A program made the translations under genes and the position numbers. A stretch of 55,346 nucleotides of DNA from NCBI GenBank assembly GCA_015058875.1, contig SVBN01000009.1, forward strand, positions 1 to 55,346. Reading direction: 5' to 3'. Shown here piece by piece: positions 1 through 55,346 of this stretch. The notes beneath the pieces are model-generated. The model was not told where the DNA came from. It did not search any database and saw only the letters and a program-made list of their open reading frames with translations. This stretch comes from Erysipelotrichaceae bacterium. Its GTDB lineage: Bacteria; Bacillota_I; Bacilli_A; Erysipelotrichales; Erysipelotrichaceae. Each line of letters begins with the position of its first letter. Position 1 is the stretch's first letter.

Positions 1-826
1 CATCGAAATCGACAGGCCCCGCCGCTGCCGGTTTTCTCAGCTGGAGGAGCTTCAGCTTGTAAATCAGAATTGCGAACATACCTGCAACAACCGTTGAAGA
101 TACAAGATTAATTCCCATCGAAGCCGCGAGTGTAAATCCGAACAGATAGGGGATAAAATCTGCTGCGTTTCTGACAATCTGCTTCAGCAGGATCGCAATA
201 CCGACGCACGGCAGGAGCGAGCCTACGGTAAAGAGTGTTTTCATGGCAATTCCGTCCATCGGCAGAGCAACTTTGATTGCATCAACGACGTTGGCACCGA
301 GTTTGCACATGATCACTGTAGGAATCATTGAGAATACGATATGGGAGATCCAGGGCAGTACCATATCAACAAGGTATAGTTTCTGATAATCTCTCTTTTC
401 AACTGCAGCCCAGCCGATATGCTGCCACAGAAGGTTCATTGTTGCTGTACCATAGAACAGAACTGTACCGACAGTACCGACCATGGTTCCGAATGATGTT
501 GCTAATGCAGCTCCGTCAGCGGAGGATGCCTCCAGGCCATAGCTCTTCAGAGCAACCATTGCCAGCGGGATACCGATATAGGATACGGCACGAACGTCAG
601 CGGAAACTGTTCCGCCGGGTGTAACAAGTGCGATGTAAACAACCTGCATCGCGGTACCTACCATGATACCGGTAGGAATGTCGCCGAGAATAATGCCGCA
701 TACAAGTCCGCCGATCAGAGGTCTTCCCAGTGTATAGTTACCGATGGAAGTTCCGCCGAGACCCGGCATACTTGACAGCGATGCAAATAAGCCAAGCAGA
801 ATTGCCTGTAGCCAGCTGATTGTCAT
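1..826 (-). CDS. PTS mannose/fructose/sorbose-family EIIC component (partial at the window edge)
   Basis: This is the membrane sugar channel of a mannose-family phosphotransferase system. The protein begins MTISWLQAILLGLFAS and is strongly hydrophobic, with Gly/Pro-rich helices typical of EIIC-Man, including the conserved stretch around GGLVCGIILGD. About 275 codons are visible, so only the last few residues should be missing beyond the left edge. I chose the ATG at 826 because GGAG lies 7 bases upstream; an ATG two codons earlier sits too close to that site. It follows EIIB and EIIA on the same strand, and EIID would be expected just outside the window. The sugar specificity cannot be read from the sequence. 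Confidence 0.9.
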   Translation of the reverse strand, partial: MTISWLQAILLGLFASLSSMPGLGGTSIGNYTLGRPLIGGLVCGIILGDIPTGIMVGTAMQVVYIALVTPGGTVSADVRAVSYIGIPLAMVALKSYGLEASSADGAALATSFGTMVGTVGTVLFYGTATMNLLWQHIGWAAVEKRDYQKLYLVDMVLPWISHIVFSMIPTVIMCKLGANVVDAIKVALPMDGIAMKTLFTVGSLLPCVGIAILLKQIVRNAADFIPYLFGFTLAASMGINLVSSTVVAGMFAILIYKLKLLQLRKPAAAGPVDFD

Positions 827-849
827 AATCATTCTCCTTATCGTCAGAT

Positions 850-1350
850 TCAGTCATTAAAACCGAAACGGGAACGGAATTTTGTCCAGTTTCCGATTGC
901 TTCTTCTTTCAGAAGAGCAAATTCAACTTCGTATCCGGCTTTCATGATCTTTTCCAGTGCCTCAGCCTCTTCCTGGGTGATGGACTGGTTATTTCCGAGT
1001 TTTGTTGCACCGGGTCTGTCATTGCAGGGTCCGATGATAACTGTTTTCACATCGCTCGGTTTGAAGCCCTGTTCAACAAGAATTTTTTCCATATCGATCG
1101 GATTCTTTGTGATCAGGAAGTAGTTGTCCTTGGAAGCAAGGACCTTTGCGCACTTTTCCTTAAATTCATCGAGTGACCAGACAAATGTCTTTTTGCCTGA
1201 CGCACTCTTGTATGCGGATTTGAGAACCGGGTTCTTGGCTGCTGCATTGTTGACAGCGATCAATCCGTCACACGGATATTCAAGAGCCCATCTCGTGCAT
1301 GTCTGACCGTGAATCATACGGTCGTCAACTCTTACAAATGATACTGACAT
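850..1350 (-). CDS. PTS mannose/fructose/sorbose-family EIIB component
   Basis: This cytoplasmic phosphotransfer protein accepts phosphate from EIIA and passes it to the incoming sugar. At 166 residues it has the normal length for the family. The phosphorylatable histidine is His14 in the motif RVDDRMIHGQ, at the position typical of EIIB-Man. The gene lies 13 bases after the EIIA gene and 23 bases before EIIC, so the three are one operon. Nothing in the protein itself separates mannose, fructose, sorbose or galactosamine use. Confidence 0.93.
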   Translation of the reverse strand: MSVSFVRVDDRMIHGQTCTRWALEYPCDGLIAVNNAAAKNPVLKSAYKSASGKKTFVWSLDEFKEKCAKVLASKDNYFLITKNPIDMEKILVEQGFKPSDVKTVIIGPCNDRPGATKLGNNQSITQEEAEALEKIMKAGYEVEFALLKEEAIGNWTKFRSRFGFND

Positions 1351-1363
1351 TTTCTTCTCCTTC

Positions 1364-1798
1364 TCAGATGTCGTCGCTTTCCTCTTCGACAGCGACTGTA
1401 AATTCCTGAATCATTTCCTTCGCTTCCGCAACCATGGCTGATCTGACATGTTCTTTAAAATCATCAGCAAAGTCTTTCGTCAGGATTGTGCTGAGTACAA
1501 GCGGCAGATTCATTCCCCCTACCATAACCGTTCTGTTCAGAAGTCCCATTTCTGCGATGACATTGGCTGCTGTGGTAAGCGGTGAGCCGCCGACGATATC
1601 CGCGAACATCGCGATTTCGTCTTCTTCTGTGATGTCTTTGAGAATTTCACGCACGTTTTCCGCAAATTCATCTGCTCCCATACCGTTTTTCAGGCTTGTG
1701 GAAAGAACATCCTCGCGGGCAGAGCCGGCAAGCATCTCGATTGCCTTATGCAGACCAGGCGCAAATTCTCCATGGCTGACCAGAAGTACATACCTCAT
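1364..1798 (-). CDS. PTS mannose-family EIIA component
   Basis: This is the first domain of the mannose-type PTS, taking phosphate from HPr. The protein has 144 residues and opens MRYVLLVSHGEFAPGL, in which His9 is the expected phosphorylation site. The later FADIVGGSPLTTA segment is also characteristic of EIIA-Man. The acidic C-terminal tail (EEESDDI) is unremarkable. It is the first gene of the operon. Its promoter region carries a perfect 14-bp palindrome about 83 bases upstream that recurs ahead of the neighbouring sensory operon, which suggests that this two-component system controls it. Confidence 0.93.
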   Translation of the reverse strand: MRYVLLVSHGEFAPGLHKAIEMLAGSAREDVLSTSLKNGMGADEFAENVREILKDITEEDEIAMFADIVGGSPLTTAANVIAEMGLLNRTVMVGGMNLPLVLSTILTKDFADDFKEHVRSAMVAEAKEMIQEFTVAVEEESDDI

Positions 1799-1829
1799 TG
1801 TGTGTTCTCCTTTCTGTTCTGTTGGTTTT

Positions 1830-1894
1830 AGTTTAGAAAAACGGAAGAACTTAAGCAGGTGTTATCTGTCACCAAAAGACATGACATATGTCAT
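1830..1894 (-). promoter_or_regulatory. Putative PTS operon promoter with palindromic operator
   Basis: ATGACATATGTCAT at 1881-1894 is a perfect palindrome (6-bp arms around a 2-bp centre). A weak -10-like TAAACT lies at 1835-1830 on the minus strand, with no good -35. The palindrome centre would be about 64 bases upstream of the start of transcription, as expected for an activator site. The same ATGACA-NN-TGTCAT element occurs at 6291-6304. Confidence 0.55.
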
Positions 1895-1906
1895 TTCTCC
1901 ATACGT

Positions 1907-1937
1907 AAAAAGACCTGCCGGTTCAGCCGGACAGGCC
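1907..1937 (-). terminator. Rho-independent terminator of the sensory operon
   Basis: On the minus strand, a stem of about 8 bp (CCTGtCCGG paired with CCGGCAGG) is followed by a run of five T, just after the stop codon of the solute-binding protein gene. Confidence 0.8.
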
Positions 1938-1953
1938 ACGGAAAATAATGTAT

Positions 1954-3252
1954 TTATTTCAGGAACTGGTTGATTTCACGCTGTACATTCAGCAGATCAT
2001 CTTCGCTGACTGTGCCGATAGTGACCAGTTCGGAAACGGCAGTATCCGCCATGGAAAGTGCCTGTTCATATTTCCGGAACGGCTTTGTCACCACTGCCGA
2101 AGACATAATTTCATGAATCGAATTCTTATCAAACACATTTCCTCCGGGAATGTTTTCCTGCATGAAGGCAACGGACTCCGGTGCTTCCGCCACGGCTTTC
2201 AGCGGAGAAATGCCGGAAGACTCCCGCATCAGAGCCTGCTGCAGTTCCGGATCAGAGCTCAGCATCCGGGCAAACTTCCAGGCTGCGTCTTTGTGCATCG
2301 TTCTGCTGCTGATCCCCAGCAGCATTGTATGCAGTTCCGAGTTGTTTCCACCTTCCGGACCGGCGGGCATCGGTATGCCATCCCATTCAAATCCGGTATA
2401 AACTTTCACCCTCCACGGATACGGCTGATAACCTCTGTATTCGGAATACAGGAACGGTCTGAATGCCACATTGCCAAGGTCAAAGTCTTTTGCTGTTACC
2501 GTATATCCTTCATTGAGATCCATAATACTGCGGGTAAACCGGATAGCTGAAAGAACCTGAGCATCCATCAGCCTGCACTGGGTACAGTCATCGGAGAACA
2601 GGGAAGTACCGTTGGAATACAGGGCATTGAGCCATGTATACCCGAAGACACCATAGCAGTGATTCTCTGTATCTGTCACCTGACTGCAGATCTCATAGAA
2701 ATCATCCCACGTCCAGTCGCTTTCCGGAATTTTTATTCCCTTCTCATCCAGCAGTGTCTTGTTGACAAACATGATCGTCGGCACGCTTTCCTGCGGAAGC
2801 GCGTACTGAATCCCATTGAATTTTCCTGCTTCCAGGCATGATGTGTAATAAACATCCGTGTCAAAGCCGGTATCCCTGTTGATCATGTCGGTCAGATCCG
2901 CAAGAGCACCGGAGGAAGCCAGCAGGTTGAAGTCTTCCGGCAGGACAAAGTACAGATCCGGTTCCGTTCCTCTCAGAATCTGCTCCGCCAGCCATTCAGA
3001 ATAATCCCCCGAGCCGATACCGCTGACATATTCCACTCTGATATTGGGATGCATCTCTTCAAAGCGGGCTATGGCAAGATCAAGAATCCGGTAACTGTCA
3101 CTGTTCGGTGTTCCCCAGTAACTGCCGGAATACACTCCGATCTTCAGAACATATTCCCCGTTTGCACGATTGAGCCAGATCCCACCAAAAAGCATGATGA
3201 AAAATGAAGCTATAACGATCAGTTTTGAAAGCAGTTTTTCACCACCGGTCAT
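1954..3252 (-). CDS. Extracellular solute-binding protein (family 1), membrane-anchored
   Basis: The 432-residue protein has one N-terminal hydrophobic segment (about residues 9-26). No lipobox cysteine follows it, so it is probably tethered by an uncleaved helix on the outside of the membrane. The rest resembles sugar-binding proteins of ABC importers: the AIARFEEMHPNIRVEYV motif near residue 60 and the ESVPTIMFVNKTLLDEKGI motif typical of MalE-type proteins. No ABC permease or ATPase gene is present. It is the last gene of the operon, four bases after the response regulator. A sensory rather than transport role is therefore likely, which is inference. Confidence 0.85.
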   Translation of the reverse strand: MTGGEKLLSKLIVIASFFIMLFGGIWLNRANGEYVLKIGVYSGSYWGTPNSDSYRILDLAIARFEEMHPNIRVEYVSGIGSGDYSEWLAEQILRGTEPDLYFVLPEDFNLLASSGALADLTDMINRDTGFDTDVYYTSCLEAGKFNGIQYALPQESVPTIMFVNKTLLDEKGIKIPESDWTWDDFYEICSQVTDTENHCYGVFGYTWLNALYSNGTSLFSDDCTQCRLMDAQVLSAIRFTRSIMDLNEGYTVTAKDFDLGNVAFRPFLYSEYRGYQPYPWRVKVYTGFEWDGIPMPAGPEGGNNSELHTMLLGISSRTMHKDAAWKFARMLSSDPELQQALMRESSGISPLKAVAEAPESVAFMQENIPGGNVFDKNSIHEIMSSAVVTKPFRKYEQALSMADTAVSELVTIGTVSEDDLLNVQREINQFLK

Positions 3253-3255
3253 AGA

Positions 3256-3909
3256 TCAGCCTGTCATCCCTTTCTGAACAGCCCAGATTGCCAGCTGGGT
3301 ACGGTCACGCAGTTCGAGTTTCATCAGAATTGAACTGATATAGTTGCGCACGGTCCCTTCAGAAAGATACAGCGTTGCACTGATTTCCCGGTTGGACAGA
3401 CCATGACCGACTTCTCGAATGATCCTGATCTCACTCTCATTAAGCTCGGACGCATGCGTATCATTTACTCGGATAACTTCCGATCGCTTTGCCATTTCGG
3501 AGAACTGACGGATGACCTTGACCGCAATTTCCGGATTGATCATCGCACTTCCGCTCAGAGCAAGATGAATTGCTTCAAAGAGTTCCGCTCTGGAGCACCC
3601 TTTGAGCAGATAGCCGCTGGCCCCGTATTTGAATGCCCCGTATACGTATTCATCGTCATCAAAGGTTGTAAGAACAATCACCTTGACATCAGGAAAGCGG
3701 TTCTTGATCAGACGTGTCCCCTCCACACCGTCCCTGCCCGGCATCCGGATATCCATGAGAACAACGTCATATTTTTCTCTTTCCAGGTATGAAAGTGCCT
3801 CATCCACACAGGCAGCTGCAGCCGCTTCTGTTTCACCGTCAGATTTCAGAATAATGGACAGTGAATCCCTGAACAGTTCCTGGTCGTCGACAATTAAAAC
3901 TCTGGTCAT
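3256..3909 (-). CDS. NarL/FixJ-family response regulator
   Basis: This DNA-binding regulator has an N-terminal receiver domain and a C-terminal LuxR-type helix-turn-helix. The acidic pocket (Asp8, Asp9), the phosphoacceptor Asp53 in VLMDIRMPG and the lysine of GYLLKG are all present. The HTH runs through SNREISATLYLSEGTVRNYI near residues 170-190. At 217 residues its length is standard. It begins one base after the kinase stop, so the kinase is its partner. Regulators of this class usually bind inverted repeats of 6-7 bp, which fits the ATGACA-NN-TGTCAT element upstream of both this operon and the PTS operon. Confidence 0.93.
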   Translation of the reverse strand: MTRVLIVDDQELFRDSLSIILKSDGETEAAAAACVDEALSYLEREKYDVVLMDIRMPGRDGVEGTRLIKNRFPDVKVIVLTTFDDDEYVYGAFKYGASGYLLKGCSRAELFEAIHLALSGSAMINPEIAVKVIRQFSEMAKRSEVIRVNDTHASELNESEIRIIREVGHGLSNREISATLYLSEGTVRNYISSILMKLELRDRTQLAIWAVQKGMTG

Positions 3910-3910
3910 A

Positions 3911-5239
3911 CTACTCCTCCTGCTGCCTCTTTCTTACCGGCAGCGAAGCTATAACATAAAACCCTTTTTTTCCGTCATTCGGATCATCTGCCCGGTTCCC
4001 ATAGGTCAGCGATCCGCTGAGAAGTTCCAGTCTCTCCTGCATATGACGCAGTCCGAACCCTTCGGTTACATTTTCACAGCCGGTTCCGTCATCCCGGATA
4101 TCCACAGTCACAATGTCATCATGACGGCGTATACAGATCTGAATAACCTTGGCGGAACCGTGACGGACTGCATTCGTCATGCATTCCTGGACAATCCGGT
4201 AGAGTGTATCCTCCTCATCCACGGCAAATTCAAGTTTTCCGGCAAACTGCTCATAGATCACGGCAACGGACGTGGTTTTCTGGAATTTGGCAATCATCTC
4301 CCGCAGAGTTGCCTCCAGGCCATGCTTCTCCAATGAGTCCGGGCGAAGTGCCTTAATTGAAGCGCGGACATCATTCAGACCGTCACGGGCACTTCTGGTG
4401 ATAGCTTCAATCCGCTTTTTTGACTCCTCAGGGCTGTCATCAAACAATGCAAGAGAAGCCTCAGAACCCATGATAATGCCGGTCAGCGTATGTCCGAGGG
4501 TATCATGTATTTCCCTTGCCAGACGGTTGCGCTCACGGATTTCCGCCATCCGTTCCAGTTCCAGGGCAAACTCACGGAGTTTCCTGTTGGCTTCCCTGAG
4601 CTGGCTGTTCAGGCTTGTAATTCTTTCGTTCTCTGCTTTCTGGGAAGTAAACAGCTGCACCATGTAGTAAACAAACATAATGATATTGGCTGAAACAAGT
4701 ATACTTTCCATCAGTGAGAAAGATGTTTTGACTGTCTGGCTGTAATAATTCAGCCATGAGGCAAAGGCAATTCTGTCGGATGCCAGCGGAATAATGTCAT
4801 ACCTTCCGATGACGTAAATCAGTGCCAGAATAATCATCAGGCTGATGCGTCCGGGGTTATTTTCTATATAGTAGACAAGATCTGCCAGAACAACCAGTGC
4901 AATGCCGCTGTAATAGAAATTCAATCCTTCGATAATTCCGCAGCAAAGTCCGATTTCAGCGATGATAAAAAACAGACAGATGAGAGAATTGTCTCTTCTG
5001 ATCCGGTTCTTTACCACGCTGATATAAAGAAGTGCTGCAAACAGGAACATTGTCTGTACAGGCATCTGCCACGGCTTCTCAGGAATAACACCGGCAGTGG
5101 AAAGAAAATCATATGCCTGGAAATTTCCGGCTATCCGGAAAGCGGTCGCGGTTGAGATCAGGCTGTAGAAAACCAGGATCATGAAATTCAGATAATACAT
5201 CTGAATGACGGTGGAGTTCAGATTGCGGTCATTATTCAT
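3911..5239 (-). CDS. Sensor histidine kinase, HisKA_3 (NarX/DesK-like) family
   Basis: The N-terminal half (about residues 10-200) is made of several membrane helices with no recognisable sensor domain. A short coiled-coil linker follows, then a HisKA_3 dimerisation domain with the phosphorylated histidine near residue 245 in AREIHDTLGH. The ATPase domain has VQECMTNAVRHG as N box and DDGTGC as G1 box. I prefer the ATG at 5239, which overlaps the stop of the preceding gene as TGATG and has GGGGTGG upstream; a GTG three codons earlier is possible. With no sensor domain of its own, it probably reads the tethered binding proteins encoded beside it. Confidence 0.92.
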   Translation of the reverse strand: MNNDRNLNSTVIQMYYLNFMILVFYSLISTATAFRIAGNFQAYDFLSTAGVIPEKPWQMPVQTMFLFAALLYISVVKNRIRRDNSLICLFFIIAEIGLCCGIIEGLNFYYSGIALVVLADLVYYIENNPGRISLMIILALIYVIGRYDIIPLASDRIAFASWLNYYSQTVKTSFSLMESILVSANIIMFVYYMVQLFTSQKAENERITSLNSQLREANRKLREFALELERMAEIRERNRLAREIHDTLGHTLTGIIMGSEASLALFDDSPEESKKRIEAITRSARDGLNDVRASIKALRPDSLEKHGLEATLREMIAKFQKTTSVAVIYEQFAGKLEFAVDEEDTLYRIVQECMTNAVRHGSAKVIQICIRRHDDIVTVDIRDDGTGCENVTEGFGLRHMQERLELLSGSLTYGNRADDPNDGKKGFYVIASLPVRKRQQEE

Positions 5240-6222
5240 CACTGCCACCCCGAAATGTCAAAACGGTTTACATTTCTTTCCGTAATCAGTTCAACCGGTA
5301 TAATGATTTCCTTATCCACTTCCAGTCCGCTGAGAATTTCATATACAGTTCTTGCGGCTTCCGCAGCCATGATGCTCGGGAACTGGGCACAGGTAGCAGT
5401 CATCATGTTTTCCGCAACCAGCGCCTTGGCTTCCGGTGAACCGTCAACACTGTAGACAAGAAATTTCCCTGACAGGCCTGCCCCCTCTATGGCAGCCATT
5501 GCCCCGAATGCACTGGGATCATTGAGGGCCATCACGACATCCGCCTCCGGATGTTCCTTCAGCAGTTTTTCCATGACCGGCATGGCATTTTCTATCTGAC
5601 CATCGGATTCCCCTGTGGCTACAATCGTAAAGCCGGGATGTCTCTCCAGTGTTTCCGTAAAGCCTCTGATCCGCTGCCGTCCGGAGATCGCCGTAATGTG
5701 TTCCAGCAGGATAATATCCGCATGCGTACGATTTTCCAGAAGGTGTTCGGCACAGAGAACACCGGCCTGATAATTGTCTGAAACAACAGAACAGTTGACC
5801 AGTTTGGAATTTCTGACCTCCGTATCAATCGCAATCACAGGAACACCGGCACTTCTGGCATACCGGATGCCATCCTCAACTTCATCCCAGTCAACACAAG
5901 CAATAAAAATAGCCTCGGCACCGGACTTGATCAGTTCCCTGATTTCTTCATTCTGACGTTCCTGGTTCATTGTGCCGTCGCGGGTCAGCAGAACATCTCC
6001 GTTTTGTTCCAAAATGGCACGCAGCTGGGTGTCCACGACCTTGTAATACGGATTGTTCATTGTCATATAGGTCGCGCCGAAAACATGCCGGTGTTCCACC
6101 TGAGCGCGGGAAACATCCTCTCTGTGCAGAAAAAGGGAATCCACCGCCGCAAAAATCACAATCAGCGGAATCAGTATGACTGAAATCATGCTGATTTTTT
6201 TGTTAAGTTCATTCTGTCTCAT
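5239..6222 (-). CDS. Membrane-tethered periplasmic-type sugar-binding protein (sensor component)
   Basis: This is a type I periplasmic binding protein of the RbsB/XylF class (Peripla_BP_4). A basic start MRQNELNKK is followed by one hydrophobic helix (about residues 10-28) and no lipobox. Typical motifs include GAEAIFIACVDWDEVEDGI, GVPVIAIDTEV and DNYQAGVLCAEHLL. I chose the ATG at 6222 because a promoter (TTGTAC-18-TATTAG) lies directly upstream; a longer reading frame to 6297 would run back through that promoter and the operator. It overlaps the kinase gene by one base. The layout recalls the clostridial XylFII-LytS-YesN xylose sensor, in which a tethered binding protein activates the kinase. 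The ligand here is unknown. Confidence 0.85.
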   Translation of the reverse strand: MRQNELNKKISMISVILIPLIVIFAAVDSLFLHREDVSRAQVEHRHVFGATYMTMNNPYYKVVDTQLRAILEQNGDVLLTRDGTMNQERQNEEIRELIKSGAEAIFIACVDWDEVEDGIRYARSAGVPVIAIDTEVRNSKLVNCSVVSDNYQAGVLCAEHLLENRTHADIILLEHITAISGRQRIRGFTETLERHPGFTIVATGESDGQIENAMPVMEKLLKEHPEADVVMALNDPSAFGAMAAIEGAGLSGKFLVYSVDGSPEAKALVAENMMTATCAQFPSIMAAEAARTVYEILSGLEVDKEIIIPVELITERNVNRFDISGWQ

Positions 6223-6236
6223 AGTACAGGAATATT

Positions 6237-6266
6237 CTAATATGCGCGGATATGCCGGTTGTACAA
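6237..6266 (-). promoter_or_regulatory. Promoter of the sensory operon
   Basis: On the minus strand TTGTAC (6266-6261) and TATTAG (6242-6237) are separated by 18 bp. Transcription would start near 6230, leaving a very short leader before the ATG at 6222. Confidence 0.6.
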
Positions 6267-6286
6267 TTTTTCTTCCGGCGAAAAAG

Positions 6287-6308
6287 AAATATGACATTTG
6301 TCATATTT
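6287..6308. promoter_or_regulatory. Palindromic operator upstream of the sensory operon
   Basis: AAATATGACA-TT-TGTCATATTT is a perfect inverted repeat with 10-bp arms. Its core ATGACA-NN-TGTCAT is identical in layout to the palindrome in the PTS promoter (1881-1894). It lies about 67 bases upstream of the predicted start of transcription and overlaps the stop codon of the DUF1905 gene. Confidence 0.65.
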
Positions 6309-6570
6309 TTCTTTCATAGATTATCACATGCACGGTATCACCGGGCTGCTTTCCGATCTTTCTGCGGATATCCTTCCGCACGCCGATGATATGACAGGGC
6401 GTTCCCATTCTTGTAATGATTCCGTCATACGGTTCCCCGTCGAATTCCGCATGCACTCTGACCCTGCCTTTTCCGAACACCGCCTTCACATCAAACGGGA
6501 TTTCGACCCAGGCGGCATCCATATCCTCCGCACCGATGAGTACGGCGTCAAAGCTCAGGCATTCTTCCAT
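6301..6570 (-). CDS. DUF1905 domain-containing protein
   Basis: This is an 89-residue single-domain protein of the DUF1905 family, a small beta-barrel of unknown function. Family features seen are the opening FDAVL, the [21 protein letters not shown] stretch, [15 protein letters not shown] in the middle and GDTVHVII at the end. Its start overlaps the end of the alpha/beta hydrolase gene by 16 bases, so it is the last gene of a three-gene operon with that hydrolase and a Cof phosphatase. Its stop codon lies inside the operator of the next operon. Confidence 0.8.
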
Positions 6571-7484
6571 GACGCAATCTTTTCCTTCAGCTTTGCATCG
6601 ATATCTTTTCTTGTCTCAAGGCATTCCCGCGGATATTCCTTTGCGGCTTTGAAGCACAATGAAATCAATGCGCTGTCGCCGAACGGCAGAACCTTCTTCA
6701 GCAGCCCTTCCGGGAAGACAAAATGGGTTCCGTGCTCATACAGCAGAGCCGTGCACCTGCATTCATGTTCTCTTTCCGAAAGTCTCTCCTGCATCCTGCG
6801 GATATAGCGGCAGGTGTCCCAGAGCGCATCGTCTTCCGCACCGATCAGCACCAGTTCCCCGCGGATCCGCTCAATCGGAATCTTTTCTTCTTCCTGTACG
6901 GGATGCCTTCTTTCCGATTCATCAAACAGATTCCGGCAGGCGGTCATATTGCCGGTTTCCTTTGTCTCCTTCTGAATCATCTGCCAGTATTCGGGATGAC
7001 GGTATGCATACGGCAGAAACGGCAGCGGCCTGCCTTCCCAGGTCACCGAAGATTCAAAATCGCCGGGGCGCTCATCCGCACCGTCTTTTTTATCACGGTA
7101 GAAACCTTCCATGACAAAATCAGGAGGCGTCATCGCAATCGTCAGTGTAATCTCCGGATAATACGATGCCGCAAGCAGCGCCATCATGCCGGTTGTCGAA
7201 GCTCCGGCAATTCCGATCTTTTCATACCCCAGATGCTTCAGATACTGGATGGCTTTTCCGAACCGTTCCAGCGGGTAGCTGTGATGCCCGTAGTCCTTCT
7301 TCGCCGGCGACATGCACAATGCCGCAGCGCCCTGATCATGGACCCAGCGGGCACCGGTCCTGGCCAGCAGATCGTCCGATGAATCCCCCAGCATCAGGAT
7401 CATTGCATGAACCGTATCCTGTTCACAGGGATAATAGACTCCGTAAAAACCATGTTCCTTCACATTCAGATCATAATGTTTCAT
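6555..7484 (-). CDS. Alpha/beta hydrolase (acyl-CoA thioester hydrolase/BAAT C-terminal-like)
   Basis: This 309-residue cytoplasmic hydrolase has a nucleophile elbow in [20 protein letters not shown] (Ser near residue 95). It is followed by the [11 protein letters not shown] segment often seen in the acyl-CoA thioesterase/BAAT C-terminal family, then an acid motif near [18 protein letters not shown] and a histidine in [12 protein letters not shown], giving a plausible Ser-Asp-His triad. No signal peptide is visible. It overlaps the Cof phosphatase gene upstream by four bases and DUF1905 downstream. The substrate is unknown, and other esterase classes remain possible. Confidence 0.75.
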
Positions 7485-8308
7485 TTCCGTCCTTCTTTCT
7501 GTTTCAGAAGATGTTCCCGGAGGAATACTCCGATTCCGTCTTCGTTGTTGGATGCTGTCTGATACTTTGATACCGCCGTGACACGCGGATCGGCATTTCC
7601 CATGGCGACGCCGACATAATCACGGATCATTTCAAAATCATTCATCATATCGCCGAAGGTCAGCACTTCTTCCGCCTGCAGTCTGAGCTCTCTGCACAGC
7701 AGTGCGATGCCTTTCGATTTGGAAAGATCCGGATGAATGACTTCCAGACGCACATCTCCGCTCCGCTTTGCCTTATAGGGTTTCCCCTGGCTGTGCGCAT
7801 CGCAGTATTGCACGATACGGTCCATTTCTTCTTTTTCCGCTGTTACAAGCACCTTGTTCACCGCGCCGTTCCGGTAAGCTTCAAAATCATCGATGATCAG
7901 CTCCAGTTTGTTCATTTCTGCGGTCCGTTCCATGATCGCATCCCGCCGCAGTGCATGAATGGTCTCGCCGTCATAAATGCAGGCGTTGAAATCAAAATCC
8001 TTCAGATCATCAAACATTTCGAATACCGCTTTTCCGGACAGTTCAAAATAGGATGTCATCTTCTGCGTATGCACATCATAGATGCTTCCGCCGTTGAAGC
8101 CGATAATGTAATCCGTGGCATCCGCAATGCCCCAGTCATGCAGAAGCCTCCGGACCGCATACGGCGTTCTTCCTGTGGAGATGCCGAACATGATTCCCGC
8201 ATCATGAAGTTCGTGGATGGCTGTACGCGTCAGCGGCGTTACCTGCCCCTGATCGCTGAGCAGCGTGCCGTCGATATCCGCCAGCACCAGTCTGATTGTT
8301 TCTTTCAT
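7481..8308 (-). CDS. Cof-type HAD-IIB family phosphatase
   Basis: This cytoplasmic sugar-phosphate-type phosphatase has 275 residues. HAD motif I is LADIDGTLLSDQG with Asp11 as nucleophile, and motif IV is LTFGDMMNDFEMI. The C2-type cap lies between about residues 85 and 195. It is one of four Cof-type enzymes in this window, which probably differ in substrate. It heads a three-gene operon with the alpha/beta hydrolase and DUF1905 genes, the junctions being short overlaps. Confidence 0.9.
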   Translation of the reverse strand: MKETIRLVLADIDGTLLSDQGQVTPLTRTAIHELHDAGIMFGISTGRTPYAVRRLLHDWGIADATDYIIGFNGGSIYDVHTQKMTSYFELSGKAVFEMFDDLKDFDFNACIYDGETIHALRRDAIMERTAEMNKLELIIDDFEAYRNGAVNKVLVTAEKEEMDRIVQYCDAHSQGKPYKAKRSGDVRLEVIHPDLSKSKGIALLCRELRLQAEEVLTFGDMMNDFEMIRDYVGVAMGNADPRVTAVSKYQTASNNEDGIGVFLREHLLKQKEGRK

Positions 8309-8349
8309 GCAAACCTCCGGATGGTTTTACCTATCTAACTATATCATGA

Positions 8350-8377
8350 CAAAAGAAAGAACATCCGAAGATGTCCT
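8350..8377 (-). terminator. Rho-independent terminator of glgB
   Basis: On the minus strand the hairpin GGACATC-TTCG-GATGTTC is followed by TTTCTTTT, 13 bases past the glgB stop codon. Confidence 0.8.
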
Positions 8378-8389
8378 TTCCGTTTCCTG

Positions 8390-10369
8390 TTATTTCTTTT
8401 CTTTCGGGTTGTTGAAGCGGAATACCGCGCATCCGTATCCGGGCAGCGGATAACGGACACGGAACGGCTGCTTGTCACATTCGCCCTTCTCGGCAGTGAA
8501 TACGCGCTGCTTTTCGGATTTCGGCGTCACTTCGCCGTCCTGGTCCAGGATCAGTGTGTATTTGCCCTTCACCGGAGCACCGACCATGTAATCCGGGCGG
8601 TCAACCGGCGTCATGTTGACAACAAACAGCAGGCTGTTCTTTCCGGTCTTATCCTGACGGACAAAGCTGAAGATACTGCGGCTTGCATCATCCGCATTGA
8701 TCCAGTAGAAGCCTTCCCAGGAGTCATCCAGTTCATACATTGCCGGATATTTCCGGTACATATGAAGCAGGTCTCTGACGAAGTTCTGCATATCCTTGTT
8801 CAGCGGCTGATCGCAGAGTTCCCAGTTCAGCTGTACCTTTTCATCCCATTCATGGAACTGGGCGAAGTCCTGACCCATGAACAGCAGCTTCTTTCCGGCG
8901 TGGCCGAACATGAACAGGTAGCCGCACTTCAGATTGCGGAACTTATCGCCTTCCAGGCCCGGCATCTTGTTGATCATGGAACACTTCAGGTGAACGACTT
9001 CATCATGAGAGAGGACAAGGATGAACTTCTCGCTTGTCGCATAGCTCATGCCGAATGTCATCTTGTTATGGTTATCCTTGCGGAAATACGGATCCAGCTT
9101 CATGTAATCCAGGAAGTCATGCATCCAGCCCATGTTCCACTTATAGGTGAATCCGAGACCGTCATCTTCCGGACGGGTTGTAACCTTCGGCCATGCGGTG
9201 GATTCTTCGGCGATGATGATCGTGCCGTCCTTGCGTCCGCGGATAACGGAGTTCAGATGCTTGAAGAATTCCATGGCATCGAGGTTGCCGTTGCCGCCGA
9301 AGCGGTTCGGAACCCACTGACCGTCTTTTCTGCCGTAATCCAGATACAGCATGGACGCAACCGCATCGACTCTCAGTCCGTCGACATGATACTCATCATA
9401 CCAGTAAAGGGCATTGCCGATCATGAAGTTCTTGACTTCATTCTTGGAGTAGTCAAAGCATTTTGTGCCCCAGTCGGGATGTTCGCCCATTCTCGGATCG
9501 GCATATTCATACAGCGGTTCACCGTCGAAATCCGCCAAGCCGTGCGCATCCTTCGGGAAGTGGGCGGGAACCCAGTCCAGAATAACGCCGATGCCGTTCT
9601 TATGCAGAGTATCCACCAGATACATGAAGTCTTTCGGCTCGCCGTATCTGGAAGTAGGTGCATAGTAGCCTGTGACCTGATAGCCCCAGGATCCGTCAAA
9701 CGGATATTCCGCAATGCCCATCAGTTCGACATGCGTATAGCCCATGTATTTGCAGTAGTCGACCAATTCCTTTGCATATTCGCGGTAGTTCATGAAGCCG
9801 TCGCGCTCCGGTCTGTCTTCCGCTTTCAGCCAGGAACCGAGATGGCATTCATAGATTGCCAGCGGCTGATCGAATGTGCCTTTGGAAGCACGGTCCCTCA
9901 TCCACTTTGCATCGCCCCACTTATAGCCGGCGATATCAGCAGTTTTGCTGGCGGTGCCGGGACGGAATTCCGAAGAGAATCCGTACGGATCTGCCTTATA
10001 CAGAACATCGCCCTTCTTTGTCAGGATTGCATATTTATATGTTTCTCCGAATCCCATATCGGGAATGAAGCCTTCATAGATTCCGCTCTTTTCCAGCGGC
10101 AGCATATAGTTGGCTTTGGGATCCCACTGGTTGCGGTCGCATACGATGGATACCGCTTTTGCATGCGGTGCCCATACCGCAAAGTGCATGCCCTTCTTTC
10201 CTTCATGAACTGCCGGGTGTGCACCCATTTTCTGATAGACCTTGTAATCAGTTCCTCTTGCCAGCAGATACCTGTCAAACGGAGTCAGGAAAACAGGATC
10301 CAGCTGCTTCTCCGGTTTCTTTTTTTCAGAAGCAGTCTTTGACGTTACAGCCTTTTTAGTCTTTGCCAT
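8390..10369 (-). CDS. glgB: 1,4-alpha-glucan branching enzyme
   Basis: This enzyme makes alpha-1,6 branches in glycogen. The 659-residue protein has a CBM48 domain (about 50-135) and a GH13 barrel. Catalytic residues seen are the nucleophile Asp335 in DGLRVDAV, the acid Glu in IIIAEEST (about 388) and the HD pair in LSHDEVVHLK. The first 25 residues are a lysine-rich low-complexity tail (MAKTKKAVTSKTASEKKKPE). I chose the ATG at 10369 because TGAGGAGA lies 7 bases upstream; the frame runs back to 10441 without such a site. Glycogen synthase is encoded 19 kb away on the other strand, so the pathway is not one operon here. Confidence 0.95.
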   Translation of the reverse strand: MAKTKKAVTSKTASEKKKPEKQLDPVFLTPFDRYLLARGTDYKVYQKMGAHPAVHEGKKGMHFAVWAPHAKAVSIVCDRNQWDPKANYMLPLEKSGIYEGFIPDMGFGETYKYAILTKKGDVLYKADPYGFSSEFRPGTASKTADIAGYKWGDAKWMRDRASKGTFDQPLAIYECHLGSWLKAEDRPERDGFMNYREYAKELVDYCKYMGYTHVELMGIAEYPFDGSWGYQVTGYYAPTSRYGEPKDFMYLVDTLHKNGIGVILDWVPAHFPKDAHGLADFDGEPLYEYADPRMGEHPDWGTKCFDYSKNEVKNFMIGNALYWYDEYHVDGLRVDAVASMLYLDYGRKDGQWVPNRFGGNGNLDAMEFFKHLNSVIRGRKDGTIIIAEESTAWPKVTTRPEDDGLGFTYKWNMGWMHDFLDYMKLDPYFRKDNHNKMTFGMSYATSEKFILVLSHDEVVHLKCSMINKMPGLEGDKFRNLKCGYLFMFGHAGKKLLFMGQDFAQFHEWDEKVQLNWELCDQPLNKDMQNFVRDLLHMYRKYPAMYELDDSWEGFYWINADDASRSIFSFVRQDKTGKNSLLFVVNMTPVDRPDYMVGAPVKGKYTLILDQDGEVTPKSEKQRVFTAEKGECDKQPFRVRYPLPGYGCAVFRFNNPKEKK

Positions 10370-10412
10370 AAATATCTCCTCAATGATACGAAATGTGTAA
10401 ATCTCTCCTTCT

Positions 10413-10441
10413 ATTGTATGCGATAACGAAAATCTTAACAA
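10413..10441 (-). promoter_or_regulatory. Promoter of glgB
   Basis: On the minus strand TTGTTA (10441-10436) and TACAAT (10418-10413) are separated by 17 bp, about 45 bases upstream of the glgB start. Confidence 0.65.
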
Positions 10442-10460
10442 TCACAAAACGAGCACTTTG

Positions 10461-11054
10461 TCATGCACTGCCGGCAGTCAGAATCCGTATGCAGTGCTCT
10501 TCCGGCCGGATTGCGGCAAGTGCACCCCTCAGCGTGGATCCGGTAGTGATCACATCATCCGCCAGCAGAATTTTCTTCGGAAGCGTGATTCCGGGCTTCA
10601 GAACAATGCCGTGCTCCATGTTTCTGCGTTGTGCGCGTGAATACAGTTTCTGATCTGCCTGCAATGTTTTTTCAAACGGAGAAATGCACGGCAGCTTCAG
10701 ACAGGCAAACATTCCCTCCAGATGATCGAATCCCCGCTGTTTCCGTTTATGTTCCGTGCTCGGCATCAGCACCAGTGTATAGCCGTGATAGCGCAGTCTC
10801 AGCCGTGCTGCATGCGGAATGAGGAAAATATCCCGAAGCGCTTCATCGCCGCATTCCTTATATTGCAGCAATGCCCTGCGGAATCCGTCGCTGTACTGAT
10901 ACAGCGCATGCACACGGATCCCGTTCACCTCCCTTTTCCCTTCATATCTGTGCCATTCATTCCGGCACGAGGCACAGAGCGGATCATCCCGGAATACCGC
11001 GTCCAGAATACCGCCTCCCTCCTCCATCAGTTTCCCGCACATCAGACAGCGCAT
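10461..11054 (-). CDS. comFC: ComF family protein (phosphoribosyltransferase fold), late competence protein ComFC
   Basis: The 197-residue protein has an N-terminal zinc-ribbon (CxxC at 3-6 and CASC near 28-31) followed by a type I phosphoribosyltransferase fold, whose PRPP-binding loop is ILLADDVITTGST near residues 163-175. ComFC acts in natural transformation with ComFA. The motif KRKQRGFDHLE is the family's typical central signature. Its start overlaps the 3' end of comFA by 13 bases, the usual comFA-comFC arrangement. Confidence 0.9.
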   Translation of the reverse strand: MRCLMCGKLMEEGGGILDAVFRDDPLCASCRNEWHRYEGKREVNGIRVHALYQYSDGFRRALLQYKECGDEALRDIFLIPHAARLRLRYHGYTLVLMPSTEHKRKQRGFDHLEGMFACLKLPCISPFEKTLQADQKLYSRAQRRNMEHGIVLKPGITLPKKILLADDVITTGSTLRGALAAIRPEEHCIRILTAGSA

Positions 11055-12190
11055 GAGAGATTTGCCTCCCTGATCTGTTTCAGACAGTTTTCCGCGGTTC
11101 TGCTTTTCTCACTCAGCAGAAACAGCACATCCCCGTCCGGACACGCAAACGAACGTCCCGCCCTGCCTGCCATCTGCACAAGTCCTGCTTCATCGAATAC
11201 CGGATGGTCCGCCTGCCAGACACATACATCTGCCCGTTCTATGGTAATGCCTCTCTCGAGAACAGTCGTGGCAATGATGATTCCGGCCGGTTCGTTCCGG
11301 AAGTTCTCTGTCACCTGATCACGGTCCTCCGTTTTCGATGTGCAGACATAGCACGGAAACAGATGCTTCAGAAACATATGCATTCTGTGAGCGCTTATGA
11401 TGGTCGGCACAAAGATCATCCGGGGATGATCCGCATGCATTCCGATCCACCGGATCAGCCGATACAGCAGAAACGGTTTCGGTGCATGGAATAATACCGG
11501 TTCGGGAAGCGGATGTCCGTGCGGTCTGACATTCAGACTCAGCTCCTTCATCCTGCCTTTCCTGACCGCCTGCATCAGTTCCTCATCCGGAGTTGCCGTC
11601 AGATAAATCCGGTGTCCTCTGCAGGAAGTCTCCGCGATCCCGTGCAGCACATCGCTGCCCCGGTATGGAAAACTGTCCGGCTCATCGAGGATCAGGAGAT
11701 CGAATGCGCGGTAATACCGGTACAGCTGGTGGGTTGTGCAGATAATTAAATCCCCGTCGGTTTTCTGCGTATGTCCGCCGCATACCGCAGTCACTTCCGC
11801 ATGCGGAAAATAACGGGAAAGACGCTCTCTCAGTTCCAGCACAACCTGTCTTCTCGGAATGGCAAAGCAGACTTTCTTTTTGTTTTTCAGCATATTTGAA
11901 ATACTCTGTACCACAAGCTCGGTCTTGCCGGCACCGCATACGCAGTGCAGCAGCACATCCGTCCGCTCAATCAGATGCGCACATTGATCGGAAACCGATT
12001 TCTGCTCAGGCGTCAGCGGATAGCGGAGCACATATTCCTCACTTCCCTCCGATACCGGATTCAATGAAACGGATTCTGTTTCTTCCTCCAGCATTGCCCT
12101 GCCGAAGGAAATGCAGCGACGGCAGTACCATCCTCTGGAACCATGATAAAAATAATACGGATCTGTATTCAGACATCTCGGACATTGCAT
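11042..12190 (-). CDS. comFA: ComFA-type DEAD/DEAH helicase (competence)
   Basis: ComFA is the ATPase thought to drive transforming DNA across the membrane. The 382-residue protein has a four-cysteine zinc finger at its start (Cys3/Cys6, Cys23/Cys26), a Walker A motif CGAGKT at 85-90 and a DEPD box at 169-172. The helicase C-terminal half contains ERGITIERADVCVWQADHP and AGRAGR. A strong AGGAGG site lies 9 bases upstream of the ATG. It is followed immediately by comFC, so at least part of the competence machinery is intact. Confidence 0.92.
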   Translation of the reverse strand: MQCPRCLNTDPYYFYHGSRGWYCRRCISFGRAMLEEETESVSLNPVSEGSEEYVLRYPLTPEQKSVSDQCAHLIERTDVLLHCVCGAGKTELVVQSISNMLKNKKKVCFAIPRRQVVLELRERLSRYFPHAEVTAVCGGHTQKTDGDLIICTTHQLYRYYRAFDLLILDEPDSFPYRGSDVLHGIAETSCRGHRIYLTATPDEELMQAVRKGRMKELSLNVRPHGHPLPEPVLFHAPKPFLLYRLIRWIGMHADHPRMIFVPTIISAHRMHMFLKHLFPCYVCTSKTEDRDQVTENFRNEPAGIIIATTVLERGITIERADVCVWQADHPVFDEAGLVQMAGRAGRSFACPDGDVLFLLSEKSRTAENCLKQIREANLSCAV

Positions 12191-12245
12191 AAAAAAAAGA
12201 TCCTCCTGATTTATATATACGCAGAAAAGTCTTCAATCCCCCTGA

Positions 12246-12422
12246 TCAGTCTGAAAACTCCGGAAAAATATACTGCGCCCTGTCAGAAGGGTCCGTATAG
12301 TTCTTCATGACAAACATTTCAAACAGCGGCAGAATGAAATCCATGATCCCATAGTTTTCTCCGCTCACGATTCCTTTCCGGATCAGACGCTTCCGGTACG
12401 GATTGAACTGATTTGTTTCCAT
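12246..12422 (-). pseudogene. C-terminal remnant of an AAA/ORC-like ATP-binding protein
   Basis: A short open frame of 58 residues starts METNQFNPYRKRLIRKG and ends before TGA at 12246. It carries the FxxYRxRLxxKGxxxxxxxGxxxFxLPxF pattern that ends many bacterial AAA (ORC-like) ATPases, usually after a core of 300 residues. That core is absent. The same frame, without a start codon, extends up to the stop of the MFS gene, which fits a decayed or deletion-truncated gene. The match is from memory of the family pattern, so the call is tentative. Confidence 0.4.
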
Positions 12423-12479
12423 GCCCAGCAGCTGCTGTGCATAAAGAAAACAGCCTGCAATATACGCAGACTGTCATCA

Positions 12480-13730
12480 TTACTGTTCCACATTGTAAAT
12501 TGCAGAGACCTCTTTCCGGTATCTGCCCATGATCGCGATTGCCGCAATCATGCACACAAACATATAGCCGGCAATTACGCCGCGGGAAGAGAAGTACAGC
12601 GCAAGCCATCCGGCTGTCAGTTCGCCGGCAAGACTGCCGCATGTATTCAGCATGTTGAACGCCCCGTTGAATCTGCCCTTCTTTTCATCCGGCACATAAG
12701 CCTGGGTCGCAGAGACACGGATCGTGTAGCTTGTCACACCGAGAACACCGGAGATAAAGCAGAACAACGCCCCGCCGGCTGCCGGAAGATAGAGATAAAT
12801 CCCTTCAAGGACCGCAGTTGCAATATATACAAAGAAAGCGATCTGAAACTTCCGCTCCTTCGGAATCCGGATCCGGTAATGCAGCGCACCGCCGATCGCT
12901 CTGCCGACCATGGCCATGCCGCTGACGATCATGAATACATACTCACCGTTATTGTACCTGGAGCGGAACCACGGCAGTGTCAGAACACTGGTAGCGCCAT
13001 AGGTCAGAGCGGAAAATGTAAAGTATACGGCAACCGCCATCAGCCCCTTTTCCTGCTTCAGATAGGAAAAGCCTTCCCGGATATCCCTCAGCATCATTCT
13101 GCCCTTATGCGCTTCATCCTTCGTGGATTTCTGCAGCTCAATATACTTTTCATAGCCGTCAGCGATCCTTGTTTCCATGACTGCCGCAATAAAGAAACAT
13201 ACCGCATTGACAGCCAGCAGCGGCGAAATCCCGACCCGCTTGTAGGCAAAGGTTGCGGCCGGAACCATAACCATTGAGAATGTCTCAAGAACCGATGAGA
13301 CGGAGTAGGCGCGAGCGTAATTTCCTTTTGTGATGAGCAGCGGATAGAAGCTCTGATAGGCAACCATATAAATACTCTGGATAGAGCCGATCAGAAAGAC
13401 ATAGACTGCAAACACCGGAAAGCTGAACATGCCTTTGGACAGAACATATGAGGCAAGCAGATATAACGCACTGGATATGAAATCCAGCGTATAGATGGTC
13501 CTGCGTCTGGAGAACCGGTCCAGAATCGCGCCGGAGACAATCGGCATGATGATCTGGGGAATTGTGAACACAGCCAGATAGACAGCATACAGAAGCGTGG
13601 ACTGCGTATAATCCAGCACCATCAGGCTCATGGCAAAACCGGACATCGCATTTCCGAACATGGAAACAACGCTGCCCGCCGTGATTATCGTAAAATCTCT
13701 TGTCCAGAGTGTCTGTGTTTCTTCCTGCAT
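12480..13730 (-). CDS. MFS transporter
   Basis: This 416-residue integral membrane protein has about 12 predicted helices and the MFS loop signature SGAILDRFSRRRTIY after helix 2. It resembles the MFS_3/enterobactin exporter (EntS)-like group common in Firmicutes, which includes macrolide and drug exporters, but no residue fixes the substrate. A long cytoplasmic stretch rich in charged residues (IELQKSTKDEAHKGRMMLRD) separates the two halves. It sits between comFA and ispD on the same strand without tight coupling, so it is probably a separate unit. Confidence 0.87.
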   Translation of the reverse strand: MQEETQTLWTRDFTIITAGSVVSMFGNAMSGFAMSLMVLDYTQSTLLYAVYLAVFTIPQIIMPIVSGAILDRFSRRRTIYTLDFISSALYLLASYVLSKGMFSFPVFAVYVFLIGSIQSIYMVAYQSFYPLLITKGNYARAYSVSSVLETFSMVMVPAATFAYKRVGISPLLAVNAVCFFIAAVMETRIADGYEKYIELQKSTKDEAHKGRMMLRDIREGFSYLKQEKGLMAVAVYFTFSALTYGATSVLTLPWFRSRYNNGEYVFMIVSGMAMVGRAIGGALHYRIRIPKERKFQIAFFVYIATAVLEGIYLYLPAAGGALFCFISGVLGVTSYTIRVSATQAYVPDEKKGRFNGAFNMLNTCGSLAGELTAGWLALYFSSRGVIAGYMFVCMIAAIAIMGRYRKEVSAIYNVEQ

Positions 13731-13836
13731 GCAATCATTCTACGAAAAAACAGGAAATGTGTACAGGTACATACTCATTTCCCGTTTCTGCTTTAGCTAT
13801 CGTAAAATCACACCGTTATCAACAGTGGTGCACCAA

Positions 13837-14472
13837 TTATTTCAGATCTTCCGGCGTCGTGATTTTGATATTATCATAGGTTCCTGTGACAGCTTTGACC
13901 GGGATTCCGCAATACTCCGCAACGGAGGCATCATCCGTTCCCGTAAAGCCTTCCTGCCGCGCCGTTTCCATGCATTTCAGTATCACATCGGTACGGAATA
14001 CCTGCGGTGTCTGGGCTGCGGCCAGCGTGGAGCGTTCCGGCGTATAGCTGATGTAATCCCCTTCCAGCACTTTGATTGTATCCTTGCACGGAACTGTCAG
14101 GCATGCGGCCTGTTCTGTTTCCATAACCTTTTTCAGCGCATCCAGGGATTCCTGATGCAGATAAGGTCTTGCGCCGTCATGGATCATGACGACATCATAC
14201 AGCACTGCCTGCAGGCCGTTGGTTACGCTCTGCTGTCTGGTATCCCCGCCCTTTGCCAGGGTAATCATGCCGGGCATGCGCGTTGTGATCTTTTCCAGAT
14301 AATCCGAAGCATCGGTCACAATGACAATCTGCCCGCAGTCCGGATCATTCCGGAATATGTCCGTCGTCATTTCCAGAATCGTCTTGTCACCGATCTTATG
14401 ATAGACCTTGTTGTATCCGAGTCCCATGCGGCTGCCCATGCCTGCCGCTACAATCACTGCACTGTATTTCAT
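13837..14472 (-). CDS. ispD: 2-C-methyl-D-erythritol 4-phosphate cytidylyltransferase
   Basis: IspD activates MEP with CTP in the non-mevalonate isoprenoid pathway. The protein opens MKYSAVIVAAGMGSRMG, the nucleotide-binding loop. It also has GDTRQQSV, VMIHDGARPY and QTPQVFRTDVI, all typical of IspD. It is about 211 residues long, close to the family norm. I prefer the ATG at 14472, which has AGAGG 9 bases upstream, over the ATG at 14478, which lies too close. TarI/CDP-ribitol enzymes share the fold, so a teichoic-acid role is a weaker alternative, but no tar genes are nearby. Confidence 0.85.
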   Translation of the reverse strand: MKYSAVIVAAGMGSRMGLGYNKVYHKIGDKTILEMTTDIFRNDPDCGQIVIVTDASDYLEKITTRMPGMITLAKGGDTRQQSVTNGLQAVLYDVVMIHDGARPYLHQESLDALKKVMETEQAACLTVPCKDTIKVLEGDYISYTPERSTLAAAQTPQVFRTDVILKCMETARQEGFTGTDDASVAEYCGIPVKAVTGTYDNIKITTPEDLK

Positions 14473-14552
14473 ACGCATCTTCCTCTGCAGATATTGTACT
14501 ATACCTCGGATTTGAAGGTATGCTATTCTGAGAACATCAAAGGAGAAAACAT

Positions 14553-15221
14553 ATGGACGGCTGCATCTTTGATTTCAACGGAACACTGCTGTTTGATACG
14601 CCCTACCATCTGGAAGCCTGGAACCGGATGTCGGAAGAATTGACCGGGAAGTCGCTGGATCATGAAACACTCATCAGGGATTTTGCCGGTGTTCCCAATA
14701 TTGTCTGTCTTCAGAATATGTGGCCGGGCGGGACAAAGGAATGGTATGAACAGCAGTCGGAACATAAGGAAGAGCTGTACAGGGACATCATCGCGAACCT
14801 CCCGGAAAAAGCACAGCTCGTCACAGGCGCGGAAGAACTCTTTGATCTTCTGAAAGCAAACCGGATTCCCTTTACGATCGCATCCGCATCCATCAAAGCC
14901 AATATCGATTTCTTCGTGGAGACATTCGGACTGGACCGCTGGATGGATCCGGAAAAGATCATCTACGACAACAACACCTATGAGAATAAGACTGCCATGT
15001 TCCGCAACGCCTGCCGTGTGCTCGGTGTTTCCGAAGAAGTTCTTGTCTTTGAGGATTCCCCGTCCGGCATCCGCAGTGCGGAAGCACTGGACGGCTCCCG
15101 CATCATTGCGATTGACAGCGGCTGGGTCCGTGAGCGCCGGAAAGAAGATCCGCGCATTATTCTGGCGGTAAAGAATCTCCGGGAGTCAGTTGATACCGTC
15201 CGAAATCTGTTTCAGATCTGA
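14553..15221 (+). CDS. HAD family hydrolase (beta-phosphoglucomutase-like)
   Basis: This 222-residue HAD protein has a C1-type helical cap. Motif I is IFDFNGTLLFD: Asp7 (the nucleophile) is present, but the usual second aspartate is Asn9. Motif II is TIASAS near residue 109, and motif IV is VFEDSPSGIRSA near residue 168. In phosphatases the second Asp acts as acid/base, so the Asn may change or slow catalysis. Related proteins with DFNGT are known in Firmicutes, so it is likely a real subfamily trait. AAAGGAG lies upstream of the start and a terminator directly follows. Confidence 0.88.
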   Translation: MDGCIFDFNGTLLFDTPYHLEAWNRMSEELTGKSLDHETLIRDFAGVPNIVCLQNMWPGGTKEWYEQQSEHKEELYRDIIANLPEKAQLVTGAEELFDLLKANRIPFTIASASIKANIDFFVETFGLDRWMDPEKIIYDNNTYENKTAMFRNACRVLGVSEEVLVFEDSPSGIRSAEALDGSRIIAIDSGWVRERRKEDPRIILAVKNLRESVDTVRNLFQI

Positions 15222-15243
15222 ACAGCCGCGGCTGTTCTTTTTC
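15221..15243 (+). terminator. Rho-independent terminator
   Basis: AACAGCCGCGGCTGTT is a perfect palindrome followed by CTTTTT; it begins at the last base of the HAD gene's stop codon. Confidence 0.85.
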
Positions 15244-15266
15244 ATGAATTCTTAAGATGATGTTTC

Positions 15267-15294
15267 TGTACAGTCCTGTACCATCTGATACAAT
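15267..15294 (+). promoter_or_regulatory. Promoter placing transcription start at or next to the ATG of the C39-like gene
   Basis: TGTACA (15267-15272), a 16-bp spacer and TACAAT (15289-15294). The start codon at 15304 lies 10 bases after the -10 box and has no Shine-Dalgarno site, so the mRNA may be leaderless. Confidence 0.5.
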
Positions 15295-15303
15295 GATTCC
15301 GTT

Positions 15304-16065
15304 ATGAAACGGAAAAGAAAAGTCAGAACACTGCGGCTTCTCTTCATGACTGTTGTCATGATCTTTCTTGCGGCAGTACCTTCTGTTCTGTATGAGCGGT
15401 GGGAAAACACTTATTTCCCCGATGACAATATCATGTCCATCATCTTTAAAAATCCGATTGAACCGGTGGAGGAAGACTGGGTCACATACCGTTATGACCG
15501 TGACGGAAACTGGCAGAGCACAGAGATCAGCGGAATCACATATCTGAGCCAGAATGATCCGCGATGGAGCGGTCTGACCATCGGCGGGTATACCGTTGCC
15601 CACAGTGGCTGTTCCCCGAGCGTCGGGGCAATGCTGGTAAACCGTGTATGTTCTGTGGACCTGACGCCGTACGATATCGGCAAAGAGTTTTATGAATGGA
15701 ACTATATGAATTCCGGACGTGAAGGAACCAGCCCGAAAGTCTGGAAAAAGCTGGGACAGGAATATGATCTGCGCTATGTCAACCACCTGTCGGAAGAGGG
15801 CTTCATCCAGGCACTGCAGAGCGGGTGGATCGTCGTCATGTCCGTACAGGGGCCTCCCTTTACCAGAGAGTCCACCGCGGACCAGTGGATCTCGCATACC
15901 ATCCTGGTATACGGGCTGAACAGCGCCGGCTCTGCCAATGTCATGGACCCCTATTCGTCCTACAATACCCGTGCCTTCAATGCACAGGAACTGTTTGAAA
16001 TGAGAGTGAAGCTGTTTGACGCATCCAATACCGGTGCCGTGCATGCCTTTGCCCCGAAAGCTTAA
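15304..16065 (+). CDS. C39-family-like papain-fold peptidase, membrane-anchored
   Basis: The 253-residue protein has a basic start (MKRKRKVR), one transmembrane helix (about 10-30) and an extracellular papain-like domain resembling Peptidase_C39_2. A likely catalytic triad is Cys103 in AHSGCSPSVGAM, His198 in ISHTILVYG and Asp215 in NVMDPYS. The domain opens with YLSQNDPRWSG, the usual entry motif. Members of this family act on cell-surface peptides or peptidoglycan cross-links, but the substrate is unknown. It stands alone between two terminators. Confidence 0.75.
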   Translation: MKRKRKVRTLRLLFMTVVMIFLAAVPSVLYERWENTYFPDDNIMSIIFKNPIEPVEEDWVTYRYDRDGNWQSTEISGITYLSQNDPRWSGLTIGGYTVAHSGCSPSVGAMLVNRVCSVDLTPYDIGKEFYEWNYMNSGREGTSPKVWKKLGQEYDLRYVNHLSEEGFIQALQSGWIVVMSVQGPPFTRESTADQWISHTILVYGLNSAGSANVMDPYSSYNTRAFNAQELFEMRVKLFDASNTGAVHAFAPKA

Positions 16066-16091
16066 AGAGCCCTGCGACCGGAGCTCTTTTG
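16064..16091 (+). terminator. Rho-independent terminator
   Basis: AAAGAGC and GCTCTTT pair across a short loop and are followed by a T-run, starting at the stop codon of the C39-like gene. It also has A/T flanks that could serve the converging gene. Confidence 0.7.
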
Positions 16092-16110
16092 TTATCTCTG
16101 CTTCTTTGAA

Positions 16111-17457
16111 TCAGTATCTCCTGACGTCCGCCCGGAACATATGCGCCAGCATTTCCAGCTCGTCTGCGACATCCTCATAGACAATCACATAATGCGGTTC
16201 CCAGCCTTCCAGTACCGACTGATGAATGATATGTTCCGCATTGCCTGTCATTTCCAGGACCGTGGAGGTTCCGAAGAACTGCTTCGGTGCATCGATTGCT
16301 TTTCCGGAGGCGATGAAGAAGCGGAATGTACCGTCCGGATTTCTGCCGATCCGGAAGACAACCGCGTGATCGCTTGCCTCACAGCCGAATTCCATGGTCG
16401 GGCCGATATGCCTGTTGCAATGTTCGCCGATGCAGGCGCCGGTATCGATTCTGGCCAGTGAGCAGGCGGCGGTACCGCAGTGCCAGAATGTCAGCGTATT
16501 CTTCTTTTCATCCAGGGAAACCGGATCGCCGAAGAACACGCTCCTGCCGCTGAGCTTCATGCCGATCCACATGGACAGTGCCCCGTACATATCCGCTTCG
16601 CATGCCCCGGCGACGCCGAGATCATTCAGCATGGCCAGCACGGCGCATACCGGTGTACCGAAGGAAGTAAAGAAGTCCGGCCAGCATCTCGATGCGACGG
16701 CTCCGATCTGATTCTGCTTCACAAATTCATCATAGGCTTTATACAGTCTGGCAAAGTCCAGTCTGTTTTTTTCCGGCGTCTGATCCAGTCCGACGGTCCG
16801 CCGCAATGCATCTTCCAGATATTCCCGGCACTCTTCGTCCGTATATCCCTTTGCCTTTTCAATCAGTTCCCTTGCCTCAATGGCATCCTGGCGGACGCCG
16901 AACACTTCCAGCAGATCATTGTCCAATGCTCTTCCGAAGCCGAAGCCCTGCGGCGTATGGCCGATGGCGCATACCTTCAGCGACTGCATTTCAAAGCGTA
17001 CGCGGGCCGCGCGGATCATCCGCTGTGCCGTCTGTCTGACCTGTTCTTCCTGCGGTCCGCCGTAGACAAATTCAAACTGTTCCTTCTTAAACTGCTTTAT
17101 GGTATTGGCTGCGGAGAACGCGCCGGTCAGCGCATTGAGGCGCAGTCTGCCCCCGTCAATCACCGGCTCCCGCAATGTCCATAACAGCAGCGGAACATCG
17201 CGGAACCGGTGCATGACTTCCGATGCATATGCCGCATTTGCGAACGTCAGATTCTGCAGGATGATGAGATCCGGGTTCACGGTATCGAGAAATGCACTGA
17301 GCTGATCCACGCTCAGCAGCTTGTCTTCCGGAACCACAATATCCTCACACAGCTCTCTCAGCAGATTTACCGACTGCCGGAACTGATCATCCGCGCTCGG
17401 CATATGGAAGGTACCGACGCCTATCGGTACATAGACTGCCTGAAATTTCTTCTCCAT
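16111..17457 (-). CDS. L-fucose/L-arabinose isomerase-related sugar isomerase
   Basis: The 448-residue cytoplasmic protein has the L-fucose/L-arabinose isomerase-like fold. Recognisable parts are LLLWTLREPVIDGGRLRLNALTG, GHTPQGFGFG, ASRCWPDF and the C-terminal metal-site region with GEHCNRHIGPTMEFGC. It would interconvert an aldose and a ketose, but this clade is remote from classical FucI and AraA, so the substrate is open. GAGGGGAA lies upstream of its ATG. It follows a DUF4867 gene by 11 bases. The pair is likely a sugar-use operon whose upstream part was lost to a transposon. Confidence 0.8.
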   Translation of the reverse strand: MEKKFQAVYVPIGVGTFHMPSADDQFRQSVNLLRELCEDIVVPEDKLLSVDQLSAFLDTVNPDLIILQNLTFANAAYASEVMHRFRDVPLLLWTLREPVIDGGRLRLNALTGAFSAANTIKQFKKEQFEFVYGGPQEEQVRQTAQRMIRAARVRFEMQSLKVCAIGHTPQGFGFGRALDNDLLEVFGVRQDAIEARELIEKAKGYTDEECREYLEDALRRTVGLDQTPEKNRLDFARLYKAYDEFVKQNQIGAVASRCWPDFFTSFGTPVCAVLAMLNDLGVAGACEADMYGALSMWIGMKLSGRSVFFGDPVSLDEKKNTLTFWHCGTAACSLARIDTGACIGEHCNRHIGPTMEFGCEASDHAVVFRIGRNPDGTFRFFIASGKAIDAPKQFFGTSTVLEMTGNAEHIIHQSVLEGWEPHYVIVYEDVADELEMLAHMFRADVRRY

Positions 17458-17468
17458 TGTTCTTCCCC

Positions 17469-18002
17469 TCAGTATTTCAATTCCTTATTCTCACCGATCA
17501 GACCCGGATGCGCACCCTGATCCATCAGCGGTTTTCTTTCCGGATGCGACAGCACCCATTTGTTTCTCTGCAGCAGCAGGCGTGCTTCCGGATCGGAGCA
17601 TCTGTCCCTGTCAGCTTTTTCTTCCCCGCTCAGCGGTGTATTGGTCCCCTTCGGCAGGATCACAATATCCCGGAAACCTGCATCACTGACGCGGCATGGC
17701 GACAGGTGCAGGGTTGTCTGATACATTTCAATCAGTGTTCCTTCCGGAACATAGAAGACACTTGCGTCTTCGACATGAATCTCATTGTTTCTGATCTGCC
17801 AGGTATGTGCCAGCACCAGCATGAAATCCGTGACGGCGTAATTGAGTTCGCTTCCCTTGTGATATTCAAACCCGTTATAAGTGGAGTTCCTTCCGTTGCA
17901 ATAGCCGATCTGTACCGGCATGCCGCCGTAACAGACATCCTCAATCTGTTTCCGCACTGCACAGGATTCCATTGCTTCAACGGAAGCCACGTGAACTGCC
18001 AT
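17469..18002 (-). CDS. DUF4867 family protein, N-terminally truncated by a transposon
   Basis: This is a cupin-like protein of the DUF4867 family, often found with fucose-isomerase-like genes. Family motifs are GGMPVQIGYCNGRNSTYNGFEYH, FYVPEGTLIEMYQTTLHLSPC and VILPKGTNTPL. The family normally has about 30-50 more residues at its start. Here the first four codons (ATG GCA GTT CAC) match the terminal sequence of a TnpB-type transposon, and family-like sequence starts at VASVEAMES. The transposon end therefore seems to supply a new start codon. No Shine-Dalgarno site is visible before this ATG, so expression is doubtful. Confidence 0.7.
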   Translation of the reverse strand: MAVHVASVEAMESCAVRKQIEDVCYGGMPVQIGYCNGRNSTYNGFEYHKGSELNYAVTDFMLVLAHTWQIRNNEIHVEDASVFYVPEGTLIEMYQTTLHLSPCRVSDAGFRDIVILPKGTNTPLSGEEKADRDRCSDPEARLLLQRNKWVLSHPERKPLMDQGAHPGLIGENKELKY

Positions 18003-18118
18003 ACCGCATGGGTAATGGCTTCTGAGATCCGTGGAAGTTTCCTCTTTCGAACCTGAGTATTCTCTCAGGCTTTCCGTAATACTCAGGGACGGACACTCGC
18101 CCCCTATCCGTTTCCGGA
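17991..18118 (-). ncRNA. Right end of the TnpB transposon: candidate omega RNA scaffold
   Basis: On the minus strand, downstream of tnpB, there is a hairpin with 10-bp arms (CCTGAGTATT/AATACTCAGG), a short GAGGAAACTTCC fold, CTCAGAAGC, and a final hairpin GCCATTACC-CATGC-GGTATGGC followed by AGTTCAC. This layout is typical of IS200/IS605 right ends, which specify the scaffold of the TnpB guide RNA. The adjoining guide would be read from the DUF4867 gene starting at 17990. Boundary and RNA are inferred. Confidence 0.55.
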
Positions 18119-19476
18119 TTACATTTGCTTTGCTTTCAGAGGATGAAGATCACGGAATCCCACTGTCTCTGCATTCTGAAGAAATGCAAAGTCTGTCATC
18201 CCCTCAAACGCTTCCGGTATCGCCTTCCGGATGATATTTGCACTTCCATTGATGTCTGCGTTTATGACTGTACCGTCTTTTGTTCTGTACAGGAAGCTCT
18301 GTTGATCCGCTTCCCGCTGAAAACATGTTCTTTCCCGTCTCCGTATACCGGCATCTCATCATGATCAATAAAACTTGCCCTGCTGGTATAGGATTCTTCC
18401 TGCTCAATGACACTTATGCCTTTGCATTCTGCCTTATACCGGATCATCCCCGCCAGGGTGCTGTGAGGAATCTGTACAAATGTCTGGTTTGATTTCTTTG
18501 ACATTCCCGCATTTGTCTTCCACTGATCATTCTTCCCGATCACAATCGTCCCGATATTCCTTCTCTCACATTCCCTGATCAGATGCGTACTGATCCTGTG
18601 CATCTCATCCCGCATGAATGCATCTCTCTTTCTTCCGAGATTCTTCATCCTCTCTGTATGCACATTTACTTCCTTCGGATCATGTCCCTTCATCAGAATG
18701 CCTGTATACTCAGCCTTTGCTTTGTTATAGGACTGATTCTTTGCCTTGACTGCACCACCCTTGTACAGCACCGGTCTTAACCCGTCATTGCATACGAAAG
18801 CTATGATGTTGTCCACACCGAAATCAATCCCTCCGACATAAGGACGAAGTACTTCTTCTGTCTCTGTCTCCTGTTCACATACCAGGATCATCTCATATTC
18901 TCCGTAATACGGTCTGATCTTCACCTCCTTCAGTACATCTCCTTCAGGTATCATCACTGCCGGTCTTTCCTTTGTCTTCGGCAGCTTCAGGTATTTCCCA
19001 TATACGGTACAGTCCTGATTCGTCATTGTGATCATTCTCTGTTCTGCCTTTGTATACTTCGGCATCTTCGGTTTCCCGGTAAACAGAGAAGGATCCTTGT
19101 TATATGCTGCAAGTGCCTTCAGCCAGCTTTCGAATTCATTGACTGTCTCTCTGGCAATTGCCTGCGCGCTCTGCATCGGAAGTCCGCTGAAATAATCCGG
19201 ATTCTTATTTACACGGAGAAGTCTGTCCATGAAGGCATAGCTGATGACTTTCCCCGGAACCGGTTTTCCGGACTTCCTGCAGGTAAGCATGACTTCATTG
19301 AATACTTCTTCCTGAAGCGGCTGAAGGGAATCACTGCCCTGTAAAGTGAACCATTGGCGCAGACGGAAAAGAACCGCGTTTCTGAGGTTCTTTGACTTCA
19401 TGCACATTGCGGAACAGTAATCAGATAAAGCAGGATAACGGTTCCTGCAGATATGAAAACGGACTGATCTGTACAT
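18119..19476 (-). pseudogene. tnpB: tnpB, RNA-guided nuclease gene with a frameshift before the last RuvC motif
   Basis: The open frame (18262-19476, 404 residues) has RuvC-I Asp in YVGGIDFGVDNIIAFV and RuvC-II Glu in VIEQEESYTSRAS. It then runs out of frame after GKRIN, ending SCTEQKTVQS. In another frame, from about 18297 on, the sequence continues FLYRTKDGTVINADINGSANI, which is the family's RuvC-III region with its final Asp, and ends at 18119. One missing base near CGGATCAACAGAGC explains this. The zinc-finger region usual in TnpB is not seen in the intact frame. Unless the ribosome shifts frame here, the nuclease is inactive. Confidence 0.8.
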
Positions 19477-19659
19477 ATGGGTGTATTTTCAAAAATAATG
19501 CATTGATTACGCATTTATTATAACACTATTATACACTTAAGTATATGATGTATAATATTTTGAAAACTCCGGTCAAAATCAAAATATCGGACTGAAAATA
19601 CAAGGCAGGAACACCTTCGGTGTCATTCCATAAGGTACGAATTCATCACCACCCATGCG

Positions 19660-20022
19660 GTGATCCCCAACGGCTCCTATGGATGGTGTCCTCTTCACTG
19701 GGGGATAGAACAGAAATTCGGAAACAGGAAGAATCCGCACTTTGAATTCAGCAGTGATGAAATGCAGATCCTTTCCAGACTGCGGAAAAATCCTGAATAT
19801 TGTGATCTTGTAATATCGGCTTATACGCTGAAACAGATGAACGGGATTGATTTTCTGGAGACTGTCCGCAGGCTGAATCCGGCAATCAGTACGGTACTCT
19901 GCTCGGAAAGCCTGGATGCAGACCTGCAATGGTATGTTAACAATCAGATCATTGATCGGATTGTCCTGCGCGATCAGCTGGAATCCGAGCTGGAACAGGC
20001 AATTGACGCAGAGAAGCGTTAA
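19660..20022 (+). pseudogene. Degenerate response-regulator receiver fragment
   Basis: From about residue 25 the reading frame matches the second half of a CheY-like receiver: DLVISAYTLKQMNGIDFLETVRRLNP and ISTVLCSES. The phosphoacceptor Asp is replaced by Ala (ISAYT where ISDYT would be expected), and the N-terminal acidic pair is missing altogether. The frame begins at a GTG without a ribosome site and continues upstream without a stop toward the transposon's left side. It is probably the remnant of a receiver gene cut at its 5' end. A small functional pseudo-receiver is less likely. Confidence 0.5.
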
Positions 20023-20056
20023 GCCGTTATACTGTGAATAATTTCACGAAATATGC

Positions 20057-20084
20057 TTGACAGCCCATACCGGTATGATATGAT
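20057..20084 (+). promoter_or_regulatory. Strong sigma-70-type promoter of the riboswitch-hflKC unit
   Basis: TTGACA at 20057-20062 and TATGAT at 20079-20084 are separated by 16 bp. Transcription would begin near 20091, exactly at the first base of the riboswitch P1 helix. Confidence 0.85.
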
Positions 20085-20090
20085 GGAATC

Positions 20091-20182
20091 GCAATGAGGG
20101 AGTAGCTGGCAGAGAAATCTGCCGGACAGATCACCATCACGGCAGATAACCTGGTCTGTTCCTGAAAGCAAGACTCATGCAT
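20091..20182 (+). ncRNA. yybP-ykoY (Mn2+) riboswitch aptamer
   Basis: The sequence has both conserved halves of this riboswitch: GAGGGAGTAGC at 20096-20106 and GAAAGCAAGACTC at 20164-20176. They are closed by a P1 helix of GCAATGAG with CTCATGC. The spacing and motifs match the known Mn2+-sensing aptamers, in which the two internal loops dock to form a Mn2+ site. It is followed by a terminator hairpin and then hflK-hflC. In known examples Mn2+ binding turns on downstream genes, usually manganese exporters or P-type ATPases; stress-protease regulators are not a usual target. Confidence 0.85.
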
Positions 20183-20221
20183 GGTGTATTGAACTGTGTG
20201 TGAGGAGATAAAGAGTACATC

Positions 20222-20252
20222 CGGATACAGTTCAGTACTGTATCCGTTTTTC
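20222..20252 (+). terminator. Intrinsic terminator in the riboswitch leader
   Basis: CGGATACAG-ttcagta-CTGTATCCG is a perfect 9-bp hairpin followed by TTTTT, 15 bases before the hflK start. It is the likely expression platform of the riboswitch. Confidence 0.85.
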
Positions 20253-20266
20253 GTAAGGAGGGCAAC

Positions 20267-21232
20267 ATGAAAAACAATGTATTTGAAACACTGCAGTCCA
20301 TGCGCGGAGGGATTCCGAAGCCGGATCTGAAATTCTCCTGGAAAAAGATCCTGCCGGTTCTTCTGATCGTACTGGTCGCACTGGCCGGGAACTCATCGTT
20401 CTACAGCGTCAGTGAAGACGAGCAGGCGGTCGTGACCATGTTCGGCAAGGTGCAGCGTGTGGATTCCGCCGGACTGCACTTCAAGATTCCGTTTGCGGAA
20501 CGTGTCACAAAGGTGGATATGACAACCCATGGCTTCGGACTTGGCTACCAGGTGGAAGGCGGCGGTCAGAATATTGATATCGAATCGGATGCACGGATGA
20601 TTACATCGGATTTCAATCTGATCAACATCGACTTCTATCTGGAATACAAAGTCTCCGATCCGATCGCCTACCTGTTCAACACCAACGATCCGGAGATGAT
20701 CCTGGCCAATGAAGCGCTGTCCTGCATCCGTGCAACCGTAACGGACTATCCGGTAGATGAAGTGATGACAACCGGAAAAGGACAGATCCAGTCGGAGATC
20801 CGCGAAACTCTGTCGAAGGAACTGAACGAAAAGCAGATCGGACTGCAGATCGTGAATGTATCCGTACAGGACTCCGAGCCCCCGACCGCGGAAGTCGCAA
20901 GAGCCTTCAAGGCTGTGGAAACCGCAAGACAGGGCAAGGAAACAGCGATTAACGACGCAAACCGCTACCGCAATGAACAGATACCGTATGCGGAGGCGGA
21001 AGCCGACCGGATTATCCAGGAAGCCGAAGCGGAAAAGACCGCAAGAATTGCCGAGGCGGAAGGTCAGGCGGAACGCTTTGAAAAGATGTATGAAGAGTAC
21101 AGCAAATTCCCGCTGATTACCAAAAAGAGAATGTTCTATGAAGCAATGGAAGATACACTGCCGGATCTGAAGGTCATTATCTCCGACGGGTCCACGCAGA
21201 CATTGCTGCCGCTGGAAACATTCGGGAACTGA
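20267..21232 (+). CDS. hflK: HflK, SPFH/band-7 protein, modulator of FtsH protease
   Basis: HflK and HflC form a membrane cage around the FtsH protease and tune its activity. The 321-residue protein has one N-terminal transmembrane helix (about 27-45), an SPFH domain starting at YSVSEDEQAVVTMFGKVQRVDSAGLHFKIPF, and an Ala/Glu-rich coiled coil (about 225-275). It lacks the long Gly-rich N-terminal tail of E. coli HflK. AAGGAGG precedes the ATG by 6 bases. It is co-transcribed with hflC 17 bases downstream, behind the riboswitch and terminator. Confidence 0.92.
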   Translation: MKNNVFETLQSMRGGIPKPDLKFSWKKILPVLLIVLVALAGNSSFYSVSEDEQAVVTMFGKVQRVDSAGLHFKIPFAERVTKVDMTTHGFGLGYQVEGGGQNIDIESDARMITSDFNLINIDFYLEYKVSDPIAYLFNTNDPEMILANEALSCIRATVTDYPVDEVMTTGKGQIQSEIRETLSKELNEKQIGLQIVNVSVQDSEPPTAEVARAFKAVETARQGKETAINDANRYRNEQIPYAEAEADRIIQEAEAEKTARIAEAEGQAERFEKMYEEYSKFPLITKKRMFYEAMEDTLPDLKVIISDGSTQTLLPLETFGN

Positions 21233-21249
21233 CGAAAGGAGCACATATT

Positions 21250-22110
21250 ATGAAGCATTTATGGAAAGTCATAGCAGTGATTGCAGCAGCTGTACTGCTG
21301 GGATCCTCACTGTTCTCCGTCAATATGAATGAATATGCGGTTGTCCGGCAGCTCGGAAGAGTTGTCAAAGTGGAAAATACACCGGGACTGAAATTCAAGA
21401 TGCCGTTTGTACAGACGGTGGAAACAATCTCCGCAAGAACGATTCTGTATGATATTCCGGAATCGGATGTGATTACCAGAGATAAGAAATCTATGATCGC
21501 TGATAACTTTGTCCTTTGGAGAGTCACGGATCCGATGGCATATATCCGTACGCTGAACGCCTCCATGCCGAGAGCTGAGGAGCGCATTGAAGCAGCGGTA
21601 TACAACGCCCTGAAGAATACGATTTCCTCCATGAACCAGGATGATATCATTGCCTCTACGGGTGAAAAGCTGACCGGTATGATCACCAGGGAAGCCAATT
21701 CGGATATCGGACAGTACGGCATTGAAATCATTACATCCCAGATCAAGATCCTCGGTCTGCCGAGCGACAACGAATCAGCGGTATATGAACGCATGATTTC
21801 CGAAAGAAACAATATTGCGGCAGGATATACTGCAGGCGGTGCATCGGAAGCCCAGAAGATCCGCAACAAGACGGACAGGGAAGTAACTGTTCTGATTGCG
21901 GAAGCACAGAAAAAGGCCGCCATTCTCAGAGCGGAAGGTGAAGAGCAGTACATGCAGGTATTGCAGGAAGCCTACAATACGCCCGAGAAAGCAGAATTCT
22001 ACGAATACGCAAGGTCCCTGGACGCAATGAAGCAGTCGCTGCAGGGAGACAACAAGACAATTATCCTCAATCAGGATTCCGAGCTTGCACATATCCTGCA
22101 GGGAAACTGA
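21250..22110 (+). CDS. hflC: HflC, SPFH/band-7 protein, modulator of FtsH protease
   Basis: This partner of HflK has 286 residues: one N-terminal transmembrane helix (about 7-24), then an SPFH domain beginning SVNMNEYAVVRQLGRVVKVENTPGLKFKMPF. The coiled-coil segment ends with EARKAAIL-like helices (IAEAQKKAAILRAEGEEQ), and a hydrophobic/Pro-poor C-terminus LAHILQGN follows. GAAAGGAG lies upstream. Having the pair adjacent is typical; placing it under a manganese riboswitch is not. Confidence 0.93.
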   Translation: MKHLWKVIAVIAAAVLLGSSLFSVNMNEYAVVRQLGRVVKVENTPGLKFKMPFVQTVETISARTILYDIPESDVITRDKKSMIADNFVLWRVTDPMAYIRTLNASMPRAEERIEAAVYNALKNTISSMNQDDIIASTGEKLTGMITREANSDIGQYGIEIITSQIKILGLPSDNESAVYERMISERNNIAAGYTAGGASEAQKIRNKTDREVTVLIAEAQKKAAILRAEGEEQYMQVLQEAYNTPEKAEFYEYARSLDAMKQSLQGDNKTIILNQDSELAHILQGN

Positions 22111-22144
22111 AACAGCACAGCAAAGAATACATAATGGATTAACC

Positions 22145-22176
22145 GGCGTCAGTGATCAAAAGCTGACGCTTTTCTT
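22145..22176 (+). terminator. Rho-independent terminator of hflKC
   Basis: GCGTCAG and CTGACGC pair across a 10-base loop and are followed by TTTTC. Confidence 0.8.
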
Positions 22177-22385
22177 TTCTGTACCGGCAGTTCCGCAAGC
22201 GGTAAGTTTTCATTTGCTGTACAGCGCTGCAGTATACACGGCTTCGCATTACTGTCTGCCTGTCTGCGGTGTTCAAGTATTAATACCACAGTTGCCGCAG
22301 ATTTTGCGACAACTGAAAAACAGGATTCCTCTTTCAATAAACCGGCAATCCGCCTGCGGATTCTGTCAGACCGGTCGGATTACAG
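22177..22385. other. Intergenic stretch with a conserved-looking hairpin
   Basis: No gene is supported here. It contains an imperfect stem-loop at 22289-22315 (CAGTTG-CGCA paired with TGCG-CAACTG) and a shorter one near 22344-22362 (AATCCGC/GCGGATT). Neither has a downstream T-run, so they are not obvious terminators. Confidence 0.4.
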
Positions 22386-22413
22386 AAAAAACTTTGCAGT
22401 ATTTCCTGCAAAG
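22386..22413 (-). terminator. Rho-independent terminator of the glycosyltransferase gene
   Basis: On the minus strand CTTTGCAG and CTGCAAAG form an 8-bp stem followed by TTTTTT. Confidence 0.85.
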
Positions 22414-22425
22414 CTTCTGAGATAC

Positions 22426-23466
22426 TTATCCTTTTGTGTATGTGAACTTTCTGAACTGACGGTAGATGCCGGAGAATGTATTCTTGGCAAAGCTCAGTGC
22501 GGCGTATGTCCGGACAATCATTGCCGGACTGCCGGACTCCGCTGTCTTTTTGAAGATTTTGGAATACGTGTTCGGAGCCTGGGCGGTACGGATGACATTC
22601 ATCCCCTGGGGAGTTGTGATATATTCTCTGACCAGATTCAGCCGCTCCTGCGTATTATAGGGATTGCCGTCCGCAAACAGATTGATGACAAACACTTCGT
22701 ATTCTCTCAGCAGGTAGTTGTCAATCAGCGGATGGCCCGGTGCACCGAGATCGCTCATCATCTGCTTTACGGCGTCTTCCTTGTCCTTCAGGACGGTTGT
22801 TTCATCCGGCAGATAACGGTTGACCATGCTTTCCTTTGCCCGCTTTTCATAATGATAGACAATGAGTGATGTGCTGATAACCTTCTTTGCATGGGTGAAT
22901 GCAACACAGTTGAAGATCAGATCACCGGAGTTCTCCTTGCCTGCCGGCAGGCATTCGGGATGATCTTTCAGAATGGATGTGCGGTAGAACTTATTCCAGT
23001 AAGTATTGAAGTTATCATTCTCAAAGCAGTCTGCCACAGCATCCACGGTCTTCAGATAAACTCTGTCCGGACATGTCATATTGAAGGTGTATCCTTCTTC
23101 CACAAAGTCAACGGTGTTTCCGAAGATCAGAATATCCGGATCATCCTTCAGATATCTCAGCAGCTTGTGCACTGTGTTTTCTTCCAGCCGGTCATCATCG
23201 TCGATGAACCAGCTGTATTTGCCTGATGCATATCCGAGGGCTGTCTGCCTTGCGGCAGTACATCCGGCATTGGGCTGGGCATATACACGGATTTCGGGAT
23301 ATCTTGCCTGATAATCCTGCAGCACCTGCAGGCTGTGATCCTTTGAGCCGTCATCCACCAATATCAGCTCGATCTCATCATTCAGCTGGGGGATGATACT
23401 GTCGAGACACTGTCCGAGTTCCTTTTCGGCGTTATATACAGGGATTAATATCGAAAGTGTTTTCAT
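22426..23466 (-). CDS. Glycosyltransferase family 2 protein
   Basis: This 346-residue inverting GT-A glycosyltransferase begins MKTLSILIPVYNAEKELGQCLDSI. The nucleotide-sugar pocket has LILVDDGSKDHSLQVL, and the metal-binding motif is WFIDDDDRLEENTV near residue 95. After the catalytic core (about 1-220) there is a basic C-terminal region without clear membrane helices. Such enzymes build cell-wall polysaccharide, teichoic acid or exopolysaccharide. It stands alone with its own terminator, so the acceptor cannot be inferred. Confidence 0.9.
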   Translation of the reverse strand: MKTLSILIPVYNAEKELGQCLDSIIPQLNDEIELILVDDGSKDHSLQVLQDYQARYPEIRVYAQPNAGCTAARQTALGYASGKYSWFIDDDDRLEENTVHKLLRYLKDDPDILIFGNTVDFVEEGYTFNMTCPDRVYLKTVDAVADCFENDNFNTYWNKFYRTSILKDHPECLPAGKENSGDLIFNCVAFTHAKKVISTSLIVYHYEKRAKESMVNRYLPDETTVLKDKEDAVKQMMSDLGAPGHPLIDNYLLREYEVFVINLFADGNPYNTQERLNLVREYITTPQGMNVIRTAQAPNTYSKIFKKTAESGSPAMIVRTYAALSFAKNTFSGIYRQFRKFTYTKG

Positions 23467-23518
23467 ATAGTTTCCTCTTTGCCTGTATATTCTACCATAC
23501 CTCTGTATTTTTCATGAT

Positions 23519-23547
23519 TTGACTGTACGGATTCCTTTGAATATGAA
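23519..23547 (+). promoter_or_regulatory. Promoter of the IlvD/Edd-family dehydratase gene
   Basis: TTGACT (23519-23524), a 17-bp spacer and TATGAA (23542-23547). Transcription would start near 23554, downstream of an upstream in-frame ATG at 23551; this supports the start codon at 23584. Confidence 0.6.
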
Positions 23548-23583
23548 ACAATGAAGGTAAGCATAGCAGGAGAAAAAAATAAT

Positions 23584-25374
23584 ATGAAGGAATTACGAAG
23601 CCAGAAAGCCCGCAGTCTCGCACCGGAAAACGATCCTCTGAAGATCGGCATGGGGTGGAAGAAAGAAGACCTGGGAAAACCGCAGGTTATGATTGCGTCC
23701 TCCTACGGTGACAGCCATCCGGGTTCTGCCCATCTGAACCAGTTTGTTGAAAAAGCATATTGCGGTGTCACGGATGCCGGAGGGAAGCCGGCAAGATACT
23801 TCGCAACGGATATGTGTGACGGCATTGCCCAGGGACATGACGGAATGAATTACTCCCTGCCGCACAGGGATGCCATGGTCAACCTGATCGAAGCGCAGGC
23901 AAACGCTTCCGTATATGACGGCGGCGTCTTTATCGCAAGCTGCGACAAGTCCATGCCGGCAATGCTGATGAGCATCGGCAGACTGAAGGAAATGAGTGCG
24001 ATTGTCGTGACTGGCGGCGTTATGGAAGGTCATTCCATCACCCCTGAATACATCGTCAATGACCCGGACTGTGCCATCAATGAACTGCTCACACTGGAAC
24101 AGATCGGCAAGTTTGACGCCTGGGAAAAGACCGGCAAGATCCCGGAAAAACAGCTGGAATACTATAAGCTGAATGCCTGCCCGAGCTGCGGCGCATGTTC
24201 GTTTATGGGAACGGCTTCCACAATGCAGATCATGGCGGAGGCACTCGGCCTGGCACTGCCCGGCACAACCCTGATGCCGGCGACGGCACCGGAGCTGAAG
24301 CAGGCCGCGTATGACGCCGGAAAACAGCTGATGTATCTGATTGAACACGGCATTACCGCCGGAGATATCGTGACCGAAAAGAGCATTGAGAATGCGATCA
24401 TGGTTCACGCCGCAATCTCCGGATCCACCAACGCCACAATGCACATTCCGGCAATCGCCCATGAATTCGGCATTGAAGTCAATGCGGAAACATTCGACCG
24501 GATGCACAGACATGCACACTACCTGCTCAACATCCGTCCTTCCGGAGACTGGCCCGCACAGTATTTCTATTATGCCGGAGGCGTTCCCAGAGTCATGGAG
24601 GAAATCAGAAGCGAACTGCATCTGGATGTCATGACCGTTACCGGAAAGACGCTTGGGGAGAATCTGGATGAGCTGAAGGCAAACGGTTTCTATGACCGGT
24701 GCGACGTGCTGCTTGCGGAAAAGGGAAAACTGCTCGGCAGAACAATCGACCGTACGGATATCATTCATACATTTGACAACGCCAAGGGAACCAACGGCAG
24801 TATTGCGATTCTGAAGGGGAACTTGGCACCGGAAGGATGCGTGATCAAGCATACCGCATGCCCGAAGGAAATGTTCCACGCCGTGCTGAAGGCAAAGCCG
24901 TATGATTCCGAAGAGGAGTGCATCCATGCAGTGCTCAACGGTGAAGTGAAGCCGGGCGATGCGATCTTTATCCGCTATGAAGGACCGAAGGGATCGGGCA
25001 TGCCGGAAATGTTCTATACCGGCGAAGCGATCTGCGCCGATCCGGAGCTGGCAAGATCCGTCGCATTGATTACCGACGGCAGATTCTCCGGTGCCTCCAG
25101 AGGACCGGTTATCGGCCACGTATGTCCGGAAGCCGCGGCAGGCGGACCGATTGCCTTTGTCGAAGAGGGCGACCTGATTGAGATTGATGTGGAAAACCGG
25201 AAGCTTGCAATTATCGGCATTGCCGGAGAAAAGAAAACGCCGGAAGAAATCGACGCCGTACTGGCTGAGCGCAGAAAGAACTGGAAAGGCTTTGAAAGCA
25301 GATATAAGCACGGACTTCTGAAACTGTATGCACAGCATGCGGTCAGCTCCATGAAGGGCGCTTACATGGAATAA
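23584..25374 (+). CDS. IlvD/Edd family dehydratase (dihydroxy-acid or sugar-acid dehydratase)
   Basis: This iron-sulfur dehydratase has about 596 residues. Cluster and active-site motifs are SCDKSMPAMLM, CPSCGACSFMGTASTM and TDGRFSGASRGPVIGHV. Family members dehydrate dihydroxy-acids in branched-chain amino acid synthesis, or aldonic acids in sugar breakdown. No other ilv or leu gene is near it; it is a single-gene unit between a promoter and a terminator. A pentonate/hexonate dehydratase is therefore a serious alternative to IlvD. The start at 23584 has AGGAG about 11 bases upstream. Confidence 0.85.
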   Translation: MKELRSQKARSLAPENDPLKIGMGWKKEDLGKPQVMIASSYGDSHPGSAHLNQFVEKAYCGVTDAGGKPARYFATDMCDGIAQGHDGMNYSLPHRDAMVNLIEAQANASVYDGGVFIASCDKSMPAMLMSIGRLKEMSAIVVTGGVMEGHSITPEYIVNDPDCAINELLTLEQIGKFDAWEKTGKIPEKQLEYYKLNACPSCGACSFMGTASTMQIMAEALGLALPGTTLMPATAPELKQAAYDAGKQLMYLIEHGITAGDIVTEKSIENAIMVHAAISGSTNATMHIPAIAHEFGIEVNAETFDRMHRHAHYLLNIRPSGDWPAQYFYYAGGVPRVMEEIRSELHLDVMTVTGKTLGENLDELKANGFYDRCDVLLAEKGKLLGRTIDRTDIIHTFDNAKGTNGSIAILKGNLAPEGCVIKHTACPKEMFHAVLKAKPYDSEEECIHAVLNGEVKPGDAIFIRYEGPKGSGMPEMFYTGEAICADPELARSVALITDGRFSGASRGPVIGHVCPEAAAGGPIAFVEEGDLIEIDVENRKLAIIGIAGEKKTPEEIDAVLAERRKNWKGFESRYKHGLLKLYAQHAVSSMKGAYME

Positions 25375-25385
25375 AACAGGACAGG

Positions 25386-25414
25386 GACTCCGCATGAAAG
25401 ACGGAGTTCTTTTC
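25386..25414 (+). terminator. Rho-independent terminator
   Basis: GACTCCG and CGGAGTT form a 7-bp stem followed by CTTTTC, just after the dehydratase stop codon. Confidence 0.75.
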
Positions 25415-25470
25415 TGTTGCCCGCAGGAAAGAAACTGATACAATTATGCGCAGGAAGCGAAGGGAAGCAT

Positions 25471-26295
25471 ATGATTGAAAAACTCAGTGTGATAGTAGCG
25501 GATATCGACGGAACGATGGTCAGCAAGGGGCAGATGATCATGCCCCGGACAAAGCAGGCAGTTGAAACACTCCATGCACAGGGAGTGAAGTTCGGACTGT
25601 CTTCCGGCAGGAAGATCAATCAGGCAATGTTCCTGAAGAAGGAAGACTGGGGATTTCCGTTTGACTTTGATCTGCTGATCGGAATGAACGGCGGACAGCT
25701 CTGGGATAAGGAGCACGATGAGATTGAAAGCTACTATATGCTGGATACGGATACAATGCGTGAGATTATCAGACGCATGGAGCCGCTCCATGTCAATCCG
25801 ATGATTTATGAAAAGGATTATATGGTTGCCATGTACTGGGATGAGCAGATTCATTCTTCCATGATGAGAAATCATATGGATGTCGTGATCACGGACGGCG
25901 ACAGCGAGCGCATCTGCATTGCTCCGAACTACAATGTGATCTTCCGCTTTTCCCCGGAACGGACAGCGGAAGTCGAAGCATTCGCAAAGACGCTTGATTG
26001 TGACAGGTATGTCGGAATCCGGACATCGGACGGCATTATCGAGTTCATGGATCCCAGAGTCAATAAGGGAATGGCCCTGGAAAAATACAGTATCCGCAGC
26101 GGTATCCCGCTTTCCGAAATTATGGCGTTCGGCGATATGGACAATGACAAGGAAATGCTGAAGACAGCCGGATGGGGTGTATGCCTGAAAAACGGCAGCG
26201 ATATTTCCAAGTCCATGGCGGATGCTGTGACGGAATATCCGGTGACGGAAGACGGACTCGGAAGATATCTGGAAGATCACTGGCTGAACCGGTAG
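25471..26295 (+). CDS. Cof-type HAD-IIB family phosphatase
   Basis: The 274-residue cytoplasmic phosphatase has motif I VIVADIDGTMVSKG (Asp10 nucleophile), motif II LSSGR and motif IV MAFGDMDNDKEML near residue 220. The C2-type cap occupies about residues 85-190. I start it at the ATG at 25471, preceded by GAAGGGAAG; upstream codons of the same frame lie before this site. It is most like the phosphatase at 39642-40463 in this window (both share FPFDFDLLIGMNGG/FQFDFVIGLNGG and a D(G/A)xTEYP ending), so the two are probably old paralogues. Confidence 0.9.
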   Translation: MIEKLSVIVADIDGTMVSKGQMIMPRTKQAVETLHAQGVKFGLSSGRKINQAMFLKKEDWGFPFDFDLLIGMNGGQLWDKEHDEIESYYMLDTDTMREIIRRMEPLHVNPMIYEKDYMVAMYWDEQIHSSMMRNHMDVVITDGDSERICIAPNYNVIFRFSPERTAEVEAFAKTLDCDRYVGIRTSDGIIEFMDPRVNKGMALEKYSIRSGIPLSEIMAFGDMDNDKEMLKTAGWGVCLKNGSDISKSMADAVTEYPVTEDGLGRYLEDHWLNR

Positions 26296-26300
26296 TAAAC

Positions 26301-26327
26301 AGCTTCACTGCAGAGTGAGGCTTTTTC
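26301..26327 (+). terminator. Rho-independent terminator
   Basis: AGC-TTCACT pairs with AGTGA-GGCT across a GCAG loop and is followed by TTTTC. Confidence 0.7.
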
Positions 26328-26410
26328 TTTGAGAAGAAAGAATTGCCTGCTAGAATGAGGGCGGAGAACTTACTTTTGCATTTCACATCAGATCATACAG
26401 GAGGAGTATT

Positions 26411-27436
26411 ATGGTCAGAAACCTGACACTCGGGTGCACCGGGATTACCGTGCCCCAGAATGCATTCGGCGCGCTGCCGATCCAGCGTACGGATATGGAG
26501 ACAGCCGTTCACATTCTGCGGAAAGCCTATGAAGGAGGGATGCGGTATTTCGACACTGCCCGTGCCTACAGCGACAGTGAGGAGAAGCTCGGAAATGCTT
26601 TTGCAGGCATGAGGGACAAAGTCTTCATTGCGACCAAGACGCACGCAAAGACGCCGGAAGGATTCCGGAAGGATCTGGAAACATCCCTTGCAAAACTGCG
26701 GACAGATTATATCGATGTATATCAGTTCCATCAGGCGGAACAGTGCTACAGACCGGGGGACGGGACCGGTATGTACGAATGCATGCTGGAGGCAAAGGCA
26801 GCCGGAAAGATCCGTCATATCGGTGTGACAGCCCATAAGATTGAAGTCGCATATGAATGCGTTGAATCAGGTCTGTATGAAACCATGCAGTTTCCGTTCA
26901 GCTATCTTTCCGGAGAGAAAGAACTGAAGCTTGTGGAAATGTGCCGGGAAAGAAATATGGGATTTATTGCCATGAAGAGTCTGGCCGGCGGACTGATCAC
27001 GCATGCGGAAGCCGCTATGGCAAATGTCAGTCAGTATGATGTGCTGCCGATCTGGGGCATACAGAGGGAAAGCGAATTGGATGAATGGCTGGCCTTTATG
27101 GAAAAGGAACCGGTCATGAGCGATGAGATCCGGGCATTTATCGATAAGGAACGCGCTGAGCTGGCCGGTGATTTCTGCCGCGGATGCGGATACTGCATGC
27201 CGTGTCCGGTCGGCATTCAGATCAACAACTGCGCGAGAATGAGTCTTCTGCTGAGAAGAGCACCGTCCGCCAAGTGGCTGAATGAAGAAAATCAGGCTGA
27301 AATGATGAAGATCGAAAACTGTCTGCACTGCCGCCAGTGTACATCCAGATGTCCGTATGAGCTGGATACGCCGGCACTGCTGGAAAAGAACCTGGCAGAT
27401 TATAAGAGAGTGCTTGCCGGGGAACTTCAGGTCTGA
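26411..27436 (+). CDS. Aldo/keto reductase with C-terminal 4Fe-4S domain
   Basis: The 341-residue protein joins an aldo/keto reductase barrel (about 1-255) to a ferredoxin-like tail. The barrel has the catalytic tetrad in YFDTARAYSDSEE, IATKTHAK and YQFHQAE. The tail has cysteine sets in FCRGCGYCMPCPVGI and ENCLHCRQCTSRCPYELDTP, enough for one or two [4Fe-4S] clusters. This architecture is widespread in anaerobic Firmicutes, but its substrates are mostly unknown. GGAGG lies 7 bases before the ATG. It is a single-gene unit. Confidence 0.9.
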   Translation: MVRNLTLGCTGITVPQNAFGALPIQRTDMETAVHILRKAYEGGMRYFDTARAYSDSEEKLGNAFAGMRDKVFIATKTHAKTPEGFRKDLETSLAKLRTDYIDVYQFHQAEQCYRPGDGTGMYECMLEAKAAGKIRHIGVTAHKIEVAYECVESGLYETMQFPFSYLSGEKELKLVEMCRERNMGFIAMKSLAGGLITHAEAAMANVSQYDVLPIWGIQRESELDEWLAFMEKEPVMSDEIRAFIDKERAELAGDFCRGCGYCMPCPVGIQINNCARMSLLLRRAPSAKWLNEENQAEMMKIENCLHCRQCTSRCPYELDTPALLEKNLADYKRVLAGELQV

Positions 27437-27461
27437 AGCCTGAAGCATTATTGCATGCAGA

Positions 27462-27490
27462 GCAGGGGGAAGAGAAAACCCTGCTTTTTT
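27462..27490 (+). terminator. Rho-independent terminator
   Basis: GCAGGG and CCCTGC pair across an A/G-rich loop and are followed by TTTTTT. Confidence 0.85.
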
Positions 27491-27558
27491 CTGATTGTCA
27501 TCACAATTTTGCGGAGCGATCTGGTATGATGGATAGCAGTGATTGCTGAAAAACAAAT

Positions 27559-28332
27559 ATGAAGAAGAACAGATTTTTCAATGTGATATACCGGATCTTC
27601 AGCCTGTTCATGTGCTGTGTTTTTATCCTGGGCACATACAGCTTCGTCACCGTGCCGGCAAAGGCGAAAGCGGAAGCGGAACAGATCGAGCTGATGCTGA
27701 AGAAACGGCAGGAAGAAGCGGAGGCAAGAAAGAAGATTGAGCTTGCCGAAGCAGAACGGCGCAGAATCGAAGAAGAGAATGAAGCGAACCGCCCGAAGAC
27801 ACTGGCGGAAATGTACACGGACTCAGCTGATATGCATGTGACCGGCATCGGTGATTCGGTCATGCTCGCCGCATTGAGCGAACTGTATGATCAGTTCCCG
27901 GAAGGATATTTTGATGCGGTGTTCGGCAGAACATTATATGAAGGTCTTCCGGTGATCTATGAGATGGAAGAAAATAACACCTTCGGGGATGTGATCGTTT
28001 ATTCCCTGGTGACCAACTGCTATATCGAAGAAAGCGATATTGAAAATATCATCGAGCACAGCTGTGGGAAACCGACATTCTGGATTACCACGTACGGCGT
28101 AGCCAATGATTCCAATGCCAAGATGAGAAGGGTGATTCCGCGCTATGACAACGCCTATCTGGTGGAATGGGAAGAGCTTGCCATGAAGCATCCGTCCTGG
28201 ATTCTTCCGGACGGACTGCACCCGAATCATGAAGGCTCGGTTGCCTATGCGGATCTGATCCGCCGTACCATAAACAGCACCGTGCTCCGCCGGAAAATCG
28301 TGAATCCCGATTTCAAGGTAACGATCGAATGA
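27559..28332 (+). CDS. Secreted SGNH-hydrolase-like protein, partner of the acyltransferase
   Basis: The 257-residue protein has an N-terminal membrane helix (about 10-32) and a charged coiled coil rich in Glu/Ala/Arg (about 36-80). An SGNH-type domain follows, with block I VTGIGDSVMLAA near residue 95 and the final DGLHPNHEG holding the Asp-His pair. This is the fold that ends OatA-type peptidoglycan O-acetyltransferases. The gene overlaps the next one, a membrane acyltransferase, by ATGA. Together they look like a split OatA in which the extracytoplasmic transferase domain is a separate protein. No clear Shine-Dalgarno site precedes the ATG. Confidence 0.8.
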   Translation: MKKNRFFNVIYRIFSLFMCCVFILGTYSFVTVPAKAKAEAEQIELMLKKRQEEAEARKKIELAEAERRRIEEENEANRPKTLAEMYTDSADMHVTGIGDSVMLAALSELYDQFPEGYFDAVFGRTLYEGLPVIYEMEENNTFGDVIVYSLVTNCYIEESDIENIIEHSCGKPTFWITTYGVANDSNAKMRRVIPRYDNAYLVEWEELAMKHPSWILPDGLHPNHEGSVAYADLIRRTINSTVLRRKIVNPDFKVTIE

Positions 28333-29381
28333 AAAACAGTGTCAGAAGAGTCAGAGGTCTGGAAGGCCTGAGAATGCTGGCACTGACCGGCGTTCTGCTG
28401 TATCACATGTTTCCCCGTCAGATTCAGGGCGGGTATTTCGGCGTTGTCATTTTCTTTGTCATCAGCGGGTTCCTCGGTGCATACACATACAAAGAAAACC
28501 AGTCTCTGCTGAAATACTACGGGAAACGCCTTGTGCGTATTTATCCGGCAATGATCATCATGATGATGGTGAGCGTCGAAGCGGTTGCCCTGACCGATCA
28601 TTTCCGTCTTTCCCTTGTGAATGATGAATTCTGCAGCATTCTTCTTTCCTGCAACAACTACTGGCAGATGATCAAGCAGGCGGACTACTTTGCCAACCTT
28701 GCCAATACATCAGCTTTCACGCATCTCTGGTATATTTCGATTCTGGTGCAGTTTGAACTGATCTGGGGTCTGTTTATGAAACTGACCCGCAGAGACAGCA
28801 TCCGGATTCCGGTATTGGCGGTGCTGCTTGTGATCCTGGTTCTTGTCATGCCGGTGCGCTCACTGCTCGGTGCCACGACGACACAGCTGTATTACGGAAC
28901 AGATACCAGAATCCATGCACTCATCGCCGGTGCGCTTGCCGGTCTTATGGCCAGAAATGCGGTGCGCAGGAAGCGGAAGCTGTACCCGGGCATCTGCAGT
29001 ATCTCGGGCATTATATTCCTTGTTTTATCTGTGATTCTTTTCCTGCTTGTTCCGGGAACATTAAAGGCGGTATATGTATTCCTGATGCCGTTTTATGCAT
29101 TGCTCTGTGCAGCCATGCTTTACTTCTGCACGGCGCACGGGAAGGGTCCGGGTATTCTGTATGAGCTGAAACCGTGGAACTTCTTCAGCAGATACAGCTA
29201 TGAAATCTATCTCTGGCAGTATCCGGTGCTGTTTGTATTTACGTTAAGAAACTGGACCGGATCACTGAAGTATTACGCCCTGCAGGCAGGCGTGATTCTC
29301 ATCCTCAGCATGTGGACCAACCGGTTTGTTTCGGATCTGACATTGCTCCGAAAAAATCGTAAGAAAACAGTCTCACGCTAG
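28329..29381 (+). CDS. Acyltransferase 3 family membrane protein (OatA membrane-domain-like)
   Basis: The 350-residue protein has about ten membrane helices and the acyltransferase-3 opening VRGLEGLRMLALTGVLLYHMFP, with the family's histidine in LLYH. FFVISGFLGAYTY and RLVRIYPAMIIMM follow. Typical OatA proteins have this domain followed by an SGNH domain in one chain. Here the chain ends after the membrane part, and the SGNH domain is encoded just upstream. The likely job is to move acetyl groups across the membrane for the SGNH partner; peptidoglycan as the acceptor is inferred. Confidence 0.85.
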   Translation: MKNSVRRVRGLEGLRMLALTGVLLYHMFPRQIQGGYFGVVIFFVISGFLGAYTYKENQSLLKYYGKRLVRIYPAMIIMMMVSVEAVALTDHFRLSLVNDEFCSILLSCNNYWQMIKQADYFANLANTSAFTHLWYISILVQFELIWGLFMKLTRRDSIRIPVLAVLLVILVLVMPVRSLLGATTTQLYYGTDTRIHALIAGALAGLMARNAVRRKRKLYPGICSISGIIFLVLSVILFLLVPGTLKAVYVFLMPFYALLCAAMLYFCTAHGKGPGILYELKPWNFFSRYSYEIYLWQYPVLFVFTLRNWTGSLKYYALQAGVILILSMWTNRFVSDLTLLRKNRKKTVSR

Positions 29382-29448
29382 GCTATAATAGAACTATCTT
29401 TACGCCGGATATCGTCCGGAAAACAACGATAATGAGGAGATCTTGATT

Positions 29449-31263
29449 ATGAAAATTCTGTTTGTGACGAGTGAATGCGCCCCTTATTCAAAGTCCGGCG
29501 GTCTCGCGGATGTTGCTTTTTCACTGCCTCCGGCATTGCAGAAAGCCGGAAATGAAATGCAGATCATCACGCCGTATTACAAGTGCGTCAAGCATAAGTT
29601 CGGTCCGAAGCTGGAGTTTGTGACGGACCTCAGAGTCAGACTCGGCAATGCCGATCTGTACTGCGGACTGCTGCGGGGCGTGCTGAGCGGCGTACCGGTA
29701 TGGTTCATCGACAACGAGGAACTGTTCTACCGTGATAAACTGTATGGCTATGATGATGACAAGTTCCGTTTTGCATGGTTCTCCAAGGCTGTCATCGACG
29801 TTCTGGAATACCTTGATTTTGTGCCGGAAATCCTGCACTGCAACGACTGGGAAAGTGCGCTTTCGGTAATCTATCTGAAGGACGATCAGGCAAGAAGACC
29901 GGATTACAGAAACATCCGTACGGTATTTACAATTCACAATATCGCTTATCAGGGACAGTTCGGTGCGGATGAAATGACTTCCACATTTGCCCTGGATCCG
30001 GGATGGTATGACGGCGGTCTGGCATATGAATATCAGGGGAGACATGACGTCAATCTGATGAAAGGCGCGATGCTGATGGCGGATGCGGTATCCACCGTAT
30101 CACCGACCTATGCGCGTGAGCTGCATACACGTGAATTCGGCCGGGGACTGGAAGGTGTATGCGATATCGTGGAATCCAAGATGTACGGCATTCTGAACGG
30201 TATTGATCCGGACCATTATGATCCGGAAAAGGATCCCCGCATTCCCTGCAATTTCAATGCGGATGATAAATCCGGCAAGGAAGAATGCAAGAAGTATGTT
30301 CAGGAAACATTCGGACTGAAGCAGGAAAAAAGATGGCCGCTGTTTGCGGTGGTTGCCCGCCTTGTGGAACAGAAGGGCGTGGAACTGATCCGCGAGCTTC
30401 TGCCGGTGCTGATGAAGAAGGGCGTCCAGCTGGTGATTTTCGGTCAGGGCGAGCAGAAGTATGTTGATTACTTCAACCGCTGCAGGGAGCGTTATGCCGG
30501 CCAATTCGGCTTCTCCGACAAGTATTCCGAAGAGATGGCCGCAAAGGTATTTGCCGGCGCCGATTTCTATCTGATGCCGTCCTCCTTTGAACCCTGCGGA
30601 CTTTCCCAGATGATGGCAATGCGCTACGGAACCGTACCGATCGTTCATGAAACCGGCGGTCTGAAAGACAGCGTGCGCCCGTATTCCGATTTTGACGGAA
30701 TCGGTGACGGCTTCTCGTTTGCGGAATATTCCTCCAAAGCGCTGATGCTGGCGATTGATGCCGCAATCAAGGTGTACTTCGGTGAACATGAAGTATTCGA
30801 AGTGCTGCGCGACAGATGCATGCGCAAGAACTTCTCCTGGGAAAAATCCGCGAACACCTATATCAAGATGTATTCCGATATCTGCGGCAGCGGTTTCGAT
30901 CCGAGCGTAACCTTCGAAGATGCATTCGATGCACTGAAGGTTGTATATGAAGATCTTGAGGAATCCAGAAATGCATATCTGGCAAAACAGCCGGAGGATT
31001 ATCTCAATGTCTGCCAGGTCAGAATCGAAGGACCGGGCGAAGGAACATTCTATCTGAAGTTCACCAGAGACGGCATGGAAATGGCTCCGTACAGCTATAA
31101 CGGTGCGGACGTCATGATCAGTGCAAACATTGACAACCTGTACAACATGGCAACCGGTATGGTCTCCGCCGACAGACTGTTCGTAAACGGACAGATGAAG
31201 GTGGAAGGCAATATTTCCAAAGGCGCCGAGATGAGATATCTGATCGGCAGATACAAAGACTGA
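29449..31263 (+). CDS. glgA: Glycogen synthase (GT5) with a C-terminal SCP2-like domain
   Basis: GlgA adds glucose from ADP-glucose to glycogen. Residues 1 to about 480 are a complete GT5 enzyme: KSGGLADV at 15-22, EILHCNDWESALSVIYL, FTIHNIAYQG and PSSFEPCGLSQMMAMRYGT near the end. A tail of about 120 residues follows that normal GlgA (about 480 residues) lacks. Its last 85 residues (VRIEGPGEGTFYLKF, GADVMISANIDNLYNMATG, VNGQMKVEGNI) resemble an SCP2 sterol-carrier domain. AGGAG lies upstream of the ATG at 29449; a TTG two codons earlier is less likely. No glgC or glgP is nearby. Confidence 0.9.
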   Translation: MKILFVTSECAPYSKSGGLADVAFSLPPALQKAGNEMQIITPYYKCVKHKFGPKLEFVTDLRVRLGNADLYCGLLRGVLSGVPVWFIDNEELFYRDKLYGYDDDKFRFAWFSKAVIDVLEYLDFVPEILHCNDWESALSVIYLKDDQARRPDYRNIRTVFTIHNIAYQGQFGADEMTSTFALDPGWYDGGLAYEYQGRHDVNLMKGAMLMADAVSTVSPTYARELHTREFGRGLEGVCDIVESKMYGILNGIDPDHYDPEKDPRIPCNFNADDKSGKEECKKYVQETFGLKQEKRWPLFAVVARLVEQKGVELIRELLPVLMKKGVQLVIFGQGEQKYVDYFNRCRERYAGQFGFSDKYSEEMAAKVFAGADFYLMPSSFEPCGLSQMMAMRYGTVPIVHETGGLKDSVRPYSDFDGIGDGFSFAEYSSKALMLAIDAAIKVYFGEHEVFEVLRDRCMRKNFSWEKSANTYIKMYSDICGSGFDPSVTFEDAFDALKVVYEDLEESRNAYLAKQPEDYLNVCQVRIEGPGEGTFYLKFTRDGMEMAPYSYNGADVMISANIDNLYNMATGMVSADRLFVNGQMKVEGNISKGAEMRYLIGRYKD

Positions 31264-31279
31264 ACTGATATGCAGACGT

Positions 31280-31317
31280 ACGGTCCGGACGATGATATGA
31301 TCCGGGCCGTTTCTTTT
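31280..31317 (+). terminator. Rho-independent terminator of glgA
   Basis: ACGGTCCGGA pairs with TCCGGGCCGT (one G-T pair) and is followed by TTCTTTT, soon after the glgA stop codon. Confidence 0.85.
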
Positions 31318-31393
31318 GCCGCAAAATGGGCCGGCCGGTGTGTCCATCCGGTCTTTATATGAAAACGCATCGTTTCCGGTGTCAAAAATATGG

Positions 31394-31408
31394 AGTATAA
31401 ATACAGAA
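31394..31408 (+). repeat. Left copy of a 15-bp direct repeat flanking the IS30-type element
   Basis: AGTATAAATACAGAA is present here and again at 35214-35228. It is the probable target duplication. Confidence 0.8.
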
Positions 31409-31842
31409 GGTGAATTGCAAAACTAAGTGCATCTTTGCAAGAGAAAGTGCAACAGAAAAAGGAAAATAGATAAAACCGGGAGAAGTATGTCAGTGCTGCT
31501 GCATATAAACAACCCGGTTTTTGTAATAATTGATAAAAATGGCGGGGAATAACAGACGCCTGAGAAACAACAAAGCGCATTAAAACCAAACCGCGTCTGA
31601 TCATTGTTTTCGGAAACAATAACTGCAACCGGTAAACGTACAGTATCTTTATGCCGGCCAGCCTGTGGTAATCATCAGTAATTGTCAGCTGTTGTTATGA
31701 GGTATGCCGTGTTTCAGAGAAAGCCTGCTAATAAAAAGTCAATAGTAAATTAGCAGAAACTTCCAGGAAGGAAGGTGATGTGGTAGGAGCCATGATGAAA
31801 AGACCGATTTAACGGCCTGATGGTAATAAGCAGGACATTCAT

Positions 31843-33069
31843 TCATTTGCCCTGGGATTGCTCAGCCTGTAGATTACGCATGTATTCCTTGACCTTGCCG
31901 TAGTAAATGCGAAGGAATTTGTTCGCACCAGCAGTCATGTATACGTAATACTCTTTACCTTCGGAACGTTTCTTATCAATGAATTGATACACCGGATCAT
32001 CCTCCGGCATATTCTGAAGCAGGCAGCTCATGATCTGGAACAGTGTCTTACGCAGCCTGGCAGATCCGCACTTGGAGGCTTTGACGCTCTTGGCGACACG
32101 CTGACCGGAATCGTCTCTGCCGGGATCTACACCGGCAAATGCAGTGAGTGCTTCGCGGTGGGTAAAACGCATGACATCACCGATCTCAGCCATCAGCTGT
32201 GGTCCAAAGGTTGTGCCTACGCCATACATACCCATGACGACAGGATATTCCGGAAGCTGCGCAGCCAGTGAGTTCATATCCACGCGGAGTTTCTCCACAT
32301 GCTCAGATTCAAGGTTCAGCTGCTTGATACTGAAGCGGATGAGATCTCTGTAACCATTCTCCTTCGGGAGGGTTGCCACGAGGCTTTTAGAGGCACTATA
32401 TATCTCTTCAGCCTTCAGTTCATTGAAGATATAGCCGTGCTTCTTACAGAAAGCCGTGTAACGCTCTTTAAAGGCATTGAGGCTGAGTTTGCGGACACAG
32501 TCCACATGCCAGAAAGAATACGCAAAATCGACCCATTTCTCGCTTCCGTCAGCACGTACAGGAGAATCAAACAGATTGTTGACTCCGGGGTATGTCTGAT
32601 CCAAAAGAGCGATCAGGTTGGACTTGGCGGCAGTCTTCTGCTTCATGAAGAAGTCAAACTGGGTATTCATGGTTTTCAGTTGTTCACGCTTGGAATCCAT
32701 GTCTGAATACTCGCTGAGTTCGTGCCAGTTGTCAAGAGCGTACCGGGCAATCTTCTTAGCGTCTGCAGGATCTGTCTTAACTTTGCGGATCGTATTATTG
32801 CCAAAGTTCCTGATCAGATGCGGATTGACAGCTGACACAAAGATATCTGCTCTGTGCAGAGTTTCAACGATTGGCCGATGATAGCGGCCGGTACATTCGA
32901 GAACAGCTTTTGTATCACCATCCAATGATTTGATAAAAGTCACAAGATCATTCAGATCATTCTGATTGTGATACACATCGAAAGGCTTACGGATTACAAC
33001 ACCGCCGGGCTGCAGGACCGCAACGGTGCTTCTGCCTTTCGACACATCAATTCCTACTGCGTTTAACAT
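31843..33069 (-). CDS. IS110-family transposase (DEDD/Tnp_IS110-IS116)
   Basis: The 408-residue transposase has the N-terminal RuvC-like DEDD domain: AVGIDVSKGRSTVAVL, AVLECTGRYHRP and KVKTDPADAKKIARYAL. Its C-terminal Tnp_20 domain contains GMYGVGTTFGPQLMAEIGDVMRF, the AFAGVDPG motif and the serine-containing segment. Such recombinases use a bridge RNA encoded in the non-coding end of the element. The protein looks intact. Confidence 0.92.
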   Translation of the reverse strand: MLNAVGIDVSKGRSTVAVLQPGGVVIRKPFDVYHNQNDLNDLVTFIKSLDGDTKAVLECTGRYHRPIVETLHRADIFVSAVNPHLIRNFGNNTIRKVKTDPADAKKIARYALDNWHELSEYSDMDSKREQLKTMNTQFDFFMKQKTAAKSNLIALLDQTYPGVNNLFDSPVRADGSEKWVDFAYSFWHVDCVRKLSLNAFKERYTAFCKKHGYIFNELKAEEIYSASKSLVATLPKENGYRDLIRFSIKQLNLESEHVEKLRVDMNSLAAQLPEYPVVMGMYGVGTTFGPQLMAEIGDVMRFTHREALTAFAGVDPGRDDSGQRVAKSVKASKCGSARLRKTLFQIMSCLLQNMPEDDPVYQFIDKKRSEGKEYYVYMTAGANKFLRIYYGKVKEYMRNLQAEQSQGK

Positions 33070-33076
33070 ACTGATT

Positions 33077-33328
33077 GTCCTCCATGAAATTGTATGTGCA
33101 ATGGTACCGGCATTTCCTCATTGCTTATTCAATCTCCTGGGGTATCACACGAACGCATATCCGGAATACGGTTCAACCTGCTTAAATCGAACGACTGCGA
33201 ATGAGTGGCCGGCTGACTGGCTTTCTAACGGACGCAATATGGTCCAAGGAGTTAAACGTCACACCAATGCCATTTCATTCTAACAGTTTCAACAATGAGA
33301 GGATGTAGTCCTGGCTGGCTGTCAGGTA
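33077..33328 (-). ncRNA. Leader of the IS110-type transposase: candidate bridge RNA region
   Basis: The 250 bases between the transposase start and the preceding small gene are non-coding. In IS110-group elements this 5' end encodes the bridge RNA. A small inverted repeat, CCAGCCAGGAC/GTCCTGGCTGG, lies near 33308-33328. I could not assign the two binding loops by eye, so this is a positional inference. Confidence 0.35.
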
Positions 33329-33676
33329 TTACACCCTGTACTTATATAGTAGGAGGAGTTCATTGTACTTCTCTTTCCAATGAGGAAGCCTGTTCGCTGA
33401 ATAGAGTTTGTAGAATAAAGTGCTGCCTTCAAGACAGGATACCGGCACAAACTCCAGATCCAATACATTACTGAATGGCAGCGGATCCACCAAAGCAAAG
33501 AACTCATCATATTCCGGATTCCAGGACATAATATAATAATCAGTGAAGGTGGTTGCGTCCTGAACGTAGACAATCACCTTATCCGGGCCGCTTTCCGAAT
33601 CATCTGACAGAACTGTTGCCGGGACATGCCGTTTCAGCAGATTCCGGAAAACCTGAATATGTCTTGTGTACATCAT
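33329..33676 (-). CDS. Small hypothetical protein encoded inside the IS30-type element
   Basis: This frame of 115 residues overlaps the stop of the IS30 transposase by four bases (ATGA), so the two are translationally coupled. The protein is acidic with hydrophobic patches (MSWNPEYDEFFALVDPLPFSNVLDLEFV), and I recognise no domain. Most IS30 elements carry only the transposase, so this could be an accessory gene. It ends where the nested IS110 leader begins, and its original C-terminus may have been replaced. Confidence 0.55.
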   Translation of the reverse strand: MMYTRHIQVFRNLLKRHVPATVLSDDSESGPDKVIVYVQDATTFTDYYIMSWNPEYDEFFALVDPLPFSNVLDLEFVPVSCLEGSTLFYKLYSANRLPHWKEKYNELLLLYKYRV

Positions 33677-35016
33677 GATTCACTGACCTCCTGGGTGAGA
33701 GCAGGCTGATGTGAGTCATAATACTTACGCACAAGGGACTGTTTCAGTTCAACATCAGCCGGCTCAACACGGCAGATGTGAAGTTTCAGCCGGATGTCAA
33801 GGTCAGCGGAATAGAGAGAGCTGAACACATCAAATGCGGAATGGTTGTTCAGCTTTTTACGTACCAATGCATTGATGTGTGAGAACATGCAGTTAACAAA
33901 GCCCTGGTCAAGGGAATCGAAAGAAGTGCCTTTGGGGAGAATACGGCGGATATGGGTATGTGTATTTTCACATGTACCTTTCTGATACGGGCTGGAAGGA
34001 TCACAGTAGAAAACCCTGACCCCGAACTTTTCGATTTCAGAAGGATTGGAGAACTCAGCGCCGTTGTCCAGAAGCCAGACAGGCGGAAATACCTTGCGGA
34101 AGAGATCATCTCCGAAATCTTCATGAAGACGGTTGACGATCATGGTTACAGAGGCTGAATTGTTGTGGTCCCTGAGGAAACCGATCTGAAAATCAGTACT
34201 TTTCCAGGTAAGGGTAAGAATGCATTTACCGCCTTTCACGCCTTCGACAGTATCTCCCTCCAGTACTTCGGTATCGGGGTGTTCTTCCATGTATTTCTGA
34301 AAGTCTTTGTAAGTACGTCCGACACGGCATGCTTTATCCACTTTGATCTGTTTCTTTGTCCTGCGTGGTTTCATACGTACAATGCGCGGGGCATCGACAG
34401 GGCGTGCGGAAAGCATACCGGCATGGAGAAGGGTATAAGCTGTCCTTTCACTGATGCAGAGTTCATCCCGGGCGGTGACAAAGATGTGGTGGAGAGACTG
34501 ACCGAGATGGATTCTGGGAGAGATAATGCCGTCAATTTCGGCGATCTCTTCTTCGGTAAGATTCATACCGCTTCTGCATTCAGAGCGAAGCAGCCGGGAC
34601 TGAGCATCAGCCTTTTCAGCGAAATACATCTGTTTGCGGTAAGCACATCCTGTTCTCTTCTGACAGCCATTGCATACATACGGAGGCTTATCCGTAAGCG
34701 GACAATGGTATTCCTCATAGCGGCCGCATACAGTGTTGCAGTTTACCTTTCTGCAGGAACAGCATCTTTTATTTCTGCAGTTAAAAGACATGCCCGGGCA
34801 AAGACCCTGCACATCGCATTCTCTCCGTTTGGAACAGCGGTTGATATGTCCGAACCCCATCGTGTTATGTTCAACACGATACCTGCGGACTTCACGTGAA
34901 ATGGTAGATTTGCTTGTATCCAGTTCGATTGCAATCTGCTGGAAAGAATGATGAGATTCCAGCAATGTCTGAAGCCGGATACGTTTGTCAGTATCCAATT
35001 GTTTATAAGCAGCCAT
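33673..35016 (-). CDS. IS30-family transposase
   Basis: The 447-residue transposase starts with a helix-turn-helix (SFQQIAIELDTSKSTISREVRRY, about 24-46). A cysteine-rich insertion follows (about 75-125, with CCSCRKVNC and CNGCQKRTGC), then the DDE catalytic core: EGDTVEG, LLDNGAEFSNPSEIE and SSPYQKGTCENTHTHIRRILPKG. The cysteine-rich insertion resembles a zinc ribbon and marks the IS30 subgroup common in clostridia and relatives. The protein looks intact. Confidence 0.92.
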   Translation of the reverse strand: MAAYKQLDTDKRIRLQTLLESHHSFQQIAIELDTSKSTISREVRRYRVEHNTMGFGHINRCSKRRECDVQGLCPGMSFNCRNKRCCSCRKVNCNTVCGRYEEYHCPLTDKPPYVCNGCQKRTGCAYRKQMYFAEKADAQSRLLRSECRSGMNLTEEEIAEIDGIISPRIHLGQSLHHIFVTARDELCISERTAYTLLHAGMLSARPVDAPRIVRMKPRRTKKQIKVDKACRVGRTYKDFQKYMEEHPDTEVLEGDTVEGVKGGKCILTLTWKSTDFQIGFLRDHNNSASVTMIVNRLHEDFGDDLFRKVFPPVWLLDNGAEFSNPSEIEKFGVRVFYCDPSSPYQKGTCENTHTHIRRILPKGTSFDSLDQGFVNCMFSHINALVRKKLNNHSAFDVFSSLYSADLDIRLKLHICRVEPADVELKQSLVRKYYDSHQPALTQEVSES

Positions 35017-35191
35017 GTTAATAGTTCCTCCGGTTCTATATCAGTAACGATGGCTGACCAGCAACTACATCATAGTAGACAAACATGAAAACAGTAACCA
35101 TGCATTGATTTCCCCTTAATACATAGTTACTGCAACATTAATGAGTTTCTAATATATGATCAGATTGGCAACAGTTACTGCAACTTACCTG

Positions 35192-35221
35192 TTGCATTTA
35201 AGTTTGCAATTAAAGTATAAA
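35192..35221 (+). promoter_or_regulatory. Possible hybrid promoter made by the IS30 right end and the target duplication
   Basis: TTGCAT (35192-35197) lies in the element's end, and TATAAA (35216-35221) lies in the duplicated target, with an 18-bp spacer. The left copy shows the ancestral pairing TTTCCG-17-TATAAA (31373-31401). It points to the HPr-lactate dehydrogenase gene 98 bases downstream. Confidence 0.45.
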
Positions 35222-35228
35222 TACAGAA
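35214..35228 (+). repeat. Right copy of the 15-bp direct repeat flanking the IS30-type element
   Basis: AGTATAAATACAGAA is identical to 31394-31408. Confidence 0.8.
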
Positions 35229-35318
35229 ACATAAGAAAATATCAGTTATCCGGGCCGGTTTTGTAGTATCATTTTCTTATAAACAGTATGGATTCAGATC
35301 CGACTGCAGGAGGAAAAA

Positions 35319-36617
35319 ATGAAGACAATTACGTATGAAATTACCAGCCCGCTTGGCATGCATGCACGTCCGGCCGCTTTCGTCGCACAGGCGTGTGTAG
35401 CTCTGCCTTCCCAGATCACAATCAAATGCAGAGACAAGGTTGCCAACGGTGACAACGTCCTTCAGATTCTTGCTCTCGATGCCCAGAAGGGTTCCGTTCT
35501 GGAAATCTCCGCTGACGGCGGCGATGAAGAAGGAGCACTGGCTATCATCAAGGAAGAACTGGATCACAGACTGAAGCATTATGAAAATGTAAATGTTCTG
35601 AAGATCGCATTCTTCGGTGCAAAAGACTATGACAGAATCTTCTTCAGCGAACTGGCAAGAGATATCGGTGAAGGCACATATAACTGCGATATCAAATACT
35701 TCAATACCCGTCTGACTCCTGAAACAGCCGGACTGGCAAAGGGATTCGATGCAGTATGCATTTTCGTCAATGATGAGTGCCCGAGAGCTGCAGTTGAAAA
35801 GCTGCACGAATGCGGCGTCAGACTGATTCTGCTGCGCTGCGCAGGATTCAACAACGTTGACCTGCAGGCCGCAAGAGAATGCGGTATCCGTGTTGCCCGT
35901 GTTCCGGCATATTCCCCGTATGCTGTAGCCGAACATGCAATCACGCTGGCTATGACCTGCAACAGACGCATGCACAAGGCAGTCAACAAGGTTAAGGACA
36001 ACAACTTCGCGCTGAGCGGACTGCTCGGTGTCGACCTGCACAACAAGGTTGCCGGCATCATGGGCACAGGCAAGATCGGCCAGTGCATGGCTGCTATCTG
36101 CAAGGGCTTCGGCATGACAGTTCTGGGCTGGGATGCTTATCCGAACCAGAAGCTGGTTGATGAAGGACTGCTGACATATGTCGACAAGGACGAACTGCTG
36201 TCCAGAGCTGACCTGATCTCCCTGCATGCACCCCTGATCATGGGCCCGGGCGGAACATATCATATGATCGACGCTGATGCGATCGCAAAGATGAAGGATA
36301 CAGCAATCCTGGTCAACACAGCACGCGGCGGACTGATCGATACGGAAGCTCTGATCGATGCTCTGAAGCAGGGCAAGTTCCACGCTGTCGGACTTGACGT
36401 ATACGAAGGCGAAGACGCCAACGTCTATACCGACCATTCCGACGACTATCTGGTCAACGACATCACAGCAAGACTGCTGATGTTCCCGAACGTTGTACTG
36501 ACATCCCACCAGGCGTTCTTCACAAGAGAAGCACTGCAGGCGATTGCCGCTACAACACTTGAAAACGCACGCAACTTCAACCAGGGCGTTGACCTCGGTG
36601 CCGCTGAGTGCAAATAA
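35319..36617 (+). CDS. HPr domain fused to D-lactate dehydrogenase
   Basis: Residues 1-88 are a whole HPr phosphocarrier domain with His15 in SPLGMHARPAAFVAQA. The regulatory Ser46 of Gram-positive HPr is Asn here (GDNVLQILAL). Residues 93-432 are a D-2-hydroxyacid dehydrogenase of the fermentative D-lactate type: NAD motif GTGKIG (249-254), catalytic Arg336 in NTARGGLID, Glu363 or Glu365 in DVYEGED and His397 in LTSHQAFF. There is no stop or ribosome site between the two parts, so this is one protein. GGAGG lies 7 bases before the ATG. It would make D-lactate from pyruvate, possibly gated by PTS phosphorylation (inference). Confidence 0.93.
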   Translation: MKTITYEITSPLGMHARPAAFVAQACVALPSQITIKCRDKVANGDNVLQILALDAQKGSVLEISADGGDEEGALAIIKEELDHRLKHYENVNVLKIAFFGAKDYDRIFFSELARDIGEGTYNCDIKYFNTRLTPETAGLAKGFDAVCIFVNDECPRAAVEKLHECGVRLILLRCAGFNNVDLQAARECGIRVARVPAYSPYAVAEHAITLAMTCNRRMHKAVNKVKDNNFALSGLLGVDLHNKVAGIMGTGKIGQCMAAICKGFGMTVLGWDAYPNQKLVDEGLLTYVDKDELLSRADLISLHAPLIMGPGGTYHMIDADAIAKMKDTAILVNTARGGLIDTEALIDALKQGKFHAVGLDVYEGEDANVYTDHSDDYLVNDITARLLMFPNVVLTSHQAFFTREALQAIAATTLENARNFNQGVDLGAAECK

Positions 36618-36628
36618 TTTCGGACTGA

Positions 36629-38173
<1,545 letters not shown>

Positions 38174-38187
38174 AACTGATTTACAGG

Positions 38188-38225
38188 ATATCCTGCAGCG
38201 GAAAAAACTGCAGGGTATTTTTTTC
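38188..38225 (+). terminator. Rho-independent terminator
   Basis: ATATCCTGCAG pairs with CTGCAGGGTAT (one mismatch) and is followed by TTTTTTT. Confidence 0.85.
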
Positions 38226-38285
38226 TGAATTCATCGACATCCGGGTTTCTGTTGGATATCATTATGTTGACAGTCGGAGAACATT

Positions 38286-39629
38286 ATGGAAAACAGCTGG
38301 GAAGAAATGATCGATGACGAATCGGTCGATAAAGAGGAATTATTTTTTAAGCTGCGCGATATGTACATGGCGCTTCTGAAGCATCTGTACAATGATCCGA
38401 AAGATATCCCGGAATTCAGGCTGTATTTCTGTCTGGAAAAAAGAACGCTGTCGGAAGGCAGCCGGCGCGGTTATCCGGTCATGATGCTGATGCACAGGAC
38501 AAATAAAACCGAGACATTTACAGTCCGTGATGTATCGGAGATAGAGAACTTTGAGAATTCCTATACCTGGTATCAGAATAATCTGTTTATTGTATTTGAT
38601 TTCAGGGCAGAAGGTATTTCACCGCTGCAGTTTATCTCCAACACCTTCTGCAATGAATTCTTCCGCCAGCTTGAGGCATTCGGAATGAAGAAACTGAAGA
38701 TCGCCCATATGTATGAATCCCTGATTTCCACCGGCGTAGTGCAGTTCTTCTACGGCTTCTACTCCCTGGATATCAATCTGATCCAGACGCTGTCCGCACT
38801 GACCTATGAAGGCCATTATATCGACTGTCTGCTCTATTTCCCGAAATACGATTCCCAGGGAGAGCGGCGGACAAAAAAGAAAGGACTGGATGTTGCCTTC
38901 TCCGAGCAGATTCTTTTCAGCAATGACAACCTCCGTCAGATCCGCAAGATGGTCGAAATGTCGGACAAGCATCTCGCATTGTCGATTTCCGAAACCGGAA
39001 AGATCCGCGGCATGACGCTTTCAGGCCCGTATCCGAACGAATGCATGGTGCGGATCTGGGGTCATCTGAGCTGGACGATCACATATGAAGACGGAGAAAA
39101 GATCTCCTATTACAATGCCCGCTATCACCTGCATGCAAAGAATACGGAACAGTGGCATATCAGCCAGTCTCCGGAAATACTGCCCTGGGATCTGGATGAT
39201 GGACAGCGGGAAAAGCTGGAAACGATTATCCGTTCTGCGACCAATCAGCGCCACGGAACGATTCTGATTATCTCTGATCCCGAAACCAACGAAAAAGAAA
39301 GCGAGCGTCTTGTCGAAGCACGCAGCGCCACCGGAATCGGTGAAATTGACCTGCATGAGAATCCGGAGCTGATCGGAGCACTGACCTCCATTGACGGTGC
39401 GCTTCTGATGGATTATAACTGCGTATGCCAGTGCATCGGGGCAATTCTGGACGGCGATGCCGTGACAAAGGGCAGTCCCGCAAGAGGCGCAAGATACAAT
39501 TCAACCGTCAACTATATCCGCCGCAGAGCGCAGCTGGATGAGACATATATCGGAATTGTTGTTTCGGAAGACGGCATGATTGACGCGGTCACAAAAGACC
39601 GTGTATACCGGCTGAATCTGAGAAACTGA
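38286..39629 (+). CDS. DAC (DisA_N-like) domain protein, possible diadenylate cyclase
   Basis: This 447-residue soluble protein has no clear N-terminal family. The last 120 residues fit a diadenylate cyclase fold: HGTILIISDPE, SIDGALLMD with the DGA motif at 370-372, then ARGARYNSTVNYI near 399-411 and IGIVVSEDGMID near 422-433. Classical cyclases have GTRHRxA where this has GARYNS, so the RHR signature is changed while the rest of the layout holds. Diadenylate cyclases make c-di-AMP from two ATP. No kinase, receptor or c-di-AMP phosphodiesterase gene lies beside it. Activity is uncertain. Confidence 0.55.
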   Translation: MENSWEEMIDDESVDKEELFFKLRDMYMALLKHLYNDPKDIPEFRLYFCLEKRTLSEGSRRGYPVMMLMHRTNKTETFTVRDVSEIENFENSYTWYQNNLFIVFDFRAEGISPLQFISNTFCNEFFRQLEAFGMKKLKIAHMYESLISTGVVQFFYGFYSLDINLIQTLSALTYEGHYIDCLLYFPKYDSQGERRTKKKGLDVAFSEQILFSNDNLRQIRKMVEMSDKHLALSISETGKIRGMTLSGPYPNECMVRIWGHLSWTITYEDGEKISYYNARYHLHAKNTEQWHISQSPEILPWDLDDGQREKLETIIRSATNQRHGTILIISDPETNEKESERLVEARSATGIGEIDLHENPELIGALTSIDGALLMDYNCVCQCIGAILDGDAVTKGSPARGARYNSTVNYIRRRAQLDETYIGIVVSEDGMIDAVTKDRVYRLNLRN

Positions 39630-39641
39630 AAGGAAGCGGAA

Positions 39642-40463
39642 ATGAGAAAAGATTATAAGATCGTCGTTGCGGATATCGACCGCACACTGAGAGACAGAAA
39701 TGCGGATTTCGGAGAGATCAACCGGAAAGCAATGCAGGAACTTCATAAAAGAGGCGTGCTGCTCGGACTGGCTTCGGGCAGACCCTTATGGCAGAATCTG
39801 CTGAAGCATGCGGATGAATGGCAGCTCGGATTCCAGTTTGACTTTGTGATCGGACTGAACGGGGGAGAAGTATATGACGCCCGGAAAGATACTGTCACAA
39901 AGCTGAATCTGCTGCAGCCCGAAACAATTAAGGAAATCATCCTCGGCATGGCCCCGGCACAATGCAATCCGTTTATTTACCGGGAAGGGTATATGCTTGC
40001 CCAGTATGAAGATGATCTGCTGAGACAGAGTGCCGCCCGCAATAAAAACGAATCCCGCACCGTGAAACAGCTGGATGAGTTCTGGGAGGAACCTGTCGGC
40101 AAGATCATGTACCGGACACACAGCGCGGAAGAAATGGATGCAGTGGTTGTACCGCTGGCAAAGAAGATTGAAACGGAAGATTTCTTCTCCTTCAAAACAA
40201 GAGTTGACCTGCTGGAATTCCAGGACCGCCGCAACAACAAGGGTGCGGCAGTGGCGGAATACTGCCGGCAGAATGATATTGACATCAATGATGTCATGGC
40301 ATTCGGCGATGCTGAAAATGATCTGGAAATGATGAAAATGGCCGGATACAGCGTCTGCCTGTGCAACGGCATGCCGGAGAACAAGGCAATTGCCGATGCG
40401 GTCACCGAATATCCGGCTTCCGAAGACGGATTCGGAAGATGGCTGTTTGACCACTATCTCTGA
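39642..40463 (+). CDS. Cof-type HAD-IIB family phosphatase (variant motif I)
   Basis: The 273-residue HAD protein has motif I VVADIDRTLRDR, in which the nucleophile Asp11 and second Asp13 are kept but the usual Gly of DGT is Arg. Motif IV is MAFGDAENDLEMM. The C2 cap spans about residues 85-190. The Arg for Gly change lies in the active-site loop, so reduced or altered activity is possible. It follows the DAC-like gene by 12 bases, so the two are probably co-transcribed. Confidence 0.85.
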   Translation: MRKDYKIVVADIDRTLRDRNADFGEINRKAMQELHKRGVLLGLASGRPLWQNLLKHADEWQLGFQFDFVIGLNGGEVYDARKDTVTKLNLLQPETIKEIILGMAPAQCNPFIYREGYMLAQYEDDLLRQSAARNKNESRTVKQLDEFWEEPVGKIMYRTHSAEEMDAVVVPLAKKIETEDFFSFKTRVDLLEFQDRRNNKGAAVAEYCRQNDIDINDVMAFGDAENDLEMMKMAGYSVCLCNGMPENKAIADAVTEYPASEDGFGRWLFDHYL

Positions 40464-40468
40464 TCACG

Positions 40469-40490
40469 GGCCTGCAGTAAAGCGCAGGCC
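40469..40490 (+). other. Hairpin between the Cof phosphatase and PrsW-like genes
   Basis: GGCCTGC and GCAGGCC form a 7-bp stem. There is no T-run, so it may slow rather than end transcription. Confidence 0.4.
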
Positions 40491-40517
40491 TGAATGATGA
40501 TGAAAGGAAATGATGAA

Positions 40518-41231
40518 ATGGGGCTTCTGATTCTTGCTTTTGCGGCGAGTCTGGTGCCGTCCATATTGATTTTTGTGCGTCTGAAAAAACTGAAGCTTTC
40601 GGATCTGAACTACAGCGCATTATGCACTGAAGCGCTGAAAGCCGGTTTTTTCTGTACGCTGCCGATTGTTCTGACCTCCATGGTACTGAATATCATTGAA
40701 GTCTTTATTCCCTTCGGCAATCCCGTCATAAAGGCAGCCTATCATAACTTCGTTGTGCTGGCATTGTCGGAAGAGGCCAACAAATATATCGCTCTGAGGA
40801 GGCTGCTGAAAAAGAATCCCGGAGATTATTCCAGGCTTGCCGTGATTTCCTTCATGGTCATCGTCGGCATCGGATTCGGACTGCTGGAAGATATTCCGTA
40901 TGCATTGGGCACCAATGCCGTCCAGATGCTGGTCAGAGGCGCAACCATCATGCATGGAATCTACGGATTTATCCTGGGTCTGTTTGTGTCGGATGCACTT
41001 GTCAGCAAAAAACCGTGGTATGAGGCGGCAGGACTGGTCCTGGTCTGGATGCTGCACGGTCTGTATGATTTCACACTGAAGGAGGAAGTTCTTGCCCTCA
41101 GTGAAGCTGTTATGTATATTCCGGTCACACTTGCCCTGATCTCCTTTGTGCTGGTCTTTGTTCTTCTGATCTTTGTGCACAAAGCGGAAAAGAAAGAGAA
41201 ATATACTTCATTGATGATCCATCTGAACTGA
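40518..41231 (+). CDS. PrsW-like intramembrane metalloprotease
   Basis: The 237-residue protein has about eight membrane helices with the PrsW signature: LSEEANKYIALRR (EExxK-type motif), GFGLLEDIPYALG, and histidines in IMHGIYGFILGLF and WMLHGLYDF. PrsW in Bacillus cuts an anti-sigma factor, but no sigma/anti-sigma pair is next to this one. I prefer the ATG at 40518, which has AAAGGAA 9 bases upstream; the ATG cluster at 40494 has no such site. It is the last gene before a terminator. Confidence 0.8.
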   Translation: MGLLILAFAASLVPSILIFVRLKKLKLSDLNYSALCTEALKAGFFCTLPIVLTSMVLNIIEVFIPFGNPVIKAAYHNFVVLALSEEANKYIALRRLLKKNPGDYSRLAVISFMVIVGIGFGLLEDIPYALGTNAVQMLVRGATIMHGIYGFILGLFVSDALVSKKPWYEAAGLVLVWMLHGLYDFTLKEEVLALSEAVMYIPVTLALISFVLVFVLLIFVHKAEKKEKYTSLMIHLN

Positions 41232-41243
41232 CATGTTTCACTT

Positions 41244-41270
41244 CCTCCGGTAATTCCGGAGGCTTTTTCT
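41244..41270 (+). terminator. Rho-independent terminator
   Basis: CCTCCGG-taatt-CCGGAGG is followed by CTTTTTC and ends where the converging LysR gene stops. Confidence 0.85.
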
Positions 41271-41271
41271 T

Positions 41272-42153
41272 TCAGAGCATCTTTTTTGATGCATAGCAGC
41301 GGATAATCAGCCTGACAAAATCCCGGACCGGTTTTCTCTGGTCGGACGCATGGATGCACAGCACGCAGGGGATCTTCTCTTCGCAGTCATACGGAATCCA
41401 GACATAATCCGGGTGATGGTCATTCAGAAATCCGGGGGAAAGCACCAGTGCTTTTCCGGAGGCGACATAAGTGATGGAAGTATCATGGTCGTTGCTGTTG
41501 AAATAGGAAATCTTCTCATTGCGGATGATGCGCTGCTGCACCGCCCGCAGCTGCTGGGGAGAGCCGCCGCCGATCATCAGTGTGCGGCCTTCCAGATCGG
41601 TTTCGGTGATCAGCTTTTTACCGGCCAGCGGGTCATCTTTCCGGCAGACCAGATAAATGCCGCTGTCGAACAGGGGATAGACATTCACGTCGGGAATCTG
41701 CCGGACGCTGTCCCTGACGGCAAACAGGATATCCTGCTCTCCTCTGAGGAACGAATCCACGGAATGATAATAATCAAAATAAGGGGTAACCGATACGGAA
41801 GGCTCCTCCGCTTCAAACTGCTTCATGATTTCGGGCAGATAATAAAGCGCTGCCCGCAGGGACATGGATATACGGATATTGTCACGGTATTTCACCGAAA
41901 AATTCTGTCCCTGTTCAATGGAACGCTTCAGGGAATCGCGGATATCCTTCAGTGAAGAGACAAACTGCTCACCGGCGGGCGTCAGAGCGGCGCCTTTTCC
42001 GGATCGGTCAAAAATCCGGAAGCCGATTTCCTCCTCGACGGAATTGATCTGATAGGTCAGTGCAGGCTGGGTGATGTAGAGGTTCTCAGCCGCCCGGTTG
42101 AAGTTTTTCGTTCTTGCCAGTTCCAGTACGGAATCAAAGTATTTTGTGTTCAT
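41272..42153 (-). CDS. LysR-family transcriptional regulator
   Basis: The 293-residue regulator has an N-terminal winged helix-turn-helix (ARTKNFNRAAENLYITQPALTYQI, about 13-36) and a periplasmic-binding-like co-inducer domain from about residue 90. It is transcribed away from a six-gene redox operon starting at 42262, the classic divergent LysR layout. It probably senses a redox or aldehyde stress signal and activates that operon. This role is inferred from position only. Confidence 0.9.
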   Translation of the reverse strand: MNTKYFDSVLELARTKNFNRAAENLYITQPALTYQINSVEEEIGFRIFDRSGKGAALTPAGEQFVSSLKDIRDSLKRSIEQGQNFSVKYRDNIRISMSLRAALYYLPEIMKQFEAEEPSVSVTPYFDYYHSVDSFLRGEQDILFAVRDSVRQIPDVNVYPLFDSGIYLVCRKDDPLAGKKLITETDLEGRTLMIGGGSPQQLRAVQQRIIRNEKISYFNSNDHDTSITYVASGKALVLSPGFLNDHHPDYVWIPYDCEEKIPCVLCIHASDQRKPVRDFVRLIIRCYASKKML

Positions 42154-42190
42154 AGTCCACCATAATCAATAAAAGAATTTTATTAATTAT

Positions 42191-42232
42191 ACAATGTTTC
42201 AATTAGATTGTCTCTGGTTCCAACGCTATACT
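42191..42232 (+). promoter_or_regulatory. LysR-type operator and promoter of the redox operon
   Basis: ACAAT-N11-ATTGT at 42191-42211 fits the LysR T-N11-A rule. A weak -35 (TTAGAT or TAGATT) overlaps it, and TATACT at 42227-42232 serves as -10 with a spacer of 17-18 bp. The weak -35 under a LysR box suggests activation. Confidence 0.5.
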
Positions 42233-42261
42233 GACAGTGTAAAGAGAGGCGTAAAGAAAAT

Positions 42262-42774
42262 ATGAAAAACCTTGTGATCTATTATTCCCGCAGCGGCGAG
42301 AACTATGTAAACGGAAAAATTACGGATATCAAAAAAGGCAACACGGAATATATTGCGGAATTCATTCAGAAAAACTTCGATGCGGATCTGTTCCGTGTGG
42401 AAACGGTCAGGGAATATGCAAAGAGCTATATGGACTGCATACGCGAGGCGCAGAAAGAACTGGACCATGACGAACGTCCTGCCCTGAAACATGAACTCAG
42501 CGATATTGATGAATATGACAATATCTTCATTGCCGGACCGTGCTGGTGGGGAACCTATCCGATGGCTGTCTTCTCAGCCATTGAACATCTTGATTTCAGC
42601 GGTAAAAAGGTATTCCCGATCATGACGCATGAAGGCTCCGGCATGGGACATTGCGAAAGTGATCTGAAGAATATGCTGAAGGGCGCACAGTTTGTTCCGG
42701 GACTTGCTGTTCACGGAGCGGAGGCTTCCGCATCCGAAGCGAAGGTCGTCAGCTGGGTCAGCAGGAATCTGTGA
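42262..42774 (+). CDS. Flavodoxin
   Basis: This 170-residue cytoplasmic flavodoxin has the FMN phosphate loop at the start, KNLVIYYSRSGENYVNG. An aromatic FMN-flanking residue lies in IAGPCWWGTYPMAVF, and THEGSGMG contacts the isoalloxazine. It belongs to the flavodoxin_4-like group with the YSRSGENY start. It is the first gene of the redox operon and is closely similar to the lipoprotein flavodoxin at 44839-45534. It probably supplies electrons to the reductases of this operon. Confidence 0.9.
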   Translation: MKNLVIYYSRSGENYVNGKITDIKKGNTEYIAEFIQKNFDADLFRVETVREYAKSYMDCIREAQKELDHDERPALKHELSDIDEYDNIFIAGPCWWGTYPMAVFSAIEHLDFSGKKVFPIMTHEGSGMGHCESDLKNMLKGAQFVPGLAVHGAEASASEAKVVSWVSRNL

Positions 42775-42775
42775 G

Positions 42776-43126
42776 ATGGAACAGGAAAAACAGGCGGTCC
42801 GGGCTGCATTTCAGGCGATGCAGCAGGCGATGATCGATAAGGACATTGAAAAAATGAGAAGTCTGGTCGCTGAGGACAAGACATTCCGGCATATGTCCGG
42901 AAAGGTACAGACCAGGGAAGAATTCTTTGAGGAAATCCGGAACGGAACATTGAATTATTACGGATATACGATCCGCAATGAACAGATTGAAGTGCAGGAA
43001 AACACGGCACGGTACAGCGCGGATGTCACACTAAGGGCAAAAGTCTACGGCTTTTCGGGATCGTGGACCCTGCATACGAAAACAAATTATTTGAAGAAAG
43101 ACGGGCACTGGATTCAGTGCAATTGA
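42776..43126 (+). CDS. NTF2-like (SnoaL/DUF4440-type) protein
   Basis: This 116-residue single-domain protein fits the cone-shaped NTF2-like fold: an N-terminal helix with AFQAMQQAMIDKDIEKMRSLVAEDKTFRHMSG, then strands around VTLRAKVYGFSGSWTLHTKTNYLKKDGHWI. Family members are small enzymes or ligand binders. The start ATG lies one base after the flavodoxin stop, so it is in the same operon. I do not recognise a specific function. Confidence 0.75.
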   Translation: MEQEKQAVRAAFQAMQQAMIDKDIEKMRSLVAEDKTFRHMSGKVQTREEFFEEIRNGTLNYYGYTIRNEQIEVQENTARYSADVTLRAKVYGFSGSWTLHTKTNYLKKDGHWIQCN

Positions 43127-43144
43127 ACAAAAAGGAGGAAGAAT

Positions 43145-43987
43145 ATGATCTTCGACAGAAATGAAAAGAAGGAAGTTATCGCACTGCTCGGCGCAGGAAG
43201 CATGGGTACAGCAATCATCCGCAGATTTGCGGCCGGCAGAAAAATCCTGCTCGGCGATATCTCGCAGGCAAATCTCGATAAAACAGCGCATGATCTGATC
43301 TACAGCGGATATGATGCGGAAACAATGATCGTCAATGCCATGGACCGGGAATCCATTGAAGCATTTGCGCAGAAAGCGGCAGAGCTCGGACCGGTGAAAT
43401 ACTATGTGCATACCGCCGGCGCTTCTCCTTCCCAGGGCTCCGTGGAACATATCCTGAAGCTGGACATGGTCGGAACCGGTTACGCCGTGGAGGCCTTCGG
43501 AAAGGTAATGGCGGAAGGCGGAGCTGCCCTGATCATCTCTTCCCAGACGGGATATATGATGCCGATTCCGTATGAAGTGGAACAGCAGATCCTGAATACG
43601 GATACCGATGAGCTCATGAATATTGAATTCATCAAAGAACATGCGACCGGAAGCGGCCGGGCTTATATGATTGCCAAGCGCGTCAATCACCTGCAGGCAA
43701 TGAAGGCGGCAGGCACTTCCTTCCGGGAAAGAAGGGCACGCATCAATACGATTTCTCCGGGTATTATCGTTACGCCGCTGGCATATGATGAATTCAATGC
43801 GCCCGGCAATACCTACCAGAAAATGATTGACTCCTCCGCAGTCAGACGCACGGCTTCCAGCGATGAAATTGCCGATGCGGCGGAGTACCTGCTCGGCGAG
43901 CATGCGAAATTTGTAACCGGAACCGATCTGCTGATCGACGGCGGCGTCATCGCCTCCATCCGCTCCGGTGCATATCAGCTTCATTAA
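43145..43987 (+). CDS. SDR family oxidoreductase with altered nucleotide loop
   Basis: This 280-residue short-chain dehydrogenase uses the active-site pattern Ser in IISSQTGY and YMIAKRVNHL (YxxxK), with the C-terminal LIDGGVIAS of classical SDRs. The nucleotide loop reads ALLGAGSMGTAI instead of the usual TGxxxGxG, so cofactor binding may differ. The segment NTDTDELMNIEFIKEHATGSGRAY before the YxxxK is a longer insert than usual. It is the third gene of the redox operon. The substrate is unknown. Confidence 0.85.
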   Translation: MIFDRNEKKEVIALLGAGSMGTAIIRRFAAGRKILLGDISQANLDKTAHDLIYSGYDAETMIVNAMDRESIEAFAQKAAELGPVKYYVHTAGASPSQGSVEHILKLDMVGTGYAVEAFGKVMAEGGAALIISSQTGYMMPIPYEVEQQILNTDTDELMNIEFIKEHATGSGRAYMIAKRVNHLQAMKAAGTSFRERRARINTISPGIIVTPLAYDEFNAPGNTYQKMIDSSAVRRTASSDEIADAAEYLLGEHAKFVTGTDLLIDGGVIASIRSGAYQLH

Positions 43988-44009
43988 TTGAGAAAGGAAT
44001 CTTGCGAAT

Positions 44010-44852
44010 ATGGAATATACAGTATTGAATAACGGACTGAAATGCCCGCTGGTCGGCATCGGAACATTCATGCTTGCGCCTGCGGACGCGGAAAACAGCG
44101 TGCGGGAAGCACTGAAAATGGGATACCGTCTGATCGATACCGCCAATGCATATGTCAATGAGCGGGCAGTCGGCAGAGGGATGAAGGAAAGCGGCGTGGA
44201 CCGCGGTGAAATCTTCCTTTCCACAAAGCTCTGGCCGAGTGAATACGAAAATGAAAATGCGGTGGATGAAACACTGGAGCGTCTTGGTACAGATTATGTC
44301 GACCTGCTCTACATTCATCAGCCTGCCGGAAACTGGCTGGCAGGTTACCGCCTGCTGGAAAAGGCGTACAAAGAAGGAAAGGCAAAGTCCATCGGCATTT
44401 CCAACTTTGAAGGAAGGTTCATCGAAGAACTGCAGACAAAAAGGGAAATTGCACTGCAGTTTATCCAGGTCGAAGCGCATCCTTACTTTGCCCAGGATGA
44501 GCTGAGAAAGACGCTGGACAGATACGGAATCCGGCTGATGAGCTGGTATCCGATGGGACACGGCGACAGCAGACTGATCAATGAACCGGTATTCACAAAG
44601 CTGGCGGAAAAGTATCACAAGACCAATGCCCAGATTATTCTGAGATGGCATGTACAGATGGGCTTCGCGGTCATTCCCGGCAGTAAGAATGTGGATCATA
44701 TCCGCGACAATCTGAACATCATGGATTTTGCACTGACCGAAGAAGAAATGGCAGAAATTGCAGAGCTGAACAGAGGTGAACGCTACTATCACCGTACGGA
44801 TGATCAGCTGGCACATTTTGCCGGATGGAGGCCTCAGTTTGAAACGGAATAA
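44010..44852 (+). CDS. Aldo/keto reductase (2,5-diketogluconate reductase-like)
   Basis: This 280-residue NADPH-dependent reductase has the tetrad residues in LIDTANAYVNERAVGRG, LSTKLWPS and LYIHQPAGNW. The phosphate-binding end is VIPGSKNVDHIRDNLN. It belongs to the AKR5-like bacterial group. AAAGGAA precedes the ATG. Its end overlaps the start of the next gene by 14 bases, so the two genes are coupled. Likely substrates are small aldehydes or keto sugars. Confidence 0.9.
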   Translation: MEYTVLNNGLKCPLVGIGTFMLAPADAENSVREALKMGYRLIDTANAYVNERAVGRGMKESGVDRGEIFLSTKLWPSEYENENAVDETLERLGTDYVDLLYIHQPAGNWLAGYRLLEKAYKEGKAKSIGISNFEGRFIEELQTKREIALQFIQVEAHPYFAQDELRKTLDRYGIRLMSWYPMGHGDSRLINEPVFTKLAEKYHKTNAQIILRWHVQMGFAVIPGSKNVDHIRDNLNIMDFALTEEEMAEIAELNRGERYYHRTDDQLAHFAGWRPQFETE

Positions 44853-45534
44853 TCTGAAGAAACTGTTCTGTGTCCTCAGTGCGCTGACGCTCACTCTTGC
44901 CGGCTGCTCCGCGCAGCAGAAAGAAAAAAATGCGGCGGAAGAAACAGCAGCCGCAGAGAATGCGGAAGTGTCTGCATCACCGGAAACTGCAGAGCCGGAA
45001 GCGGAAGGGAAAGTGCTGATCGCCTATTTCTCAAGAGCCGGGGAAAACTACAATGTCGGCGTTGTCGAAAAGGGCAGCACGCAGATCCTTGCGGAGATGA
45101 TGGCGGAAGAAACAGGATATGATCTGTTCCGGATTGAAACGGTAAAGGAATATCCCGTCAGCTATGACGAGATGCTGAAGGTGTCGACAGAGGAAAAGAA
45201 CAGCAATGAGCGTCCGGAACTGAAGACATCCGTGGACAACTTTGACGACTATGATACGGTGCTTCTCGGTTATCCGATCTGGTGGGCAGACATGCCGATG
45301 GCGGTTTACAACTTCCTGGAGTCATATGATTTCAGCGGAAAGACAGTATATCCGTTTGATACGCACGCCGGAAGCGGACTTGCCGGTACGGTGGGCAGTA
45401 TCTCTCAGACAATACCCGGTGCGGATGTGAAGGAAGGTCTGGCAGTTGCCGGCACCGAAGTGCAGAACAATCCGGAATCTGCCAGGGCAGCCGCTGTCAG
45501 CTGGCTGAAAGAAAACGGCCTGATCGGAGAATGA
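44839..45534 (+). CDS. Exported flavodoxin lipoprotein
   Basis: I start this gene at TTG 44839, which has TGGAGG 7 bases upstream; ATG codons further up lie deep in the previous gene and have no such site. From this start the protein has a short basic signal (MKRNNLKK), a hydrophobic stretch and a lipobox LTLAGC with Cys23. An Ala/Glu linker of about 35 residues follows, then a flavodoxin domain with IAYFSRAGENY, GYPIWWADMPMAVY and THAGSGL. It should sit on the outer face of the membrane. It resembles the cytoplasmic flavodoxin at the operon's start, so a duplication with gain of export is likely. Confidence 0.85.
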   Translation: MKRNNLKKLFCVLSALTLTLAGCSAQQKEKNAAEETAAAENAEVSASPETAEPEAEGKVLIAYFSRAGENYNVGVVEKGSTQILAEMMAEETGYDLFRIETVKEYPVSYDEMLKVSTEEKNSNERPELKTSVDNFDDYDTVLLGYPIWWADMPMAVYNFLESYDFSGKTVYPFDTHAGSGLAGTVGSISQTIPGADVKEGLAVAGTEVQNNPESARAAAVSWLKENGLIGE

Positions 45535-46511
45535 CCGGCATGAAGAAACGGATGCTCGGAACCATTGAGGTCAGTGAGGTCGGCATCGGCTGTATGGCAT
45601 TCTCGCACGGGTACGGACAGATTCCTTCCCATGATTACAGTGTCACGGCAATCCGGAATGCCTTTGATCACGGATGCACATTCTTTGATACCGCGGAAAT
45701 ATACTCTCCCGGTCTTGCCGGCATCGGTCATAATGAACGGATTGTCGGCGAAGCGCTGAAGGATGTCCGCGATCAGGCAGTCATTGCCACAAAGCTGTTC
45801 ATTGACCGCAGCGATGTCCGCCGTGACGGGTCGGTATACAACGCCGTGAAACATCATCTGACAGATTCCCTGTCACGCCTCGGCACGGACACAGTTGACC
45901 TGTATTATCTGCACCGGATCAGCGGTTCCGTCAGGATAGAGGAGATCGCAGGAGCGATGGGACAGCTGATTGAGGAAGGATTGATCCGCGGCTGGGGACT
46001 GTCGCAGGTGGACGTCGATGTGATCAGAAAAGCACACAGCGTCACGCCTGTCTCGGCCGTGCAGAATATTTATTCCATGGTGGAACGCGATTCCGAAAAG
46101 AAGGTGATCCCGTTCTGTCTGGAGAACAATATTGGTTTCGTACCGTTTTCTCCGATCGCTTCCGGTCTGCTTTCCGGAAAGATCACGGCACAGACAAAGT
46201 TTGAAAGCTATGACGATGTCAGAAACTGGGTTCCCCAGCTTTCAAAGCGGAATATTCAGGGCAATATGCCGATCGTGGATCTGCTCAGGGAATATGCGGA
46301 TATGAAAAACGCCGCGCCGGCACAGATTTCGCTGGCATGGATGCTGAAGAAATATCCGAATGTCGTACCGATTCCCGGCTCCAAGAACAAAGAACGGATG
46401 ATTGAAAATCTGGATGCTTCGAAGGTGGAACTGAGCGATGAGGAATTCCGCACACTGGAAACATCGCTGAACAGTCTGAAAGTATACGGACACCGCGGCT
46501 TTACAAGATAG
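45531..46511 (+). CDS. Aldo/keto reductase
   Basis: This 326-residue NADPH-dependent reductase carries the tetrad in FFDTAEIYSPG, IATKLFID and YYLHRISG, with the NADP loop PIPGSKNKERMIENL. It resembles the AKR13 (YakC/IolS-like) group. It overlaps the lipoprotein flavodoxin by ATGA and is the last gene of the redox operon before a terminator. Its substrate is probably a small aldehyde or ketone. Confidence 0.9.
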   Translation: MTGMKKRMLGTIEVSEVGIGCMAFSHGYGQIPSHDYSVTAIRNAFDHGCTFFDTAEIYSPGLAGIGHNERIVGEALKDVRDQAVIATKLFIDRSDVRRDGSVYNAVKHHLTDSLSRLGTDTVDLYYLHRISGSVRIEEIAGAMGQLIEEGLIRGWGLSQVDVDVIRKAHSVTPVSAVQNIYSMVERDSEKKVIPFCLENNIGFVPFSPIASGLLSGKITAQTKFESYDDVRNWVPQLSKRNIQGNMPIVDLLREYADMKNAAPAQISLAWMLKKYPNVVPIPGSKNKERMIENLDASKVELSDEEFRTLETSLNSLKVYGHRGFTR

Positions 46512-46519
46512 TACATCAG

Positions 46520-46549
46520 GGCACTTTGCACAGAAGTGTCCTTTTATTC
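46520..46549 (+). terminator. Rho-independent terminator of the redox operon
   Basis: GGGCACTT pairs with AAGTGTCC and is followed by TTTTATT. Confidence 0.8.
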
Positions 46550-46556
46550 TGCAATG

Positions 46557-46577
46557 AAAAAGGCGGCCGCAGCCGCC
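46557..46577 (-). terminator. Rho-independent terminator of the phosphoribosyltransferase gene
   Basis: On the minus strand GGCGGC-tgcg-GCCGCC is followed by TTTTT. Confidence 0.85.
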
Positions 46578-46585
46578 CGGGATGA

Positions 46586-47233
46586 TTATTCTCTGAAACT
46601 GGAAATGCCGTAGGTGTTGACGATCGCATCCAGCTTGATGCCCTGTTTGCACAGCGGGCATTCATGATACTGATTGGACTGATAGTCCGGCATCATGAAG
46701 TTGGTGTCGAAGATTGTGTGCACCGGATAACCGCCGCATTCTTCCATTGACGCGAAGATCGAGCATACGCCGGCTGTCTTTCCGCCGTAATATGCGATCG
46801 CTTCAATGCCGCCTTCCACGGTATAACCGGTTGTGACGGACGCCGCCAGGATCAGGATGTTCTTTCTGTAGATCATCGGCATGATGTTGTCACGGAAGAT
46901 CAGCTGGCTTCCAGTGGTGTGTTCGGGCGTTACGACATAAACGGTATGATGGGTATTGATGCTGCGGAAGCCTGTCTTTGTCAGTTCTTCCGCCATGCAG
47001 GCGCCGACGACTTCCGTGCCGTCCAGGCACAGAATGGTATCAACGACTGTAGAACTGCTGAGTTTATTGACGAGCAGACGGGCTGCTTCCTTGGCCTCTG
47101 AGAGTCTGTGCTTGGTGAAAGTCAGATCAACATAATAGTTGATGTGGCTGTGACTGGTCGCAAAGTGACCTTTGGCAAAACGAAGCTTCAGTGAACTGTT
47201 CGGATTCGGATACTCCATCAATTTGAGTGCCAT
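46586..47233 (-). CDS. Orotate phosphoribosyltransferase-like (type I PRTase)
   Basis: The 215-residue protein has a type I phosphoribosyltransferase fold. The PRPP loop, normally DDxxTTG, reads ILILAASVTTGYTVEGGIEAI, so the two acidic residues are replaced by Ala. DTILCLDGTEVVGACMAEEL is the upstream hood-like segment. It ends with a possible metal site (HECPLCKQG). Lacking the acidic pair, it may bind nucleotide as a regulator rather than catalyse. It is a single-gene unit divergent from the TelA-like gene. Confidence 0.75.
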   Translation of the reverse strand: MALKLMEYPNPNSSLKLRFAKGHFATSHSHINYYVDLTFTKHRLSEAKEAARLLVNKLSSSTVVDTILCLDGTEVVGACMAEELTKTGFRSINTHHTVYVVTPEHTTGSQLIFRDNIMPMIYRKNILILAASVTTGYTVEGGIEAIAYYGGKTAGVCSIFASMEECGGYPVHTIFDTNFMMPDYQSNQYHECPLCKQGIKLDAIVNTYGISSFRE

Positions 47234-47355
47234 TGTATTCTCCTTTTATCAAACTGCATCTGGCGCAGTTATCTGTTAACAGTATTTTATCAAATTCCTC
47301 AATGATATCCAATGCGGAAACAGGTATACTGTATGCGTGCAGAGGAAGAATAATC

Positions 47356-48300
47356 ATGGGCGCAGATAACAGGGAAACAATTGTGCTGAAAAATGAGGGG
47401 AAAACAAATAATGATATTGTCCGCCTGATGACGGAACTCAGTGCGGAACAGATCGCCCAGGCGGAAGATTTTGCCGGGACCATTGATGTGACGGACAGAA
47501 TGGCCGTATTGAAATACGGAAATGCGGCACGTCAGAAAACAAGCCGCTTTGCGGAGTCATCATTGCTGTCGCTGCCTGCCAATGATCTGAATGAAATCCG
47601 GGAAGATATCCGGAAGCTGCTGAAAAAGCAGAAAGAATTCATTGCGGCATTTGAGAAAAGCGATCAGCTGAACGGATATACGAAGGAATCCTATGCGTCA
47701 TTCCGGTCACTTTATGACAAGTTCTCCAATGCGCTGGGCGAGTGCTTCAGACGGCTGGAAATACACTGCAGTTCCCTGCACCGGCATATTGACCGTATGG
47801 AAGGGCTGTATGAAAACTGCATGAATATCATCCGGGAATTCGATATGTATATTTATGCCGGCATGGCCTGCCTGAAGGAAAACAGGGAGTCAAAGCTGCC
47901 GCAGATGGCACTTCTGGCGGAACGGAGCGGATTGCTGGAAGATTCCCTGAAAGCGGAAGATTTTAAAAATGCGAATGATGTGTTTGAAAAACAGATTCAT
48001 GATCTTTCCATCAGCCGCTCGATTCCGCTTCAGACCATGACCCAGATCCGGCTGATTCAGAAAACCGATGAACTGATTGCCGAGAGTCTGGAAACGCTGC
48101 GCATGGATACATTTGCACTGTACCGGAACAGAGTAATTCTTTCTCTGGGACTGCAGAAAACGGATAAGGAAAACGAGAAGATTATTGATCCGGATCTGTT
48201 CCTGCAGGCAAACAATGACCTTTCAGCCGCATTGAATGCGGTGCTGAAAACGGAGAGCAGCCAGAAGGAAAAACAGAAACAGGGACTGTTCCGGAAATAA
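47356..48300 (+). CDS. TelA-like (toxic anion resistance) protein
   Basis: This 314-residue, mostly helical protein has the TelA/KlaA pattern: VLKYGNAARQKTSRFAESSLL near residue 55, RRLEIHCSSLHRHIDRMEGLY, and QTMTQIRLIQKTDELIAESLETL near residue 235. TelA proteins are often near stress or envelope genes and give resistance to tellurite or cell-wall drugs by an unknown route. It is shorter than most members (about 380). AGAGGAA precedes the ATG at 47356. A PHP phosphatase gene follows 13 bases later. Confidence 0.75.
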   Translation: MGADNRETIVLKNEGKTNNDIVRLMTELSAEQIAQAEDFAGTIDVTDRMAVLKYGNAARQKTSRFAESSLLSLPANDLNEIREDIRKLLKKQKEFIAAFEKSDQLNGYTKESYASFRSLYDKFSNALGECFRRLEIHCSSLHRHIDRMEGLYENCMNIIREFDMYIYAGMACLKENRESKLPQMALLAERSGLLEDSLKAEDFKNANDVFEKQIHDLSISRSIPLQTMTQIRLIQKTDELIAESLETLRMDTFALYRNRVILSLGLQKTDKENEKIIDPDLFLQANNDLSAALNAVLKTESSQKEKQKQGLFRK

Positions 48301-48313
48301 GGGGGATTTGCAA

Positions 48314-49174
48314 ATGAGAGCCGATTATCATCTGCACTGTGAATTCAGTGACGATTCCAGGGAACCGATGGAAAACCAGGTCAGAAGGGCGATTGAGCTC
48401 GGACTGGACGAAATGTGCTTTACCGATCATGTCGATTACGGAATCAAGAAAGACTGGGAAGAAGGAAACATTACATGGCGCGGAGGCGATCCGGTGACCG
48501 GTGAAGGCGCGGAACCGCTTGCCAACGTCAATTATCCGGAATACTTCGCAAAACTGCATGAAATGAAACAGAAATACGGAGAGAAGATCACAATCCGTCA
48601 GGGACTGGAATTCGGCATCCAGACCATCACTGTTCCGCAGTTTGAAAAACTGTACCACAGATATGAAAATGAGCTGGATTTTGTCCTGCTGTCCATGCAT
48701 CAGGTGGACAATCTCGAATTCTGGACACAGGATTTCCAGAGAGGCAGAAGCCAGAAGGAATACAATGAGCTGTATTACCGGGAAATCTACAATGTGCAGA
48801 AGGTATTCAAAAACTATTCCGTACTGGCTCATCTGGATCTGCTTTCCAGATATGACGAGCTCGGCGTCTATCCGTTTGAAAATGTCAGGGATATGATTGC
48901 GGAAATCCTGAAGCTTGCGATTGCGGACGGGAAGGGAATCGAACTGAATACTTCCAGCTGGAAATACGGTCTGAAGGATACCCAGCCCTGCCGGGCAATT
49001 CTGAAGCTGTATAAGGATCTCGGCGGAAGAATTCTGACAGCCGGATCCGATGCGCATACAACGCGCCAGCTCGGGGATCATCTGGATGAAGGATACCGGA
49101 TTCTGAGAGATGAAATCGGCTTTACGGAAATCTGCACATTCGATCATATGACGCCGGTATTCCATCAGCTGTGA
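48314..49174 (+). CDS. PHP-family histidinol-phosphatase (HisJ-like)
   Basis: This 286-residue metal-dependent phosphatase has the PHP metal ligands in RADYHLHCEFSDDS and CFTDHVDYG, HQVDNLEF, AHLDLLSRY and GSDAHTTRQLGDH. The length and order fit HisK/HisJ-type histidinol-phosphatases. No other his gene is near, so the real substrate may be another phosphate monoester. I start it at the ATG at 48314, with GGGGG 8 bases upstream. It overlaps nothing but lies in a run of closely spaced plus-strand genes. Confidence 0.88.
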   Translation: MRADYHLHCEFSDDSREPMENQVRRAIELGLDEMCFTDHVDYGIKKDWEEGNITWRGGDPVTGEGAEPLANVNYPEYFAKLHEMKQKYGEKITIRQGLEFGIQTITVPQFEKLYHRYENELDFVLLSMHQVDNLEFWTQDFQRGRSQKEYNELYYREIYNVQKVFKNYSVLAHLDLLSRYDELGVYPFENVRDMIAEILKLAIADGKGIELNTSSWKYGLKDTQPCRAILKLYKDLGGRILTAGSDAHTTRQLGDHLDEGYRILRDEIGFTEICTFDHMTPVFHQL

Positions 49175-49182
49175 GGAATCGC

Positions 49183-49758
49183 ATGAACGAAACTGAAAAA
49201 ATGAAAGCGGGCATGTGGTACGATGCCAACAATGACCCTGAAATTCTGAAAAAGCGTGTCAAGGCGCATCAGCTCTGCGTTGCCCTGAACCAGACGGCGC
49301 TCGGTGATCCCGAAGGACAGAAACTGATGGAGGAACTGCTTGGATATGAACCGCAGAACTTTGCATTTGTAACTCCGTTTCTCTGCGATTACGGGAATCT
49401 GATCCGGCTTGGAGAAAATGTGTTTATCAACAGCGGGTGCTATCTGATGGACGGAGGCGGGATTACCATCGGATCCAATACGTTTATCGGACCGTACTGC
49501 GGATTTTATACGGCAAATCATCCGCTGCAGTACCGGTACCGGAATACCGGACTGGAGAAGGCGCTTCCGATCCGGATCGGAGATAACTGCTGGTTCGGAG
49601 CCAATGTTTCCGTGATGCCCGGCGTGACAATCGGAAACGGCTGCGTCATCGCGGCCGGAGCGGTTGTGACAAAGGACATTCCCGACAATTCACTTGCGGC
49701 CGGCGTTCCGGCAAAGGTCGTCCGTACGATTGACCAGAACGAAGAACTGGAGCTTTAA
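49183..49758 (+). CDS. Sugar O-acetyltransferase (maltose/galactoside type, LbH fold)
   Basis: This 191-residue acetyltransferase of the left-handed beta-helix family starts MNETEKMKAGMWYDANNDPEIL, the Mac N-terminal domain. Hexapeptide repeats follow (NVFINSGCYLMDGGGITIGSNTFIGPYC), with the catalytic His in YTANHPL. It transfers acetyl groups from acetyl-CoA to sugars. I chose the ATG at 49183 because GAGGAA lies upstream; a GTG four codons earlier is less likely. It follows the PHP gene by 8 bases. Confidence 0.92.
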   Translation: MNETEKMKAGMWYDANNDPEILKKRVKAHQLCVALNQTALGDPEGQKLMEELLGYEPQNFAFVTPFLCDYGNLIRLGENVFINSGCYLMDGGGITIGSNTFIGPYCGFYTANHPLQYRYRNTGLEKALPIRIGDNCWFGANVSVMPGVTIGNGCVIAAGAVVTKDIPDNSLAAGVPAKVVRTIDQNEELEL

Positions 49759-50604
49759 ATGATCAGACTGATCCTGCTGGATATTGACGGCACCCTGACA
49801 AATTCCCGGAAAATCATCACCCCGAAAACAAGAGACGCGCTGCTGAAAGCCCAGGACATGGGCGTACGGCTGGCCATTGCCAGCGGCAGGGCGGATCAGG
49901 GTCTGTACCGGTTTGCGGATATGCTGGATATGAGAGAGCACCACGGCCTGTTTGTGGCGTTCAACGGTGCTAAGGTACTGGACTGTGATACAGGTGAAAT
50001 CCTGTTCCATCAGCCGATGTCAGCTGAGGAAGCCAGGGCGGTCCTGCGGCATATCCGGAATTATGAAGTCCATCCGATGATTGCAAGAGGTGAATATATG
50101 CATACTGATGATGTGTATGCAGACATGATTCACCGCAGCAGCGGCGGAGAAGTATTCAATGTGACCCAATATGAAGCCAGAGGCAACGGCTTTATTCTGT
50201 GCGAGCACCGCGACATTTCGGAATACATAGATTTCCCGGTGGAAAAGATCCTGACCTATGGGGAACCGGATTACCTGCAGGAGCACTGGCAGGAATTGCG
50301 GGAACCGTTTGCGGATACGCTTTCCTGCATGTTCACCGCACCGTTCTATTATGAATTTACGGCGAAAGGAATCGATAAGGCGAAAGCGATTGACAGCGCC
50401 GTAACAAAGCTCGGCTTTTTACCGGAAGAGATGATTGCTTTCGGAGATGCGCAGAATGACAGCTCCATGCTGGAATATGCCGGGATCGGAGTCGCCATGG
50501 GAAATGCTTCGGATGAAGTAAAGGCAATCGCGGATGAAGTGACTGAGGACAATGATCATGACGGAATAGCGGAATCCTTATACCGTCATATTCCGGGACT
50601 GTAA
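49759..50604 (+). CDS. Cof-type HAD-IIB family phosphatase
   Basis: This 281-residue HAD phosphatase has motif I LILLDIDGTLTNSRK with Asp8, motif II IASGRAD and motif IV IAFGDAQNDSSMLEYAG near residue 233. The C2 cap spans about residues 85-200. It starts one base after the acetyltransferase stop, so the two are translationally linked. It is the fourth Cof-type enzyme in the window. Sugar phosphates are the usual substrates of this group. Confidence 0.92.
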   Translation: MIRLILLDIDGTLTNSRKIITPKTRDALLKAQDMGVRLAIASGRADQGLYRFADMLDMREHHGLFVAFNGAKVLDCDTGEILFHQPMSAEEARAVLRHIRNYEVHPMIARGEYMHTDDVYADMIHRSSGGEVFNVTQYEARGNGFILCEHRDISEYIDFPVEKILTYGEPDYLQEHWQELREPFADTLSCMFTAPFYYEFTAKGIDKAKAIDSAVTKLGFLPEEMIAFGDAQNDSSMLEYAGIGVAMGNASDEVKAIADEVTEDNDHDGIAESLYRHIPGL

Positions 50605-50615
50605 CAGGAGGAAAT

Positions 50616-50966
50616 ATGTATCAGTTTGTATGCTATGCAAAATGCTCCACATGCGCAAAAGCCGAGAAATGGCTGAAAGCAAATCAGGTGGATTACGAAA
50701 AGCGCGATATCAAAACACAGAATCCGGCAAAAGAGGAGCTGCGTGAGTGGCAGTCTCTCAGCGGCGTGCCGCTGAAGAAATTCTTCAACACATCCGGTCA
50801 GCTGTACCGCTCCATGAATCTGAAGGAAAAGCTGAAGGATATGAGCGATGAGGAAATGCTGGAGCTGCTGGCTTCCGACGGCATGCTGGTAAAGCGCCCG
50901 GTACTGAGCAACGGAAAAACGGTGCTCGTCGGCTTCAAAGAGGCTGACTGGAATCAGATTCTTTGA
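50616..50966 (+). CDS. ArsC/Spx-family thioredoxin-fold protein
   Basis: The 116-residue protein has a thioredoxin-like fold with a CSTC motif (about 9-12) in CYAKCSTCAKAEKWL, followed by VDYEKRDIKTQNP and a conserved RPVL segment. It resembles the YffB/ArsC-like small oxidoreductases more than Spx. Possible roles are arsenate or disulfide reduction. A GGAGG site lies upstream of the ATG. It follows the Cof phosphatase gene by 11 bases and is probably in the same transcript. Confidence 0.85.
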   Translation: MYQFVCYAKCSTCAKAEKWLKANQVDYEKRDIKTQNPAKEELREWQSLSGVPLKKFFNTSGQLYRSMNLKEKLKDMSDEEMLELLASDGMLVKRPVLSNGKTVLVGFKEADWNQIL

Positions 50967-51018
50967 GATATGCATTGCACAGACGCTATAATTGTGAAGG
51001 AAAAGAGGAAATAGACTT

Positions 51019-52362
51019 ATGATCCAGTATGACAAAGATCTGTTCGTCCGGCATCTGCAGGGAATGGTGCAGATTCCGACCGTATCCAGCGCCGATCCGG
51101 AAAAAACAAGAGTGGAGGAGTTTCAGAAGCTCCATGCCTATCTCGAAGAAGCTTATCCGCTGGTGCATCAGACATTGAAGCGGGAAGTGATCGGAAAGTG
51201 CGCGCTTCTTTATACCTGGAAAGGGACCGGAAAATCAGAGCAGCTTCCGCTGCTGATGACCGCCCACCAGGACGTGGTGCCGGAAGGCGATCACGCGATG
51301 TGGACCTATCCGCCGTTCTCCGCACATCTGGATGAAAACGGGATTATCTGGGGACGCGGAACAACCGATTCCAAGTGCAATATCCAGGCATATCTCGATG
51401 CGATTGAGCTGCTGATTGCGGACGGCTTTGTCCCGGATTATGATCTGTATCTGGCGTTCGGATACAATGAGGAAATCATGGGCGGCAAGGGTGCCGCCGG
51501 ACAGATCCTGCATGATGAACTGCAGAAGCGCGGCGTTCAGCTCGGCATGGCAATCGATGAATGCGGCGGCGTATCAAAGAATGAAAACGGCGACTATATA
51601 GCGACGATCTTTGTGGCGGAAAAAGGCTATGCGGATCATGAGTTCTATATCGATGACAAGGGCGGCCATTCCGCATATCCGCCTCTGCATACCACGCTGT
51701 CCAGACTCGGCAAGGCAATCTATGATCTGGAAAAGCGGAGAATGCAGCCGCATCTGTGTCCGCCCGTCATCCAGCAGATGAAAGCGGAAGCCCCCTTTGA
51801 AAAGGGCAGGGAAAAAGTATACTTCTCAAATCCGGAAGCGCATGAAGCAGAGATGATCCGGCTTGCGGAAACGGAGAAGAATTACAACCAGATGGTCAGA
51901 ACCACTACAACCCCAACCATGGCGAAGGGCAGCGATCAGGCGAATATTCTTCCGGAACATGCCTCCATCATCACCAACAGCCGCATCCTGCCGGGAGAAA
52001 CACTGGAACAGCTGGAAGCACATTTCCGGGAATCTGTTCCGGAAGAAGTTCATTTCCGTCTGCTGAAGGGACATAATCCTCCCGCAGTCTCATCCACTGA
52101 CAGCTATGGATATCATCTGCTTCAGGAGATCATGGAGGAGAAATATCCGGGCATCACGTTTATTCCGTCCATGATGGCCGGCGGAACCGATTCCAGGTAT
52201 TACTGTGACCTGTCTCCTTCACACAGTGTCTACCGCTTTACGGGAATCTTTGAAAGCGGAAAATCCGGCGGAGCACATTCCGTGAATGAGCATATCGATT
52301 CGGCAATCCTGGCAGACAATGTGGACTTCTATGTCCGTCTGTTCTCGAAATACGGGAAATAA
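51019..52362 (+). CDS. M20-family metallopeptidase (dipeptidase/carboxypeptidase type)
   Basis: This 447-residue cytoplasmic zinc peptidase has the M20 ligands in MTAHQDVVPEG, GRGTTDSKCN (Asp), GYNEEIMGGKGA (Glu-Glu) and AHSVNEHID near the C-terminus. The dimerisation lid lies between about residues 200 and 330. The HQDVVP-type start and the length place it with the carboxypeptidase S/PM20D1-like group. It probably hydrolyses N-acyl amino acids or dipeptides. It is a single-gene unit followed by a terminator. Confidence 0.9.
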   Translation: MIQYDKDLFVRHLQGMVQIPTVSSADPEKTRVEEFQKLHAYLEEAYPLVHQTLKREVIGKCALLYTWKGTGKSEQLPLLMTAHQDVVPEGDHAMWTYPPFSAHLDENGIIWGRGTTDSKCNIQAYLDAIELLIADGFVPDYDLYLAFGYNEEIMGGKGAAGQILHDELQKRGVQLGMAIDECGGVSKNENGDYIATIFVAEKGYADHEFYIDDKGGHSAYPPLHTTLSRLGKAIYDLEKRRMQPHLCPPVIQQMKAEAPFEKGREKVYFSNPEAHEAEMIRLAETEKNYNQMVRTTTTPTMAKGSDQANILPEHASIITNSRILPGETLEQLEAHFRESVPEEVHFRLLKGHNPPAVSSTDSYGYHLLQEIMEEKYPGITFIPSMMAGGTDSRYYCDLSPSHSVYRFTGIFESGKSGGAHSVNEHIDSAILADNVDFYVRLFSKYGK

Positions 52363-52379
52363 ATACAGTGCATGAGCAG

Positions 52380-52410
52380 ACAGTCTGATTTCAGGATCAG
52401 GCTGTTTTTC
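52380..52410 (+). terminator. Rho-independent terminator of the M20 peptidase gene
   Basis: ACAGTCTGAT pairs with ATCAGGCTGT (one mismatch) and is followed by TTTTTC. Confidence 0.85.
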
Positions 52411-52447
52411 TGACGGGTATAATAGAGTCAGCCATACGGGGGAATAT

Positions 52448-53800
52448 ATGAACATACTGACAATCAACGGATCACCTTCCGGAGACGCAAGCATTACATT
52501 GCAGACCATGCTGTATCTGCAGCAGCTGTTTCCGGGTCACATTTATGCACAGCTGAACGCCTCACAGAGCATCCGGGCATTGGAAAAGGATTTTTCCGCT
52601 GCGGAAGAAGTGCTGAAGGAAGCGGATCTGATTGTATTCTGCTATCCGGTTTATACCTTTCTTGTGCCTTCCCAGCTGCACCGGTTTCTGGAACTGATCG
52701 AAGAGCATGAGATGGATCTGTCCGGGAAATATGCGGTGCAGATTTCCACGTCCAAGCATTTTTATGATGTGACCGCACACCGCTTCATTAAAGAGAGATG
52801 CTCTGATTTCGGAATGAAATATATTGACGGCCTGTCCGCGGATATGGAGGATCTGCTTTCAAAGAAGGGACAGCAGGAAGCGGAAGCTTTCTTTGCCCAT
52901 GTGCTCTGGTGCACGGAACATGATTATTATGAAAAACTGCCGGAGAAAAATACAGAAACATTTATTGCGGATCAGGTGACTGTTCCGGAGGCGGAAACGG
53001 AAAAGAAAAGCGGTCATCAGATCGTCATTGTGACGGATCTTGCCGAAGAACAGGAGAATCTTTCTGAGATGATCGACCGCTTCCGCAGTATTTCCGCTTA
53101 TCCCTGCAGAATCGTCAACCTGCATGACTTCCCGTTTGCGGGAGGATGCCTCGGATGTTTCCACTGTGCGTCCGACGGCGTATGCATTTATAAAGACGGT
53201 TTTGATACTTTCCTGCGGGAACAGATCCAGAACGCGGATGCGACGGTATACGCATTTACGATCAAAGATCATTCCATGGGGCACCGGTTCCGTCTGTACG
53301 ATGACCGTCAGTTCTGCAACGGTCACAGAACCGTCACGATGGGAAAACCGGTCGGATATCTGATTGACGGAAAGCTGAGCGCGGAGGAAAACCTGAAGAT
53401 ATTGATGAAGGCGAGGGCACAGGTCGGCGGAAACTATCTTGCCGGAATTGCCTGCAATGAAGCGGATGGAAATGAACGCATCGATCAGCTTGCGGATAAC
53501 CTTGCATATGCCCTGGAACATGATTACAATCAGCCGGCAGATTTCTACGGGGTCGGCGGAATGAAGATATTCCGTGATCTGATTTATCAGATGCAGGGCA
53601 TGATGAAGGAAGATCACCGGTTCTACAAAGAACACGGTTTCTACGATTTCCCGCAGAAGCGGAAGGGGATGATCCTCGGCATGTATCTGGTCGGATTGAT
53701 GATGAACAATCCGAAGCTGAAAAATAAAATGAACATGACCGACGGCATGTTAATGCCGTACCGGAAGATCATTAAAAAAGCAGGAAAAAAGAAGAAATAA
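52448..53800 (+). CDS. Tandem NAD(P)H-dependent FMN-reductase-like protein
   Basis: The 450-residue protein joins two flavodoxin-fold reductase domains. The first (about 1-165) opens MNILTINGSPSGDASITLQTM and has VFCYPVYTFLVPSQLHRFLELI. The second (about 190-400) opens QIVIVTDLAEEQENLSEMI and carries the cysteine-containing GGCLGCFHCASDGVCIYKD typical of the iron-sulfur/FMN flavodoxin relatives. A basic C-terminal tail follows. Single-domain reductases of about 180-200 residues are usual. Each half keeps FMN-binding features, so both could act. GGGGGAA precedes the ATG. Confidence 0.8.
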   Translation: MNILTINGSPSGDASITLQTMLYLQQLFPGHIYAQLNASQSIRALEKDFSAAEEVLKEADLIVFCYPVYTFLVPSQLHRFLELIEEHEMDLSGKYAVQISTSKHFYDVTAHRFIKERCSDFGMKYIDGLSADMEDLLSKKGQQEAEAFFAHVLWCTEHDYYEKLPEKNTETFIADQVTVPEAETEKKSGHQIVIVTDLAEEQENLSEMIDRFRSISAYPCRIVNLHDFPFAGGCLGCFHCASDGVCIYKDGFDTFLREQIQNADATVYAFTIKDHSMGHRFRLYDDRQFCNGHRTVTMGKPVGYLIDGKLSAEENLKILMKARAQVGGNYLAGIACNEADGNERIDQLADNLAYALEHDYNQPADFYGVGGMKIFRDLIYQMQGMMKEDHRFYKEHGFYDFPQKRKGMILGMYLVGLMMNNPKLKNKMNMTDGMLMPYRKIIKKAGKKKK

Positions 53801-53807
53801 ATGAAAG

Positions 53808-53829
53808 CAGGCTGCCTGAGGCAGCCTGC
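53808..53829. terminator. Bidirectional terminator
   Basis: GCAGGCTGCC-tga-GGCAGCCTGC is a perfect 10-bp hairpin between converging genes; T-rich flanks are weak on both sides. Confidence 0.7.
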
Positions 53830-53836
53830 CGCTGTT

Positions 53837-54349
53837 TCAATAGATCAGCTCGGAAGGGATGAGATATAAATACGGCGCGGTAAACAGTGCCAGATGCAAT
53901 GCAGTCCGCTTTGCCTGCTCTGCGGTAAGAGTCGGATCTTTCTTCAGAATTCTGAAATCAATTGCATAAATGCAGAAGCCGGAAATCAGAATGGAAAACA
54001 CCACGGTAAGAAACGATTCGAAGGAATAGAACGGCTGCATGCCCAAACCGTAGGAGATGTGATGCCAGAAGGAGCCGTGCATACTTCCGGATACATCCAG
54101 CATCAGAAAGAGAAACAATGCGCCGATGAAATCCGACAGGAATCCGGCAAGGCAGATTTTCCATGAATGGCGGAATGCGGTCTCCTTTGATTCCGGGATA
54201 TTCTGATGCTTCAGGGAAAGATAAGTCACAAGAAAATCAATGCCGAAATTGGCGGGAATCAGGATCAGCCACAGCGGAACTGCAATCCATGGCAGCAGCC
54301 ATATCGGCAGGAGTATATTGTACATTCTGAACTCAGTTCTCTTCTTCAT
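53837..54349 (-). CDS. Hypothetical membrane protein
   Basis: The 170-residue protein has four to five membrane helices (around IWLLPWIAVPLWLILIP, FLSDFIGALFLFLML, FLTVVFSILISGFCIYAID and LALFTAPYLYLIPS) and short charged loops. I do not recognise a family. I chose the ATG at 54349, which has GGAGG 9 bases upstream; the frame continues upstream over the regulator's end without such a site. It is transcribed toward the flavin reductase from the MarR gene's side and may be co-transcribed with that regulator. Confidence 0.65.
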   Translation of the reverse strand: MKKRTEFRMYNILLPIWLLPWIAVPLWLILIPANFGIDFLVTYLSLKHQNIPESKETAFRHSWKICLAGFLSDFIGALFLFLMLDVSGSMHGSFWHHISYGLGMQPFYSFESFLTVVFSILISGFCIYAIDFRILKKDPTLTAEQAKRTALHLALFTAPYLYLIPSELIY

Positions 54350-54407
54350 GAACCGATCCTCCGGGATTGTTATCATCATAGCATTGCATGAAAAAAATGA
54401 CAGACTT

Positions 54408-55088
54408 TCATCTGTCATCGGATTCCGGACGTTCCGGTTTTCTGCTGTCAAGAATCTTCTGAAGAAGCGCTCTCAGCGTTTCTTTATCTTCCGTGTCAAG
54501 CATGCTGAAGAATTCCGGATGATCGTCTTCGGCAGATTCTTTCGCCTGCAGCGTAATCAGGGATGCTCTTCTGTCATCGGAATCCTTTGAGCGGCTGATC
54601 AGCTCCTTTTCCTCCATCTTGGCAAGGATTTCACTGATGGAGCCGGGCTGGATGTCCAGCAGCTGCTGAAGTGCTTTCTGTCCCATGGTTCCGCCGTTTT
54701 CATCCAGTATGCGGATGATTCTGTCCTGGGTGGATCCGAAGCGGCGCTTTCTTCCATGGCGCATCTCCCGGGCACATGCCGCAAACAATCCTTCCAGATC
54801 ATCCGGGTCATGCGGCATTTCTCTTCTGTGATGACGGAAGGGCGGCCGCTCTTCCCCATGGAAACGTGGTTCTGCGAAATCATCCTGCGGAAAACGGTTC
54901 CTGCGGCAGCCTTCCTCAGGTCTGCCTTCAGGCATATCCGGACATCTTCGTTCTCCTCTTTCCTGTTCGCTGCGGGCATATTCCATATGGTTTTCCTCAT
55001 AATATCCGGGACCGCGTCCGCAGCGGTGCTGATCTGCGGGATGATGATTTCTGAACTGCGGGCAGATTTTTTCGTTTTCTTCTTTCAT
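54408..55088 (-). CDS. MarR-family regulator with His/Cys-rich N-terminal extension
   Basis: The 226-residue protein has a winged helix-turn-helix in its C-terminal half: TQDRIIRILDENGGTMGQKALQQLLDIQPGSISEILAKMEEKELISRS, with the wing ending SDDRRASLITL. The first 100 residues are an unusual low-complexity extension rich in His, Cys, Arg and Glu (PADQHRCGRGPGY, ERRCPDMPEG, PPFRHHRRE), which could bind metals. Most MarR proteins are about 140 residues. Its own promoter is flanked by two inverted copies of TAGGTACCTTGA, so it probably represses itself. AAAGGAG precedes the ATG. Confidence 0.8.
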   Translation of the reverse strand: MKEENEKICPQFRNHHPADQHRCGRGPGYYEENHMEYARSEQERGERRCPDMPEGRPEEGCRRNRFPQDDFAEPRFHGEERPPFRHHRREMPHDPDDLEGLFAACAREMRHGRKRRFGSTQDRIIRILDENGGTMGQKALQQLLDIQPGSISEILAKMEEKELISRSKDSDDRRASLITLQAKESAEDDHPEFFSMLDTEDKETLRALLQKILDSRKPERPESDDR

Positions 55089-55107
55089 AGTACTCCTTTC
55101 AATAATT

Positions 55108-55172
55108 TAGGTACCTTGATAAATGGTACGCACATAATGTAGCAGAGCGGGTGGACGGTGTCAAGGTACCTA
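55108..55172 (-). promoter_or_regulatory. marR-type promoter flanked by two operator copies
   Basis: TAGGTACCTTGA at 55108-55119 and its exact reverse complement TCAAGGTACCTA at 55161-55172 form a 12-bp inverted repeat 41 bp apart. On the minus strand the second copy ends in TTGACA, which serves as a -35 box 17 bp before TACATT. Both operator sites thus bracket the promoter. Each core AGGTACCT is itself palindromic. Confidence 0.75.
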
Positions 55173-55322
55173 AACAAAAATATGGTGATCTGACTGAAAA
55201 ATGAAAAAAAATTATATATATATGGTTTGGGTGTCAAAAGTCATAAATGTATAGAAGTATAGCTGAGACAAAACATGGCGGATGGTAAAATTGAATGCAG
55301 ATAGGCAAAGGTGGTATTGCAT

Positions 55323-55346
55323 ATGGCATTCAGATCGCATGTTTCA
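55323..55346 (+). CDS. Start of an unknown gene running out of the window
   Basis: Only ATG and seven further codons (MAFRSHVS) are visible. An AAAGGTGG-like ribosome site lies about 8 bases upstream. Nothing can be said of its product. The stretch before it (55173-55322) is AT-rich and non-coding. Confidence 0.35.

Follow-up and report, generated by a model that had tools for sequence, protein, structure and literature searches.

The window analysed here is the whole 55,346-nt stretch of DNA from an Erysipelotrichaceae bacterium (contig SVBN01000009.1). On its forward strand it carries a gene whose single reading frame, as read from the sequence, runs without internal stops and encodes a 432-aa protein with an HPr domain at its N-terminus and a D-lactate dehydrogenase behind it (Table 1). 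Three Pfam domains are matched in this one frame: PTS-HPr over residues 4-79 with 70.2 bits against a cut-off of 23, so that the HPr domain is complete, 2-Hacid_dh over residues 122-423 with 99.5 bits, and 2-Hacid_dh_C over residues 209-399 with 166.2 bits. The phospho-acceptor histidine of the HPr domain, His15, sits in the motif GMHARPAA, and residue 46 is an asparagine. Alignment to the structure 5z21 shows Arg336, Glu365 and His397 all present in the window protein; from Lactobacillus D-LDH numbering together with this alignment we take these to be the catalytic residues. The original prediction had described one continuous protein of exactly these two parts, with His15 kept, Ser46 replaced by Asn and the dehydrogenase's catalytic Arg, Glu and His in place, and each of these observations holds.

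Table 1. Features of the HPr-D-lactate dehydrogenase fusion gene, in positions of the window
Feature	Position	Strand	Basis
Whole gene, HPr-D-lactate dehydrogenase fusion, 432 aa	35319..36617	+	ATG open frame, homologues, predicted model
Probable ribosome-binding site (GCAGGAGGAAA)	35306..35316	+	read from sequence; GGAGG at 35309-35313
HPr domain PF00381, residues 4-79	35328..35555	+	Pfam match and conservation
His15	35361-35363	+	within HPr domain
Arg17	35367-35369	+	within HPr domain
Asn46	35454-35456	+	within HPr domain
Linker, residues 85-93	35571..35597	+	poor conservation
LdhA-class D-lactate dehydrogenase, residues 94-432	35598..36614	+	
GEGTY segment, residues 117-121	35667..35681	+	comparison of fused and unfused proteins
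Three-residue insert past the PL motif, residues 309-311	36243..36251	+	alignment

The join itself is real. In a protein database search the same three domains were found in all 120 homologues listed of the 7999 found, at 71-94% identity, so the pairing that the original prediction proposed to look for is present in every one of them. A scan of GTDB species genomes gave 584 relatives, of which the best 80 were sampled as loci; within this sample 43 loci of other genomes (L006-L048) carry the three-domain fusion, two more (L049 and L050) are incomplete, and the unfused relatives are L051-L085. The recurrence in the 120 listed homologues and the 43 other loci excludes a frameshift or a chimeric contig, and an assembly artefact of any of these kinds is ruled out by the 180 distinct fused sequences that we aligned for the conservation counts below. 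A stop or frameshift between the domains, named with the original prediction as one result that would undo it, is not what we find: the frame contains none and the fusion recurs across genomes. Two of the fused loci are themselves imperfect. L042 is interrupted by a contig end, and the fusion of a Selenomonas bovis MAG (L047:6001-7206) is missing about 31 dehydrogenase residues including the catalytic His397, which is either an assembly error or an inactive enzyme.

The fusion is frequent in the order of the window but scarce in another order that was searched. In a sample of 392 genomes of the window's phylum, a whole-genome search found a full-length match in 11; in the window's order 79 of 315 genomes pass 1e-140, 77 of them at full length (the other two, G546 and G538, show dehydrogenase residues only). 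For the order of the Lachnospiraceae MAG genome G396 the count is 3 of 392 genomes drawn, G396 itself being one of the three. Among the best 80 of 584 loci the fusion occurs in the isolates Faecalibacillus faecis, Eggerthia catenaformis, Kandleria vitulina and Eubacterium pyruvativorans, and the other hosts are mostly gut or rumen assemblies of Erysipelotrichaceae, Lachnospiraceae, Oscillospiraceae, Selenomonadaceae and unplaced Clostridia. A match was present in 2727 plasmid records, always below 60% identity; the five listed are unfused over residues 92-429, and among those not listed are five whose match spans 80% or more of the query.

To place the fusion event we built a quick IQ-TREE phylogeny from the dehydrogenase part alone (77 rows, without the insert columns), leaving out of both the tree and the fused/unfused counts L049 and L050, which are partial, and L058 and L080, in which the frame as we read it met a stop within 16 residues. 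A single branch of length 0.5 with SH-aLRT support of 100 separates the 44 fused rows from the 33 unfused rows. The tree probably reflects a single fusion event and fits the absence of later loss, for a sample consisting of the best 80 of 584 relatives less four rows, in which rarer cases may be missing. The mixture of host families inside the fused clade suggests that the gene may have been transferred among hosts. No HPr motif was found near the unfused D-LDHs at 35 loci.

Two short segments of the dehydrogenase distinguish the two sides of this branch. All 44 fused loci have residues in the GEGTY segment (117-121), as does 1 of 33 unfused loci, and the insert at residues 309-311, which sits in a loop of the NAD domain past a conserved PL motif, is found in 39 of 44 fused loci, in 0 of 33 unfused loci and in 172 of the 180 fused sequences. 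Both may be co-adaptations to the added domain. The exceptions show how far this can be taken, since the 8 of 180 fused sequences that lack the insert indicate that the fusion can do without it, and the single unfused exception indicates that the segment also exists without the fusion. That exception, L051, is a Lachnospiraceae D-LDH with 60% identity and a GEGSY segment; it is the closest unfused relative among the loci sampled and is informative on the pre-fusion state.

The pattern of conservation within the fusion points to His15. Over the 180 fused sequences the mean frequency of the commonest residue is 0.68 in the HPr domain, 0.86 in the dehydrogenase and 0.34 in the linker. Only 4 of 84 HPr positions are invariant, namely Gly13 (with a gap in one row), His15, Arg17 and Gly67. 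In HPr, His15 accepts the phosphate and Arg17 helps to hold it, and both are found in 180 of 180 distinct fused sequences, which strongly implies that His15 matters for the fusion protein. Many HPrs of Bacillota also carry Ser46, the site of HPr kinase. Here position 46 is Asn in 169 sequences, Asp in 10 and Ser in a single one (L040), even though the window's genome encodes an HPr kinase whose Walker A motif looks intact. The domain thus looks as if it has been kept for the chemistry of His15 and freed from HPr kinase. The original prediction went further and proposed that the loss of Ser46 would exclude control by HPr kinase. This agrees with the non-serine residue in 179 of 180 sequences, but the aspartate in 10 of 180 could imitate phosphoserine, so the escape from HPr kinase need not hold for the family as a whole.

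The loss of Ser46 is also not peculiar to the fusion. We surveyed the free-standing HPrs of fusion-bearing genomes at 30 loci, of which 7 had no motif match and were left unread, and 14 were read by eye for position 46. Ser46 was present in 5 of these 14 (the window's genome, Eggerthia, Kandleria, Faecalibacillus and L118), and the remaining 9 carry Arg, Gly, Lys or Gln (L003, L116, L119, L120, L125, L127, L129, L135 and L141). The protein at L003 (G000:C47:24865-25104) is a third HPr-like protein, with an 86-aa frame, the motif GIHARPAG and Lys at position 46. Covariation between the two domains (mutual information with APC over 180 sequences; Neff 31 at 80%) was dropped as uninterpretable, since a handful of columns (30, 68, 212, 377 and 414) recurs throughout the strongest inter-domain pairs.

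The dehydrogenase belongs to the LdhA class. Its closest solved relatives are the D-LDHs of Fusobacterium (5z21/6abi, F. nucleatum), Pseudomonas (5z20, P. aeruginosa), Salmonella and E. coli (5z1z), which share its fold, its catalytic residues and 44-48% identity over approximately residues 93-432; the fold comparison covers residues 92-432 only and says nothing on the HPr domain. Compared with LdhA, the fusion adds the N-terminal HPr domain of about 84 residues, the GEGTY segment and, usually, the 309-311 insert. Throughout the family the catalytic Arg is found in 179 of 180 sequences (Cys in one), Glu in 178 (Gln in two) and His in 179 (the gap being that of L047).

The fusion strongly appears to be the cell's main lactate dehydrogenase, as implied by what else the genomes encode. 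No match to PF00056 (L-LDH/MDH) was found in the window's genome, which is 93% complete, so that this absence is not absolute, and PF00056 is missing in 7 of 9 fusion-bearing genomes, the window's included. Besides the fusion, the window's genome has eight strong 2-hydroxyacid dehydrogenase matches; the seven that were compared with the LdhA class reach no more than 40% identity to it (L147 lay outside the comparison). The genome also holds four weak PF02826 matches. Among 17 2-hydroxyacid dehydrogenase paralogues from four genomes, none had a D-LDH model as its best match, and two had no match at 1e-40. In the window's order, 12 of the 79 genomes with the fusion have an L-LDH, compared with 150 of the remaining 236, and 86 genomes have neither (odds ratio 0.10, Fisher p 4e-14, a value that overstates the significance because the genomes are related). 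For this comparison the fusion set was the 79 genomes above 1e-140 and the L-LDH set comprised 162 genomes with E no higher than 1e-80; 156 of these are above the family cut-off. Within the window's genus 28 genomes have the fusion, 24 have an L-LDH and 2 have both. Such alternation is expected if the fusion does the job of a lactate dehydrogenase. It is not always the only one, given the 12 fusion genomes with an L-LDH, among them Kandleria vitulina, where a true L-LDH (TIGR01771) occurs beside the fusion.

Taken together, these patterns of conservation suggest that the phosphorylatable HPr domain probably regulates or positions the dehydrogenase. The reading that we favour, at a probability of roughly 0.45, is a fermentative NADH-dependent D-LDH of an Erysipelotrichales-type gut bacterium, to which an HPr domain, kept as a working phospho-acceptor, was probably fused once and whose activity is tuned by the phosphorylation state of His15. 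A high PEP/pyruvate ratio with scarce sugar leaves PTS proteins largely in their phosphorylated state. Enzyme I would phosphorylate His15 of the fusion from PEP, and the charge of the PTS pool, high at high PEP/pyruvate and low sugar influx, would thereby be written onto the dehydrogenase and change its activity. The unphosphorylated form, which would prevail during rapid sugar uptake as pyruvate builds up, should then be the more active one. With Asn46 the domain should escape HPr kinase, not being a substrate for it, and would report the PEP/pyruvate state alone. That enzyme I phosphorylates the domain, that this affects the dehydrogenase and in which direction it does so are inferences. With a slightly lower probability, the fusion may act as a built-in PTS sensor in which enzyme I-phosphorylated His15 switches the D-LDH, so that PEP/pyruvate sets the fermentation branch within one polypeptide, independently of HPr kinase and CcpA, in what would be the main LDH of a group of bacteria from gut and rumen.

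Other roles for the domain can be weighed against the same data. The HPr domain could be a docking tag, where binding of enzyme I places the dehydrogenase at the source of PTS pyruvate and the local drain pulls enzyme I phosphorylation forward. The surface formed by HPr residues 16-26 faces enzyme I in known complexes, and in addition to the invariant His15 and Arg17 six further positions of this segment are kept at 97% or more in the 180 fused sequences. The window's genome encodes enzyme I (a 569-aa frame), and the poor conservation of the linker would suit a loose tether no less than an allosteric joint. Docking alone, however, would not require a strictly invariant His15, pyruvate diffuses fast, and a review of the PEP-pyruvate node, in the part available, reports no evidence for larger EI/HPr/EII complexes (PMC8100219). 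We consider docking unlikely, though the sequence evidence fits docking and gating alike.

Tuning of the enzyme through phospho-His15 also has to be set against a simpler use of the same histidine, in which the domain is an extra HPr passing phosphate to particular sugar permeases and the dehydrogenase gains nothing except co-expression. The complete HPr motif with its invariant His15 would serve such a carrier, and PTS genes are abundant in Sharpea and Kandleria according to the text seen of PMC5069950. But a separate short HPr is already present in 11 of 12 fusion genomes examined (including the window's genome, where it has Ser46; in the Selenomonas bovis MAG, L047, the other HPr matches are fragments), so the fusion is no general replacement for HPr. 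In addition, the largest cluster of conserved neighbours spans 6 of 44 loci, which suggests no operon partner, and a domain tied to a 340-residue enzyme makes a poor small shuttle. An extra carrier is about as unlikely as docking.

That the HPr fold is a structural addition, contributing to stability or oligomer formation while His15 stays unphosphorylated in the cell, seems improbable. The domain is predicted to be well ordered in the full-length model built from 101 sequences, which is confident across both domains (pLDDT 92.8, pTM 0.88) and supersedes a weak earlier model from 16 sequences (pLDDT 77.8, pTM 0.60). The confident model is consistent with a defined, fixed placement of the HPr domain; yet the invariance of His15, which with Arg17 is among the four invariant positions of an otherwise freely varying domain, counts against a purely structural role. 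Least probable of all is that the dehydrogenase prefers another 2-ketoacid over pyruvate and is no lactate dehydrogenase: it reaches no NCBIfam D-LDH cut-off (VanH general 209 against 540 bits, PRK12480 188 against 579, PRK08605 185 against 356) and the 309-311 loop insert is missing from the 33 unfused relatives, but its closest solved relatives are all D-LDHs and it alternates with L-LDH between genomes.

Control of the dehydrogenase by the His15 state would have partial precedents. Like HPr itself (PtsH, PF00381), the fusion domain is complete, with a G-x-H-A-R-P motif and invariant His15 and Arg17, but it is not free-standing, and its position 46 holds Asn, Asp or, in a single case, Ser. 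Crh, a regulatory HPr paralogue of Bacillus, keeps Ser46 and lacks His15. The fusion has made the opposite choice, His15 kept and Ser46 lost (Asn46 in the window), and so does not belong with Crh. FPr/FruB and DhaM are also fusions in which HPr is joined to another protein; their partners are PTS phosphotransfer proteins, whereas here the partner is a metabolic dehydrogenase. Free HPr regulates glycolytic enzymes by binding, for instance pyruvate kinase in E. coli and Vibrio, so that PTS state governs an enzyme of the pyruvate node there as well; in the fusion the proposed regulator is covalently built in. The gating inferred in the original prediction, which would put a pyruvate enzyme under PTS control with its controller on the same chain, is the best reading of the sequences, though still a proposal.

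The fusion is a conserved enzyme family for which we found no characterisation in a partial literature search. The original prediction knew of no described enzyme of this architecture; this stands to the extent that our search of titles and abstract starts found no study of an HPr/D-LDH fusion, but it needs limiting, since some protein records are already labelled 'fused HPr family phosphocarrier protein/2-hydroxyacid dehydrogenase'. In the excerpted text of the 2HADH knowledgebase, HPR stands for hydroxypyruvate reductases and the word phosphocarrier does not occur (PMC6303947), and the portion seen of the PEP-pyruvate node review mentions HPr only within the PTS (PMC8100219). If the proposed control is true, sugar import would be coupled to a fermentation end-product without transcription or the binding of free HPr, in the D-lactate-making enzyme of some gut and rumen bacteria. 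An HPr-bearing metabolic enzyme would also be a clean test of what HPr phosphorylation does to a partner, with one protein, one histidine and one NADH assay. Sharpea and Kandleria are both Coprobacillaceae. PMC5069950 associates these lactate-forming rumen bacteria with a low methane yield of sheep, and reports a highly transcribed D-LDH in Sharpea as well as L-LDH genes in Sharpea (expressed at lower abundance) and in Kandleria.

The surroundings of the gene add little on its regulation. In 43 upstream regions one form of the Rex operator (at most 3 mismatches) was found 7 times against 1.95 expected from a mononucleotide shuffle, a second form 3 times against 1.0, and CRE 8 times against 3.3; none of these sites was found upstream of the gene in the window. 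This excess over shuffles is too weak to use, and we dropped Rex or CRE control of the fusion gene as a candidate. A scan for promoters and terminators did no better than shuffles, and searches for tRNA and Rfam families gave no match in the window. Two transposase-like genes lie just upstream on the reverse strand, at 31843-33069 and 33673-35016; one is IS110-type and the other has an N-terminal HTH_38 domain and is presumably IS30-like. The nearer of the two, at 33673-35016, starts 303 bases before the ATG of the fusion and could affect its expression. On the forward strand, a 447-aa protein at 38286-39629 matches nothing beyond the DACNH sensor domain, and that below threshold (20 bits against a cut-off of 27), and a glycogen/starch synthase (PF08323) at 29443-31263 carries a C-terminal SCP2 domain over residues 522-597, an addition that looks unusual.
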